Shown here: one piece after another, positions 1 to 64,000 of the stretch | Position numbering within the stretch: the first letter of the stretch is position 1 | Layout of the letters: every line of letters starts with the position of its first letter | NCBI RefSeq assembly: GCF_000003815.2 | Contig: NC_049981.1 | Location: 25,655,836 to 25,719,835, forward strand | Length of the DNA: 64,000 bases | Source: Branchiostoma floridae | Lineage: Eukaryota; Chordata; Leptocardii; Amphioxiformes; Branchiostomatidae | Direction of reading: 5' to 3' | Position numbers and translations under genes: made by a program | The notes under the pieces: model-generated | The model's input: only the letters and a program-made list of their open reading frames with translations | What the model was told of the DNA's origin: nothing | Databases searched by the model: none

Positions 1-1500
1 CTAACCTCCTGCTTGAGAGTACAAGAAACATCCAGATAAAATAATCACGAAGTTTCCAGTCTGCATACATAAATCAAGCTTGTTTCAGTGCGTAACGATC
101 TTTATTTGTATACGAGATTATACATAGTGAATCCTGTTTAGAACACTCACCGTAAAATGATAACAATGCGTGTTCGTAATGACGTAACACAGTCAATCAG
201 ATCAAAGCTGACTACTCTCGGTAGTGTTCATCTGAAGTGTACTAGATAAAATATAATCATACATCTCAAATACATATTCATAGCATCGCACACAACAAAA
301 AAGTTCGCGCCTTTACCCATAAATAAAGTAAATAACTAAAATGTTTGGTCATGATCATAATGTCCCATGCATTTTATTAATGTCTATCAAAATTCAAATC
401 ATTGTGATCATCACTTTACAGACGACACCCAGTAAATTTAGGTGAGAGAGAGAGACAGGGAAAATCATGAACATTTGAGCTACGACCTGAGGTGTACGGG
501 TCAATTTGCACTGACTGAAAGTCAAATACTGAAATAGTCACTTCTTTCTATTTGAAGTACGAAAGGAATCCTCATCCACTACAAAATCAAGCTCTAATTA
601 TAAGCTTCTCATGCCACAAGAAATATAACTGCCACTTGAACATTTATAATTTGGGTTGGCAATGAATGTCCTGGTATGTAAATCTGCAGAGACAATTTTT
701 GTGCTGTATATTTCGTAATTTTTGTAATTCAGTAATTGCAGGTAGACAAATTGCTGTAAACAACATTTATCGCTCGCTCGCTCCCTATCTTATGATAATT
801 GTTTGTACGTAACAATAAAAAAACAGACAAACAATATTTATAGAAAATAGTCCTGTTCGAATTCCGCTAAGCTAATATTGAAGAACTTTATTGCACGACA
901 ATTGTACATGGTACAAAGTATGGCACCAACTATTACATAAAGAACAAAATAGAGGTATAGGATAAAGCTTAACATCATAGTTGACATAACAACAAGGGCT
1001 AATATGCATAATTCATTCATATAGTATCATATTTCAACCTGACACTGCCTGGATTCCAGCCCCCCCTTCCGTAACTTACACGCAAACAAAAGACTGTCCA
1101 TAATCGGCTAACGGTTGGCAGTTCTTTATTCGCTCGGCGCACGTGATCGTCACCCCTATGCAAGCATAGCCCCGATGTCTGGGTTTCCTGGGATCAGATC
1201 ATGACGCAGCTCAGAATGAGCTAAGCTTCTCAACAAAGCACTGCTGAACAAGTTTAAACTTAGCAGTCTTGACGTTTTCTCCAACGCTACTTGGGCTTTC
1301 CCCTAAACAAAATGTTGGGAAAGGCTTCAAAACATACCATTTGCTTACATACGAACCAACAATTATATGTGAACACAGAGAAAAACAATAAAACGTCTTC
1401 ATAAAATGTATTATTAATGGGTTAATCAAGCTTGATTATATGAATGTCTGGAATTTTCAATTTGGAAATTCTATGGGACTGGGTTGTTTGTCGAATGTTA
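1..1500. other. non-coding stretch, no gene recognised
   Basis: The short ORFs here have no family signature and low-complexity composition. The only structured piece is an AT-rich block near 880-960 that reads on the minus strand like the 3' end of a LINE, with an AATAAAG-type end. The rest shows nothing I can name. Confidence 0.5.
876..960 (-). repeat. possible LINE 3'-end fragment
   Basis: Read on the minus strand, the block ends with a TGCAATAAAGTTCTTCAATA-like sequence. This resembles the tail at 60.9 kb (ACAATAAAGGTCTTCATTC). Resemblance to a second copy in the window is the only evidence; there is no coding part. Confidence 0.3.
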
Positions 1501-1503
1501 GAG

Positions 1504-1551
1504 AACAAATTAGCCCCCCCCCCCCAAAAAAAACACACACACACACACATT
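1504..1551. repeat. poly-C / poly-A / (CA)n simple repeat
   Basis: A run of C, then A, then about nine CA dinucleotides. It lies just downstream of the kinase stop codon, in the putative 3' UTR of that minus-strand gene. Confidence 0.9.
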
Positions 1552-1558
1552 GGTGAGT

Positions 1559-2766
1559 CTAACTTAAAAATATTCCAACGCCCAATCCCACTATGGCCCC
1601 ACCAATTGCGCCCCATGCCCCCCCACAACGAAAACCAACCACGGCACCAACAAATATAGAACCTAGCAGTATAACTGGATTACGACTTGCCTGACAGGTC
1701 GACTGGGGCCTATTAGGGGGCCTGTAACTGGCAGAATTGTTCTGGGACATGTCGGGTACCGGTACTGGACTATGCTGTATGTTGTTAGTGTTTTGACTTG
1801 GCTGGGGCCTGTAAGATACTTGAGTGTTCTGAGGCTGGTAAGTTACCTGACTGCTCTGGGTACAGCTCGATATCGGACTGTACTGGGTACAGTTCTGTGG
1901 TATTAGATGCCTCACATGGCTGATTTCACGGAGAACACGCCGCGCAGAAGGTCTGTCATGATGACATTTGTTCAGCATAGACAAACACAAATTCTTAAAG
2001 GGCTGCTCTGCTAGTCCTCGAAGAAAGTTTTGTCTTAAAGAAAAATTGTATATTTGGTTTTGCGCATTGCCAATAGGAACAGTGACGCTTTCACTGCGCA
2101 CGAAAGCAGCAAACCTAGGTTTAGATGCTGTTTGTATCGTTGTCCGCTCAACCATAGCTATGAAAATCACTCCCATGGAGAATACATCACACTTGCACGT
2201 GTAATGTTGGCCAAGCAAGATCTCAGGGGCCATAAAGAATTTAGTGCCACAGCCCGTGTACATGTAATAGTTGCTATCATCAGAAAGAATACCACTTTCC
2301 TGCCCCTGCCTACAGAGTTTAGCCAGCCCGAAGTCACCCACTTTGACCACGGGGGCTTCAGGACTGCCAGCTAGAAGAATGTTATCTGTTTTAGATCTCT
2401 ATGTACAATAGAATTGGCATGTAGGAAGCTTACCCCGTCCGCTACGTCTGCCATTAAACGCAACTCTATCGTCTCATTCCAGCTTTGCCTGAGCAACAGG
2501 TCATTCAGAGTCCCCTGATGGCAATACTCAAGCACTAGGTACAAATAATTGTTCTCATAAATGTAGTCAAATAATGGAAGGATATGTTCATGCGGTCTTT
2601 GTCCCAATCTCAATAATGGCTCTAGTTCTCTATTTGCGGCTCTTACATTTCTATCGTCTTGGAGTGTTAGTTTCTTCAGCGCAACGGTGCGTCCCCTGTC
2701 GTCTTGGGCCATGAAGACTTCTCCAAATGCCCCCTTTCCCAACATCTTGCCGACTAGGTAATGCAT
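1559..2766 (-). CDS. PDIK1L/STK35-like Ser/Thr kinase with C-terminal glycine-rich membrane segment, one-base frameshift
   Basis: Single-exon protein kinase of about 402 residues once a frameshift is allowed for. Visible kinase elements in order: glycine loop GKGAFGEV (residues 10-17), VALK lysine (31), catalytic HRDLK (122-126), DFGLAK (from 145), then MAPE. The block GCGTKFFMAPEI, the segment after it and the VPIG motif resemble the nuclear PDIK1L/STK35 subfamily. The ORF is continuous except at about 2388, where one base is missing directly after HRDLK; the original frame then stops within five codons. Everything downstream is open to 1559. The C-terminus is a Pro/Gln/Ser-rich linker followed by a glycine-rich hydrophobic segment of about 35 residues, which I do not know from the vertebrate members. 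The start is the ATG just before the glycine loop; an AG acceptor (tttcag) lies just upstream, so a 5' UTR exon is possible. It could be a recent pseudogene, or the gap could be a sequence error. Confidence 0.8.
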
Positions 2767-5284
2767 CGCTATAGGAACTGAAATCGAAGAGCACGAACTA
2801 GCATATTATAAATGGCGTTATCAATTTGTTCATAATGAAACAAGAAGTTGGAGATCTCAAACGTGTATTAGCAATCGGAAAGATTGTCCTATCGGCAAGG
2901 TATTGACGCTAGTCATGTACTACTCAGAACTCTAGTTTTTCTTGTCTGCGTGGCAGTTCCGTATCGGTGCCAGGTCGAAAGTGAAAGCAAAAATATCTTC
3001 CCCGTCTAACTACAGCACTACGACGTCTGCAATGTCAGCAAGAAAGAGAGTCCCATGGTACCTCCATGGCCACCTACTTACGTTTGCACAATCAAAAGGG
3101 TTAGTATGCTTACCTCCGGCCTATCTGGTGGGGCAAAAAACGACGCTATAGTGAGAATCAAGCCCGGGTGTAAATGGCGTTGCCAATGGAGTCTGAACAC
3201 ATGCACTCAAAATTTCAGGCTTCATAGACCGAATTTTTCCGTAGCTAACTGCAGCGCCGTCGGAGTGGAAGCATTTCCTCTGAAAATCAAGTTATTAAAA
3301 GGTAGCGAGATGTGTATGTCCTGCCTTCTGTGCTGTGTTCCAGCGACACTTCCTGTACATTCAGACTGCATCAACAAAAGGTATGACTCAACTTCTGCTT
3401 TTTGGCTCCGCCCACCAAATCTATTCACTGCGTTCTGGAGAGCTGACGTCACAGTTGCGATGTAGTATTATAGTGTGTCGGGACCACGAAGAAGCGATGA
3501 GCGATCGCAAATTTTGACGGATCGCTCAACGATTAGACAAAGGTCGGACCCATTCGACATTTTGTGTGTCTTTTACAGAATACTTTAACACCGTACACAA
3601 TGATATTTCAACCATAAAACCAAGGATCACACAAATAAATTTTTGGTCAGCCAATGGTCGCTCAGAGATCGCTGTCTCGTGGGCAGGGGGCCTCAGACAG
3701 CAAACAGTCAGAGGAAATTTTCCTGTTTCTTCTTTGTATATTTTGAGCTACTCTACCTTGTGTTATGAAAAGCACTGGGCAGATGGATAGTGTTGAAATG
3801 ACGTTTGCTAGATATGAGTGTATATGCACATGTGCGTCCACATGACGAGTAAAGGTTTACTGCCCTCCCCCATAGGTAAGCATTACTCATACATAGGGGA
3901 TTTTTCTAACTCAGCAGGAAGGTACCGACTATAGTCTATAGTGGACTATTGGACCCGTAAATAGCAAACTGCTGACAATGCTTTTACATTATCGCACAAG
4001 ATAGATATGACTTTACATGCCAATGTTCTCTCATGACATTTCAACTTCGAGTTAAAATTCATTTAGAAGTGACGAATTATTGTTAAAGGGGTGGTTCACT
4101 TCAGTTTGTGCATACAGCATACAACATTTATATGTCTAGCATTTTCGTGAGGAGTCTGAGAGCATGTGGTGTTAAAGCTATGTAACATAGGCAATGATAT
4201 TCCAATGTTTTAATTAACCAACTTGCAATCTGATGCGAAAATATCTCTCAAAGGTATGACGTTAACATATTATGTGTAAACATTGATTGACCAGGATGTT
4301 GTTTGTATCTAGGGGCACGTGTGCAAAATGTCAATCGCTAGTGTGTCTCACGTTTGCCTAACTGTTCAACACGAGTTTCATACAGTTAAGAATGCCAATA
4401 CACCTGTGTACAACCATGTCATGTTGGGTATCTGCTACATGGTTTCATGGACCTAGATGGTCCTTTTTTGCATTTAACGACTCCACTACTGTACGTACTA
4501 CGGTAATCATCACCATTAATGGCTTTGCTGAACATCAGGAGTTCGTCTTACAATTTATTCAAATTACAGCTTTTCAATCAGCGACGCTTGTTAGAAAGCT
4601 ACAACAAAGATGTCGGTTTATCTCAATACCTTGTATGGAGGATGGATCTTTAAAGAATATACATATTGAAAGGTGTTTTCAGCAATGGCAATTTCATTTT
4701 ACATGAAAGCTATATCGGGTGATTTATTCTCATTGACATTCGTCTGCAATCGCTAGATTCTTCCTGTACTTCCATATACTTGCATTCAACAGAAAATAAA
4801 TAAATCACTAAATCATTAATGCCTATAACAAACAGCATCTGAATCTGATATGAATGAAGTACAGGCTACCAAACCCTCGTACAATGTATTCTCAATGTAT
4901 ATAATTCAACAATCGATTAAGCAATTGAATGAAATGTTACTAGTGCTAGCAGTACTACTGTATACACACATTTCTTTCTCCTATTTCTGTATGTAGATGG
5001 GATGGTAGTTGTGGCATACAGGTGTGCATTTGTATGACTTAAAATGTAACAGAGTGTAATACATTATTATACAATTGCATCTCTCCGCCAATCATCATCC
5101 ACAAAAGAATAACCCTAATATGCTTGATACATATATATTCAAAACCTTCCGCTAAGATATTAATGTCTTGACGATGCTAAAGAAGCTGAATCACTGGTAT
5201 TGCATGGTTAAAAGTGATTAATGCAACATCAAGACAAAGCAATGATAACATACTGATATCAAAAATTCAGCAGCTAGTATTCTA
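2767..5284. other. upstream region of the kinase, no supported gene
   Basis: A minus-strand GCAAAC|GTAAGT donor at 3081 and a TTGCAG acceptor at 3027 could mark a tiny 5' UTR intron of the kinase, but only 55 bases separate them, so I do not call it. The remaining ORFs are short and lack family signatures. Confidence 0.4.
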
Positions 5285-5602
5285 TTAGCCGACAATCGCG
5301 TTTTCAGTCAGAACAATGCCGGTGGCTACGCCTGCAATCGCACCTAGTACTGTACCAATTAACCCGGCTCCACAAAGGAAACCAAGCATGGCACCACACA
5401 CCAGGCAAACGGAGACCTTCCAGTATGTCGTCGCTCTAACACAGGTAGAGATTTCCCTAACCATCACCAACAGCAGAGCTAACCATGCCAGCCAGCTGTG
5501 TACCAGCTCCACCGTGCACAGCTGCCTACACGGCTCCGCGGCCCCGGGTAGAGATGACTGGCGTTTGGGACTGTTGCAAGGGATCTTCATCTTCAACTGC
5601 AC
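5285..5602 (-). CDS. hypothetical small membrane protein or terminal exon with glycine-rich tail
   Basis: Open frame of 105 codons without a convincing ATG at its 5' end. The first codon of the open stretch is GTG, directly preceding a possible acceptor (GGTGCAG|TTG), so this may be a last exon rather than a full gene; an internal ATG is at codon 5. It encodes two hydrophobic stretches: one around residues 30-50, and a glycine-rich one at 68-100 containing GAMLGFLCGAG. The second resembles the C-terminal segment of the kinase 3 kb away (GAVVGFRCGGA). No kinase domain is visible next to it. I do not recognise a family. It may be a remnant of a related kinase copy or an independent small protein. 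Confidence 0.35.
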   Translation of the reverse strand: MQLKMKIPCNSPKRQSSLPGAAEPCRQLCTVELVHSWLAWLALLLVMVREISTCVRATTYWKVSVCLVCGAMLGFLCGAGLIGTVLGAIAGVATGIVLTENAIVG

Positions 5603-5629
5603 CAGGATTATACCTAACCCATGAACATG

Positions 5630-8600
5630 TTTAGTTAGTTATGCTTTGTAATGTCCACACTACGTAGTGGCAATTCTTTTAAATGCAATGACGAAAACAC
5701 CAATGTAATATCGTAAACTAGGTTCATCATTGCATGTTAGAACTACTTTAATCAACGTTACGAGTCTTACGACGGTCTTATTCCAAAACCAAAATTCAAC
5801 TGCCAACCTGATGAAACTATTTACGAAGCTAGATCTACAGTCCTTTTACTTTCAAATAAGCAAACATTTACTGGTACTTGTTTTAGCCACCGTCCTGTGT
5901 GACCTACAGTTTATTATGACAGACTATTCGACTAAAAAACCGTTGTATTACGAACCCTTGGTGATGTTTGAAAATAAACGGTCCGATATCGCACGGACTG
6001 CCAATGGATGAATCGGCACGTTGGGAACTCGATTCCTAAATGAGAGAAGAAAGTGCTTTTTTTTATATATGTTATGTTATTGTACTGAGAAGATAACTCA
6101 AAGTTGTGTCTGTTTTGTCATTTTTTCATCTTTACCTATGAAGGTTTCGCGTGACGACATGATGCGGTTGAATGTACCCGATTCAAATCAAGACCGACTG
6201 AACTCGGCATCAGAATAAAACATCATTATAACACTGCAAAATGTTGTATAAGACATCATCGTTCGTGTCCTACGAGAATTCCCCCAACATTGATAATGGT
6301 ACAGTCCCAGAAAAAGGAAGTGTTGACTGTTGTTTTGAAACCGAATGAAATTCCCCATGCTTTACGATAATGTTGTAAAGTATATAATAATCGTATTTGC
6401 CATCAATAAAACATCAGTGCATACATAAGGTTCAGAATAATACCGTACATGCTGTATTCTTCCTAGAGTATTGTTTTTATTTACCGAGCGCAAGAAAACC
6501 AGAGCCCTATTCTCGCCATCAGATTCAACGAACTCCTATGAAATACAAACCATATGGCTACAAGGCCTGAAAGTCAATTCCTTTGAATTCAATGCAAGCA
6601 TGGCTGATTGCATCCCTTAAGCTTTCTGTCAGAATTATTCGATGCCAAAAGCAAACACATGGAACACATTTATGTTAAAAGCTATAATATACAAGAACAT
6701 TTTCCTGGTCTGTAACCTTGATTAGTTCGATGTACATTAGAAACTCACCTCTTATTTTTGCCAACCCAATCTGTTTTAAGTACGTCGCTGGTATTTCCAC
6801 TTGGTACGCAGGTTATACCCCTGGTGCGTGAAGTGATTGCTCGTAGGTCCGACGATGTAACAGGCTACATTTCTTCCGTTTTTAGTATCTAACGTATGTT
6901 ACTTTCTAGACACTTTCGTCAAATGTCTGGTATGCTGTCGGCTTTCTGGGGGTTCCCCGACGCGTGACAACCTCGTGATGGGCAATGTATAGTTTCGAAA
7001 CAGCAAGCTCAAATGCTTTACGAGTTGATATTGAGAAGTAATGTCAACACGACATAACGTTATGATGTGAGTTCGGCAATCAAGAATGATTATAACGAAA
7101 GGCCATATAATACGGATCATGACATGGTACATGATAATACAAGAAGCAATATTACCTTAACTCCACTGTTTATTTTGAAGAGGATAGCCTGACATAGAAA
7201 CAACGGATTTTCATTATACTAAGAAGACTGACGTGCACAAAATAAGATACAAACTAGTGCTACATTTTCATTGTATATTTCGTCCTGGACATTCTATGGT
7301 CTTGACGTTTGGGTTGCAGTTAGCGTTTGTCACGTCAGGACAAAGTGGAATATGTTTGGGGGCCCCGAACATTTAATTTTTCAACTTTGATTTTTAAAAT
7401 TACCCAGAGACGATAACCAAAGAAATAAAAGACTGATTTCATCCTTCTGAGCATGCAGGTAGTTTATACAGAGATGTACACAATAAGAGGCAGAATTTAC
7501 GCATATGGGGACTTAATTTGTATAATTGATGAAGACATTATATCATTTCAGTGTTTTCCATAATGGTTTTCAACATATGTAACGTATGTAATTTATGGCA
7601 GGCAGAACATTATACAGATACCAATCATGCAAATAAGGGCCTGATTTGCATGATAAAAACGAAAATGCCAGCAGAATGACATGATGTAAGTTAGTTAAAG
7701 GCGAACATTGATTTTGTACAAGTGTTAATTATTTGCATACAAACTGTTCTATCTACAAAACTCTAAATATTTCATTGAAATACGCTGTACAAGGACGCTG
7801 AAGTCTTCTATAAGAACTCTTATTACGTTACGACATCAAAGGCAACACTCAGTATTTGAAAATGAAGAAGTTAGACTTCACAAAAGGTCAAAGTAATTGA
7901 TACAGGGGGTCCTTAGGAGGAAAAGGTATCAAACTTCAGGTCTGTCGGAGAATCGTTTTAATCCAATCATTGATGTGTTGTAGCCTCTGGTTGTATCCCG
8001 CGTTGCTAAGCACGCCCTGGACGTCTTTTACTGAAACAGAACGCCCCCACTGGGAAGCCTCAAGCACACGTCAATCACTGAAGTGTTGCACACGGCACCG
8101 AAAATTCTGGAACCGAATCAGACCCCCTTTTCTCCTAGACGGCGAGCGGTGGGCGACCATACTGCGACTAAAATTGGAGTGGGGAGACCCCTGGTTTCAT
8201 AATAAAATATAAGCAAGATGTAAATGTATGGTTTAACGTTAGATACAACAAAACACTAAAAACGTTAAAAAGTCGTTCTTATCCGTGAAATCATTGAGCG
8301 GTGTGTAAAATCTTTGGTCGCTGCCTGGTCGCTAATAAGAGTCACAGCCTCTGGTGGAAAGGGGGTGGGAACAAACAGGTTCATACATAATGAAGCGAAG
8401 GCTCTAGAAATATGAGTAACTAAAACCAGAAAGAGTCTGGCTGGGTACACAAGGAGCATCTCTTTACTGGAGGCGCAGTGGACTTCTGGAGATTTTTGAA
8501 GCCGAAGTAAGCAAGCTGAGGACTTTGTTGGAGGCCTTTTTACCGCTTGACAGCACGCCTTTGGTGAGTGATTTTTTTTTTCATTTTAGTTTAGAGGGCG

Positions 8601-10449
8601 GGAATCAGACAGGTGTTCCACAATCAACATTGCACAGAGCTTACCGATTAGTTTCAGGGTCTTGTGACTTGTCTGTTCAGCCAACGGAAAACGTGATCTT
8701 CCTGCTGTGTAGATCATATTTGTGAGTAACAATATACATATCATATAGTTTTTCTGCTTCCCTAATACTGCAGCTGTCCTTGTCACACCGTGTGAAATCA
8801 CATAGACAACAGTTTATGAATTATATTGATAAAATTATGGATTTTCGTGACTATGAGCCAAGTAGAATATTAGGGCTAGGTCGATTTTCAAAATATAAGC
8901 ATTTTTTATGAGGCTCGACACTTTCTTGGAGCACGACATATACTGATATCATACTAGTCGGTTAAGTCAGTTACGCAGGAAAATACATGTAGCTCGGCCA
9001 GTAAGCTCTAGAAGAACAGTTTCGATGAAGACATTGTCTTTCCCTTTAGCTTTACATTGTTAAGAATCGAAGATCACCCACTTCAAATTGAAGTGGAAAG
9101 ACAAAACGGGACACGTCCGAATGACAGACTCCAACCGTCTAGAAAATGGTCATTCTGTTTTACAGTGTTCTTCATACAATAACATCCGTAATTCCGTCAG
9201 GTCCCTGAATATATACGTGATAAGTACAATAAGTACGAATTATGTGCATGTATGATGACATCCTCGGACTACACTGTACAGCAAAAACAGAATTCGTATA
9301 CACTTGGTTAAGAAGAGGGAAGTGACATGTGAATGATAGACTGATAGGTATCGTAGTTTTAAATGTTCAACAGTTTTGTAAGCAGTAGATTTAGTCATAA
9401 CATAGCTTTAGCTATTCGCTTCTCCCATTTTCACTATCGACACTACAAGTCATGAGATTTTACCTAGTCTTCCACGTAATACTAAAACTACATTTACTGC
9501 ATTCAGCCCATGTGGCCAAGAACGCACAAATAAATATCACTCATTCATCAATTAGTTAATTAATCAACTTAACAACGCCTGCCTGGTGTTAATTCAGTTG
9601 CGAGACTTAACTTCGATATAAAATATCCTTCTGAACGACGTCTTTCGTTACTATGATTGGGTTTCATTTGATATTTGATGAGTCCGGTCAGTACAGCAAA
9701 ATATCCACCCCCGGCCAACATGGTTCTGTGCAATTAGGCTACACTGCCTTAATTTCATGGATAACATCCCCTGGATACCACATAACTTATGCGCACACAC
9801 ACTTATCCAGCAAAGAATGCTGCTAAACCTCAGGACTTAACATTCGGACTATTCTTTCCCAGGCTTGGTTTGTCTTATGTTCACATCTAGTAACACTGTA
9901 AGAAGAAATCGTCGACATTTCAATTATGTTTATATTGCCGTTCTTGTTTAAAGATGGAACAAGGGCGCTGTGGCCCCATGTGCCCCTTTACCTCGGAGAG
10001 CAGATCCTGTGGCAAGCGTGTTCTGATTGACCAGGGATGCTTTTGGGTAACATGTGGCCACAGTTTTTTTTATTATTTTTTTTTAGAACAGGCGAAAATC
10101 AATGCGCGCGCGGATGTCATCCATAAAATAAGTCAGTGTGGCCTTATGAACGGATAAAAAGGGACCACCTAACTTGTAATACATCGGCGTTTGACATAGG
10201 AGCGTTTCGCCCTGGGCGGTATACAAAGTAGCGGTTGCCATCGTCGTTTGAAGGTGATGAGAACTATCCCTTTGAAGAGGCAGGTGGGCACAGCTTGAAA
10301 CAGGAGATGTGATGCGTCAAATTTGTCCAGCGATTCGTAAAGATGTTATGCACTCCCTCAAAGTTGTGTCTTTATCATTCCAGTCGCCAGTGTAAATCAT
10401 TACAACTTTAAGTGCCTACTAAGGATATAGAAGAAGCAATTGCAACAAA
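5630..10449. other. gene-free stretch upstream of the GPCR gene
   Basis: No ORF here has a recognisable domain or splice pattern. At 7627-7651 there is an inverted pair of octamer motifs (ATGCAAAT/ATTTGCAT), a form that recurs four times in a TTC12 intron. A TATA-like ATAAAAAG at about 10155 lies 295 bases before the GPCR start and could belong to its promoter. Otherwise nothing is seen. Confidence 0.4.
7600..7660. repeat. octamer-bearing inverted repeat, dispersed family
   Basis: ATGCAAAT at 7627-7634 and ATTTGCAT at 7644-7651 form an inverted pair with a 9-bp loop. The same arrangement occurs four times at 43.7-44.1 kb, which suggests a dispersed repeat family. Confidence 0.5.
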
Positions 10450-13400
10450 ATGGAGGGTGGGATGAGCCCGAACATCTCAGACCTTAACTACCACAACGTC
10501 ACGTGGAATGACGAGCGGTTCATCTTCGACAAGTACAAGCAGAGCACGGCCGTCATCGTGATCTTTATCCTGGCCTACCTGTCCATCTTCCTGCTGTGTG
10601 TGGTGGGGAACATCCTGGTCATCCTGGTGATGGTGTTCAACAGGAACATGCGGACAGTCACCAACATGTTCATCACCAACCTGGCTGTGGCGGATCTGCT
10701 GGTCGGAGTCTTCTGTTTACCCTTCAACCTGGCGGACAACATCACTACAAGTAGGTTGTTTTATTGGACTAGTTAAACTGTAATATCCAACACAAAAATT
10801 AGACTTACCCAAAGTTTCGCCTGAACAGCACCAGTCATTGCCAAGGAATGAACAATCCACTGCTGCCGTGGCGTCAAGTAGGTTATTTGTTTGTTAACGT
10901 TGCTGTGTATTCTTTTTGATAGCATTTCCAGTAGATCAGCTTAAAAATCCGTTAGATATAGGCTACGTGAGGCAGAATGTGACTTTAAACACGGGCCTTA
11001 AGCTTTATATCCCATCTGACAGGGTGTCCCTGGCTGAAGCTGCCTTTCCTAGTGGCACAGTTTTGGGTATTAACGTAGGGGTAGCAATGCTTTTATCAGC
11101 TACAGACAGATGTATATAATCTGTACCTTATATTTGTATTTATGTTTATATGTTTATATGATGAAGTCAAGACGTCTAAGCGATAACTAGTTTAGCTGAG
11201 TCCACTAAGTATTCTGCCTTCATCTTCATGTGCCCAGGTTGGCCATTTGATGACGTCATGTGTAAGACATTTCTCACGGTCCAAGTACTGTCTGTGTCAG
11301 CCTCCGTCTTCACACTGATCGCCATCGCTGTGGACAGGTAAGACTTCACACAATCTATGTCACAATTCCCACCTGGGGCCCGGCCGGGCTGTTTGCGGAA
11401 AAGAAGAATTATAGTTTATTCCAATAAATTTGCACAAAGGATGCTGTTGATGCATGCTGTTGATGTTTGGTCTGTTTTGTGTTTTTGTTGTCTTTTATAT
11501 CGTACTTTTCGTTCCCCAAAACTGCCCGGCCGGGCCCCTTTTTGGAAGTGTGATGCTAGCCTTAATAGCGAACCAACAATATGAGAAACAGCTGCGGAAA
11601 GACCTTGTATATTTTTTTAATTACCTTCTAGATTATTGAAAGATCATTGATATAATTGAAATTGGAAAGACCATTGAGGTCGTTGAATTCTCATTGAGAG
11701 GTCAATTAATCTGTGAAAATTCTGGACGCTCAAATAACGTGAAATTTCATATGAGGATAGTTCGGGGAATCTACGCTCAAATGACTTCTCATGTTTTCCG
11801 GGCTTATCAGCTATCAAAAATATATTATCGAGTTTTGTTTGGGCTATTGTTGCTAAATTTGGCTATTGTTGCTAAAACGTCTATTTCAGAGTCATGTATA
11901 GAAGTACTGAAATTCATTTATACACAATACACGCGCAATTTATTAATACATTTTACCCTTCAGATATTACGCAGTGGTGCACCCCACCAGTTCTGGCGTC
12001 ACCAAGCCAGCGATGAGGTACATCCTGGTCAGCGTGTGGCTGGTGGCGGTGTGTACATGCGTGCCCCAGGGACTCGTGTTAACCAGCACAACCTACCAAG
12101 GTTTGTACATGTACTTATTCGTAGACATTCTTGTAGATCATTCATTGTATACAATATTTTGTTCACATATACATTTGTCGCAGACCTTACAAAAGTCGCT
12201 GTACCTTTGTTGTGTCAATAAAGATATCTTTTATCTGTGTATCACCTACGGTGTATTCGGTCTAGCAGTAGGGCTCCAGACGCTATGGACTTTGGTATGT
12301 GGATAGGTACCTGAGGTAGGAGTAATGAGAAGATTTTGCCCCCTCATATCTGACAAGCTGTGGTCACGAGTTTTGCATGGCAGATAGTCCTTGTGTTCGG
12401 GAATAAGTAACATAGCTTTGGGCCCTCTTTTAAATTTCTTTGGAACTGCAGAGGCATTTTAGTTATTCGTTTCCCTAAGTCAGAACCATCATGATTGAGA
12501 CCATGCAGATCACTGAGCGTAAGGATTTTAAGAATTTTATTACCTCCATGAAATGTCATGGAATGGAGGTTATATTTTCTGTTATGTGTCTCTGTCTGTG
12601 TAGATGATTACTTAAGAACGGCTGGATGGATTGGTTTCATACTTGTTGTGTTGGTGGGGTGTGATAAAAGCTCGAATCGATGAGATTTGGGGAGCCGTAT
12701 CTGTCGTTATAATCGATGTAATAATATCAGAAATCACCCCTATATTTGAGATATATTGGTACAGGCATCGTGCTTTATGTGTTTGTTAATGGGCTTAGCT
12801 CCAAGCAGATGGTGAGGTGACAGCTGTTTGGGGAACCCCGAGTTTTTTTAATATGATAATTAGTTTTATTTATGTCTGCTTAGGATATCATGGAGATGTG
12901 AAGCGTAAGTATAATTGTAAGAAGTTGAGGTACATTTAACGATAATACTTAACAGGTATGGATGTCTCACATACTGTGCTGCTGATTTGAGTGACATGGT
13001 GATTAAAATGCCATTAGGTCCTCTCATCTGGGTTGGGTGTCAGAAGTTTTATGGGCGATACAGATGTTCTGATTTTGTTACGATAAGGGACAGTTGTTAG
13101 TTGTCTCTTTCGTAGCCAATGGTACTTGTTTTTTAGCAGACGGGGTTAGCGCCAAGTATTCATCTTACAGTTGGTGTAGGGCTGTCAGAGGAAAGTGTGC
13201 ATCTCGTTTTTGTACCGTGTGAACAGCTGATGTTATGACAAATTGGTGGAAAATCAAATCACCATCTGACTCATCATCATCATCATCAGTCGGCTGCTGT
13301 GCAGTCGGTCACGATTCTATTCCACCTCAGTCTGTCGGCAGCCAGTGCAGCTATAGCAGTAGGGTTCAGGTCGCCCTCCGCGTCCCCCAGCAGGTTTTGT

Positions 13401-15654
13401 ATATACGTCAGGTAGTTCGTCTTCTGACGACCGGGGCGTCGTTTGCCGTGGGAAGGGACATACAAGGCATAAGTCCGCAGAGGCTCTTCTAAAGGCATTC
13501 TGAGAGCGTGTCCAATGAAGCGTAATTGGCGCTGCCTGACTTTGCAGATGAGAGGCTGGGTGTTTGTCACTCTGTATATCTCACTGTTGCTAACACGCTG
13601 GAGACGCTTAATGTTTAACATGATTCTGTAGCATGATGTAGCAAACGAGTTTATCTTATTCTCCATGTCAGACGACAGCACCCAAGATTCACATCCGTAT
13701 AAAAGCACTGGCACACAGGTAACATTAAAGAGCTTGATTTTTGTGGAGGTGGGAAGTGAAGTACTACTCCAGATCTTTTGCAGTTTCCAGAAGGCAGTCC
13801 ATGCAAGAGCCCTTCGCCTAGTGAGGTCGTTTTTACTGGATGCCATCATGCTACCCAGGTATCTAAAGTTGGTTACATTTTTGATTGGCTGGCCGTACAC
13901 CTCCAATGGTGGCTGCGGGCTGCAGTTGATGGTCATGTACTCAGTTTTAGGGACGCTGATGACCAGGCCCAGTTGTGTCCCTGCAGCAGCAGTTCTGTTA
14001 AGTTGTTCTTGTGCTTTGGGGATGGAAGACTCTAGCAAGGCGATATCGTCAGCAAAGTCCATGTCGTTTAAAATCCTAACGGGATATCTTCTAGACTGAC
14101 GAGGGTGAGTAACTATGCCAGAGTCAATATCTTCTGTCGATCTTCTCATCAGAAAGTCGATGAGCACAATGAACAGGAAGGGAGCAAGGACATCACCCTG
14201 CAATACTCCTGTGGTGACTTGAAATGGGTCAGAGATGTTACCATCCACCATAACAGCGCTTTTGGAGTTGTTATAAAGTACATTAATGGCATTGACAATT
14301 GTGAGCGGGATGCCGTAGTGGCGGAGAACAGCGAGCATAACCTTCCTATCGATCGAGTCAAATGCCTTCTTGAAATCTATAAATGTGATGACAAGTGGCA
14401 ATTGGTGAGTTTGGTAGGCTTCCATGATTCTCCGTAGGATGTGCGTTTGCTGGGCACAGCTTCTGCCTCGACGGAAACCAGCTTGGTTGCTTCTTAGGAT
14501 TGGGTCTATGTGGCCTCTTATCCGCATTAACAGTATCTGACTAAAGTTGGCCACATCCCTTCTTCTTTCTGAGTTTCCCAACTTCCTCCCACCACACAGC
14601 TCTGAGGCACATAGTCGAACCTCAATAATGCTGACAACCTTAGACATTTTAAATGCCAAACATCAAGCTTAAGGAACACCACGCTACCATATGCCGTCGA
14701 CCTCTTAAACGCACATTACCCAATTAAGTGTCACATTTTGATAATTACTAATCTGATGGACATCCTCTGTGTCATTAAATAAATACACCACTACTTTCCC
14801 ATACAATTTATATTATATAACCATTACTCTCAAATACAACCGACTATAAACATACATACCATCCACAAAAAAGTAATAAATATTTCATGGAGGTATGAGG
14901 TCCCCGAACTCTAGTTATACATATTTTCACGGAAGGGGAGCGTATTATATTTGTTCCTATTCTTCCGCTTCTTCAATTCAATGACTTTGAGCAGACGACT
15001 GGTTACGTGTAAAATGAGTTACATATCTAACCATTGAATTACTAACTTGATGAAACTATTTACGGAGAAATAAATCTCTCCACAGATGTGTACACGTCGG
15101 ACGGCCAACTCATGACGACTTGTGAGGAAGTGTGGCCTGGAGACCACTACCGTGCTGCGTACGCGCTGGGCCTATTCATCACGAGTTACCTCACCCCCCT
15201 CTTCATAATCGCCGTGTTGTACATAAGAATAAGCATGCGACTGTGGTACAGGCCTAAGCTGGGAGGAAACCAAACCAACTCAGCACTATCCGTGAAAAGT
15301 ACCGAGCCTTTCGTGTCCTACAGTTCCCGGTCGGACAACGCTACACTCCACATGCCGACAGCAGCGCCATCGCCATCTGTCCAGGCACAAATGTCAAAGA
15401 AACTGCACGTCATCAGAATGTTGTTAATTGTAGTGGTCGTGTTCTTCCTATCCTGGCTGCCCATACATGTCTTCAACATTGTTTCCGTCTTTGCCAACCT
15501 GACGGAAAACACGTTAATCATTCTGTATCACTACGTGTTCCCAATAGTGCAGTGTATGGCCTTCATCAACTGCGGGATAAACCCGATCATATACGGTTAT
15601 TACAATAAGAACCTGAGAAAAGCATTTTACCAGCTTATCAGAAAATCATCGTGA
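10450..15654 (+). CDS. RFamide / neuropeptide FF receptor-like GPCR
   Basis: Four coding exons: 10450-10750, 11238-11337, 11964-12100 and 15086-15654, with intron phases 1, 2 and 1, giving 368 residues. It is a class A (rhodopsin-type) receptor with seven membrane spans. The N-terminus carries two sequons (NIS, NVT). TM1 has the GNILVILV pattern, TM2 is [10 protein letters not shown], and exon 2 starts the [10 protein letters not shown] block leading to the TM3 cysteine. DRYY sits at the exon 2/3 junction (residues 133-136), the ECL2 cysteine is in MTTCEE, TM6 has FLSWLP and TM7 has NPIIYGYYN. The GWPFD block, [16 protein letters not shown] and NPIIYGY resemble neuropeptide FF receptors most closely, with QRFP and orexin receptors the next candidates. 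The expected ligand is an amidated RF peptide, and coupling would be through G proteins at the plasma membrane. The ligand is inferred from family resemblance only. Confidence 0.88.
10751..11237 (+). other. GPCR intron 1, with an unexplained open frame
   Basis: The intron runs from a GT donor at 10751 to CAG at 11235-11237. It contains an open frame from about 10916 to 11119 on the same strand that has no ATG until near its end and no recognisable domain. It is left as intronic sequence. Confidence 0.6.
11355..11565. mobile_element. MITE with GGGGCCCGGCCGGG terminal inverted repeats, copy 1
   Basis: About 210 bp in GPCR intron 2, starting some 18 bases after the donor. The left end has GTCACAATTCCC followed by GGGGCCCGGCCGGG. 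The right end is the inverted form, with CCCGGCCGGGCCCC then GGAAGTGTGA. The interior is AT-rich and non-coding. A second copy with the same ends is at 26.84-27.05 kb. The exact ends and target duplication are not resolved. Confidence 0.65.
12101..15085 (+). other. GPCR intron 3, largely repeats
   Basis: The 3-kb intron holds a dispersed repeat at 12540-12960 and the reversed LINE at 13.27-14.66 kb. TACCTCCATGAAAT at 12541-12554 is repeated in inverted form at 14883-14896, so the insertion may be nested inside an older repeat. The block at 14883 (ATTTCATGGAGGTATGAGG) recurs in degenerate form at 26283. Confidence 0.6.
13268..14660 (-). mobile_element. 5'-truncated non-LTR retrotransposon (LINE) with reverse transcriptase
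   Basis: An intact reading frame of about 450 codons (13286-14659) encodes the C-terminal part of a LINE ORF2. RT landmarks are [24 protein letters not shown] (first catalytic Asp), [14 protein letters not shown] and the active-site FADD. It continues through the thumb to the C-terminal GHALRM and KRRPGRQ segments. The 5' RT motifs and any endonuclease are absent, the usual mark of incomplete reverse transcription. The stop codon is itself the first unit of a short (TGA)n tail at 13268-13288. A very short 3' UTR ending in a microsatellite suggests an RTE-like clade, but I cannot assign it firmly. It sits antisense in GPCR intron 3. Confidence 0.85.
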
Positions 15655-17178
15655 ATCAAAACGGTATGAACTTTCGCAGAAGTGTAAAGTATGTGCATGT
15701 ACGACTTTTTTTGGCGACGCCTCAGGGACAAGCCTCTTGTAAAGTGTTGTTTGATCTTGTTTGCGGCCAGCAATAATTCAAAGAATTGTTTCTAAACCAT
15801 GTCATGTAATTTGCGATTGCGTGAAGTATTGCAGAGGCAAAATGTTTGTCATTTGTTAGAATAATGTAACATGTTTTGTATAAAGGTGGGTCTCGATTGT
15901 TACAATGTACTCTGTATCTTTTAACCAGGATTACGACAGACGATATAATGACATATATTCTAAAATTTCAAAGAAAATTCGACAGTCGACAATTTGATTA
16001 CATTTCAACACTAGAACACTCTGACAATGTTAGTTGTTTAGAAGAGAAAATGTATATACATTTGAGCTTGCTCAGTAAAGATAAACAAAAATAAGTGTTG
16101 CATGTATGAATCATTTTTAATCGTTGAAACACTTATAGCCAGGAAAATGGTTGTAGGCTACATGTATATGTGTACCATGCTCCTTGAATTGTATCTTGAA
16201 ATCCATACTGGTTGAATTGAATAACTCCATTTGGTAGAAAGCCCAAAATGTGTACATAGAGGACTGACAATGTAAAATTGTGCAGTATTGTTGTACAGGG
16301 TACACCAGACACGATCTGTGTGTCGACTACGCGCGGTGAAGCAGAACCAAAATGGCGGATTTTTGTGGTACCTGGCCTTGATGACCAGAAAGTCGTGTCT
16401 GAAGAACTGAATAACATTGCTGCAAGGTTTTACATGGCCCATCCACTGAAACACATGCTTGGCCACCAATGACTCCGTTCAAGTTACAACCAGAAACTTG
16501 AGCTCACTAGTAGCTACAAAATAAGGCCAAAGACGCCCCGAGGTAGCCAATTCATCTTTGCTTTTGTGGCTACGATTCTACTCTACGATAGTTCTGGGAA
16601 AGTACGATTTTTTAAACACATCAATCCTAGCTCCGTAACTCTGGTATTTGAAGGTCTGACTGTTTCCTGTCCTTTTTTGAGCTGGAATTAGATACTTATC
16701 AGTCGGTACGTCCACCGTATAATTACATGTGCCTCTAGACGGGCTGGGGATGGGAGTAAGGCCACACCAATATAATTTGTTCTTATATAAAATACAGACG
16801 CAGTTTCGATGTATACAAGTCATTCAAGTATTATATTATTATGCATAGTTCAACTTTCATTTACGTAGCAGCTCTTTTCTGGCGAGAGCTGTGATCGCGG
16901 ATAAATAATCTGCAAATGTGTCTAAATGCAGCAAATGTGTCTAAAAGCAGCAAAGACTGATCGATATAATCTAATATCAATTGACTTTCACAGACTATTC
17001 ACAGAGTCCATATAGATTACAGATCAGCCATATTTGTATCCATAAATGAAGCCCAGGATATCATAAAGGATATATTATGTACATTAAGCTGACTTGCAAA
17101 TGGGTTAAAACGATCAAGGAAAGGTGACAAAAAAAGATTACCAGAAGTCTTTGACAAGCGGAATTCAGTAAGGGCTAG
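15655..17178. other. GPCR 3' region and gap to the LAMP cluster
   Basis: The first few hundred bases are AT-rich and probably 3' UTR of the GPCR, but I see no strong AATAAA there. The overlapping ORFs at 16.1-16.8 kb on both strands have no family signature. Confidence 0.4.
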
Positions 17179-19068
17179 TTAGTACAGATCAGCATAACTA
17201 GTAGCATTTACTGTCCTTTTCTTCACGACAATGTAAGAGACGAGCACGACGACGACCCCAACGCCCATAGCAACACCAATCACAATTTGAACAGTATTGT
17301 CGCCCTTATTTGAGTCCTCCGGGCATTCTTGAGCCGACGAGAACTGACCCGATTTGACCCCGAACGGCTGGAGCTGGACTTTACGTACGAGAATGGACAC
17401 GTCCTTAGTGACGGTGATGTTCATGTCGGCGTTACACATGTAGGACTTGTCGGCGTCAGTGGAGAAGATGTTCATCGTGTTGTTGTTGATAAGTCTGCGG
17501 CCGTCTGGGCTCTTAGTCCCAGGAAAGATGGACGGCAGCTCAGTGTACGAAAAGTAAAACCCGGATACATGGAAGTGATTGTTTGCTTTAGAAAAGTCAA
17601 ACCTCGCCCTAAAGTTGTCGTCATAGAATGTCAAATTCAAATTTGAGTGCTCAACACCACAGAATCCAGTGGCATTTGCAGTTATCGGTAAGTTGAAAAT
17701 GCCTGTACCGGTTTCGTTGTCAGTATTTGTGTAGAGGACTCTGAACTGCAGGCCCATGTCGGCCAGCAGACAGACACGGTCTTTTGTATCCTTGACCTCG
17801 TAATGGCCTTGGGGTGGCTCTGGAGACGGGGTAAGAGGTTTAGGGGTCGTCATTATAGTTGTGGAGTTCTTGACTGGGGCTGTAGTCGTGTTAGACGGTG
17901 GGGCGGTGGGACTGGTAGGTGAGATGGTAGTCCCGTTGCCGATAGGTATTTCTGTAGGTGAGATGGTAGTCCCATTGCCAATGGGAAGTTCTGTAGGTGG
18001 GATGGTAGTCCCGTTGGCAATAGGTATTGCTGTAGGTGGGATGGTAGTCCCGTTGAGAATAGGTATTTCTGTAGGTGGGATGGTAGTCCCGTTGACAATA
18101 GGTATTTCTGTAGGTGGAATGGTAGTCCCGTTGCCAATGGGAAGTTCTGTAGGTGATATGGTAGTCCCGTTGAGAATAGGGATTGCTGTAGGTGGGATGG
18201 TAGTCCCATTGCCAATGGGAAGTTCTGTTGGTGGTATGGTAGTCCCGTTGAGAAGAGGTATTTCTGTAGGTGGGATGGTAGTCCCGTTGCCGATAGGTAT
18301 TGCTGTAGGTGGGATCGTAGTTCCGTTGATAATAGGAATTTCTGTGGGTGGGATTGTGGTGATCTTACCTGGAATTGTGACGGGATGTGGCTTGGTAGTT
18401 TTGGGAGGAGAGGGCGTTGTTATGGAGTCGCTACACGAAGTTGCTTCGGAGAAGTTCCCACTAGCCGGGACGTGGAATGGTTGAACTTGGATAGTGTGAA
18501 TTGCCAGGGTAGAGACTGGTCGGTCAGGGTCGGCAAATGTAAACACCTGCTCTCTGTCGCACGTGTACGAATGAGGAAAGTAAAAACTTGAAGACGTCAG
18601 AAAGGTTTGCAGACCAGACAGAACTGACGATATCTTCTCATTCGCGTTCTTCGCCTCTGGAAACATGTCCGGGTGTAAGGTGTAGTACATGGAGGCATTG
18701 GTCAGCCAAAACACGTCTCTGGTTCGGACAAACGCGAAGTTTAACCCATAAACAGCATCTGCGTCGTTGGCGTTATCCGTGTTGAATCTCAGATCTACGT
18801 GAGCGTGATAGTCGTTATCCACATGTGAGCAGTGTCCGCTGGCGCTGCTGTCTGCCGGGAGAGGGAAGGACGCAGTGGCCGTGGTGTTGTCGGTCTTCGT
18901 GTAACCCACATAAAACATGGCGGTGATATCCAGAAGTAAACATTTGTCATTGTAGACATCCTTCAGCACAAAGTGTCCCTGAGGTGGCGGGGGAATACTG
19001 TTGACCTGCACCCCGACTGTTAGGGCCAGCAGGACCACTGCGTTAACGTTATGGAACACTGTCATCAT
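17179..19068 (-). CDS. LAMP-family lysosomal membrane glycoprotein with two luminal domains and a repeated sequon stalk
   Basis: Single exon of 629 codons from the ATG-ATG pair at 19068, which begins a clean signal peptide; the open frame extends further upstream but only from a TTG. Order: signal peptide, LAMP-type domain 1 (GHFVLKD, CLLLDITAMF, a central Cys, SYTC and a final Cys), a stalk with eleven 13-residue repeats of the NGTTIPPTEIPI type, LAMP-type domain 2 (GHYEVKD, CLLADMGLQF, GFCG, SYMC, EEC), a membrane helix, and a short tail KKRTVNATSYADLY. The four cysteines per domain match the two-disulphide LAMP fold. YADL near the end fits the YxxPhi lysosomal sorting signal. The protein is probably a heavily glycosylated lysosome or late-endosome membrane protein. 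It is the most downstream of three tandem copies. Confidence 0.85.
   Translation of the reverse strand: MMTVFHNVNAVVLLALTVGVQVNSIPPPPQGHFVLKDVYNDKCLLLDITAMFYVGYTKTDNTTATASFPLPADSSASGHCSHVDNDYHAHVDLRFNTDNANDADAVYGLNFAFVRTRDVFWLTNASMYYTLHPDMFPEAKNANEKISSVLSGLQTFLTSSSFYFPHSYTCDREQVFTFADPDRPVSTLAIHTIQVQPFHVPASGNFSEATSCSDSITTPSPPKTTKPHPVTIPGKITTIPPTEIPIINGTTIPPTAIPIGNGTTIPPTEIPLLNGTTIPPTELPIGNGTTIPPTAIPILNGTTISPTELPIGNGTTIPPTEIPIVNGTTIPPTEIPILNGTTIPPTAIPIANGTTIPPTELPIGNGTTISPTEIPIGNGTTISPTSPTAPPSNTTTAPVKNSTTIMTTPKPLTPSPEPPQGHYEVKDTKDRVCLLADMGLQFRVLYTNTDNETGTGIFNLPITANATGFCGVEHSNLNLTFYDDNFRARFDFSKANNHFHVSGFYFSYTELPSIFPGTKSPDGRRLINNNTMNIFSTDADKSYMCNADMNITVTKDVSILVRKVQLQPFGVKSGQFSSAQECPEDSNKGDNTVQIVIGVAMGVGVVVVLVSYIVVKKRTVNATSYADLY
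17921..18360 (-). repeat. 39-bp minisatellite coding the LAMP stalk
   Basis: Eleven near-identical 39-bp units code 13-residue repeats, each bringing one NGT N-glycosylation sequon and a Pro/Thr-rich spacer. Because 39 is a multiple of three, the opposite strand is also open across the array, which explains the long antisense ORFs there. Confidence 0.9.
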
Positions 19069-20827
19069 CTTCTCATGACCAGAATGTGGTGCTGCGAAGT
19101 TGGCAAGAAGGGGCAATAAGGCTTTTCTAGGTCATTAAGGTTGGCTGTTTACTTGACTCTGATACGGGGACAGATCAATGATATCGGAATAAGTCGGGGG
19201 AAAATTTGACTTTCTTTCTTTCATTGTTCTCAATGTAAAATTACTACCTGCCTTTAGGAGTACCATGTCATAACTGAAGTTGCACCTTATTCGTTTCCGC
19301 GGTTGTTTCCACAGTTGTTGAATTGGAAATATGTGCCCGAAGAGCACGGATTTTTCCCTAGGATCAATTGAACTATGAACTTACGAGCAGGACGAAACCC
19401 GTTGACGTGACCACGCGTGTTATGGCGCAGTCACGAGGACAGAGGTGTGACGAGCACCACGCAATGGCCGTCCTCGTTTCGTTTGATCTTTTTCGGTGCC
19501 TTTCCCAATCTAAAAACTCTCCTAGTCCTAAAAATATGTCTCAGATGAAACCAAGTTAGTTAAGCGTGTTAGTTACCCCAACTTTCAGGGTAGAATTTGG
19601 CCATTTTCCCCCTAGCTACGGAACTAATATCTTCATTTACGTCAAATGTAGGACGAAACGTGTTGACATAATTGTGTCGAATACACGCACGAGGCACTGT
19701 AGCGTGAGGAACAGAACACAATCAGTGCCCACTCTGCCTAACCCACTTTCTCCCCTTAAACTCTGGACTTTAACACATGCGCGCTTACTGATAACCTGCA
19801 ATGATATTTCAAATCATAATGCAGAGCCTTCATGAATGGCTCTCACAACGATAGAATATATCTCGCTTGCAGTGTTAGTATTATGGTCCAACTTGCAATT
19901 GCGCTTGCTGTGTGGTTAAGGGAAGGCATATACATTCCACGAGAAATTGTGGAAAATTTCTGAAGATCCCAAAACGAGTCGCCATGTTTTTTTCGTCGAC
20001 AGAACAATAAGTTTGGACTTTGACCAATCATTGTCAGCGGGTTGGTCGGGCGTCCAGGCAGGGCTACGTGCAGGGAAAGATTGACAGATGTCGGATATGA
20101 CTGACATGAATCCAGCTACCTGCAAGATTTAAGTAGATTAAAACGCCACAAGAGCAAGTATTTCTGTCAATTCAGACTATAATTTACATACCTAAAGTTG
20201 TCATAGGCATGGCTATGTCAAAGTTCAAATCGGCATTTGGTATCACATTTTACCAACTTGCAACATAATTTTTTTCTCTTACAAAAGGGCATTTAGACGA
20301 TGGTTTTTAGAAGAAAATATGATAAACTAGCAAGTCAAAAACCCTTCGTCAATCAGTTAACTCGAGCTTCGGTTTCGATAACTCCACGGAAATAGATGGC
20401 TTATCTAGACTTAGAGCACACGCCTCCTACCTGTTCATGTCACACACAAAAATGTAGACGACTACCATTAGGGTCATCATCTACCGGACAGCAGAGATTT
20501 TCATTTGCTGATTGGCTATAACCATATATTGACTGGCGAAACACTGGCGAAGCGGTGGTGTTGACAAACGATCTTAGAATATCTACCAATGTTTCAATTA
20601 TATCTGTAACAAGAAGTGAAGCTTACTAGATAAAGCTACAGTTTCATACACTCAGCATGCTACAGACAATGTCTGAAATATTTTCCATTCACGGAAAAGC
20701 GCCCTCTAGTACGATGCGTTGGTAACAAATTTTGTGCTGGTGAAAATAGGAACCATTCGGGAACAGTTTGGGTTGTTTCTACATGTCACTAAATCTTTCA
20801 TAGTACACTAACACCAGTGACTATATC
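19069..20827. other. intergenic between LAMP genes A and B
   Basis: It holds the putative promoter and 5' region of the downstream LAMP gene. No other coding signal, tandem repeat or RNA gene was recognised. Confidence 0.4.
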
Positions 20828-21583
20828 TTAATCACTATTGAGGCTTCGATAGTCTTGACGCTTTTTTTCGCTCATAATCACGTAAGCGAAAACTCCAGCA
20901 AGCAGCGCCACGCCAGCAATAACACCGATCACAATTGCTGCTATGTTAACGCCGCCCTTGTCACCCGAGTCCTGAGAGCACACTTGAGCCCACGAGAACT
21001 GTCCCGACTTAACCCCGAACGGCTGGAGCTGAACTTTACGAACGAGGATGGACACGTCCTTGGTAACGGTGATGTTCATATCGGTGTTGCACATGTAGGA
21101 CTTGTCGGCGTCTGCAGAGAAGATGTCCATCGTGTTGTTTTTAACCTGTCTGCGGCCGTCTGGGCTCTTAGTCCCGGGAAAGAAGGACGACAGCTCGGTG
21201 TACGAGATTTCTATGGCGGACACGTGGAAGCGACTGGCGCCGGTCCTTCTTGCTGATTTAACGAAGTCGAATGTTACATTAAAGGCGTCATCATGGAACG
21301 TCAAGGTCAGACTGGAGCTGTCCGAACCACAGAACCCTGTGGCGTTGGCAGTTTGTGGTAGATCGAAGACGCTGGTGCCGTCTTTCCCGTCATTTTTTGC
21401 GTACAGGATTCTGAACTGCAAGCCCATGTCGGCAAGCAGACAGATGTGACCCCCAGTGTGGTCTCTCACTGCAAAGTGGCCTTGAGATGGTGGCGAACAG
21501 ACGTTTTGTCGGTTGGACGTAGCCCCCATGCAAAAGACACACAGGAAAAGCACAGTTGTTTTCAACCAGGACATTTTGGTCAT
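20828..21583 (-). CDS. LAMP-family protein with a single luminal domain
   Basis: Single exon of about 250 residues from the ATG at 21583, chosen because it opens the signal peptide (WLKTTVLFLCVFCMG); an upstream in-frame ATG at 21706 would add 41 non-signal residues. One LAMP-type domain is present: GHFAVRD, CLLADMGLQFRI, GFCGSD, SYMCN and a final Cys in AQVCSQD. A membrane helix follows (IAAIVIGVIAGVALLAGVFAYVI in two halves), then a short basic tail with YRSL, a YxxPhi sorting motif. Its domain is closely similar to the membrane-proximal domains of both neighbours, so it is probably a tandem duplicate reduced to one domain. The one-domain layout recalls CD68 or DC-LAMP, but the stalk is missing. 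Confidence 0.85.
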   Translation of the reverse strand: MTKMSWLKTTVLFLCVFCMGATSNRQNVCSPPSQGHFAVRDHTGGHICLLADMGLQFRILYAKNDGKDGTSVFDLPQTANATGFCGSDSSSLTLTFHDDAFNVTFDFVKSARRTGASRFHVSAIEISYTELSSFFPGTKSPDGRRQVKNNTMDIFSADADKSYMCNTDMNITVTKDVSILVRKVQLQPFGVKSGQFSWAQVCSQDSGDKGGVNIAAIVIGVIAGVALLAGVFAYVIMSEKKRQDYRSLNSD

Positions 21584-21719
21584 AGGTACTGTACTATAGC
21601 CCAGTACTGTACATGTGTAGGTCGCATTGAACTGTGCGCGTGGATCTACACTTACACAGAGAGGAGGCCCGGGGTCGAGGTTATGTATGCCTACTGGATG
21701 GACCATGAACTTTGAGCAG

Positions 21720-22924
21720 ATCTTCTAGCAAAAACATGTTTGTCTGGCGTGCACCTTTGTAGATTTACCTACCATCGTAGGGTTGCCTGGCGTTAAGTAA
21801 ACAAAGGATGTTGACATTTTCTGAAATTGACCTCACGTAGGAGAATAAGACATGACCTTATCGTTTAGCTGTTCAGACGAGACTCCCTTACAGGCCCAAC
21901 GTTGTGCCCTTGGTTAATACACATATTTTCTCTCGTGACTGAGGTGAAAATAAGTATCTAGATTCAGTTAGGGACGTCCTCTCGGACAGGGCGTACAGCC
22001 GAAGGTCAAGTGTTTGAGCAGAGCCACACAGGGTCCATCCCGGTATGAGCTGGATCAAACCTATCAATCCGGTCTTACGCAGGTTTTACCTACTGTACAA
22101 GACTGGCGTGTTGCGCCTAAAGAAGGCTTACAAAACTAGCTACCCTTAAGGAGAAGACTACGTGTATCTGAGAAAACATTGAAAAAGGTACCAAGATTGA
22201 AGAAAGTAACATCTCGTGTCAGACACACATTGCAGATTTTATTGTTCGCTTTTTTAATCAAAGCCTATTGCTTCCACTTTGTACAGTACAGCTGATAGCA
22301 GAGTAAACCCCATCATTTTGTATACAATTGCAAAACCTGCACATTTCTAAGTTTGAGCCCAGCTAGGTTGGGAGCAGATGACATGGGTTACATCAAAACG
22401 TTATCTTACACAATCCGACTATCTCTATTATCTTCCTTACATTGCAGTATTTAAATGTACTTTCGACCTACATGCACAGAAGACATGCATCGACCATCTA
22501 CGAAAGCAGTGCAGTAAAATTTGATATTTGCTTTATATAAACATCAATAACATTGTATTAGGCATTCAATTGAATAGGAAGGAAAATTTGAGAGAAATTA
22601 TATCTATATATAGCTAGATCTGACATATTCTACTTATCATCAACATCAGTAGAGCAGCATCCCTACAAAGTCATTTCTATCTCTCGAACTATTCGGGTTG
22701 TTGGGACGAAGTAAAAAATACTATAGTAGAGCATTTAAGTAGTGTCCTAACGTTCAAACGTTGCTTACTTCTAAGAATTAAATTGCTGTTAAGGTAAAAA
22801 AAAGAGGCTCGGAACTTTTCTTATAGCAAACGTTGTATGCGATACAAGCAACACTCAACTGAGAAAACAGCAACAGCAACAATTATAACGACCAGTCGTG
22901 GTCAAGACGGACCAGTCGCAAAGC
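21720..22924. other. intergenic between LAMP genes B and C
   Basis: AT-rich sequence without a recognisable gene, RNA or repeat. It probably contains the 3' UTR of LAMP gene C and the promoter of gene B. Confidence 0.4.
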
Positions 22925-25063
22925 TTAATTGAGGGTTGTGAACTTTGCGGTACTCGCCTTCCGTTTGCTGACGACAATGTACGCGACAAACACAACAACG
23001 ACGACTACGCCAACAACAACACCGATGATAACAGGCACAGTGTTGCTGCCTGAGTCCTCCGAGCATTCTTCAGCCGACGAAAACTTGCCCGACTTCTCGA
23101 CTCCAAACGGCTGGAGCTGGACATGACTGGCGAGGATGGAAACGTCCTTAGTAACGGTGATGTCCACGTCTGCGTTACACTTGTAGGACTTGTCTGCGTC
23201 TGCGGAGAAGATGTCCATCGTGCTGTTTGTAACATGTCTGCGGGCGTCTGGGCTATTAGTCCCGTGGAAGATGGACGGAATCTCCGTATATGATATCTCG
23301 ATGGTAGACACGTTGAAGCGACTGACGCCGTTGCCTTTTACTTTTTTGTCTTTGACGAAGTCAAACGTCACGTTGAAGTTGTCATCGTGAAACGTCAAGG
23401 TCAAGCTGGAGTTGTCCGAACCACAGAAACCGGTGGCCTTGGCAGTTTTGGGTAAGTCAAACACACCGGTGTGCTTTTTCTTGTCAGTCTTTGTGTAATT
23501 GATACTGAACTGCAGGCTCATGTTGGCCAGGAGACAGGCGTTGCCATTTTTGTCCTTGACCTCAAAGTGACCTTGTGGTGGTTCTTTAGGAGGTGTGGTG
23601 GGCTTGGGAGTGGTCATTATGGTCGTAGCGTTCTCGATCGGGACCACGGTCACGTTAGATGGGTTTACGGTGGTCCCGTTAAGAATGGGAACGAGAGTAG
23701 CGGTAATGTTGGAAGGAAGTACTGTGGTCACGTTGCCAATAGGTGCCATGGTGGCCGCAGTAGTGTTAAGTGGAAGAATGGTTGTGGCATTTTGAATGGG
23801 CATCATCGTCGATGGAAAGTCTTGCGCGCACTCGGAAGCCTCGCTGAAGTTCGTGCTATTGACCGCGAAAGGCTGAACCTGCAGGTCGGAGACCATCAGA
23901 TGGACCGTGCTGCCAACGTCGAAGAATTGGAGAGATTTACACAAGTACGACTTGCCGACTTCGGTTACAAACAGAGACGGGCCATCTGTCTGTTCTTCAT
24001 TCACCGCTGTCCCGGGAGATTTGGCGTCCGGGAAGAGCTTTGGGTCTCGTACGTACCCGACTGAAGCACGGACTAGTTCGAAGATGCTGGTATCTGGTGT
24101 CTTGAAGGTTACGGTGAAGTTGAAGCCTTTGAAGAAGGAGAGCGCGATAGTTGCCTTGGAGTCCCCACAAGCTCCCCCGACGGTGCTGTTTCGTGGAAGA
24201 ACGTAGGTGGCGTTGTACGTGGTGTTGTCTTTCCCCTCATACTCGACACGAAACTCCATACCCACAGACAGTAGAAAACACGGGTTTCCCTTGGTGTCAT
24301 TGAGAGAGAAATGTCCGACTGGTATGAGAGGAGACGGGGTGGTATAGGGGCCGGGCGTAGTCGTGATGAGGTCCGGGCACGTCTCAGCAGGAGAGAACTT
24401 CCCATCGTGGGGAACATAGAAGGGCTGGACATGGATAGAGTGGATGGTCAGGGTAGACTTTGGCATGCTTGATTTACTAAAGGTGAACTCCATGGTTTGT
24501 GGTTTGTCACAACTGTAGGAATGCGGAGCAAAGGCGTTGGATGACGTGTAGAAGAACTGTTCTTTTGACGACCCCGACGACGTAGTGTTTGCGTCTTTTG
24601 CGTCGGGAAACATGTCCGGCACTAGTTTGTAATACATGGTGGCATCAGACAGGTAAAAGTGGGTGAAGATCCCGTTTCGCTCAAATGTAAGCTCTAGTCC
24701 AAAGGTTCCATCCAAGCCGAGACCGTACTCACTCCCGAAGCCGAGGTTTAGTTGCGCGTGTCTTTCGTCGGTGAGATGAGAACAGTCTCCGCTGACCATG
24801 CTGTTGTTCGAGAGGGCGAAGGACACAGTGGCCGTGGTGTTGTCCGTCTTGGCGTAGCCCACGTGGAACATGGCGGAGATATCCAGAAGCAAACATGGTT
24901 CGGGCTTGCCGACCAGCGGCTTCTTAGTCAACACGAAGTGTCCTACGGGAGGAGCGGGCTCGTCCGCCGCTAGCCCGACCGAGGCCCCAGCGCTGGACAC
25001 GCACAAGACGGCTAGGATTGTCGGAATAAGCGACATCTTTGGGCACATAGTCATAGAGAACAT
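22925..25063 (-). CDS. LAMP-family protein with three luminal domains
   Basis: Single exon of 712 codons from the first ATG; ATGs at 25054, 25048 and 25036 are also in frame, and the last gives the tightest signal peptide. It has three LAMP-type domains, each with the four-cysteine pattern: CLLLDISAMF...GDC...SYSC...ETC, then CFLLSVGMEF...GAC...SYLC...SEC, then CLLANMSLQF...GFCG...SYKC...EEC. A Thr/Pro/Asn-rich stalk separates domains 2 and 3. A valine-rich membrane helix precedes the tail SKRKASTAKFTTLN. Many N-x-S/T sequons are visible. The tail carries FTTL where the sister genes have a tyrosine (YADL, YRSL), so the canonical YxxPhi signal is altered. Vertebrate LAMP1/2 have two domains, so three is unusual. 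Confidence 0.85.
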   Translation of the reverse strand: MFSMTMCPKMSLIPTILAVLCVSSAGASVGLAADEPAPPVGHFVLTKKPLVGKPEPCLLLDISAMFHVGYAKTDNTTATVSFALSNNSMVSGDCSHLTDERHAQLNLGFGSEYGLGLDGTFGLELTFERNGIFTHFYLSDATMYYKLVPDMFPDAKDANTTSSGSSKEQFFYTSSNAFAPHSYSCDKPQTMEFTFSKSSMPKSTLTIHSIHVQPFYVPHDGKFSPAETCPDLITTTPGPYTTPSPLIPVGHFSLNDTKGNPCFLLSVGMEFRVEYEGKDNTTYNATYVLPRNSTVGGACGDSKATIALSFFKGFNFTVTFKTPDTSIFELVRASVGYVRDPKLFPDAKSPGTAVNEEQTDGPSLFVTEVGKSYLCKSLQFFDVGSTVHLMVSDLQVQPFAVNSTNFSEASECAQDFPSTMMPIQNATTILPLNTTAATMAPIGNVTTVLPSNITATLVPILNGTTVNPSNVTVVPIENATTIMTTPKPTTPPKEPPQGHFEVKDKNGNACLLANMSLQFSINYTKTDKKKHTGVFDLPKTAKATGFCGSDNSSLTLTFHDDNFNVTFDFVKDKKVKGNGVSRFNVSTIEISYTEIPSIFHGTNSPDARRHVTNSTMDIFSADADKSYKCNADVDITVTKDVSILASHVQLQPFGVEKSGKFSSAEECSEDSGSNTVPVIIGVVVGVVVVVVFVAYIVVSKRKASTAKFTTLN

Positions 25064-26164
25064 GCTACGTTTTCATGTGACTCTTCGTGGGGGCGTTATC
25101 GACATTCCTGTTTACTTAAAAGTTCGGGGGTACTTTGATAAGAACAGGTTGTTTGGCGGGTAACAAAAAACGTCTTATGCACACAAATTAACACGTCCAC
25201 AAACTCTATACTATCACTTACAGTGCAAAGACCCGGCTATCTTGTGGTATATATAAAATAATGATTACCATAGCACGAAGAATCTGGCAGTTAACAACTA
25301 TATACCCATTGCCATTGGGGTTGGGCTTCGATGGTTGAGCCCAAACAAACGTCCCTCCCGAAGACAACGACCCTTAAACCTTACGTCATAGTTCACGTGA
25401 TACCTATTGGCCTCACCTTTCTCTAAGTCAATGACCTTTCCGTCTAGCCTTGATGAGAAGTCTCGGCGAGGAAATTTTTAAAAAAGTGCCGAGGTTATTA
25501 GATAGAACAGGTAATGAAAATCATGTTCGAAGAGCTCCGAACAGTTTCTTACGTCTAAAATCTATGTTGTTGTGTGACGGATAACGCCAGTTTGAAATAG
25601 GTTTAACATAATACTCAAATGGATGTTTTCGTATACTATTTAAAGGAATAACGTTACAGCTTTCCTCGGTTGCTGGGCGGAACCTGGCCGCCGTAACAGG
25701 AATGAAGCATATTGCTCGACGTACGTGCACTACCCCAAGGAGGAAATATTGGGCTGGGCAACTTTCACACCTGTCCGGCCGGGGCTACACCCAATGCGGA
25801 CGCCGATGCAAATACGGCCGTAGCATTACTTGGGTCAGACGACGTCTCCACAATCAGGCCACCCTGCCTTCATCATCACCATCTTTATCTCCGTGAAAAA
25901 TGGAGATGCAGGTTTGAGTGTGTCTGTGTGTGTCTGTGTTTCCGGATTTTTGTGGTTAGCATCAACCTCTCGATGGATTATGATCATGGTATTTGATATC
26001 TGGGTAGAGGAGGTATTTGATATGTTGGGGAAAGCAACATCTTGGTCAATTTTGGTCCCCCTAGTATGTGACCTTGGTACTGCATCGTATTGTCAACATT
26101 GTGACCTGTGAACGATATCTAAATGTGTACATCACCAATCGTAGATTATGCAGATGTAAAACCA

Positions 26165-26240
26165 TTTCTTCTTTCTTTATTGCAAGGCACTATGGCCCAT
26201 AGGGACGAACAATTGTGACTGTAAATTAAAAAAAATAAAA
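26165..26240 (-). repeat. possible LINE 3'-end fragment
   Basis: TTTATTGCAAGGCACTATGG followed by an A-rich run resembles, in reverse, the LINE-tail-like blocks at 0.89 and 60.93 kb. There is no coding part. Confidence 0.25.
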
Positions 26241-26837
26241 ATCTAGTACTTAATACGTAGTAGATTAGTTGCATAATCAGAATATTTCACGGAGAGATGA
26301 GGTCTCCGAACTTTGTTTCCCATAATGGCCACCGGCCAGCTTAAAAAACTGGTTTTGACGTGGTTTGAAGATGTCGCAATATTGTATTGTTCTTTCTCGA
26401 TTACGACAATTGGAGTTTGTTCTATGATCTAAACCGATGTCGATGTAAACAAGTGGGTGAACTAGATTACATATCACTATGGCATGTATGGTGAAGCATT
26501 AACTTCGTCTGAAGTTAAAAACTACCTTAAAGCTATCTAGTTAAGATGGGCAAATTTTGCATAAAACATGTACATCATGGGTATGATCGAGTACAGGGTA
26601 CGCTATTTCACGAGTTTTTTTTTCATGTCTCTCACCCTGGACTACATTCATTTCAGTGGTAAAAGCTGTGAGTTCTGTGAAAGGCGTTCTAAAAAACACA
26701 CTATCGGAATAGATGTATCGGACACATCTGGAACTGCGAAAGAGAACTAAGAAAATAGAGAGAAAAATCCGTTGTCAGCAGTTTATCTGATTTCTAAGAG
26801 TTACCCCATGAGCCACATCAAACACTAGCCTCCACCA

Positions 26838-27047
26838 GGCTTAGGCTTAGGTCACATTTCCAAACCGGGGCCCGGCCGGGTAGCTTTCGGGAGCAAAAAG
26901 ATGATATGAAATGCATCAAAATACAAAATATGTCAAAATGAGATTCATGGGCATGATTTGTATATATTTCTAGGTATACATTGTAATTTTTCGTTTATTA
27001 AAACATCCCGGCGGGGTCCCGGTTTTGAAATGTGACCCTGGCCTTAG
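26838..27047. mobile_element. MITE with GGGGCCCGGCCGGG-type terminal inverted repeats, copy 2
   Basis: About 210 bp. The left end reads GGTCACATTTCCAAACCGGG then GCCCGGCCGGG. The inverted right end reads GGTCACATTTCAAAACCGGG then ACCCCGCCGGG, giving roughly 31 bp of inverted repeat with few mismatches. The interior is AT-rich. It belongs to the same family as the copy in GPCR intron 2. Confidence 0.75.
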
Positions 27048-27712
27048 GCGGGATCGTAGAATTCTGAAAAAAAATAGGGAAATACGCTAGTGGAGCCAGT
27101 CCATGTTTGTCCTCCGCTACGCGACCGGCCAATTCCTCAGGTAGCAAAACTCCCCTGGCAAATTATTCTCCCTATAAGTATAATAGCCAGCGTATTCAGT
27201 CTGGTAGAGACTAATCAAACACACAGTTCGTCCAAACTTCATAGGCACTCTTCCGTTACACCTGCCTGTTTTCCCATGTGCTTTACCAAATATGTTGGCA
27301 GGTCAGCAAAAAGGCTGTTCTAAGTTAATGATGGCATAAAGTATACAATTACAATAAAAAGAATACCACATCTAAATTCACCGTTTGGTGAGATTAGTTT
27401 GCTTAATGCAAAAGTATTTGAATAGACAGATTCTGTAGATTTGGACAGTAGGTATTTTCAATCAATGGACTATGTCCGTACACGGCTACTATAAACGAAC
27501 AGTGGTCCACATAAGAACAGATTTTGGCTTGTAGTCTGGATGACAACCAAATTACTTCATAAGAACACACATAGAAACAACAAAACAAACGCCGCCTGTC
27601 ACCAAAAAGCATTATCTGATTTTGATATTTGCTCAATATCTTTGTGAAAGTAACGAACCCCCACGGTCTGCCCTCACTCATCTGCAGCCTGTAGCCGCGT
27701 GAAGTAGACATC

Positions 27713-29396
27713 ATGAAGCTCGTCTTAGTCACAATTCTGGCTGGTGTTTGCTTTGCGGCTCTAGCAAATGGTTTGTCCAAGTTCTTATCTGTATGGATGG
27801 GTGCCTGATTGTGTTTTTTGAGACCATATGTGTGTACTGAACTTTGAAATATTATTCTGGTATTTGTATCGAAGCCCGACATACATGACATATGATGAGA
27901 TGATTATGCAAGTTAAGTTTTTGTTGCTCACAAACGCTAATGATCAACAGTAGAATGCGAGAAATCTATGAAAAGTATTAAACCAAAAAGCAATTTGAAT
28001 ATAGCTCAAACTAAGGAGCTTTAAAACTTCTTGCGCAAACGATTGTGCTGCGATGCAGCATCCAGGTCGTTAGTCAGACCATGATCAGGTTATAATATGA
28101 TGGTGTGACCATTTTAACGTAATTGTTGTCCTATCTATGCATCCCTTCATATATATTGCTGCTCTACCATGATGACACAGCTGCCTGCCCCAACTGCAAA
28201 GTGGGCATGTGCCTAGAGGGAGTGTACGGCTGCCTTCAGTGTGAGGCAGGGTACTACGCTTTCCACCAAGGCGGGTAAGCGAAGATAACTTTTGACTTTA
28301 TTCAGGTTGTAACATAATTTATATAACAACACACTGTGGGTACTAGCCAGCGAGGCAAAATACGTTTTAACAGGTCTAATGAAAACGAACACTATTAATC
28401 AAAATGCACTTTAACAACGACTTAAACGAGTTGCTTATATGATAGATTTAAACTACCAAAGTAGAACATTTTGCAGTTTGCAAAAAATAACCATCTGCAT
28501 CTCAAAAACAGCACTTTACACCTTTGGATGTGGTTTTCAAATGTCTGAAGTTTTAAGTAAGGACGTCGACCCATTTCGTTATGTATGGACTGTTCATTTA
28601 AGGTGCAGGATTCAACCCACTTGTATTGCTTGATTTGAAAAGGGTGTACGTGTGCTTGGCCACCTGTCCACCTGGGTATAGAGAGGACGACACAGTGGAC
28701 CCCTACACAAACGAGGTCATTGGACATTGCCAACGTATGTCATGTTCCTATTAGATCAGTCGTAACTTACTATTGTCTGTTGCTGTGTGTTGCTACCAAT
28801 GTCTAAGCAGATGTAAGGTTCTGCCTCATCTTAAGTGTTTTATGTCTGTGTTTGCAGCTGTGTTATGCACACTTCTAGACCTGCATATTTTGACAGGTCG
28901 CTTTCTTCTACATATGGAAGCATGGCACCATACATGGGTCGAGCAACTAAAAAGTGTGACAAACTGAATGTTACAAACAGGCGTAAAAGTCTGGGAATGA
29001 GCTAGTCGATTACAGGTGCTTGAAGATAACATTAATTACAATGATAACATTAGTGGCATGTATAAAGAACACACCGCATCTTCCTGGACTCGATAATACA
29101 TTAAAACATTCAAATGTAAAATAAAAAAATACAACCAGAGTTATTCACCATATATCTTTATATTACAATTACTTCAGTAAGTAAATGTCACATTCTGTTC
29201 TCTCTCACCCGCTTGTATCTATACTTAGTGGGTGGTGATTTCTTTTTTTCAATGTGGGAAGGAATGATTGTTATTGTTTGAATTGTTATTGTTTGAATCA
29301 TTGTTTGAATAGAATGTGTAAAAAGCCCTCACTAGACTTGGTTCTTTCCTCCCAGTTTGCTATGACCACCACGTGGCGGCCGGGCTCTGCAACTGA
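27713..29396 (+). CDS. small secreted protein with ten cysteines (furin-like/EGF-like pattern)
   Basis: Four exons assembled by hand: 27713-27770, 28181-28274, 28643-28734 and 29356-29396, with phases 1, 2 and 1, giving 94 residues. The first exon encodes a signal peptide (MKLVLVTILAGVCFAALA). The mature part of about 75 residues has ten cysteines in the order CPNC, MC, GC, QC, VC, TC, HC, LC, LC. The CEAGYY and CPPGYRED segments are typical of furin-like or growth-factor-receptor cysteine repeats. All splice sites fit consensus and all phases join. Two AATAAA signals lie at about 29471 and 29486. Even the longest exon encodes only about 31 residues, so ORF searches miss this gene. Function is unknown; a secreted ligand, inhibitor or defence peptide are all possible. 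Confidence 0.75.
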
Positions 29397-29464
29397 ACCA
29401 TGCAAGTGGCAGAAGAGCATTTCAGAGGGATGAGTAACCTGTTATGTGAGATGTGTACTCCAAA

Positions 29465-29492
29465 CACAGCAATAAATCATATTGAATAAAGC
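29465..29492 (+). terminator. polyadenylation signals of the cysteine-rich gene
   Basis: Two AATAAA hexamers about 15 bases apart, roughly 75-90 bases after the stop codon of the small secreted protein gene. Confidence 0.65.
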
Positions 29493-29874
29493 AGCCTTTA
29501 TTTCAGTGACTTGAGTGACTTATTTAGTGTTATTTTCACTAGCTTTTTTTCAGGTTTCTCATAGTAGAAGATTACACTTTATCATAATGTATAGGTTGGT
29601 ATCTGCACATTGTGGTATAGTTAAAGAATGTAGTGCATTTCATGTTGTTTATTAGGTCTTCTGTTGTGCAGATTTGGCCGTTCACCAAATACTTCCTGGT
29701 ATTGTGCGTTTTGGTTTGTTTTGCGCCATCTGGGATTGTGGAAGACGTATTCTCACGACTTGTTTAATTTTTCTTTATAATTACACACTCAGACAGAATG
29801 ATGACCTTAATTGCCATGTCAGTCATTATAAAACTGTTGACCGTGCACATTGTCCCAATTGTCGCCATCCTCCT

Positions 29875-32800
29875 TTACAAAGTTAACCCAGTCAGCCTCT
29901 CACTAATATCCCAGAGCTTCTTGGCTGTTCCGTCGTCCATGCCTTGTTTGGAAGGGTCTTGGATGCGACAGTCACAGACATACTGGCCCGAGACTCTAGA
30001 CATTTCTTCTGACACAGCACAGTAAATAGAACACTGCGCTCCCTGGTACGGAGTCTAGGGAACAAGCAGAAAAATCTAACAGAAAGGTACTTATTGAAGC
30101 CACCACTGAGGTATTGCCAAAAAAGGGCAGCATAATGTTATGTTGACTATTAAAAGAACAAAGTCCCTCACGTTTTAATGGGCCAGTCTACATAATGTAT
30201 ACAAAGGTATAAAAGCAAAAGGTCTTGTGATTGTTTAACTTACTCTAAATAATGTTTACAAACTAAGGCATTATAAAAAGCAAAACCTCTAGTGATTGCT
30301 CTACATGATGTTTACAAACTGAGACATACATTAGCAGCAAAATGTCTTGAGATTGTTTTACATCTAAATGACCAAGCAAGCAGTTACTGTTTAATACAAA
30401 AAGTAGAATCATATATACCTAGTACAGATGATTTTATCATTTTTTTAGTACTTACCTTTAAGAATGGTGGCATGATCAACCCAAACACCATTTTCACAAA
30501 CCAGTGGGCACTGCGAAGGAGTTCTGACCGAACGGTACCAGGATGCAGAACATTGACTGTTACCCCTAAAAGTACATACCAGACATGGTCAGGACACACT
30601 TACAAATCATGATATCACGTTAAACACTTACCCGATACATACAGGGATATCATCTATGGGACATATTATTCATGACTGACTGTTGGGCCGTGAAATCTCC
30701 AGAGTTCGGAAGTTGAATTATGACCTACTGGAGGCAAATGAGAAGTATTGGCACAGCAAGATATGATAATGAGGGATATCATCTGGTATAATCATCCCAC
30801 TGTATTCCTCAGCCCTTTAGTTTAATACACATACACCATGTAGATGTTCAGTGGCCTCATGTCTTTAGTCCTCATGTCATTTAGGTAACCTAATATAGTA
30901 TGATGAGGGACCAAAAATCATTGGTTACCAAGATACCTGAAAGATCATTGACTCATCAACTTGGAGACCTTGAAGATCACTGAAAGACCTTGGAGACTAC
31001 TGAAGGATCATTTAAGAGACCAGTCGGTCTCCCCACAGTCTTACCTCTGTAGAGTACTCATATGCATACACACCTGTTCCTGCTAGCCTCTTGTGTAGTT
31101 CTCTGGTGAACAAGATGTTCATCAGCTTGCTGTCAAAGTAGGCCCTGCCCTCATGGTACCACTTCTCAGCACAGAGGTTGTCAAAGTCAACCTTTCCCCA
31201 CCGATGGGCCATGGACGAAACATTGACGATGCGACTGGGAGAAGATTTCTTCAAAAGATCTGTGAGAAGAAGACTTTTCTTATACATCACTTTCAATAGT
31301 TTCACTAGCTGCAGGTTGGTAAAGTACTGAAGAACAAACTAGCTTCTTTACACACAAGTGTAGTATGAAAAGTTTTGGCCAAGCCCATTTCATCTGACAT
31401 ACACAATTTGCAACAAATAAATACTATTAAATAGACATGCCCCTGCTGTTAGTGACACTGTGGCTACAGTTGTGTGGCCAGAGAGCTAAGGAAATTGTGA
31501 TGGGCATGATGTCACATCAAAAAGATACTAATTTAGCCTTATATAATGTAATAAACACCAGAAGCATTGTGAGAGATGGTGAAACAGTGGCCTTTGAAAT
31601 ACATTGTACTTCAGAAATCTGTACCAAGGATTGTGTCACTTTTAAGTTCAACTCCTCCCCACACCATACTGGGATATCTGGTGTAGAGGGCAGTGCCCAT
31701 CATAGTTTCCTTAGCTCTTGGGCTACACAGCTACACAAGCAAGGATAATACAACACCAGGGTCCTTGTCCATTTGTAACTCTGTGTGTAACACTCTGTGT
31801 AACACATTGACATTATGGTTTAGAATTTCCTTACCCAGTAGAAGGTTGGTGAGAAGAAAATGACTGAAATGGTTGGTGGCAAATGTGAGTTCCAGTCCAT
31901 CTTCTGTCATACACTTCTTGGATGGACCTATATGCAACAGAAATGAGGCAATGATTGCATTTCTACTTAATAAGTTTTTTATTCTATTCATCTCAACAAT
32001 AAATAAGGGTACAACAGCATTATTTGTAGCATTACCAAATTTCACTCATCTAAGAAACTGGAACCAGAGATCATGGCACACAATTTCTGGAGCACTTTCC
32101 ATGAAAACAACGAAATTACAGTCTGTGACAAAGTTTGATTTAATTATCACTTAGTACATTCGGTTTGGTGACAGTGAGAAACAGACAGAATAATCAGCAA
32201 CAAACAGACACAACGATGAGCTTTAAAATATATATATAATTTCTAATGTTCTATTGATAGAAAACAAGTGATGTATACCTGCCATGCCAGCATTGTTGAT
32301 CAGTACGTCAAGTCGAGGTTCTTCTCTGCAGATTTCCTCGGCAAAAGTCCTGACAGACGCCAGCCTACTCATGTCAACCTCTTTCACAATCACATCAGTG
32401 TTTCCTGCGGGTTAACAAAGTTTGTACACAACCAAAAAGTCGATACTTAGCTTAAACTTTGGTAATTGCTAGTTGCCTTCCTTGGGGCAAAACTTATGTG
32501 GCTTTACACTATTGACGAGTGTTTCCTGCAGAAAATGATGAGAGGTTATCTATATACATGTGCAGTCTCATCTAGAAATACCAACTACCGCGATATCGAT
32601 AATGATGCCTTTGTTGAAAACCACAAACCCTTATAATGAATTGCAATCCTGCTATACCCCTTGGTACCACATGTACATATATGTTACCTGATGCTTTGAT
32701 GATGTCATTCCTGGCTGATTCAGCCTTGACCTTGCTTCGACACGCAAGGATGACCCGGGCATGGCGGCGAGCAAGTTCAAGGGCAGTGGCCTTACCAATG

Positions 32801-33282
32801 CCTGTGGATGAAAGAAAAACTGACTGTAGAGACACTTTTGATAATGATACTATCATAGTGACTTACTAAGGTATGTATTCCTGAGTCACATGCAAATCTT
32901 ATTTGTTTTGCAATTTCTATATGGTCTCCTGTAACGTTACCTGGCCAATGTGACCTCTTTTTATATATATATAGTGGTTCCTTACATAATTTTCCCATTG
33001 ACATGAGCATTAAGGTCTACTTTAGTAGTCTCCTATCCACACACCATATTGCATTGGTCCATTGCATACTTTTCAGAGGCAGCTTTGAGTGTAAGGTAAC
33101 GTTACAATTGACTCAGTATACTAGCACGTCGATGAAGACTTGCCCGTGTTGGCACCAGTGATGATCACAGTTTTGCCCCTCATATCTGCTTGGCTGTCAC
33201 AGTAGCCAAACCAACCAGTCCACCATTTCTGCAGCACCACAAGGAAGACCACCACCAGCAGCAAGACAAGATACCATTCCAT
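29875..33282 (-). CDS. retinol dehydrogenase 11/12/13/14-like short-chain dehydrogenase
   Basis: Seven exons on the minus strand: 33282-33144, 32801-32688, 32404-32279, 31927-31835, 31259-31074, 30565-30456 and 30054-29875. All phases join and give 315 residues, the usual size for RDH11-14. The N-terminal hydrophobic anchor (residues 4-17) should hold it in the ER or another membrane. The cofactor motif TGANTGIG spans residues 42-49, NNAG is at 121-124, the catalytic Ser is in VSS (173) and YFDSK is at 198-202. All catalytic residues are present, so it is expected to be active as an NADP(H)-dependent retinal/retinol oxidoreductase or on lipid aldehydes. Intron 1 uses a GC donor (ACGG|GCAAGT). 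It is divergently arranged with TTC12. Confidence 0.92.
30880..31020. repeat. degenerate short tandem repeat in RDH intron 5
   Basis: Variants of CTTGGAGACCTTGAAGATCA and CTGAAAGACCTTGGAGACTA follow each other with a period near 29 bases. No coding role is visible. Confidence 0.5.
32420..32500. repeat. dispersed repeat shared with 48.54 kb
   Basis: TACACAACCAAAAAGTCGAT continuing to ACTTAGC and then CCTTCCTTGGGGCAA matches, with mismatches, the block at 48.54-48.61 kb (TACACAACCAAAGAGTTGAT, ACTTAGC, CCTTCCTCAAGGCAA). Confidence 0.5.
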
Positions 33283-33511
33283 TTCTACCTAAAAAAAGGA
33301 AGATATTATACCTGTAGAAAAGGACATGATGTTTAATACATGTACCTGTAATACTCGTACAAATTAAACATACCAGTTTTACTGACTGCTTCATATAAAT
33401 AAAATGTTGTATTAAATAAAAGGAGTACTAGAATGTAAGTTGAGGGAAGGTTGATGGGCTCTGCTCTGATGGGTACCGACTATCAAGCACCTTTGACCCT
33501 TTACTGAAGTC

Positions 33512-33532
33512 ACACTTCCGTTCCGGAAGTGC
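33512..33532. promoter_or_regulatory. palindromic pair of ETS sites
   Basis: CACTTCCG-TT-CCGGAAGTG, two inverted ETS-family core sites. Paired ETS sites are typical of TATA-less housekeeping promoters. This assignment rests on consensus alone. Confidence 0.45.
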
Positions 33533-34412
33533 GACTTAGGTCTTGGGTCATTACAATCAGAGGACTGATCGAAAGCTTGTTGGTAAGTGCTTTATTTTTG
33601 TGTACGGATATAAAGTCTTAAAAATCGTATCATTAAATAAAAGGAGTGTTTAATTTCATGAACCAAAGAGTTATTTTTTAAACATCAAATTGTCTAATAA
33701 CATTATACCAAATTGTAACAGCTGGGATTTTCAAGTGATAATTTTTTTTTATATAACATAATCTAAGTGATTGAAATTGTTTGATTTTCCGACTGAAAAA
33801 ATTTAAAAGACAGCTTAATGGCTATCAAACTCGGTGAATGTCAGTTAGCACTTCACATACAACTTTTTTGGGTCATAATCATAATCAAGGAGGTTAAAAA
33901 AGAATCTTTTTCAACCTCCTTGTCATGATGTCCATGATGATCACCCTGAGGAAGCTTTCATCTCCTTGTGATCACGGGCTATGAATTATCAGACGATACG
34001 AGAGATGAGTAACTGAAGTATGAGAAAATGGATCCAAACAACACTTAATAGAATTTCGTCCTAGCTCAGCAGAGGTAAAAGATGAAGCCCACTTTACCCC
34101 GCACCTTTACCCCGCACCATACAGGACTATTACTGTAGCATGGACTAAATTCAGAGTGCAAAGGTGGCCTGCGTCCAGACATTTGAAAAGACCAATCCAA
34201 TCCAGATATAGGAGCATATAGATGGGGATAAAAATCATCATAGCGAAATATGCAAAATATGCATCTTACAAAATATGACATTTTAATTTAAAAACAAGCT
34301 ATTTATTGTGATATTTAAGGTTTTTGTGTTGATTTTAGGAATTTTAAGACATGCTTTGTTCCTCTATATTACTTGTACACCCCTATGTTGTAAGTGGTAA
34401 GTCACACCGCTG

Positions 34413-34426
34413 GTTGCCATGACGTT
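34413..34426 (+). promoter_or_regulatory. RFX X-box-like site upstream of TTC12
   Basis: GTTGCC-AT-GACGTT. The left half and spacer match the RFX X-box consensus fully; the right half matches four of six positions. RFX sites near the start are characteristic of ciliary genes, which fits TTC12. Confidence 0.4.
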
Positions 34427-34434
34427 ACGCCCCT

Positions 34435-34445
34435 AAAATGGCGGA
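34435..34445 (+). promoter_or_regulatory. YY1-like motif overlapping the TTC12 start codon
   Basis: AAAATGGCGGA covers the ATG. This is the known position-specific YY1 element of vertebrate 5' UTRs and start sites. It also supports the start choice. Confidence 0.45.
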
Positions 34446-37400
34446 CAAAAACACTTCGAAAGAAGAACTGGACAAGTTTCTCCAAAATGTGGACGATATC
34501 CGTAAGTATAAAGCCTTCTAATAACGTAGTTGTTAATATTACACGATGGAGTTCTTTTTTTATGATAATCAACGCTAACGCGCTAACGTCAAACTGACGT
34601 TTCACACTTATTTTGTGTGATGCGATGTTGTATTTTTTGGGGAGGGGGGCATCGATGCTTGCGGAAGTTTCTAGACTTTTCGACACCAAGACGTTTCGCC
34701 GTCAGGACGTTTCGTCGTTAAGAGGACGACTAAACCTAACCTCAATACTAATGCAGATTCAGCTACAAACAGTGGCTTAGATGTATCTACAATAGAGAGG
34801 ACGAAAGTTAAAAAGAAAAGGGACAATATACTGAATTTCAGAAGTTACCTTGATACCTCGATACCACATCCAGGAGAGAAGGCTTCAGCCTGTTGTGTCC
34901 TGATCTTCGCTCTTCACGTGACGTACAAGTTGGGTTCAGGTACCACCAACTCACTGACCATTCCAAATGGTCTCGACTTTTTGGCCTGACAGTTATGGTG
35001 TTGAGTCAGTGAGCCGACAGGGTTCGATTCCCGGGAGCCAGGAGACTGTTTCTTCTCGCCTTTCCTAATGGTTCAACCGGGAAGGACACCTACACTCTTT
35101 TTGATAAGTTATATGAAGAAGCGTCATGTTTCACCTGATGACCATGTTGGTCTGCTTCTGTTCCTATTCTCAGAGTCGCAAATATACAAAAGTAACGGTC
35201 TCCTCTGTCAGCACTGGAACACCAGTGCTGAAGTGGTCGTCAGCACTGGAAGTCCAGTGCTGAGCCGGCGTCAGCACTGGAAATCCAGTGCTGAGGCAGC
35301 TTCAGCACTCGAAGCCCTCCTATCAGCACTGGAAACCGAGTGCTGAGACTACAATCAGCACTGGATTTCCAGTGCTGACGACATTTCAGCTCTGGAAATC
35401 CAGTGCTGACAAATATTCTGCACTGGAAACCGAGTATAAAATGTATAAAGTTGGTGAAAAGAACTTACATTCTGTAACAAAATGTAAATGGACAACTGTA
35501 TTATACAATGTTTTTAAATGATGCTTCTTTGCCGCACAAGCAGAATGTGTCGTCCACCTGTAACTACCTATTCTTTGTAAAAAAAAAACAAACAAGCGAT
35601 CTCTTTACCACAAAGATAGACCAACTGTTAGTTGTCTAACTCTGACTACCTATTGTTTTTTAAATGATGCTACTTTGCCGCACAAGCAGAATGTGTCGTC
35701 CACCTGTAACTACCTATTCTTTGTAAAAAAAAACAAGCGATCTCTTTACCACACAGATAGACCAACTGTTAGTTGTCTAACTCTGACTACCTATTGTTTT
35801 TTAAATGATGCTACTTTGCCGTACAAGCAGAATGTGTCGTCCACCTGTAACTACCTATTCTTTGTAAAAAAAAGACAAGCAATCTCTTTACCACACAGAT
35901 AGACCAACTGTTAGTTGTCTACCTCTGACTAAAAAGACACTACTTTGCCACATGTAGATATGTGATTTGTTGATTTAAAATTTTCGTATCAATTGACCAA
36001 AAGAAAAGAAACTTGAGTGCCATTAACTGTATACACAATTAACAATATCACAAGTGTCTACTCTAGTCTAAAGCTAGTAAAAGCTAGTGCCACGCAAGAT
36101 CTGCTTTGAGATTAAATAACACGCACAGATATACCTAAGTCTAAAGGAAATAACACAGACAGCCGTACAGACGCATGCTACTAGTACACGAATATTACGT
36201 TCAGCACTGGAACGTCCCAGTGCTTTAATTATAAACGTCAGCACTGGAAGCCCAGAGCTGAAGTTTTTACAGCACTGGTCTTCCAGTGCTGAAAAGTTCC
36301 CGAGCACTGGTAAATCCAGTGCTGAACCCGTTACTTTTGTATATCAGCACTCGGTTCCAGTGCTGACGGCGGTTTCAGCACTGGGTAACCTGTGCTGAAT
36401 AACCTCTGCCGCGAGTTCAGCACTGGTACCCGAGTGCTGACGGCAGTTCAGCACTGGAAAACCAGTGCTCGGAGAAGTTCAGCACTGGAAATCCAGTGCT
36501 CGCATTGGGTTCAGCACTGGAATTCCAGTGCTGAGGGAGCTTCAGCACTCCAACAAGGCCGTTCAGCACTGGAAAACCAGTGCTGACGTTTCTTCAGCAC
36601 TGGAAAACCAGTGCTGAGGCCGATTCGACCCATTGATTCAGCACTGGAACACCAGTGCGGAACCCGTTACTTTTGTATACTTGCCTCAGAGTCCATCATC
36701 AAGGGGATGGCATCAGGAGATACTGAGACCCAGCAGAAGGCTTGTCAGGCTGCAGACGAGAGACTGGGGAAGATCGGGAGGAGACCGCCTGTGGACAACA
36801 CTGGAGTCAACAGAACTGTCGTCAACCAGAGAGCCTTCGACGAGCTGAGCAGGGGGCAGCAGCAGGTACTGTACATCAGGAAATATTCACGGTTACTGTA
36901 TCTTTTTTTAAAGTTTACAGCTTTTGTGATCACCTTTCCACTTACTGTGAACTCAGCACACCTGTGAGTATGTTATTAGCCTTTGTTGTTTATTAACTTT
37001 GTATGTTAACTTTGTATGTCTATTTTGTAGCTAGTAATCTGTGGTTTTTGTTACTTTTCAACTACAAATGTATAAAATTATATTCAAAGTTGCTGTGAAA
37101 CCTTTATTTGCTGCAAAGTTTTAGTTAAATGACTTAGTCTTTATAGGTAATATGAATAATTTGAAAATTAGACATTTTTATACATTTTTGTGATCATTGT
37201 TATATTTGGTTATATTTAATGTTCGTAATATTCATTGTATTACAGGGACCTGAAGCTACAGGAGAAATGGGTCAAGGTATTGATGATGCATTATTGATTA
37301 TTGCTGTACAGTCAACAGAATACAATACATTAAATTCATTCAATTTATATTTTGTTTCATGAAAAATATAACCAAGGCTTAAGAAGTGATATTACTTGGC

Positions 37401-40400
37401 ATCATTTTATTGGAGATCATTCATTATCTATTTGAATGAATTTCTCAGAAACATTGTGGTATGATAATTCATTCAGAACAATAAACATGAATGTGTGGTA
37501 TGTCCATTTATTGCTGTAAAATCTGCATGTATGTATGTATGTATGTATGCATGTATAAATGGACTATGTTACAGGAATGAAAGATGATGAATTAAACACT
37601 CTTAGAAACAGTAATTGTGTGATACAACTTAACTTGAGGACTTGATCTCACGGTAGGAGGGTTCAGTTCACAGTTGAAATAATGTTACAGTAACTGTAGT
37701 ACATGTACTTGAATACTTTGGAAAGATACAAACGTATAATCGCTGGGAATTCATCACCTCAAAAATGGTGAAAATAAAACCATGGTGAACATTACAAGAT
37801 GTACAGTGAGTTACCCCTGTCTACCTACAGAAGCCTTCATGGACTTCATTGAGAAGGACGCAGCTGAACGAGCAGCAAGGAAGAAGGAGCAGAAGAAGGA
37901 GGCCACAGTGCTTAAGGAGAAGGGCAACGAGGCCTTTAAGGCAAGAGACTTCCAGACTGCCGTGGACTTCTACACTCAAGGATTGGAGAAGCTGAAGGAC
38001 TTTAAGGAACTGTGGACCAACAGGGCTCAGGTAGCTACTACAAAAATTTTTTCATCTTCTGTGCTTTACATCGCTGGTTAGAATAGATTTTAATAAGACT
38101 TGTATAATCAAGTAAAAAATTTTGAAAAATAATTGGACATGTTAGTAAGCTTTTTTTTAACAAATGAAACAAGTGCCTGGTGTTTGACAAGGCTCATGTA
38201 GATAGCTTCAAAATGGAGTAGAGTTAAACATAAATGGTTCAAATTTGACACATTATTTGCCGTGATATTAGAAGCCGCTACCGTGCACCTGCAATAGGTT
38301 GGTTATACTTAAATAGTAGACAAGTTCAGATACAGACAGGGTGGGTGGTTTAAAGATTTTTTTCATTGCGTTGTTGTGCAACAGGCATACATCAAGCTGG
38401 GACAATATGATGAAGCTCTCTCAGATTGTGATTGGGCAATGAGGGTGAGTATGTCTCTACGTGTACATATATCATACTGGTTGTAATGTATTACTATTTT
38501 TACATTGTTATAAAGTCAATATAAAAACATACTGTTGTTGGCTAATGTTCTTAGACCATTTCATAACAATAATTATAAGCAAATAGTTGATTATACAATC
38601 ATGAAAATTTGGCTTAAGTGTAAAACATGTCAGACTTGTAGTTAAGTAGTAACGTTGATAATTTGTACAATTGTTATCTTTATCTGTAGTGTGATGACAA
38701 GTATGTGAAGGCGTACATCCACAAAGGCAGGGCACTGGTAGCCAAGAAGGAGTATGACAAGGTAAGACATATCCATGAAAAGTTATCACAGGGTGTCTGA
38801 GGTTTCATACATGTATGCACAATTCTTCTTCTGTCATTTTTTACCAGGCAGTAACAAAATTTAAATGTAGGTATTCCTTCTCCTACCCCATTGGGGTCAT
38901 TGCCTGATGCATGTCATTTTTACATTGCTGCACTGTATTTGTTGGATCACTACTTTTCAATCAATAATCGTTTGCTGGCATCATTTGAAAATAACTACCG
39001 ACCAACCCTATATTTTTCATGACTGTAGCCAGAAACATGTTAAGTTCTTGCACTTCTTAATGCAGGCCTTTGAGACTTACCAAGAGGCACTGAAGGTAGA
39101 TCCAAAGCAAGAAAGAACTGTCAATGGTGAGTCAAAAAAGAATATTTGCTGATGAAAATATTTGTTCTAAATCCAAATCTGCCATAATTTATGTAAGGTA
39201 ACAAATCCAGTGATGGAAACAAGTCTTTTAAAGCATTAAGAAATTTGTGTGAAAAAGAATAATTGTATTATTTTATTCATACTTTTTCATATTTACTGTG
39301 CTAGATAATATGATAAATCCATCAAATCTACACTCATTTTGCATCATGATATTCTCAATAATTATGTGTGTATCTACACATGTAATTATCCATGTAATAG
39401 ATAGATAAATGAATGCATCACTGATATGACAGAAACAAAATTTGACTTTATTTAAAAGCATATTCATGAAGTCTTTTCTTCCCAGCTTACATCAAAGACC
39501 TGCAGACAGCGCGAGCAGTAGACCAGGAGGAGGAGAAGGCTAAGGAACTGATTGAGCGTGGAGCCGAGGACGCAGATTGCGTGCTGGGGCTCATCAAGAG
39601 GATCAAAAAGCGGAACGAGCCAGTGATATTCTACACTGGAGGACTGAAGATGCTCTATGTGTACCTGAAGGAATGCACAGAAGACAGTGAGCACAAATTT
39701 TGTCCTGTTTGCACCTTTGTTTATTCATAAGAAGCTGACAAATCAGCCTGCTAGCTGATTTTCATTGAGATCATGAGGGAAAGTACAGTGTGTAAGGGTC
39801 TGATGAAATATGTATGAAAGGTGTACACTGTACATGTATTGATTGATAAAGTCATATTCAAACATAGAGTGGAATCCTGACACATACATTTGTACATGGT
39901 ACCACAAAGAACATACTATAACATGGTGAAAGTTGGCATATGGTCTTTGTCCGTTCCTTCTGGTTGTTTCCGTTGCTGTAAGGATCTTTTTAAGGAAGTC
40001 TTGTTCTTTAATTTGTACTTTTTTTCGTAAAACAAGAATGAAATGGTAAAGAGGAATGTGATAATGTAGGAAGATGTTTGTGGAATGAAAGTATTTGTCA
40101 ACTTCATGTTACTTTTCATCTGTTGCTGAAGTTGATTCATTGTTTAGCCATCCTCTATTTATTCACGGTTCCACTTCCGGTTCTCTTTGAAAACATCCTT
40201 CCCACATTTTTCTGTGTCTAGCCTCTAAGGCCAGTGCCTGTCTCCAGTTTTATAGCCCTTGCACCTTACAGGTCATTACCGTAAACTGCCAATCCTCTGG
40301 TATTGGTGTGTGTTCAACTCCCATACCCTTTTCAAAAGCTAAGCAAAGCAGTATGTAACATTTTTCAAGTCATTGATATGACCCAGACAAGGCTTGAGTG

Positions 40401-43400
40401 ACTGAGCCACTGCATGCATGACAAACACTCTACGCCCTCCTCCATTGCACCAGTTCACACTTCTTTGTTCTCCCACTCCCGTCAGTGAGCAACCCATAAG
40501 GATGGAGCATAAACTCATGGGGATGGTGTCTGGGCTGATTGTGTTTTTTAATGAAACTGAGTTGACGTAATATAATTTAATAATCACCAGGTGTATTTTG
40601 CCAGCCAGTAGGTACCCAAATGAGTAATGAGGCTGATTAACGTGGTCGAGGCACCTCCTCGAGCACGGGACCCCCGTTTTACGTCCCTCCCGGAAGACGA
40701 TTTCGTGGAAAGCTTCGTGAGGCTACAGCAATCCGGTCAGTCCTTGGTTGGTCCCCCATCCAAGTACTATCCGGACCGCGCGTTGCTCAACTTCCGAGAT
40801 CGAGGGATCGGGTGTTCCAACGCGCCTCGCGGCCGTAGATAATTTACATTGTCTGTGTGAGTTTGTGTTGAATGTACATGTCATGTCTTCCACAGAACAT
40901 GCTGCCCAGACAGTGTTCCGCACATGTGGGGGATTCAAGTTGATTTCTGATGTTCCTGTTATAGCAAGGTATGTGAAATGATGTCTGGTGCAAGATGAAA
41001 TACACTTTGTTTTAAACTGTCCCTTTTACGATCAGGAAAGAGGGGAAATCTAAATAGAAACCATCAAATTCCATCCTGATTTTTCCACCTTTACAGACAA
41101 ACAGAAAACCACTCCTCTCAACATCACAGAACCCACACAGTACAGAAAAAGTGCCATCTTTCATCTTCCACTGCTTATAAAAAAGACGTCAAATACAAAT
41201 AGTTACAATTAAGAGTCATCATTTATTCAATAGTCAAATGTTATGTTCTTCATTGTCATTTTCCTTTGGGCATGAATTTGCGCTAAACATATTCTCATCA
41301 ACTTATTGATAATAATATCAGTGTTAGATTGTAGTACTCCTAGGCCATGCTTAAAATTTAACCATCTTGCAATTAGCTGTATGGCTCCTGTATTGGTTTT
41401 ACAAACATTTTTTCATGAATGTCTTGTTTCAGATGTATGAATGCTCCTGCAAATCTGACAGAAGAGGAAGTTGACATGTGTGAGGTGTTGTTAAAGTTGT
41501 ACAGGGAGGCAAACAAGAACAATGGTAAGATGTGTGGAAGTATTATTATTTGATTTTTCTCAACTTATCGATATTATGATGAACCAGAATAAACTGCTCT
41601 AGAGCCTGTCTGCTACCTCCTTGGGCGTAATGATTACTGGACCGTGCATTTGGCATTCTGCATACCTCAGTACCACATGATATTGAGAAGTATTATTAGT
41701 TCACAACTGAGGAAGATAGTTTGAGTACTAGCTTAAAGTTGACTCGTTTAAGCATTTGGGTATGGAGCTAGAAATATAATCTTTGTTAGGTATAATCTTT
41801 GATAGGAAGTTTGTTTTTGAGACCACAGTCATAGACAAGTCCCTGTCCAGCATGATAAAGCAAATCTCATCAACCTGAAATCCTGTGTCCAATTTTTGGA
41901 TGTGTGACATGAGCATAGAACACTGTCGTTATCCTTCCTCCACATTGGTGAACCAGAAACACTCCATATCGATGCCAGGCATGCCGGAGATCCTGACTAA
42001 CCTGCTTCACACCAGCCAGAACGATCACACACAGGAGTTTAACACACTGTCTCTGTCCTTCCTCCACAGTGGTGAACCAGAAACACTCCATATCGATGCC
42101 AGGCATGCCGGAGACCCTGACTAACCTGCTTCATACCAGCCAGAACGATCAGACACAGGAGTTTAACACATTGTCATTATCCTTCCTCCACAGTGGTGAA
42201 CCAGAAACATTCCATATCGATGCCAGGCATGCCAGAGATCCTGACTAACCTGCTCCATACCAGCCAGAACCATCACACACAGGAGTTTAACACACTGTCT
42301 CTGTCCTTCCTCCACAGTGGTGAACCAGAAACACTCCATATCGATGCCAGGCATGCCGGAGACCCTGACTAACCTGCTTCATACCAGCCAGAACGATCAG
42401 ACACAGGAGTTTAACACATTGTCATTATCCTTCCTCCACAGTGGTGAACCAGAAACACTCCATATCGATGCCAGGCATGCCGGAGATCCTGACTAACCTG
42501 CTCCATACCAGCCAGAACGAAGCCCTGTCTGACGCCTGCGTAGCCATCATCAACGAGCTATCCCAGAATGCAGAGGGCAGGACGGCTGTAGTCAACAGCT
42601 TTGATACCACAAGGTCAGCATAGAACTGTATGCAAGGCAGTCAGGGATAGTAAACTTCAACTCTCTGCAGCTGACCATAGCCTGGAGTCCAAATTTTTGG
42701 CGAGTAGCGACCTTCGGGAGCGGAACAAAGCTAACAAGGCTGGACTCCAGGCTAAGCTGACCACATATTCAGATGCTTCAGTCTGGAGACACAGGCGTAC
42801 ACACATTAATTATCATCATCATCAGCTCTGGACTTGTACTTTGAAATTTTATTCATTTGTATACTCCCTTTCTTCTTTCTCATCATTTTCCTTATTTCCT
42901 CCACTTTCGAGAGCCATGAAAACTTACCTCTCACTTATTTTCTCTTCCTTCCTGTCCTCTGTCCTTTCCTGCCTCCTTTTTCCTTTTAGTGTTATCAGCA
43001 GCAAATACCGGTAAGAGCAATCTTCTGCCCTTTTCCAGGCTGATGCAGGGTTTGTTGAAGTTCATGAACATCGGTTCTTCTCTGTCGGCTGCCAATGCTG
43101 TAGGAACCCTCAACAACCTCGCTATTAATAAAAAGTAAGTGTTCTATACCCTTTATTTATTTATTTGTTTTTGATACCTCAGTAAAAACAGAGACATTGT
43201 ATTCCGTTGTTGTGTTTGTTTCTTTGTTACCTTTGCCAGAATGGCTAAGGTTATGCTTTAGGCTTGTGAGTCTGTCTGTCTGTGTGTTAACAGTATAACT
43301 CGAGAAGCCTTGGATGGATCCCGATGATATTTGGTAGGTGGATAGGGGTCGGGAAAACGAAGGTCAAGTTCGATAATGGGCCCCCTAGCGGCTTGCTAAG

Positions 43401-46400
43401 GTACTGCAGCAGAACCTCAATATTTGATATCTCGTGTTCTGGACATGCTGTGGTTATGATTTTTGAGTGGTAGATAGCCCTCGAGGCAGAGAGTAAGTAC
43501 TATAAGTTTGGACCCCCTAGCGGCTTGTTTGGAACTGCAGTCGCCGATTTCCTTTCAAACTTTGGACGAGAATAACTCGAGAACGTGTTGATGAATCATC
43601 ACGATTTTTGGTATGTAGATAGCCCATAGGACTTTCAAACTTGTCACATGTATAGATGAGAAAGAGAGAAATATCAATGCATGTTAATTATGCAAATGAT
43701 GACCTCATTTGCATAATTAATGAGAAAATATAAACGCATTGATGTATCGTCATGGTTTTTGGTATGTAGATAGCCAAAGGGAAGACTTACATGATGGAAT
43801 TCTAATCATGCAAATCAACAGCTAATTTGCATAATTAATTAGGAAAATGTGTAAATCCACTGCATTCCTTTATAGGACTTTCAAACTTGTCACATGTGCA
43901 GCTGAGAAAGACAGAAATATCAATACAAATCAATTATGCAGATGATGATCTCATTTGCATAATTAATGGAAATATGAAGGTGCTGACGGATCGTCATGAT
44001 TTTTGGTATGTTGATAGCCTAAGTAAAACGTTACATAATGAGATACCAGTTATGCAAATTAACAGCTAATTTGCATAATTAATGAGGAAAGTTGATAAAT
44101 CCACTGTATTCCGTGATAGGACTTTCAGACTTGTCACATATGTAACTGAGAAAGATGGCAGAGAGTAAGAGGTGTATGTTTGGGTCCGCTAACATCTTTT
44201 CTTGAACTGCAGGAGCCGGTTTAGTTTCCTACTTTGAAAGATAATAAGTCAAGAAGGGATTGAATGGATCATCATGATTTTTGGTATGCTGACAGCTTAA
44301 GTGATGCTTGATACAATTTAATATTAGTATGTAAATAGGGATCTAATTTGTATCAGCAATGGCAAATGTTATGAACCAACTCCAGGCATATAAAATAAAA
44401 TATAATGAGTAGCACATTTATGTCTTCAGACATCATTCTACATAACAAACCTGGTTTATTTGGCAAAGGTATGTGTTCGTGGAACTCTAGTTTTTTATTT
44501 GACTTAAGTGTGAGTCCACAGAGATGTGAATATTGCACAGTGGCAGCATGTAAGGCAGAGATTGTGTTAGGATTCTTGAAGAATTTGTTTGGATGAGGTC
44601 CAATGATGTTGTACTTTTGAGCCAGGATGACATGGCTACACTGACACAGTAATGTCAGGCCGTTAGGGGTACCCACTTAGAGCTTGTTTTTATTTGTTGT
44701 GCTGATTTACAAGAATATAGATTCTGTAAGGAAATACTGTACAATCATTGATTTATTTTTGCATTAACTTAATTTAGTGAAAGGAGGTCACTGCAAAAAC
44801 CATTGCAAACAAAGTACTATAGTACCAATGATTTTTTTTCCTGATAGAACTAAAATGGATACTGTTTATTGTTTTGTGATTAAACTAAGCATTTCTCTTG
44901 TACTGACAGATTCCTTATGCAGTTCAGGGACAGTTTTGAGGAATCTTTGCTGCCGGCTTTTGAGAACATTATAGTACGTTTGTTTCCTTGTTATATACAT
45001 AACCCGCCAGTTTTGTACAGTAAGTAGCACCAGGTCCTGTCACACCTAACCTTTGCACAACTAACTGTAAACATTGGTAAAAGCTATGTGTACGTTACAG
45101 GGAAACAGTTTGGGATTCCACAATCTTTTTGCAATTCGCAATTTTGCAATTAACTGGTTTCTGTATCTAGCAAGGATGCCCCAACAGTGCAAGTAGTTCT
45201 TGGTACTTGCAGTGATGACTTTCTCTTCTTTTGTGAGGTTTTGGTTCTCTTCAAGGTGTGACAGTGTACTGATGTAGTTGTATGTTCTCGGTGCAGACGA
45301 GGTGTGCAGAGATCAGTCTGACCGTCGTGCCCAGCTGTGTGTCCATGGTCAGTAACATGGCAGCGGACCCAGTACTCAGGAGATGCATGTCCGCACGGGC
45401 GCAGCTCTGGGAGGCCTGCTTGCAAGCCATGGTAAGGGGTGCAGTGTCTCTTATCATCTGTAAGACACGCTTATCTTAAGACATACATGGTCAGTAACAT
45501 GGCAGCGGACCCAGTACTCAGGAGATGCATGTCCGCACGTGCACAGCTCTGGGAGGCCTGCCTGCAAGCCATGGTAAGGACAGCAGTGTCTCTTATCATC
45601 TGTAAGACACGCTTATCTTAAGAAATACATGGTCAGTAACATGGCAGCGGACCCAGTACTCAGGAGATGCATGTCCGCACGGGCACAGCTCTGGGAGGCC
45701 TGCTTGCAAGCCATGGTAAGGGGTGCAGTGTCTCTTATCATCTGTAAGACACGCTTATCTTAAGACATACATGGTCAGTAACATGGCAGCGGACCCAGTA
45801 CTCAGGAGATGCATGTCCGCACGGGCACAGCTCTGGGAGGCCTGCTTGCAAGCCATGGTAAGGGGTGCAGTGTCTCTTATCATCTGTAAGACACGCTTAT
45901 CTTAAGACATACATGGTCAGTAACATGGCAGCGGACCCAGTACTCAGGAGATGCATGTCCGCACGTGCACAGCTCTGGGAGGCCTGCCTGCAAGCCATGG
46001 TAAGGACAGCAGTGTCTCTTATCATCTGTAAGACACGCTTATCTTAAGAAATACATGGTCAGTAACATGGCAGTGGACCCAGTACTCAAGAGGTGCATGT
46101 ATTTATGGGCACAGCTCTGGAAGGCCTGCCTGCAAGCAATGGTAAGGGGTGCAGTGTCTTCTCTCACCAACTCTAAGACATTACAAAATGCATTATCAGT
46201 AACATACTCAGATCAGATGCATTTCTGTATGGGCACAACTCTGCGAAGCTATTGCAAAACTTCTTTCATTTGGAGAAGTACATACAGTGCAGCTCTTATG
46301 TACTGGAAACTACATGACAGTCATGTTATGTAATGATGTATAATTTTAGACCTATGGGGAATGTTGTATCTAAGGGTGTGTGTTAATCAGTTTAATTGTG

Positions 46401-49348
46401 TGTTTCTACATACTACCTAAAGAATGGAACAATCCCCCCCCCCCACATCATACTGTAATCTCTGCACCACCATAACTTGAGCTGAAACGTTTATATATTC
46501 ATTTAGATTTCTTGCAGCCAAAGGAGTACATACAATGCAGCATTCATGCAGAAGTCACCATTTTTGAGACCTTTATTAGTTTATAGAATGGTTTATTGAA
46601 ATTGCATGTATTTCTCTGCCATGGCCATGTAGGACGTGTGCCTGTCAGACCAGACCAAGTACGACGAGGTTCTGGAGCCCCTGACAGGTCTGATGGTCAA
46701 CCTCACACTCAAACCCACAGCAGTTCCTCAGGTATCACTTTGGTTTGTTTCCATTGGATACTGTAAATATGGAAACTTTTGCCATGGCTTTATTTCTGGG
46801 GCGACATCTTTGCCACAAATTCATGACACAGAAAAAAATGTCTAACTTGTATGACTACAGTGTACTATGGAAATGTTACAGCTACAAATTTAAAACACTG
46901 CAGAAAATTCCTTTTCCCTGCTTACCATGAAATAAAACCACCAGGAATGTAAGCTGATTTACTGTTGCCAATGAAGCGCCTTCAGGCATAACACACTGGC
47001 CAAATTTGACCACTATGGACAGGTGGTTTTAAAAAAGAAAAGGCTGATAAATTGACCACTAGTGTGCTGGATTCTGGTGTGCATCACTCTGGTGTGCCAG
47101 AATGGCAGACAAGTTAATGTGTGGCAATGACAACATTGGACAGTGACTGGCCAGAATAGACTAAATTCTGAATGCTGATGGGAATAATGCCTGGGACTGA
47201 CAAAAGTGACCACTATGGCAAGATGTCTGCAATGCTTAGGTGACCACTTACACAGATACTATGTATTACCTGATATTTAGTGTAGCATAATCCATCAAGC
47301 TAACCCTACCCATATTCATCTTAGGAACCAGTAGTTGCTTTAGCAACTGTGTCCAAGATCCATGGCCTGTTGGACAGCCCTAATGCCACCATAGTTCAGG
47401 TTTGTTCCTAGCCTGGGTACCACACTCTTCAGAAGTAACTGCCAGCAAAAAGATTGAGCCAGTAGTTACTACCATGGAGGATGGTACCCAGGCTAGTTGG
47501 TTCCTGGTCTACATAATTGTGTTCATCACGTAAGCATATACTTGTAAATAAAACAAAAGCAGCCATATTTTTGATGCCATTGGTTGATTAAGATATGTGA
47601 TTATATAATAAGTTAATGCATGTTTCTGGAAAGAATTGAAGTAAGAAATCAAGTATGGATTTCTCTGATTTGGACATTTGTGGCTTACTTGTGTTTCTAT
47701 GTTCTGAGTACTACTATTTTTGTCTATTGGACTGGAAACGTCACAAAGCACTAGGGGTAAGGGGGTGAAGTCTGCCATCTCTGATTGCCTGATTGTTTTC
47801 CATTGTGCAGAGATCTGCAGGTATTTTGAGTCACATTCTTCCTCATTCTGAGGAAAGTGTCAAAGTCTGCCAGGACACAGCACCTCTTGGACTCTTCAGA
47901 CTTCTGAAGGTAAAACATGTGAGCTCCCCAGCTCCGAGTCCTAGTCTGGTATCCATGCTATTCTTGCTTGGTTAGCTCCTCTGGTCACTTCTCTACAGAA
48001 TAGTCTGACAGATGGAGAAATGGATTGACATTTGAATATTCTTAACAATGATTGAAACCAATAAGAAATCTTACCAGACTGCTCTGTTAGGAAGCAATCA
48101 TTAGGGTAAACCAGAACTACATTGTACATGTAGAATAGGATAGATTCCAGCCTACCATTTCTTTGTTTGTTTTGTACAGTGTGCAATGTTTTGTTACGGT
48201 TTTAAGACAGTTAAAGTTTCTGTGTCTATTTCATCTCCCTTTGAAATCACTCAGGTTGTACATTTTCTAGAATTGTCACAGACAGAATTGTATTCTACCA
48301 CATTTGGACAGAACTATATGTACCATTATGATAACAAGTTTGCAGAACAGGTTGGACTTTAATTGATTTTCTTGATGTTGAATAGAAGTTTGTGCTAACC
48401 GCCCCCCTTCCCCCTCCAGGATCCTGATCTACTGACTGTGAAGTATGCCATGAAGGCCCTGTCAGCTTGTACTAAAGATAGTGAGATTGCCAGAAGAACT
48501 GTCTTACAACAGGACAACAGTAAGTTGTTTTACCAGCACTTTATACACAACCAAAGAGTTGATACTTAGCCGAGGTTTCGGTGGACCATCTGTCACCTTC
48601 CTCAAGGCAATACTGACTCCTTCTCACTGCAGCTAGGTTTCGCTGTTGCAGTACTTCTCACTGCAGCTAGGTGTCGCCACTGCAGTATGACCCAGTCCCA
48701 AATGATGTAAAAATGTCTGCTAGGTACATTTGTAGTACATGTAACTCTTTCGTTGTGTGCAGATGGTATCCTCCATCTTTCGTCCGTGACGCTGAAGAGA
48801 TCTCTTTTATACATTGTATATTAAGATCCACAATTAGGTTGACAATGTAACATTACATTCATATGTTACATAGAACAATTGGAAAAAGAAGATACCGAAA
48901 AAAATTATTGACATTCATTTTTTGCATGAATGATTTTAGATGATTCAGCTGCCTTTTCTTAATCTAAGACATCCACTGTTTGTTTCCAACAGAGATTGAA
49001 ACTCTGAGAAGTCTGCTGAAGGTGGAAGACGAACAGCTCCAAGCGAACAGCGCCTTGTGTGTCGGTCACCTGTTGAGTGACAAAGCCCTGTGCGAGAGGC
49101 TGTACGGGACAGACATAGTGATGGAACTGCTGAGACATGTCGCAGACCACAAGAATGGCGTGGTGCAAAAGAACTGTGCCATCGCACTGGCTAATCTGAC
49201 ACAGGAAGACAGAAGGTACGTAGGTGACTAGTTCTCTCATCTTGGACAGGAAAGCCAGACTTACACATCTGTCTCCCCCTTTTCAAGACCAGTACATAAG
49301 GATGTCAGAATTTTACAAAAAGTATAAAATTGTGTGTGTGTGTGTTCA

Positions 49349-49379
<31 letters not shown>

Positions 49380-49663
49380 GTGTTTGTGAGCATATGTGTG
49401 TGTGTGTGTGTGTGTGTGTCTGTCTGTCTGTCTGTGTGTAAGTGTACAAAAATGTATGTGTGTAAGTGTGTGTGCGTGTCTGTATCTTATTTTGTGGAAT
49501 TAGTGAAATAGTGATTTAGGATTAAGACCACCATCAGTGGATACAGCAATTCTAATCCCTAATTCTAAATTCATAATCAATTCTGTTTTTCAGACACATT
49601 AACAGATTACGAGAGCTCCGTGGCTTGGGCATCCTCCGTGATTGCATGAAACATTTCAACTAG
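34438..49663 (+). CDS. TTC12: TTC12, TPR and armadillo-repeat dynein-arm assembly factor
   Basis: Twenty exons, all phases joining, 720 residues: 34438-34501, 36690-36865, 37246-37276, 37831-38030, 38385-38444, 38690-38761, 39066-39126, 39486-39686, 40896-40968, 41433-41524, 42442-42613, 43039-43134, 44910-44973, 45297-45431, 46633-46731, 47325-47399, 47811-47909, 48420-48519, 48993-49215, 49594-49663. The N-terminus (ELDKFLQNVDDI) and its continuation resemble vertebrate TTC12 closely. Three TPR-like helix pairs lie at about 115-217 (LKEKGNEAFKARDF, NRAQAYIKLGQYDEA, AYIHKGRALVAKKEYDKA). Armadillo-like helices fill about 300-715. Human TTC12 is about 705 residues and acts in the cytoplasm in preassembly of ciliary dynein arms; its loss causes primary ciliary dyskinesia. 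Exon 3 is only 31 bases. Introns hold an unusual load of repeats, and three exon boundaries (exons 2, 11, 14) are altered by insertion or tandem duplication. Confidence 0.93.
34970..35045 (+). mobile_element. possible tRNA-derived SINE head
   Basis: A B-box GGTTCGATTCC at 35021-35031 is preceded, at tRNA-like spacing, by an A-box-like TGACAGTTATGG at 34986-34997 and followed by CGGGAGCCAGG. A cloverleaf is not intact. It lies in TTC12 intron 1, just before the large palindrome-bearing element. Confidence 0.45.
35208..35432. repeat. left palindrome array
   Basis: Eight units, some degenerate, of the 22-bp palindrome CAGCACTGG-N4-CCAGTGCTG, separated by spacers of about 5-15 bases without shared sequence. 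Confidence 0.9.
35516..35935 (+). repeat. three tandem copies of a 141-146-bp unit
   Basis: Copies start at 35516, 35662 and 35803, each opening AAATGATGCT and containing GCAGAATGTGTCGTCCACCT and GACCAACTGTTAGTTGTCTA. The array fills the centre of the palindrome-bearing element. Confidence 0.9.
36199..36660. repeat. right palindrome array
   Basis: About fourteen units of the same CAGCACTGG/CCAGTGCTG palindrome with a 4-base centre that varies (AAAA, AATT, AACA, TACC and others). It is interrupted near 36327-36345 by an internal copy of the element's terminal sequence. Confidence 0.9.
36866..37830. other. TTC12 introns 2 and 3
   Basis: AT-rich sequence with a short (ATGT)n run near 37529-37550. 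Only the 31-base exon 3 at 37246-37276 is coding. Confidence 0.5.
39687..40895. other. TTC12 intron 8
   Basis: The intron contains the 5S-headed SINE at its 3' end. The 39.7-40.6 kb part shows no gene. Confidence 0.5.
40600..40840 (-). mobile_element. 5S rRNA-derived SINE (SINE3-like class)
   Basis: On the minus strand, positions 40838 to 40721 (118 bases) are a recognisable full-length 5S rRNA-like sequence. It opens CTACGGCC, contains CGATCTCGGAAGTTGAGC and the internal promoter box TAGTACTTGGATGGGGGACC, and closes GCTGTAGCC. It continues without a break into a SINE-like body with GGGACGTAAAACGGGGGTCC. 5S-headed SINEs are established in fishes and other deuterostomes. The 3' end of this copy is not resolved. 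It lies in TTC12 intron 8, about 55 bases before exon 9. Confidence 0.75.
41930..42530 (+). repeat. five tandem copies of the exon 11 acceptor region, 124-bp period
   Basis: The first exonic base of the repeated acceptor-exon block lies at 41946, 42070, 42194, 42318 and 42442, an exact 124-bp spacing. Each copy has the pyrimidine tract CCTTCCTCC, the acceptor, and the first 77 or so bases of exon 11. Only the last copy runs on into the full exon with a donor. Copy 1 has lost its acceptor (CACATT in place of CACAGT). Confidence 0.93.
42678..42754. mobile_element. 77-bp mini-MITE with TA target site, copy 1
   Basis: TA-GCCTGGAGTCCA at the left is mirrored by TGGACTCCAGGC-TA at the right: a perfect 12-bp inverted repeat flanked by TA. 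It is in TTC12 intron 11. Confidence 0.65.
43240..44340 (+). repeat. degenerate tandem repeat with octamer inverted pairs (TTC12 intron 12)
   Basis: Six diverged copies of GATTTTTGGTATGTAGATAG occur between 43325 and 44290, accompanied by AACTCGAGAA blocks. Four inverted octamer pairs lie at 43690-43715, 43808-43832, 43936-43960 and 44052-44076, each with ATTTGCATAATTAAT on the right arm. A related single block with an octamer pair occurs at 7.63 kb. Confidence 0.75.
45346..46260 (+). repeat. tandem copies of the exon 14 donor region, 142-bp period
   Basis: ATGGTCAGTAACATGGCAGC starts at 45346 (in exon 14), 45488, 45630, 45772 and 45914, with a diverged sixth copy at 46056 (GCAG altered to GCAGT) and a remnant near 46190. 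Each copy repeats the last 86 bases of exon 14, its donor ATG|GTAAGG, and 49 bases ending TTATCTTAAG. Divergence increases towards the 3' end. Confidence 0.93.
47409..47495. mobile_element. 87-bp mini-MITE with TA target site, copy 2
   Basis: TA-GCCTGGGTACCA and the inverted TGGTACCCAGGC-TA flank 61 bases of interior. Ends resemble the copy at 42.68 kb. It is in TTC12 intron 16, ten bases after the donor. Confidence 0.65.
48535..48690. repeat. dispersed repeat and local duplication in TTC12 intron 18
   Basis: The first part (TACACAACCAAAGAGTTGAT...) matches the block at 32.42 kb. It is followed by two copies of CTCACTGCAGCTAGGTNTCG about 36 bases apart. Confidence 0.5.
49326..49480. repeat. 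(GT)n microsatellite in TTC12 intron 19
   Basis: An interrupted GT run of about 140 bases, with TCTG units inside, between exons 19 and 20. It explains the cysteine/valine- and histidine/threonine-repeat ORFs on both strands. Confidence 0.95.
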
Positions 49664-50790
49664 TGACTCTCCTCTTCTACCCCTCATCTACTGTAGTACA
49701 TGGTGTTGGGGAAGGTTTTTCTTGATGAAGGTGCCTTGCTACTGTTTGATAGTCATGATATTACAGTCTTTGGCAGTTATGGATTTATTGTACTGGTGTG
49801 TGGGCAACATTCTATAGCAAATGTAGCTATACAAGATGTAATACTGAGGTGTGAGTTTGGTCATACCTGTATGTCTCAAGGTGGTTTCGGACATGTTTAA
49901 TTGTCTTCCATTTAATATCAGACAGCAGGTACTGTTGGAGGTTACAAAAAGAGAACGTATTGTGCATATTATATTAAAATATTTCATAGTGAAGGGATGA
50001 CATGATATATTGTATATGATTGTGTTGAATTGAAAAAGGATTTGCCTTGCCCATCAACTGTGTGACTTTTAGATATTTGTATAGATCATAATGCAACAGC
50101 CACAGAATGATTTCTAAGATAATTTCCGTATCCTTGGTTTATTTTGTAGTAATGTTATTACAGTCTTTGGTAGTTATGAATTTATTGTACTTGTGTGTGG
50201 GCAACATTTTATAGCAAATGTCAAACACTTATTTTCTGCTTTGATTGGTGTAAACAAAAAGGGCTAAATTAAAGTTCTTGTGACATGATATTTCTAGATC
50301 TTGTTTTGAACTTGTAATGATTTTACCGTCAACAATAACTGACTACGGTCCTTCAACAAAACAACACCAGAGCTAAATATAACTCTCAAAAGTTCTTTTC
50401 TTGGTTCTGGTAAACCTGTGGTGTATATTACACCACCATGTTGGCCCTTATACGGCCAAGAAGGCATCTCATGTTATGACTTTCCATGCCAAGGCTGGAC
50501 CAACAATGCTCTTCAGAAGGTTTGTATAAAACTGTGTGAAGTGGTGTTTGTGAGTGAAGTACCTTCCAAGCCTCAAGTGGCATACAGTTGGTTAGAGTAG
50601 TGACCATGCAGCTGGTATCCTGACCTGGGTAGTACTTTTAAGTTCAGTTACTGTAGTCAAAGTTATTGATTCAGAAGTATATTTTACAGGATTAGGTTAT
50701 TATACCATACTCTATCATCATTATGTATGGTTAAGCTTAAGTTGATCAGACTGAGTCCACTCATGCACATGCACAGTGATAGGTCGCCCT
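49664..50790 (+). other. TTC12 3' UTR and downstream sequence with a local duplication
   Basis: A roughly 65-base block with TATTACAGTCTTTGG and GTGTGTGGGCAACATT occurs at 49.76-49.83 kb and again at 50.16-50.22 kb. ATTAAA hexamers at about 49973 and 50268 are candidate poly(A) signals. No other gene is seen. Confidence 0.45.
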
Positions 50791-50798
50791 GCCTCTAG

Positions 50799-52120
50799 CT
50801 TGTTTGTTTGTTTGTTTATTTTGATCTCCAATTAGAGTTACAATTATTATCATAACTCTATTCTTCCTGGAGTCGTCCATCAACATTACAAATTAAAACA
50901 ATCAAATAACATGAAGTCAACAAAAGTACATGTATACAGTATGACACGAGAAGAACTGAAGTGAAATGATTGCAAAAATGTAACATAAACTCAGTAAACG
51001 GAAGTAATGAGGAGGGGTCAGAGGTCAAAGGCTATAACATAAATAACAAAACATCAATCGTTGTAACAATAAATAAAATAACCAAGTGGGTGTAATTAAC
51101 AAAGAAATCATCCACAAACACAATTAATAATTGATTTGCAGCTACATCATATCAAGAATCAAATTCGTCTACCACCAATCCTGCAAGGGTTTGTTTGTGT
51201 TGATTTTAGTCCGGATCCAATTTATAATGTGTGTTTTGAAAATGGAAGGTGAGGTTGCTTTCATTTGTGGCGGGAAAGTGTTATATGACTTGGTGCACCT
51301 ATACAAGAAGGTCCTTGTCAAAGCTGCAGTTTTTGGCTTAGGTAATCTAAAACCACCACTTGTCGCAAGACGAGTGCTGTGCTCATGTGTGCTACTAATG
51401 TTTTCTAATCTACTATACATAGCTCTCGGTTCCTGAGATACTAATAGCTTGTTGAACATAGAAAGAGTGCCTGTGTACAATCTTTCTTTAACTGTTGGCC
51501 ATTGTAGTTTACTATGCATATAATCAATGTTTTCATTATAGCGTGCATTTAGAACAAGTCTGGCTGCCCTATTTTGCAGAATCTGTAAATTGTTCAAGGA
51601 GGTCTGAGGGCAGGCAGATAACAAGCAAGCACAATAATCCAGATGGGATAACACTAGTGCCTGCGTTACCACCTTTAGCGGTCCATCAAAAAGCAGATCA
51701 CTTGATCTCTTAAGCATTGCTAGTGCACCAGTCATCGTATTCAGGACTTTGTCCGCTTGCTGTGTCCATGTTAAGTACTGATCTATTATGAAACCAAGCA
51801 GTCTTGCTTGAGTTACTTGTTCAATACTTTTACCATTTAAAGAAAGCTGTAAGTCTGGGTTGTTCCTTAATCTGTGGCGACTTCCCATCAAAATCGATTT
51901 AGTTTTCTCCACATTTAATACTAACTTGTTTGCTTGTACCCAGTCCCAGATACGGTTAAGTTCGGCCTGAAGTGTGTTTTGTATCATAGAGACGTTTGGG
52001 CCAGCAGCAGGAGTGGAGTCATCAGCATACAACTCGATGTTACAGTGAGTTATAGCAGTGGGTAAATCATTGGTGTAAATACAAAAAAGTAGTAGCTCTA
52101 GGACAAGAGGTTAGGAGTTT
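50799..52120 (-). mobile_element. 5'-truncated LINE (Jockey/CR1-like) with reverse transcriptase C-terminus
   Basis: The open frame begins before the annotated ATG: LFCIYTNDLP (RT motif B' region, about 52060-52090) leads into the active-site YADDS and on to the stop at 51169. Downstream segments ENVEKTK-like (LNVEKTKSILMGSR), LGFIIDQYLTW and YDLCACLLSACP-like (LDYCACLLSACP) are typical of Jockey/CR1-type elements. A stop at about 52118 marks the truncated 5' end. The 3' UTR runs to a (ACAA)n tail at 50801-50817. The frame is intact over about 310 codons, so the insertion is fairly young. It lies outside genes, downstream of TTC12. Confidence 0.8.
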
Positions 52121-54432
52121 GAATCTTCAAATTGGTTGTTGTAACAGTTGCTCACTCGGTATGTACGATACTGGAAAGGGTTGCAGTCCTTAGTTCATTG
52201 TCAAAAATATCCCTGGTCCAGTACAATGAACCTGTATACACTACACATTAACATCTGTCTTGACCGGTGGAAATGAAGCTCTTCAATAAGCTAAATTTAA
52301 ACTGGTTCAAGGTCCCTTTTTTTGTCAGGATTGCTGACATTTCAACCACTGACTTTGAATGCATCATAAGACAGTGATTCCACTTTAGTATCTGTTGCTA
52401 AGCTATGATCTTTTTTGTGGGTTCAGAACTTCATATTTTGAATGGCAACATCACATGCTATTTTGTTTAATTCTTAAAAGAAATGTAGCTGGCAATCCTA
52501 AAACCAAGTTATTAAATTGGTGTGGTCTTATGTTCTGTTCTAGTTTAATTGAGTTTGTGCTCAAACATCTCCACGCTTTAAAAGTGTTATGCCCCTTAAT
52601 GAGCCCCGCCCGTCTGAAATATGTCGATTGCCATAACCAAGTTATCTCCAAGCAGAGGTTGGATGGGAAGATTGTGACCTTCATCTGATCTGCCCTGTTT
52701 TCTGACAGCTGGGGATCCTACATCAGGAACCTAGCAATCACGTCTTGGGGTCTAGTCGGAAACCATCACAGTATTACCCCAGAAGATCTGTTTTGGGATT
52801 AATAACCAAAGCCAATCAGCCAGTGCTGCTGCATGCACACAGTGAAGGCACCGTGCACTGGGCAAATATTTGTCATCAGCTCACAACACACCAAGTGCTT
52901 AAAAGCCTTGGATCAATAATAGTGATCCCACATATTGTTGGCACACAGGTAAGGCTGGACACATGGGAATGTGCTGTTTCAATACAAGATGCCGTAATCC
53001 TCATTATTCAGCAGGTACCCCAAACACCACATTAAGAAAAATTAGAGTCGAGAATAAAGTCTCTTATTGCAGCATTTGAGAATAATTCCAAGGTTTTAAC
53101 TCTTCAGATATCAAGGTGTTCAAGTCTTAAGAAAGCAGTGATAACACTGTTCTTGTAATGTGGCTGCTATCTTAGTGTACTTGGTACCCAGCGACAGTTG
53201 ATGACATAAGTCTAAAACTAGTTATGAGGAGAGCAGTGATCGGAAGAGCAATAGCAAATATGCGTTTCTGAACTGTTCATGTTAACAGTTAAGTGTGTTA
53301 AACAGGTCGAAGTCCAGTTCTGTACTACCTACAATCTTAAACTCTTAACTTAGTACTGCAATGATTTTATTGAATCAGAAAAAAATTCTCATTAACTTAT
53401 CAAAGATGCTGTACATAACTTAAAATCATGATTTTTCAGAATAGTGATGTTGAGACTATCTGAACAAGTTATGATAAATGATGAATTTAAAAGTACATTA
53501 AGGTCAAAGTCCAGTCTATACTACATACATTCTCAACTTCTTGATTTTCTACATGAACATCATGAGACCAGTATAAATCCTCCGTCACTACATATGTGTT
53601 ACATCGAATTGTCGTAACCCATCTCCTTGTAACTTTCGTCACTCGGGAAGTGATTGGCTTGGGAAACAGTTTGGTTGCTGCAGTTACGGATTGTTTTTTG
53701 ATGAACTTTTCCACTGCCCTCTCACTCCAATAGTCCAGATAAGAAGTTAACCATTTACTCCGTGTGTAGGGAGCCTTTCTTGTGGAATGGGTGTGAAACT
53801 GTTGTAGATAAGGGAAGAGTTAGAGAATGAAAGGGTCGCTGTGTCAATGCCCTACGTCTTAACACATGTCCAAAGCTTTTGTTCTCTTACAAAGAAGCAG
53901 TCTGTCGACTTAAACGTCGACAAACACTTTAAAGATGGAACAATTTTCCGCTCTCTCTTCCTTCTAATTTAAAACTGCAAGTGAATGTTTAGAAATAGTT
54001 TTAAAATAGAACAAAAAATCAGCCTCGATTCAAGCATGCTGTTTAGTCGCTGATCCCAAAGACGTGATGATCTCTGGGTGACTTAAACTTTTTAAAGATT
54101 TAAAGTCATTTAGTTGTGGAAAACCTAAAGTAGTAAACCCAAAATCTCAATGTCTTCAACTAATCGGCCCTGTCACGAAGTGTTGGTTTTCTCGATTATA
54201 GCGGTTGCCAGGTTTGTGAGGTTTGAAAGGCATCGGACAATCTATAGTTCCTGCCGTTTCTAGGATACGCCCGGCTGACATGAGAAGTCCTATCCGCTCA
54301 GAGGTCAGGTGTCGGCAGTTATCTGATGCTTAAGGTGCGTCCGTCGCTTCTGATATGCGCAGGTGTCTTAAGCACTAGCACAACGGAGGCATGGACAACG
54401 ACAGCCAATAAATTCCGGGGCACATTAGGCGT

Positions 54433-54625
54433 TAGATCGACGTGCGATCGCGAACTGAGAGCATTCTTGAAATGCTACTGTAGTTGTCGTCCACGTGTCG
54501 TATAAGATTCAGTTGTCTTGTTACCAAACCTAAATGCTGTCTTAAATCCTTTTTGGCGGTTGGTTCTGTCACAGCCTGCTCAAGTTAAAACAGAACGAAA
54601 TCAAAATCGCAAGACGTTAACGATG
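54433..54625. repeat. diverged dispersed repeat, copy 1
   Basis: GCGATCGCGAACTGAGAGCA, GCATTCTTG, GCTGTCTTAAATC and GCGGTTGG occur in the same order and spacing as in the copy at 55.68 kb. Confidence 0.55.
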
Positions 54626-55679
54626 AATGCGCCCGCACCTTAGATGTTTCCCCTAAATCAGTCTCAGTTATTGTCAGTAGGAGACTGAAATTGCTTATCC
54701 CATGTATACATATCTCTTTTATATATAATAGGTCACACACGACGTAGTTTTACAGTTTCTCATTTACAGCCGCAAGGGTGGAAGTGTGATAGTGGAGCAA
54801 GTTGAATTCTGAGCGGTTGTCGTGAAATACTTACAGTGGATGCAGATGCCGTTGATGTTCTTCCTTGTATACACACTGTCGTCTATCCGTCATAGCAACT
54901 ACACAATCAGGTGTGTACAACAAAGGACCCTCTTTCTTTGCAACTGGAAAAGAGATGACTTGCGTGCTACAGGTGCAAAGAAAGAGATGGCCTCCGGTAA
55001 CCTTTTTCGACAAATCCTTAAAATCCCTGAAGGTTAGCTACATTATTTTCAAGTTGTGGGTGGGGAGAAAACCATTACTTGGTCACAATGAAAACTGAGG
55101 TAGCGCAATCGGGATGACCTTGTACCTGTTAGTAGGAGCGTCAACAGAGGTTGACCAACAAATGGCACGTATTTGTCGGAAAACGTTTTTTCTTTGAATC
55201 GTTGGGAAGAAAAGATACAAAATGATGCATGTCTTCTTTCCGAGGGAGGATGTGAATATAAGGGCACAATAGGGTCAACTACGTATGGATATACTGCATG
55301 GATTATTGATGTGCCATATTCTATTCGTAAATGGAATTCTATGTGTGTGTGACAATCTTGCTGGTGGGACATACGAATCGGACAATAGATGTCACTAGGC
55401 GCCAAATATCATTCAGAATCTAAAACGCCTTCCGTTTGATGTTATCTTTTGACTGGATTTTCAGACCGCAGGCTTTTAACAAGCCAATTTTGCGGGAACA
55501 CGAGCAACGCACACTTCAGCTGAAATTGAACATTTTAACTTTATTTGTCAATCAGTCGTAGCCATCTCCAAAAGAAGGAGACGAAACAAGTCTTGAGTTC
55601 AGGGCTCGTCTTGTAGTATATCTGGAACCTTCTACGTGTAGTGTTGAAGCCACTAGACGCTTGAACTGGTCACATAAAT

Positions 55680-55870
55680 CGTGCGATCGCCGTACGATCG
55701 CCAACTGAGGACATTCTTGGGATAGTTTGCATGCATGTGTCCTACAAAAAGTCAGCTGTCATGTTACGGAAAACGCTGTCTTAGATCTACTTCTGCGGTT
55801 GCCATATGCATGGTTCTCTCATAACCTGCTCTACCTCATCAAATCGTGACAACCTACGGCGAATGTGGCC
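55680..55870. repeat. diverged dispersed repeat, copy 2
   Basis: ACGATCGCCAACTGAGGACA, ACATTCTTG, GCTGTCTTAGATC and GCGGTTGC match the copy at 54.43 kb, including the following CCTGCTC segment. Confidence 0.55.
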
Positions 55871-56599
55871 TCACTGTAAAGTGAACATGTGAAGTGCAAA
55901 GGAGGCAACCGAGTCCAGTGAAAGTTGCATAGTTCTACCCTAATCCTCGTCTCAACAAGTCACAGCGGGTTGTTATGTTGTTTGCTTGTATCCTTCACCA
56001 TATAACGTTGGTCTCACGACAATTGTGATCCACCTGTCGAGAGAATGGAATGTCCCATGGGAGAGGCAATTTTGTCAGTAGGGGTGCGGGAACAGGTTGT
56101 ACCGCCTTACTATGTGTCACATCATTATGGGACTGAAATGCAAAACATTCATTCATATCACATAGAATTAAAAACTATAATCAGTTTCTTCCTCTTACGA
56201 AGGAAATAAAGGATTGAATGTACTTCCATGACTGGTAACTTGTTTTAATGTGTATATTTATCTTTAAAAGACACACGCACACACATCAAATTTCGCTGAC
56301 GAAGGCCAATCTAGATATGTCGTGCAGACAACATTATACAATTTACAAACGAGCTAGTCTCGACAAGAAAACGTGTTCCTTTTCTAAGCCTTCTTTTAAA
56401 CAAAAACATCAGGTTGTGACTACAAACAGGAAACTGGTTTGAGATGATACTCAGCCGTCAGTTCCGTACACAGCACTGTTTGAAGACTACAGTGTATGTC
56501 ACAGCGCGGGCTTTGTTTGCCAGTTGTTTATTCAAATAATCCTGTCCCTAGCGACAAAGGGGGCAGGCGACACTGACAAACGATGATCGGGCATCCAGC

Positions 56600-57003
56600 C
56601 AGTACACACGAGGTGTAGTTTCGGAGCGGACGTGCGGAGAATTTCACTCGTGTCCCCGCCAATGGTTCGACATCGACCTGCGTGTTTTAAGACCTGTTCG
56701 CGCTTTCAAATGGAGACCAGTCAACGATATGGGCACTTCAACCTCTCGTAACTTACCGAGGAGGGCTGTCCTGAACCTACCCCGCACCGAGAGGTCATTC
56801 ATACGCCCCTCCAGCCACAACTTTCCGGACGTACTTGTTGTTACTCGTTGCAGACGACATGTGGATACAACCTAACTCTGTGAAGACCTTTATACCAGCA
56901 AATTCTAACAGAGAAATCGTCCCACAGACAGTTTTATTGGCCACGGCCGTGATTTTTGCCCCCGGAAATCCACCTGCAGACGACAACAAGTGGCCGGGCT
57001 GAA
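56600..57003 (+). promoter_or_regulatory. CpG-rich putative promoter and 5' UTR
   Basis: CpG dinucleotides are clearly more frequent here than in the flanking AT-rich sequence. A short upstream ORF starts at 56729 (MGTSTSRNLPRR..., 48 codons). The region leads into the putative first coding exon at 57004. Confidence 0.4.
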
Positions 57004-57120
57004 ATGACTTCGACACAGCGACTTTCGAGGCTCGAGCAGACGGAGAGACTGTTCAAAGAGAACTCGCTGAAGGCCATGAGAACCATGCGACCCGTCGGCG
57101 TAGCGAAACAGGGGAAATCG
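57004..57120 (+). CDS. putative first coding exon of an unidentified gene
   Basis: ATG in good context (GAAATGA), then 39 codons to a strong donor TCG|GTAAGT with phase 0. The peptide begins MTSTQRLSRLEQTERLFKEN and is charged, with coiled-coil-like spacing. I do not recognise the family and found no secure second exon before the end of the window, so the gene would need large introns or extend beyond 64 kb. Confidence 0.4.
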
Positions 57121-60100
57121 GTAAGTCTGTTTGTGTACTAGTGTGTGTGTGTACATGTGTGACTTTTGCTACCATGGCAGGCGTTATTGGAAAACAGGAA
57201 TCGCCACCATTGAACTGCGAACTATAGACTCTCATGGCTTCGACCAAGCACAGCGCCGTCAATAGTTTAATCCTCCCCGTCAACACTGAACGCTTGTCGG
57301 CTAATGGCAAGCTTAGCCTAAGTCCCAAGTATTCCCCACCGACTCACCGAAGCACCATGGCGACGAGCATGGCGTGTCTTATCTAACTAGACCGGACGCA
57401 ATGACATGTAAAAAATGTAGACCCATGTTTAACACTGCCCCAAAACATACAGTATGTATGTGCTGCAAGTCCCTGCCTGCGGCCGGGTATATACATGTAT
57501 ATAGCACGGTGACCACTACTTCCACAGACATACTGAGAGCAACAACATGTGAAGGTTTCCCCCGAAAGTCTCGTTCAAGTGCTCAAATCTTTAATAACGT
57601 TATATGTAAGTTTATTTCTCATGCGCCACACAAACACTAGGGGATCCCTTTCTACGGGTTTCCAGAACCCAAATAATTTAAAAGACACAGAGGGCAACAA
57701 TCTTGGAGGGTTCTTTCCGTGGTCCGAAAGTCTTGTCCAAACATTTAATGTCAATCTTATCTGGCTCTAGATCGAACTAAAATTGTTTACTGAATTTGAC
57801 AAAAAATCAGATAGCATGGCAAGCCTGTAAAGACTACGCCCAGAGATCTTTCTTCTTTTCACAAGAGGTACACAGTCACACATTTCGGTTTATCGGCGCT
57901 GGGATTGCTCATGTCAACACACCTTCGCGCTAAACCTGGCAACTCGGATGTTTGGCCCAAAACCTCTAATGGCTTGTTGTATCCCGACTCGGTTGTGTGT
58001 GGATGTTGACAGGCGTTTGCCAGTGACTGTGAGAGCTGTGTGTTTGTCCGTGGGCATGTTAGCGTCTCCTGAACGCACGGTGAAGTGGTAAAATACAACC
58101 AGAAGTTACGCACACCAACTTCAGTAGGTGTCTTACTTCACAGGTACACCTGATCAGGAGTCATGCCAGGTTGCCATGCATGTATTTTACGCTGATTCCA
58201 AAGCAGCTCTCATTACGTTTCTTCTAGCGATTCGCCAAATTCCTCCACGCCACGTTTGGCTGTAGTATATGTTACACCTGTACAAGATAGAACAGGACAA
58301 CTTTGTCTTGTCCTGCGACAAAACATGAACACGCACAAATACATACTTGGTGATTATGCTTTGGTTCTATCAGGCCAGAGTTTGGGTCTAGATCTTTTGG
58401 AATACAAATGCATCTGCATGTGATATTTTATTGTGTTGATCGTTTCTGTAGATGCATATTCATACTTTGATGTGAAGTAGAAAACACCGGGGTCCTAAAA
58501 CAATTAGCAATTGTTTATTTTTCCCTTGCTTTGATTTGCAATGTCGGGCCGAAATTTGGGTATAGATATTGCGGAGCAAATCATATCAAACATCATAGTG
58601 TTTGACATTTCTTTTTATGACGACAATTTACCATAATGCAAAGTGATTCAGAAATAAGACGGGGTTGTAAAGTGATAAATTATAAACATGCCATACACTT
58701 CTCTCGCAGTGAGTCATGACCATCTAACATTCAAACGCACCCTTCCGGTACAACAGCTCCATGATCAATAGAGCCAAATAATCGGAAATTACCAACTGTC
58801 AAAATGAATAAACCACTTCCTATACTAACACCCAGCAGATCCACGTGCTTTGTACACCTGAGTATTGCCGTCGTCTTGTCATTCAGGCTTTTCTATAGTC
58901 TGTGTAAAAGCGGAGTCAATTAGCTAAGTGGTGAATAAAACGGTCGGATATTTCTATATACTCGTATCATTCAATGACGCTCTTCCGGTTCGCCTTGTCA
59001 ATAGTATACCGAAGAATACAGTATTACGGGTATGGATTTGTACACAATTTACACAAACGGTTAGTCCTAGCTACACAGACAAACATTGCAGGTATATGAT
59101 ATCTTTAGTTCATTCAATCGTTGTCAGAGAATACAAATCGTATTATGTGGACCCCAGAAAAGGAATAACAAAGTGGCCGTGTTACACGACATGGATTATC
59201 TGCTCCTGCACTATTTGAATGATGACAGCGAATAACATATTGTTGTTGATGAAACATTACCCCAAATATCACAGGTTCCCTTTGTTGTCACAGATAATCA
59301 ATGAATGAAAGACCTATGTACCTTTACAAGCTCAGTGATGTAAACGTCATGGTGATAAAACGGAACCACTAGACCTTACTAGACCTACGATGACCGATGT
59401 TTACTTGTATGCAGAGGTTCAACTTCTTCTCGCTTCTTACCTATAAAACAGCTTTAAATGTAAGGAAAGATGGAGTTTATAATTATTGGCCTACATAATT
59501 GCGTGATAATTTTTTTCCGTGCTACTTAAATAACAAAATCTAGAAACTAATTCTGTCTACAGTTGAAGAGGCTATCTTTCATACTTGTGAAAGAACATTC
59601 AAGTACAGTCCACATAAGATGGAATGCGTCTTCTATCTTATGGCTAATTTTTGATGTGTCTGCACCGTACAAGCAAGCAAGCAATGCATTTATACATGTA
59701 TGTAAGTGAGGAACTTGCACGCACAGAACATATTGATATGGTATCATCGGTTATCTAACACACCTTAAAGCCGGTCCCCTTCAGACACATTCTTTGTCAA
59801 TGAAGTCTGACGTTTATGTGGAAGCGTATTTATTTTACTTCCATTTGTGCCAGGTCCACCTTTTCAATATGCACACGTAATGGCATGCGCAAGTAGTACT
59901 AACGAGACAGGTTTGTTTGTTTTTTCATATTTTGTCGGAGACACGGCTTGCCAGATCTCTGTAGCTTTGGACGAATCGCTGTCATGGCTGTATTTCCTGT
60001 GTACCTTACGTGCCTTTTTAGACGTGTGGCGAGAATTTAAAGTTTGACACCTTCGCCGCAACGCTGACGTCATTATTTGACCTCAGGTTCAATTTGTACG

Positions 60101-60913
60101 TGCGGTTACGATTAAAAAGACTTGAAGAATGTTGGAACTTGTTTCAAAACAAAGGCATTTGGCATTTATTTCAGACATCAAGATTCATTATCTCTCTCAA
60201 TCATGTCTCCGGATAGACATCCGGACTAGAACACGCCTGATCTTCAAAGATCCTATCTTGTCAGAACGTTATCGTATACTTAGCGACTACATCACGGGTA
60301 AGTTGGCTGAAAGAGATGCTTAGACAAGGCGGGTGTCGAAGACGTCCCTCACGTAGGCCCAGGTAAACGGTATGCATACCCGTACATTCGCGTCTTTGTT
60401 TGAGTGCCCAGGGTTTAAATCGTGCCGAACCGCCACGCTTGTTTAGTCGGAGAGCCGGCACTTTGTGAGAGGTGTTGTCTGTTGTTTGGTGTATCGGTGG
60501 CGCAGGTGTCAATCATGAGAGAGTCCTGTGTGTAGTTTTGTAGCGGCCCCTACGCAGACCATCTATAGCCTACGCTATAGTAACAGGCCGTCTCAAAATG
60601 TTCAAATTCCTACTCTAGATGTAATAGAACAGATATAACATCATTTCCCTGGTGTCAAAAACACCAACTGCTAAGGGACGTATGTCTTTCAAACACCCAT
60701 CTTGCCATCAACTTGGCCATAAAACAAGTATTTAAGAAGTATCTAAGAACTAAATGTGTCTACCTCAGAAAGGTACCTGGCAAGCTTTTAGTCGTGATGT
60801 ATTATATTGATATAAACCTGGCGCCAGATCATGTTTCAGACAAGCACACATTTAAACACACAATACATGAGACTATAGTACTTTGGTGTGTGTAGTTCGT
60901 TGTACTGCGGATA
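57121..60913. other. no supported gene
   Basis: A candidate internal exon at about 60175-60299 (acceptor TTTCAG, donor ACGG|GTAAGT, open in one frame, IKIHYLSQSCLRID...) is the only splice-bounded open segment I noticed. Its entry phase does not follow from the exon at 57 kb and it has no family signature. Confidence 0.35.
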
Positions 60914-61330
60914 CATTAATGAATGAATGAAGACCTTTATTGTACATTTTTGCCAAATCGAGGTAAGTACAGGTCACACAGACCGAGACAGAACATACGT
61001 AATATTTATGATAGACCTAGTCTAATATAAATTAGAAGTTCGGCTTCTTTTCGCTTCTTGGCAATGGTAAAAATGTAGGTTTGTATGGGTTTATCAACAG
61101 TCGGTTTGTCAAAACGCATGAGGGATACAAATTTGTCAGTGCTACTCATATGTCTCAAGAGAGGGAATAAACTTTCTACTGTATACAGCTAAAAAGAGCA
61201 CTTCTATCATTAACATACATAAGTACAATCAACAACAAAGTGCACTTTTTCTTCTACTCTGTTTGAGGTACAAAACTGGAAGACTTGTAAGCAATATCAT
61301 TCTATTTTGCCCAAAGTCTCTTTGAATAAA
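60914..61330 (-). mobile_element. LINE 3'-end fragment with (ATTC)n tail
   Basis: On the minus strand the sequence ends ACAATAAAGGTCTTCATTCA followed by more ATTC units at 60917-60935, the form of CR1/L2-type LINE 3' ends. No coding part remains. The inner boundary is approximate. Confidence 0.5.
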
Positions 61331-64000
61331 TCAAGTCAGACAGGCCATTGTACTCTTCTCTCATTAATTAACCCAAATGTGCCCAAAGCATGGTTAAATA
61401 GGTATGGATTATAGGGGCCGGTACGTCTATACCAAAGCCTCCCCATAGCTTCATGGTTGGTCGATTTCTATGCGTAATGACAGTTGCTGTCTCCTTCCAT
61501 TGAGTATATCCTTCCAATATGATACCTAAATGTTCTGCACTCATGTACATGATGATGCATGCACGCACTTGTACAAGACACTGTGTTGTTAGTCTGATTT
61601 TGCTTTATTTATTTGTGTCCCCAATACTATAGTATAGGAAATAACTTGGTGAAACATGTGTGATTTTTCTGCAAACAGTGTTGCATCCTAAACTTTGCAT
61701 TCAATCCAACACATTTGTGTGAGTAATTTGATACTGTACACTGAGTATCAAACCAAAAATAGCCGAGGTTTCTAATAAGTAATTTTTCGCATTACTGAGA
61801 TGCCAAAGCTCCTGGTCGTACCTAGGCATTGTGTGTTACCACCTGCATTTTCTAGCGTAAAATAAGGATGTCATGACTGTGCCGGAGCCGAGTTCCAGGG
61901 AACGTTTCCTGGTTTCGTCATTCTGTATCGCCGAGGGTTGATAAATTGGTAGGATTGAGTCAGATCTTCCATTAGCATGCCTTCGTGACAAGCAGCACCA
62001 AGTACGAGTACTCCACTAATTCGTGTAAATACGCTCTGTGTTTTACAGCGCTTCAAAACAAACCTGCACGTCGGCGGCTTTGGCACACATTCACCGCTAC
62101 GTTAAACACCACTTTAGCACACACTATCGGTCCGGGGAAGGGTCCTGTTTTGTGAGTAGCGGCTTTTGTTTGGCAACAGGCAACCCTGAAGTTCTCCCGT
62201 GTAAGCTTCTCAAACACCGCCTTAAAGACGCACCCTGTCGTTCTTGAGATAAAGTAGCCGTATCTACCGGAACTCGTCAGGATTCTTGGCACTCACCTTG
62301 GTGATAAACACCTGACGATAAATCACAGGTCGGTATGTCGGTTTCTTGAGAAGAAGTACCCACATGTAGCACGCGATGACCGCCTTTTTGTCAACGTGAC
62401 TCAGAACTCAGATCACTTCTTAAGAAGTTATCTTGTAACTGGGTTAGACTTAGAGGGCTCGCAATGTACTTTTGTATCTATTCGAGTACACTGCTTTCAA
62501 TTAGTATCCATGGGAAGAACAGGCAATGGTCAGGCTATTTTAAATCAACATTAACATAACCGTGTATATGTCGGTAGCCTGGAATATATACCTTTTGATT
62601 ATTTTTTTCTCGTTAAAATTTCCTACGGCGTGTGTTGTACCTTCTTGTATACATGTATACTCTCTTTATAAATAGATACTGGATTACAACATGCACTGAA
62701 AGGGCGTTGTGGTAATACATTAATGCCTGTATAATTAGATTTTCCGACTCTCAAATCTCTTACAAAAAGAACGTCTTAGATATACATTTTCCGTCGGAAT
62801 CTTTCCTCAAACAACGATAGCTCCTCTGGGGTTGTTCTGCACCGGGGACTTTGTTGAGTATTTACACAGACTTCATGCTACACCGACCAACATGTGTTCC
62901 GTACGGAGGCAAATCTGAGGATTACGTACGGCCTTGTGGGTTTGTTGTTTAGTAAACACAGGGTACCAGTACCTAACAACACTGCACTGTGGAAGGGCAA
63001 CCAAGACTGTGAGTTTCCAGTTGAATTCTAAGTAAGTACGTACAATAGTTGGATTTCTGGAAACCTTATACCTTATAATAGCTATAACAAAACGGACTGG
63101 GGACTTGGTTGAACTATAGCCATAGTCTATTAAGCCTAAAGATCCACAGGACACATGTGATGTATACGTGTGTATGTCACAAAGAACAAAATGCTGCTAT
63201 AACCAATCTATACTATAATGACAATAACTTTCTTGCAAATCTAAAATTATTGCAATTTATATTTACTTTATTGCGAATCCATGCCCGAAGTATCCACCGA
63301 AAGGAAATAACAGCTGATACGTTTTGTCTTACATTTAAGTACAGGTTTCACTTCCAACACCCGTTTCTTAAACTCATCGAGTGCATAAGACACATGGGAG
63401 GTGTTTTAGTTGTGACTGAAGTAATGACTTTCATTGCTGAATTGTAAAGTACTGTGGGTAGGGTCAAGAGGATATATGCTGACACAACAGTTGTCGCAGA
63501 GGTATAAACACGTCCCCCTGTCAGCTGCTATCTTCACTTCAGTGGACTTCACTTCAGTGAACGGATTTATACAACCTTACGCTTTGTGAATACAAGGTGG
63601 CTTAAACGTCCTTGGTACATATTTGACGCGGCTTTAAGTGTATTCAAAATACACATGACATTCAAATTCTGAGACATCAGTTGAGAGAAGAAGTTCGAGA
63701 CAACCCCTTAGACTTTGGCGTATCCCGTTTCATTGCTGTAATTCATTCTCAAGGACTGTAGTCTCTTCTCCTTAGTCTCTACCAGACTCTTTGTGTCGTA
63801 AGAAAAAGTGAAAATGGTCAAATGGGACGAATCATTTATCAGAGGAGTTAGCCAAACATACAGATACTGTAAATCAACCTATTTGGCCAATTTTGAACTA
63901 ACTTTTTTTCACTGTATGACGTCTAGTCGAGAAATTCCAACAATCCTTATTGACGCTATTTAGGAGACATACTGACAAAAAAGACAGCAAAAGGGTTTCC
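61331..64000. other. no gene recognised to the window end
   Basis: Short ORFs on both strands lack domains and consistent splice sites. No RNA gene or tandem repeat stands out. Confidence 0.4.

Follow-up and report, generated by a model that had tools for sequence, protein, structure and literature searches.

An apparently non-coding DNA transposon of 1507 bp was found to sit exactly on the splice acceptor of exon 2 of a gene that we take to be TTC12, in a 64,000-nucleotide stretch of the Branchiostoma floridae genome (hereafter the window). The 9-bp target site duplication (TSD) of this insertion carries the end of intron 1 and the start of exon 2, and the acceptor is present at both edges of the element. 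As a whole, the explanation that a young non-autonomous transposon landed on the TTC12 acceptor and duplicated it, and that the right copy is spliced, is considered here as well founded and probable. The element would be a member of a young cut-and-paste family moved in trans by a transposase encoded elsewhere, and a 9-bp staggered cut would have taken in five bases at the 3' end of TTC12 intron 1 and four at the 5' end of exon 2. Repair of the gaps would have copied these nine bases to give CTCAG/AGTC at both element edges, and intron 1 would have been lengthened from 672 to 2188 nt with splicing at the right copy. The placement on the acceptor would be a lucky hit slightly favoured by a weak taste of the family for the target NTYWSWRAN, and the insertion presumably survived because the duplication rebuilt the splice site. 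Events of this type are already known, with introners and transposon-made introns as related cases in the available parts of the published literature, and it offers a clean example of how a TSD can render tolerable an insertion that would otherwise break an exon.

The insertion and the TTC12 gene model

The element spans 35178-36684 of the window (plus strand) and is flanked by two perfect copies of CTCAGAGTC at 35169-35177 and 36685-36693 (both plus strand). These are the only two occurrences of the 9-mer in the 64-kb window, where its reverse complement has zero occurrences. The terminal inverted repeats (TIRs) are 21 bp long and agree in 20 of 21 positions, the left one (35178-35198, plus strand) being GCAAATATACAAAAGTAACGG and the right one (36664-36684, minus strand), read as reverse complement, GCAAGTATACAAAAGTAACGG; the left TIR is further supported by its matches in the genome. 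A sequence-only reading of the same DNA had proposed a 1507-bp element with 21-bp TIRs of one mismatch and a perfect 9-bp TSD, and the letter-by-letter check confirmed all of these. When the joined flanks were searched against the B. floridae assembly, a single locus was matched by two segments of the query, 1-137 and 129-309. These overlap by exactly 9 bases, and thus the overlap corresponds to the nine duplicated bases. This search matched the TTC12 locus alone, and no empty allele or other haplotype was seen in it. The longest stop-to-stop frame wholly within the element is 112 aa. With TIRs at its ends and TSDs of constant length, this apparently non-coding element is a cut-and-paste DNA transposon, as its relatives, the TIR matches and the TSDs at other loci also show. 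The relatives, the TIR matches and the joined-flank result lie well outside what chance would produce. Internally, it contains 2.9 copies of a 141-bp tandem repeat (35511-35931, plus strand), the number of which differs among family members. In addition, 16 bases of the right end recur as CCGTTACTTTTGTATA at 36328-36343 (plus strand), which is 336 bp inside the element. Of 28 loci, 25 have this internal copy in the corresponding position, when 4 mismatches are allowed, and it is perhaps the relic of an older end.

The coding part of TTC12 exon 1 (34438-34501, plus strand) starts with the ATG at 34438 and ends in phase 1 before the donor GTAAGT. Joining its last base to 36690 produces the open frame MADKNTSKEELDKFLQNVDDIQSIIKGMASGDTETQQKA..., which continues through exon 2 (36690-36865, plus strand; donor GTACTG). 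The frame is extended with matching phase by exon 3 (37246-37276, plus strand, GPEATGEMGQ; acceptor TTACAG/GGACCTG, donor GTATTG, phase 0 to phase 1) and by exon 4 at 37831. The earlier claims that the TSD spans the intron end CTCAG together with the exon 2 start AGTC, and that the insertion thereby duplicated the acceptor, hold in the sequence: CTCAG/AGTC stands at both element edges, and the exon border is supported by the open frame. The predicted peptide gave TPR-type matches with Pfam models below their cut-offs, and among PDB chains it matched Hop, SPAG1 and RPAP3, among others. The gene name is our assumption from the similarity to the human protein, the library searches having returned TPR-type matches only. 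The sole literature match for TTC12 in amphioxus opens, in the part available, on dopamine receptors.

Two identical acceptors in TTC12

The two identical acceptors lie 1516 bp apart. The left copy still carries the original pyrimidine tract, GTCTGCTTCTGTTCCTATTCTCAG (35150-35173, plus strand), as had been noticed at the outset, and the element now lies 3' of it. Upstream of the right copy (36685-36693), the new tract TTACTTTTGTATACTTGC consists mostly of the right TIR read on the plus strand. The view that this right copy supplies the frame-keeping acceptor, with the TIR forming its tract, agrees with the open join of exon 1 to 36690. The right site is weak, yet its tract made of TIR and duplication, TTACTTTTGTATACTTGCCTCAG, is usable. 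On a rough score built on base frequencies of human sites, the left acceptor obtained 4.2 bits, which places it among the highest-scoring 1.5% of the window's AGs, and the right acceptor 2.2 bits, and an AG within the element at 35212 reached 4.8 bits. The right acceptor is lower than all eight clear, hand-chosen TTC12 exon starts (2.9, 3.3, 3.7, 4.2, 4.2, 4.3, 7.2 and 9.2 bits); the unclear anchors had best AGs of 0.6 to 7.9 bits, or repeat copies of -2.4 to 1.6 bits.

The higher score of the left acceptor with its whole tract, and the rank of the right one below the eight clear sites, would fit a damaging allele, in which the strong left site still wins, 1.5 kb of element precedes exon 2, and carriers have less TTC12 or none. 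Use of the left acceptor indeed closes the frame after 78 codons. We regard such a loss as unlikely, though well within consideration. In exon definition, a splice site needs a partner at normal exon length. The canonical donors AGGTRAG, GTAAGT and GTGAGT are all absent from the 1507-bp element, leaving the left site partnerless at that length, but the right site and the exon 2 donor are intact. Given the 78-codon stop and the absence of a canonical donor in the element, the right site is the one expected under exon definition. Use of the right acceptor thus appears likelier than that of the left one, since the latter has no canonical donor inside the element. We infer splicing at the right copy because the exon 2 donor follows it 176 nt downstream and the left copy opens onto 1.5 kb with stops. 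Mixed splicing with a lower output is quite possible, and judging from the reading frame TTC12 can probably still be read despite the insertion. If carriers and non-carriers exist, the choice between identical 9-mers with different tracts would be directly measurable.

Other repeats were noticed in and around TTC12. A 124-bp tandem repeat of 4.8 copies (41920-42520) straddles a TTC12 exon start. Within its unit, the acceptor-like TTCCTCCACAG precedes coding-like sequence (..SMPGMPEILTNLLHTSQN), ahead of an exon continuing EALSDACVAIINELSQ; acceptors have been multiplied within TTC12 at this place also. Similarly, a 142-bp tandem repeat of 5.7 copies (45344-46159), the unit of which holds exon-like MVSNMAADPVLRRCMSARAQLWEACLQAMV, donor-like GTAAGG and an intron start, has multiplied donors in the gene. 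In intron 1, a tRNA-like B-box stretch GGGTTCGATTCCCGGGAGCC at about 34980-35045 possibly belongs to a SINE, and no tRNA was called there by ARAGORN. On the minus strand, an open frame of 313 aa (51169-52110) resembles by eye a part of a non-LTR reverse transcriptase, with a YADD motif.

The transposon family, its possible transposase and its targets

The genome assembly of 513,431,437 bases in 431 contigs was searched for relatives of the element. The DNA search produced 979 first-look candidates; the 40 that were scored included full-length copies of 91-97% identity, with matches ending at the element borders or a few bases off. A TIR pattern allowing up to 2 mismatches had 270 matches in the genome as compared with 2 for the reversed control. 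Furthermore, a 9-bp TSD with at most one mismatch was present in 39 of the 48 loci examined (perfect in 34 of the 39), a sample that favours good copies as it combined 28 loci from among the best DNA matches with 20 stretches from the TIR list, the latter selected mostly for two ends lying close. The TSD was missing in 9 of the 48, in some of them since an end is absent or beyond the stretch. In 28 loci the TSD length was left free between 6 and 12, and 9 was the best length in 23 of the 24 loci having a pair, the exception (L008) being without a good duplication. In a larger set of 78 loci, 29 lacked a pair and 10 represented insertions that had been counted before. The 39 TSD-bearing copies range from 290 to 9863 bp. 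The check named in the sequence-only reading is therefore positive, as this genome contains further copies that share the ends and are flanked by 9-bp duplications. The name LanceleTn, used for an amphioxus MITE, gave no match in a non-exhaustive literature search for a description of the family.

When the ends of the TTC12 copy were compared with the consensus of 16 selected copies, 10 of 1028 sites were different (0.97%); the values for the 16 range from 0.58% to 8.52%. In the Chinese lancelet, the SNP rate within one diploid genome is 4.39%, as given in the part of that report available (PMC4284660). A distance of about 1% against this rate suggests that the insertion is young enough to segregate, and it is probably recent and polymorphic.

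A transposase with these ends was not found among the copies and loci read. The 9863-bp copy (L059 39-9901; G000:C7:7614930-7624870) has the same TIRs and palindromes and a 9-bp duplication, GTCTGTGTG, which is weaker evidence than those of other copies as it sits in a GTCT simple repeat. This copy was considered as the autonomous partner and set aside, since nine of its open reading frames, a part of the total, gave no convincing Pfam match when scanned (two weak matches, E 0.069 and 0.095). Nested within a 4198-bp copy (L060) is a frame of 828 aa that by eye resembles a reverse transcriptase, and the inserts of L017, L026 and L028 contain frames of up to 152 aa.

The length of the TSD bears on the superfamily. 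As described in the available part of a 2019 survey, the TSDs are 8-11 bp in Mutator-like elements (MULEs) and 9 bp, with a minisatellite, in Rehavkus (PMC6446971), and an excerpt on Tm1 gives 9-bp TSDs with tandem-repeat TIRs (PMC3169594). For KDZ elements, which are likewise DNA transposons with long TSDs, the text available gives 8 bp in Zisupton and a Dileera family and 7 bp in two Kyakuja families (PMC12730594). The TSD here is 9 bp and thus argues against KDZ and fits MULE, Rehavkus and Tm1. An autonomous partner of Mutator-like type, possibly a Rehavkus or Mutator/Foldback element, is accordingly put forward as a tentative candidate, which we hold to be possible with some reserve. Besides the TSDs, the repeat-rich ends agree with it. 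The genome contains 27 MULE domain matches, and one of them is enclosed by a candidate 4-kb MULE (L080 1037-5039; G000:C9:6717800-6724600) with the 9-bp duplication GTGTGTAGC and ends of 20 bp, 16 matching. Lancelet MULEs with 9-bp duplications may thus exist, as this candidate illustrates; in the part of the 2019 survey available, MULE transposases were not found in B. floridae (PMC6446971). Against a Mutator-like partner, the TIRs and palindromes of our family were absent from all six loci fetched of the 27, none of the 27 matches lay by eye within 10 kb of any of the 100 TIR places listed out of the 270, and the nine frames of the 9863-bp copy yielded no transposase. The family shares with Rehavkus and Mutator/Foldback Tm1 the 9-bp TSDs, the repeat-rich ends and many non-autonomous size variants. 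It differs from both in having a TIR of just 21 bp followed by spaced palindromes and not head-to-tail units of about 14 bp, from Tm1 in its weak target preference, none being seen for Tm1 in the excerpt available, and from Mutator-like elements generally in that no MULE transposase was found with these ends in the six loci fetched of 27.

The target preference was examined in 39 target sites with both strands pooled. Position 2 favoured T (35 of 78, P 0.003) and position 3 favoured C (28 of 78, P 0.001), both P values being uncorrected for the positions and bases tried, and the trends become weaker further inward. The overall pattern is the symmetric NTYWSWRAN, which accommodates TCAG, and CTCAGAGTC agrees with it save at position 8. 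Acceptor-like targets were defined by an AG within the TSD on either strand, with the expectation derived from randomly chosen positions in these flanks. With a threshold of 4 bits there were 4 among 39 (L021, L078, L004 and the TTC12 copy) as compared with 0.68 expected, and at 2 bits or more 6 of 39 as compared with 2.25. If the TTC12 copy, the starting point of this count, is set aside, 3 remain as compared with about 0.66 (P about 0.03, by hand).

The excess of acceptor-like targets and the one copy lying exactly on an acceptor could be taken as signs of an introner-like family that prefers splice sites and remodels introns as a way of life; introners with TIRs and TSDs of 3-9 bp are described, in the text available, as taking splice sites from the TSD (PMC9860276). 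Like them, the present element has TIRs and a TSD that provides a splice signal. We nevertheless consider an introner-like way of life highly improbable, since the excess includes the prompting copy, and may follow from the weak base preference. L021, L078, L004 and also L003 showed no long open frame with a donor after the target in the stretch read (98 bases only for L078). Moreover, the element has no canonical donor, the copies vary from 290 to 9863 bp, and at TTC12 an existing intron was lengthened, no new intron being made. No second true exon border was found among the target sites in the flanks read, and only the TTC12 copy is placed on one. A 290-bp copy (L067, 3.3 bits) was examined as a second acceptor hit and rejected; 60 open codons follow TTATAG, but there is no GTRAG donor for 821 bases. 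This copy lies in L085 (G000:C4:23135900-23139600), in which a plus-strand frame from about 2913 near L067 resembles by eye the beginning of RNase H2 subunit A, CCLGIDEAGRGPVLG.

With some 200,000 acceptors of 9 positions each in 513 Mb, a hand estimate gives 0.3-0.4% per insertion for such a hit without preference. We read the TTC12 hit as the result of a weak base preference overlapping the acceptor motif together with survival through the rebuilt site, and this weak preference offers an explanation, open to testing, for the encounter of such elements with acceptors. A comparable case is Doc1053 in GM26034 of Drosophila sechellia, where a transposon-made intron derives from a retrotransposon according to the part of the report available (PMC3296678). 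In both cases, splicing makes a gene insertion tolerable and duplications lie at the edges or close to them, but a retrotransposon and a new intron are involved there.

Phased palindromes inside the ends

Inside the TIRs, the element contains 22 sites of the palindromic 24-mer TCAGCACTGGnnnnCCAGTGCTGA, of which 19 have both half-sites. The left subterminal array (35208-35440) consists of 8 sites, 6 with both half-sites, the centres being 21 or 31-32 bp apart. The right array (36201-36661) has 14 sites, 13 with both half-sites, and its spacings are close to multiples of 10.5 bp, save for a single one of 37 bp. Over both arrays, the centre spacings are 21, 31-32 and 42-44 bp and the single 37 bp. 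For a period of 10.5 bp, the left array has a coherence of 0.97 and the right array one of 0.80, and the pooled best period in the range of 6-16 bp is 10.45-10.5. A null in which each of three spacing classes was shifted at random gave P about 0.001, a value that serves as a guide only because tandem duplication within the arrays weakens independence. This arrangement suggests that the palindromes are likely a one-face binding array for a dimeric protein, either the transposase or a helper, and the phasing provides a testable clue to end recognition.

A sister copy (L028 582-1986), which adjoins the family member L028 and is 71-73% identical over the two longest stretches that match, is flanked by a separate 9-bp duplication, AATTTTTTG. 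Its two blocks have coherences of 0.90 and 0.72 at 10.5 bp, and its pooled best period is 10.45 with a coherence of 0.90; the centre at 1363, which overlaps 1359, was omitted from the pooled period and kept in the coherence per block. Thus, the phasing is retained in the sister although the letters of the sites have changed. A further proposition, that the family represents an undescribed type of transposon in which one-face arrays of dimeric sites are combined with a taste for NTYWSWRAN predisposing to acceptor landing and duplication, is regarded as doubtful. If true, it would imply a polymeric transposase or helper bridging the ends, and at TTC12 nature would have set up an experiment on the doubling of an acceptor, one that is probably still segregating.

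Selection for hairpins, as RNA or cruciform, was considered for the palindromes and set aside, as the changes in the arms showed no significant compensation. In the window element, compensated positions numbered 3 against a permuted mean of 1.10 (P 0.09), and in the sister 6 against 9.06 (P 0.93). In the absence of significant compensation between the arms, half-sites for a protein fit the palindromes better than hairpins.
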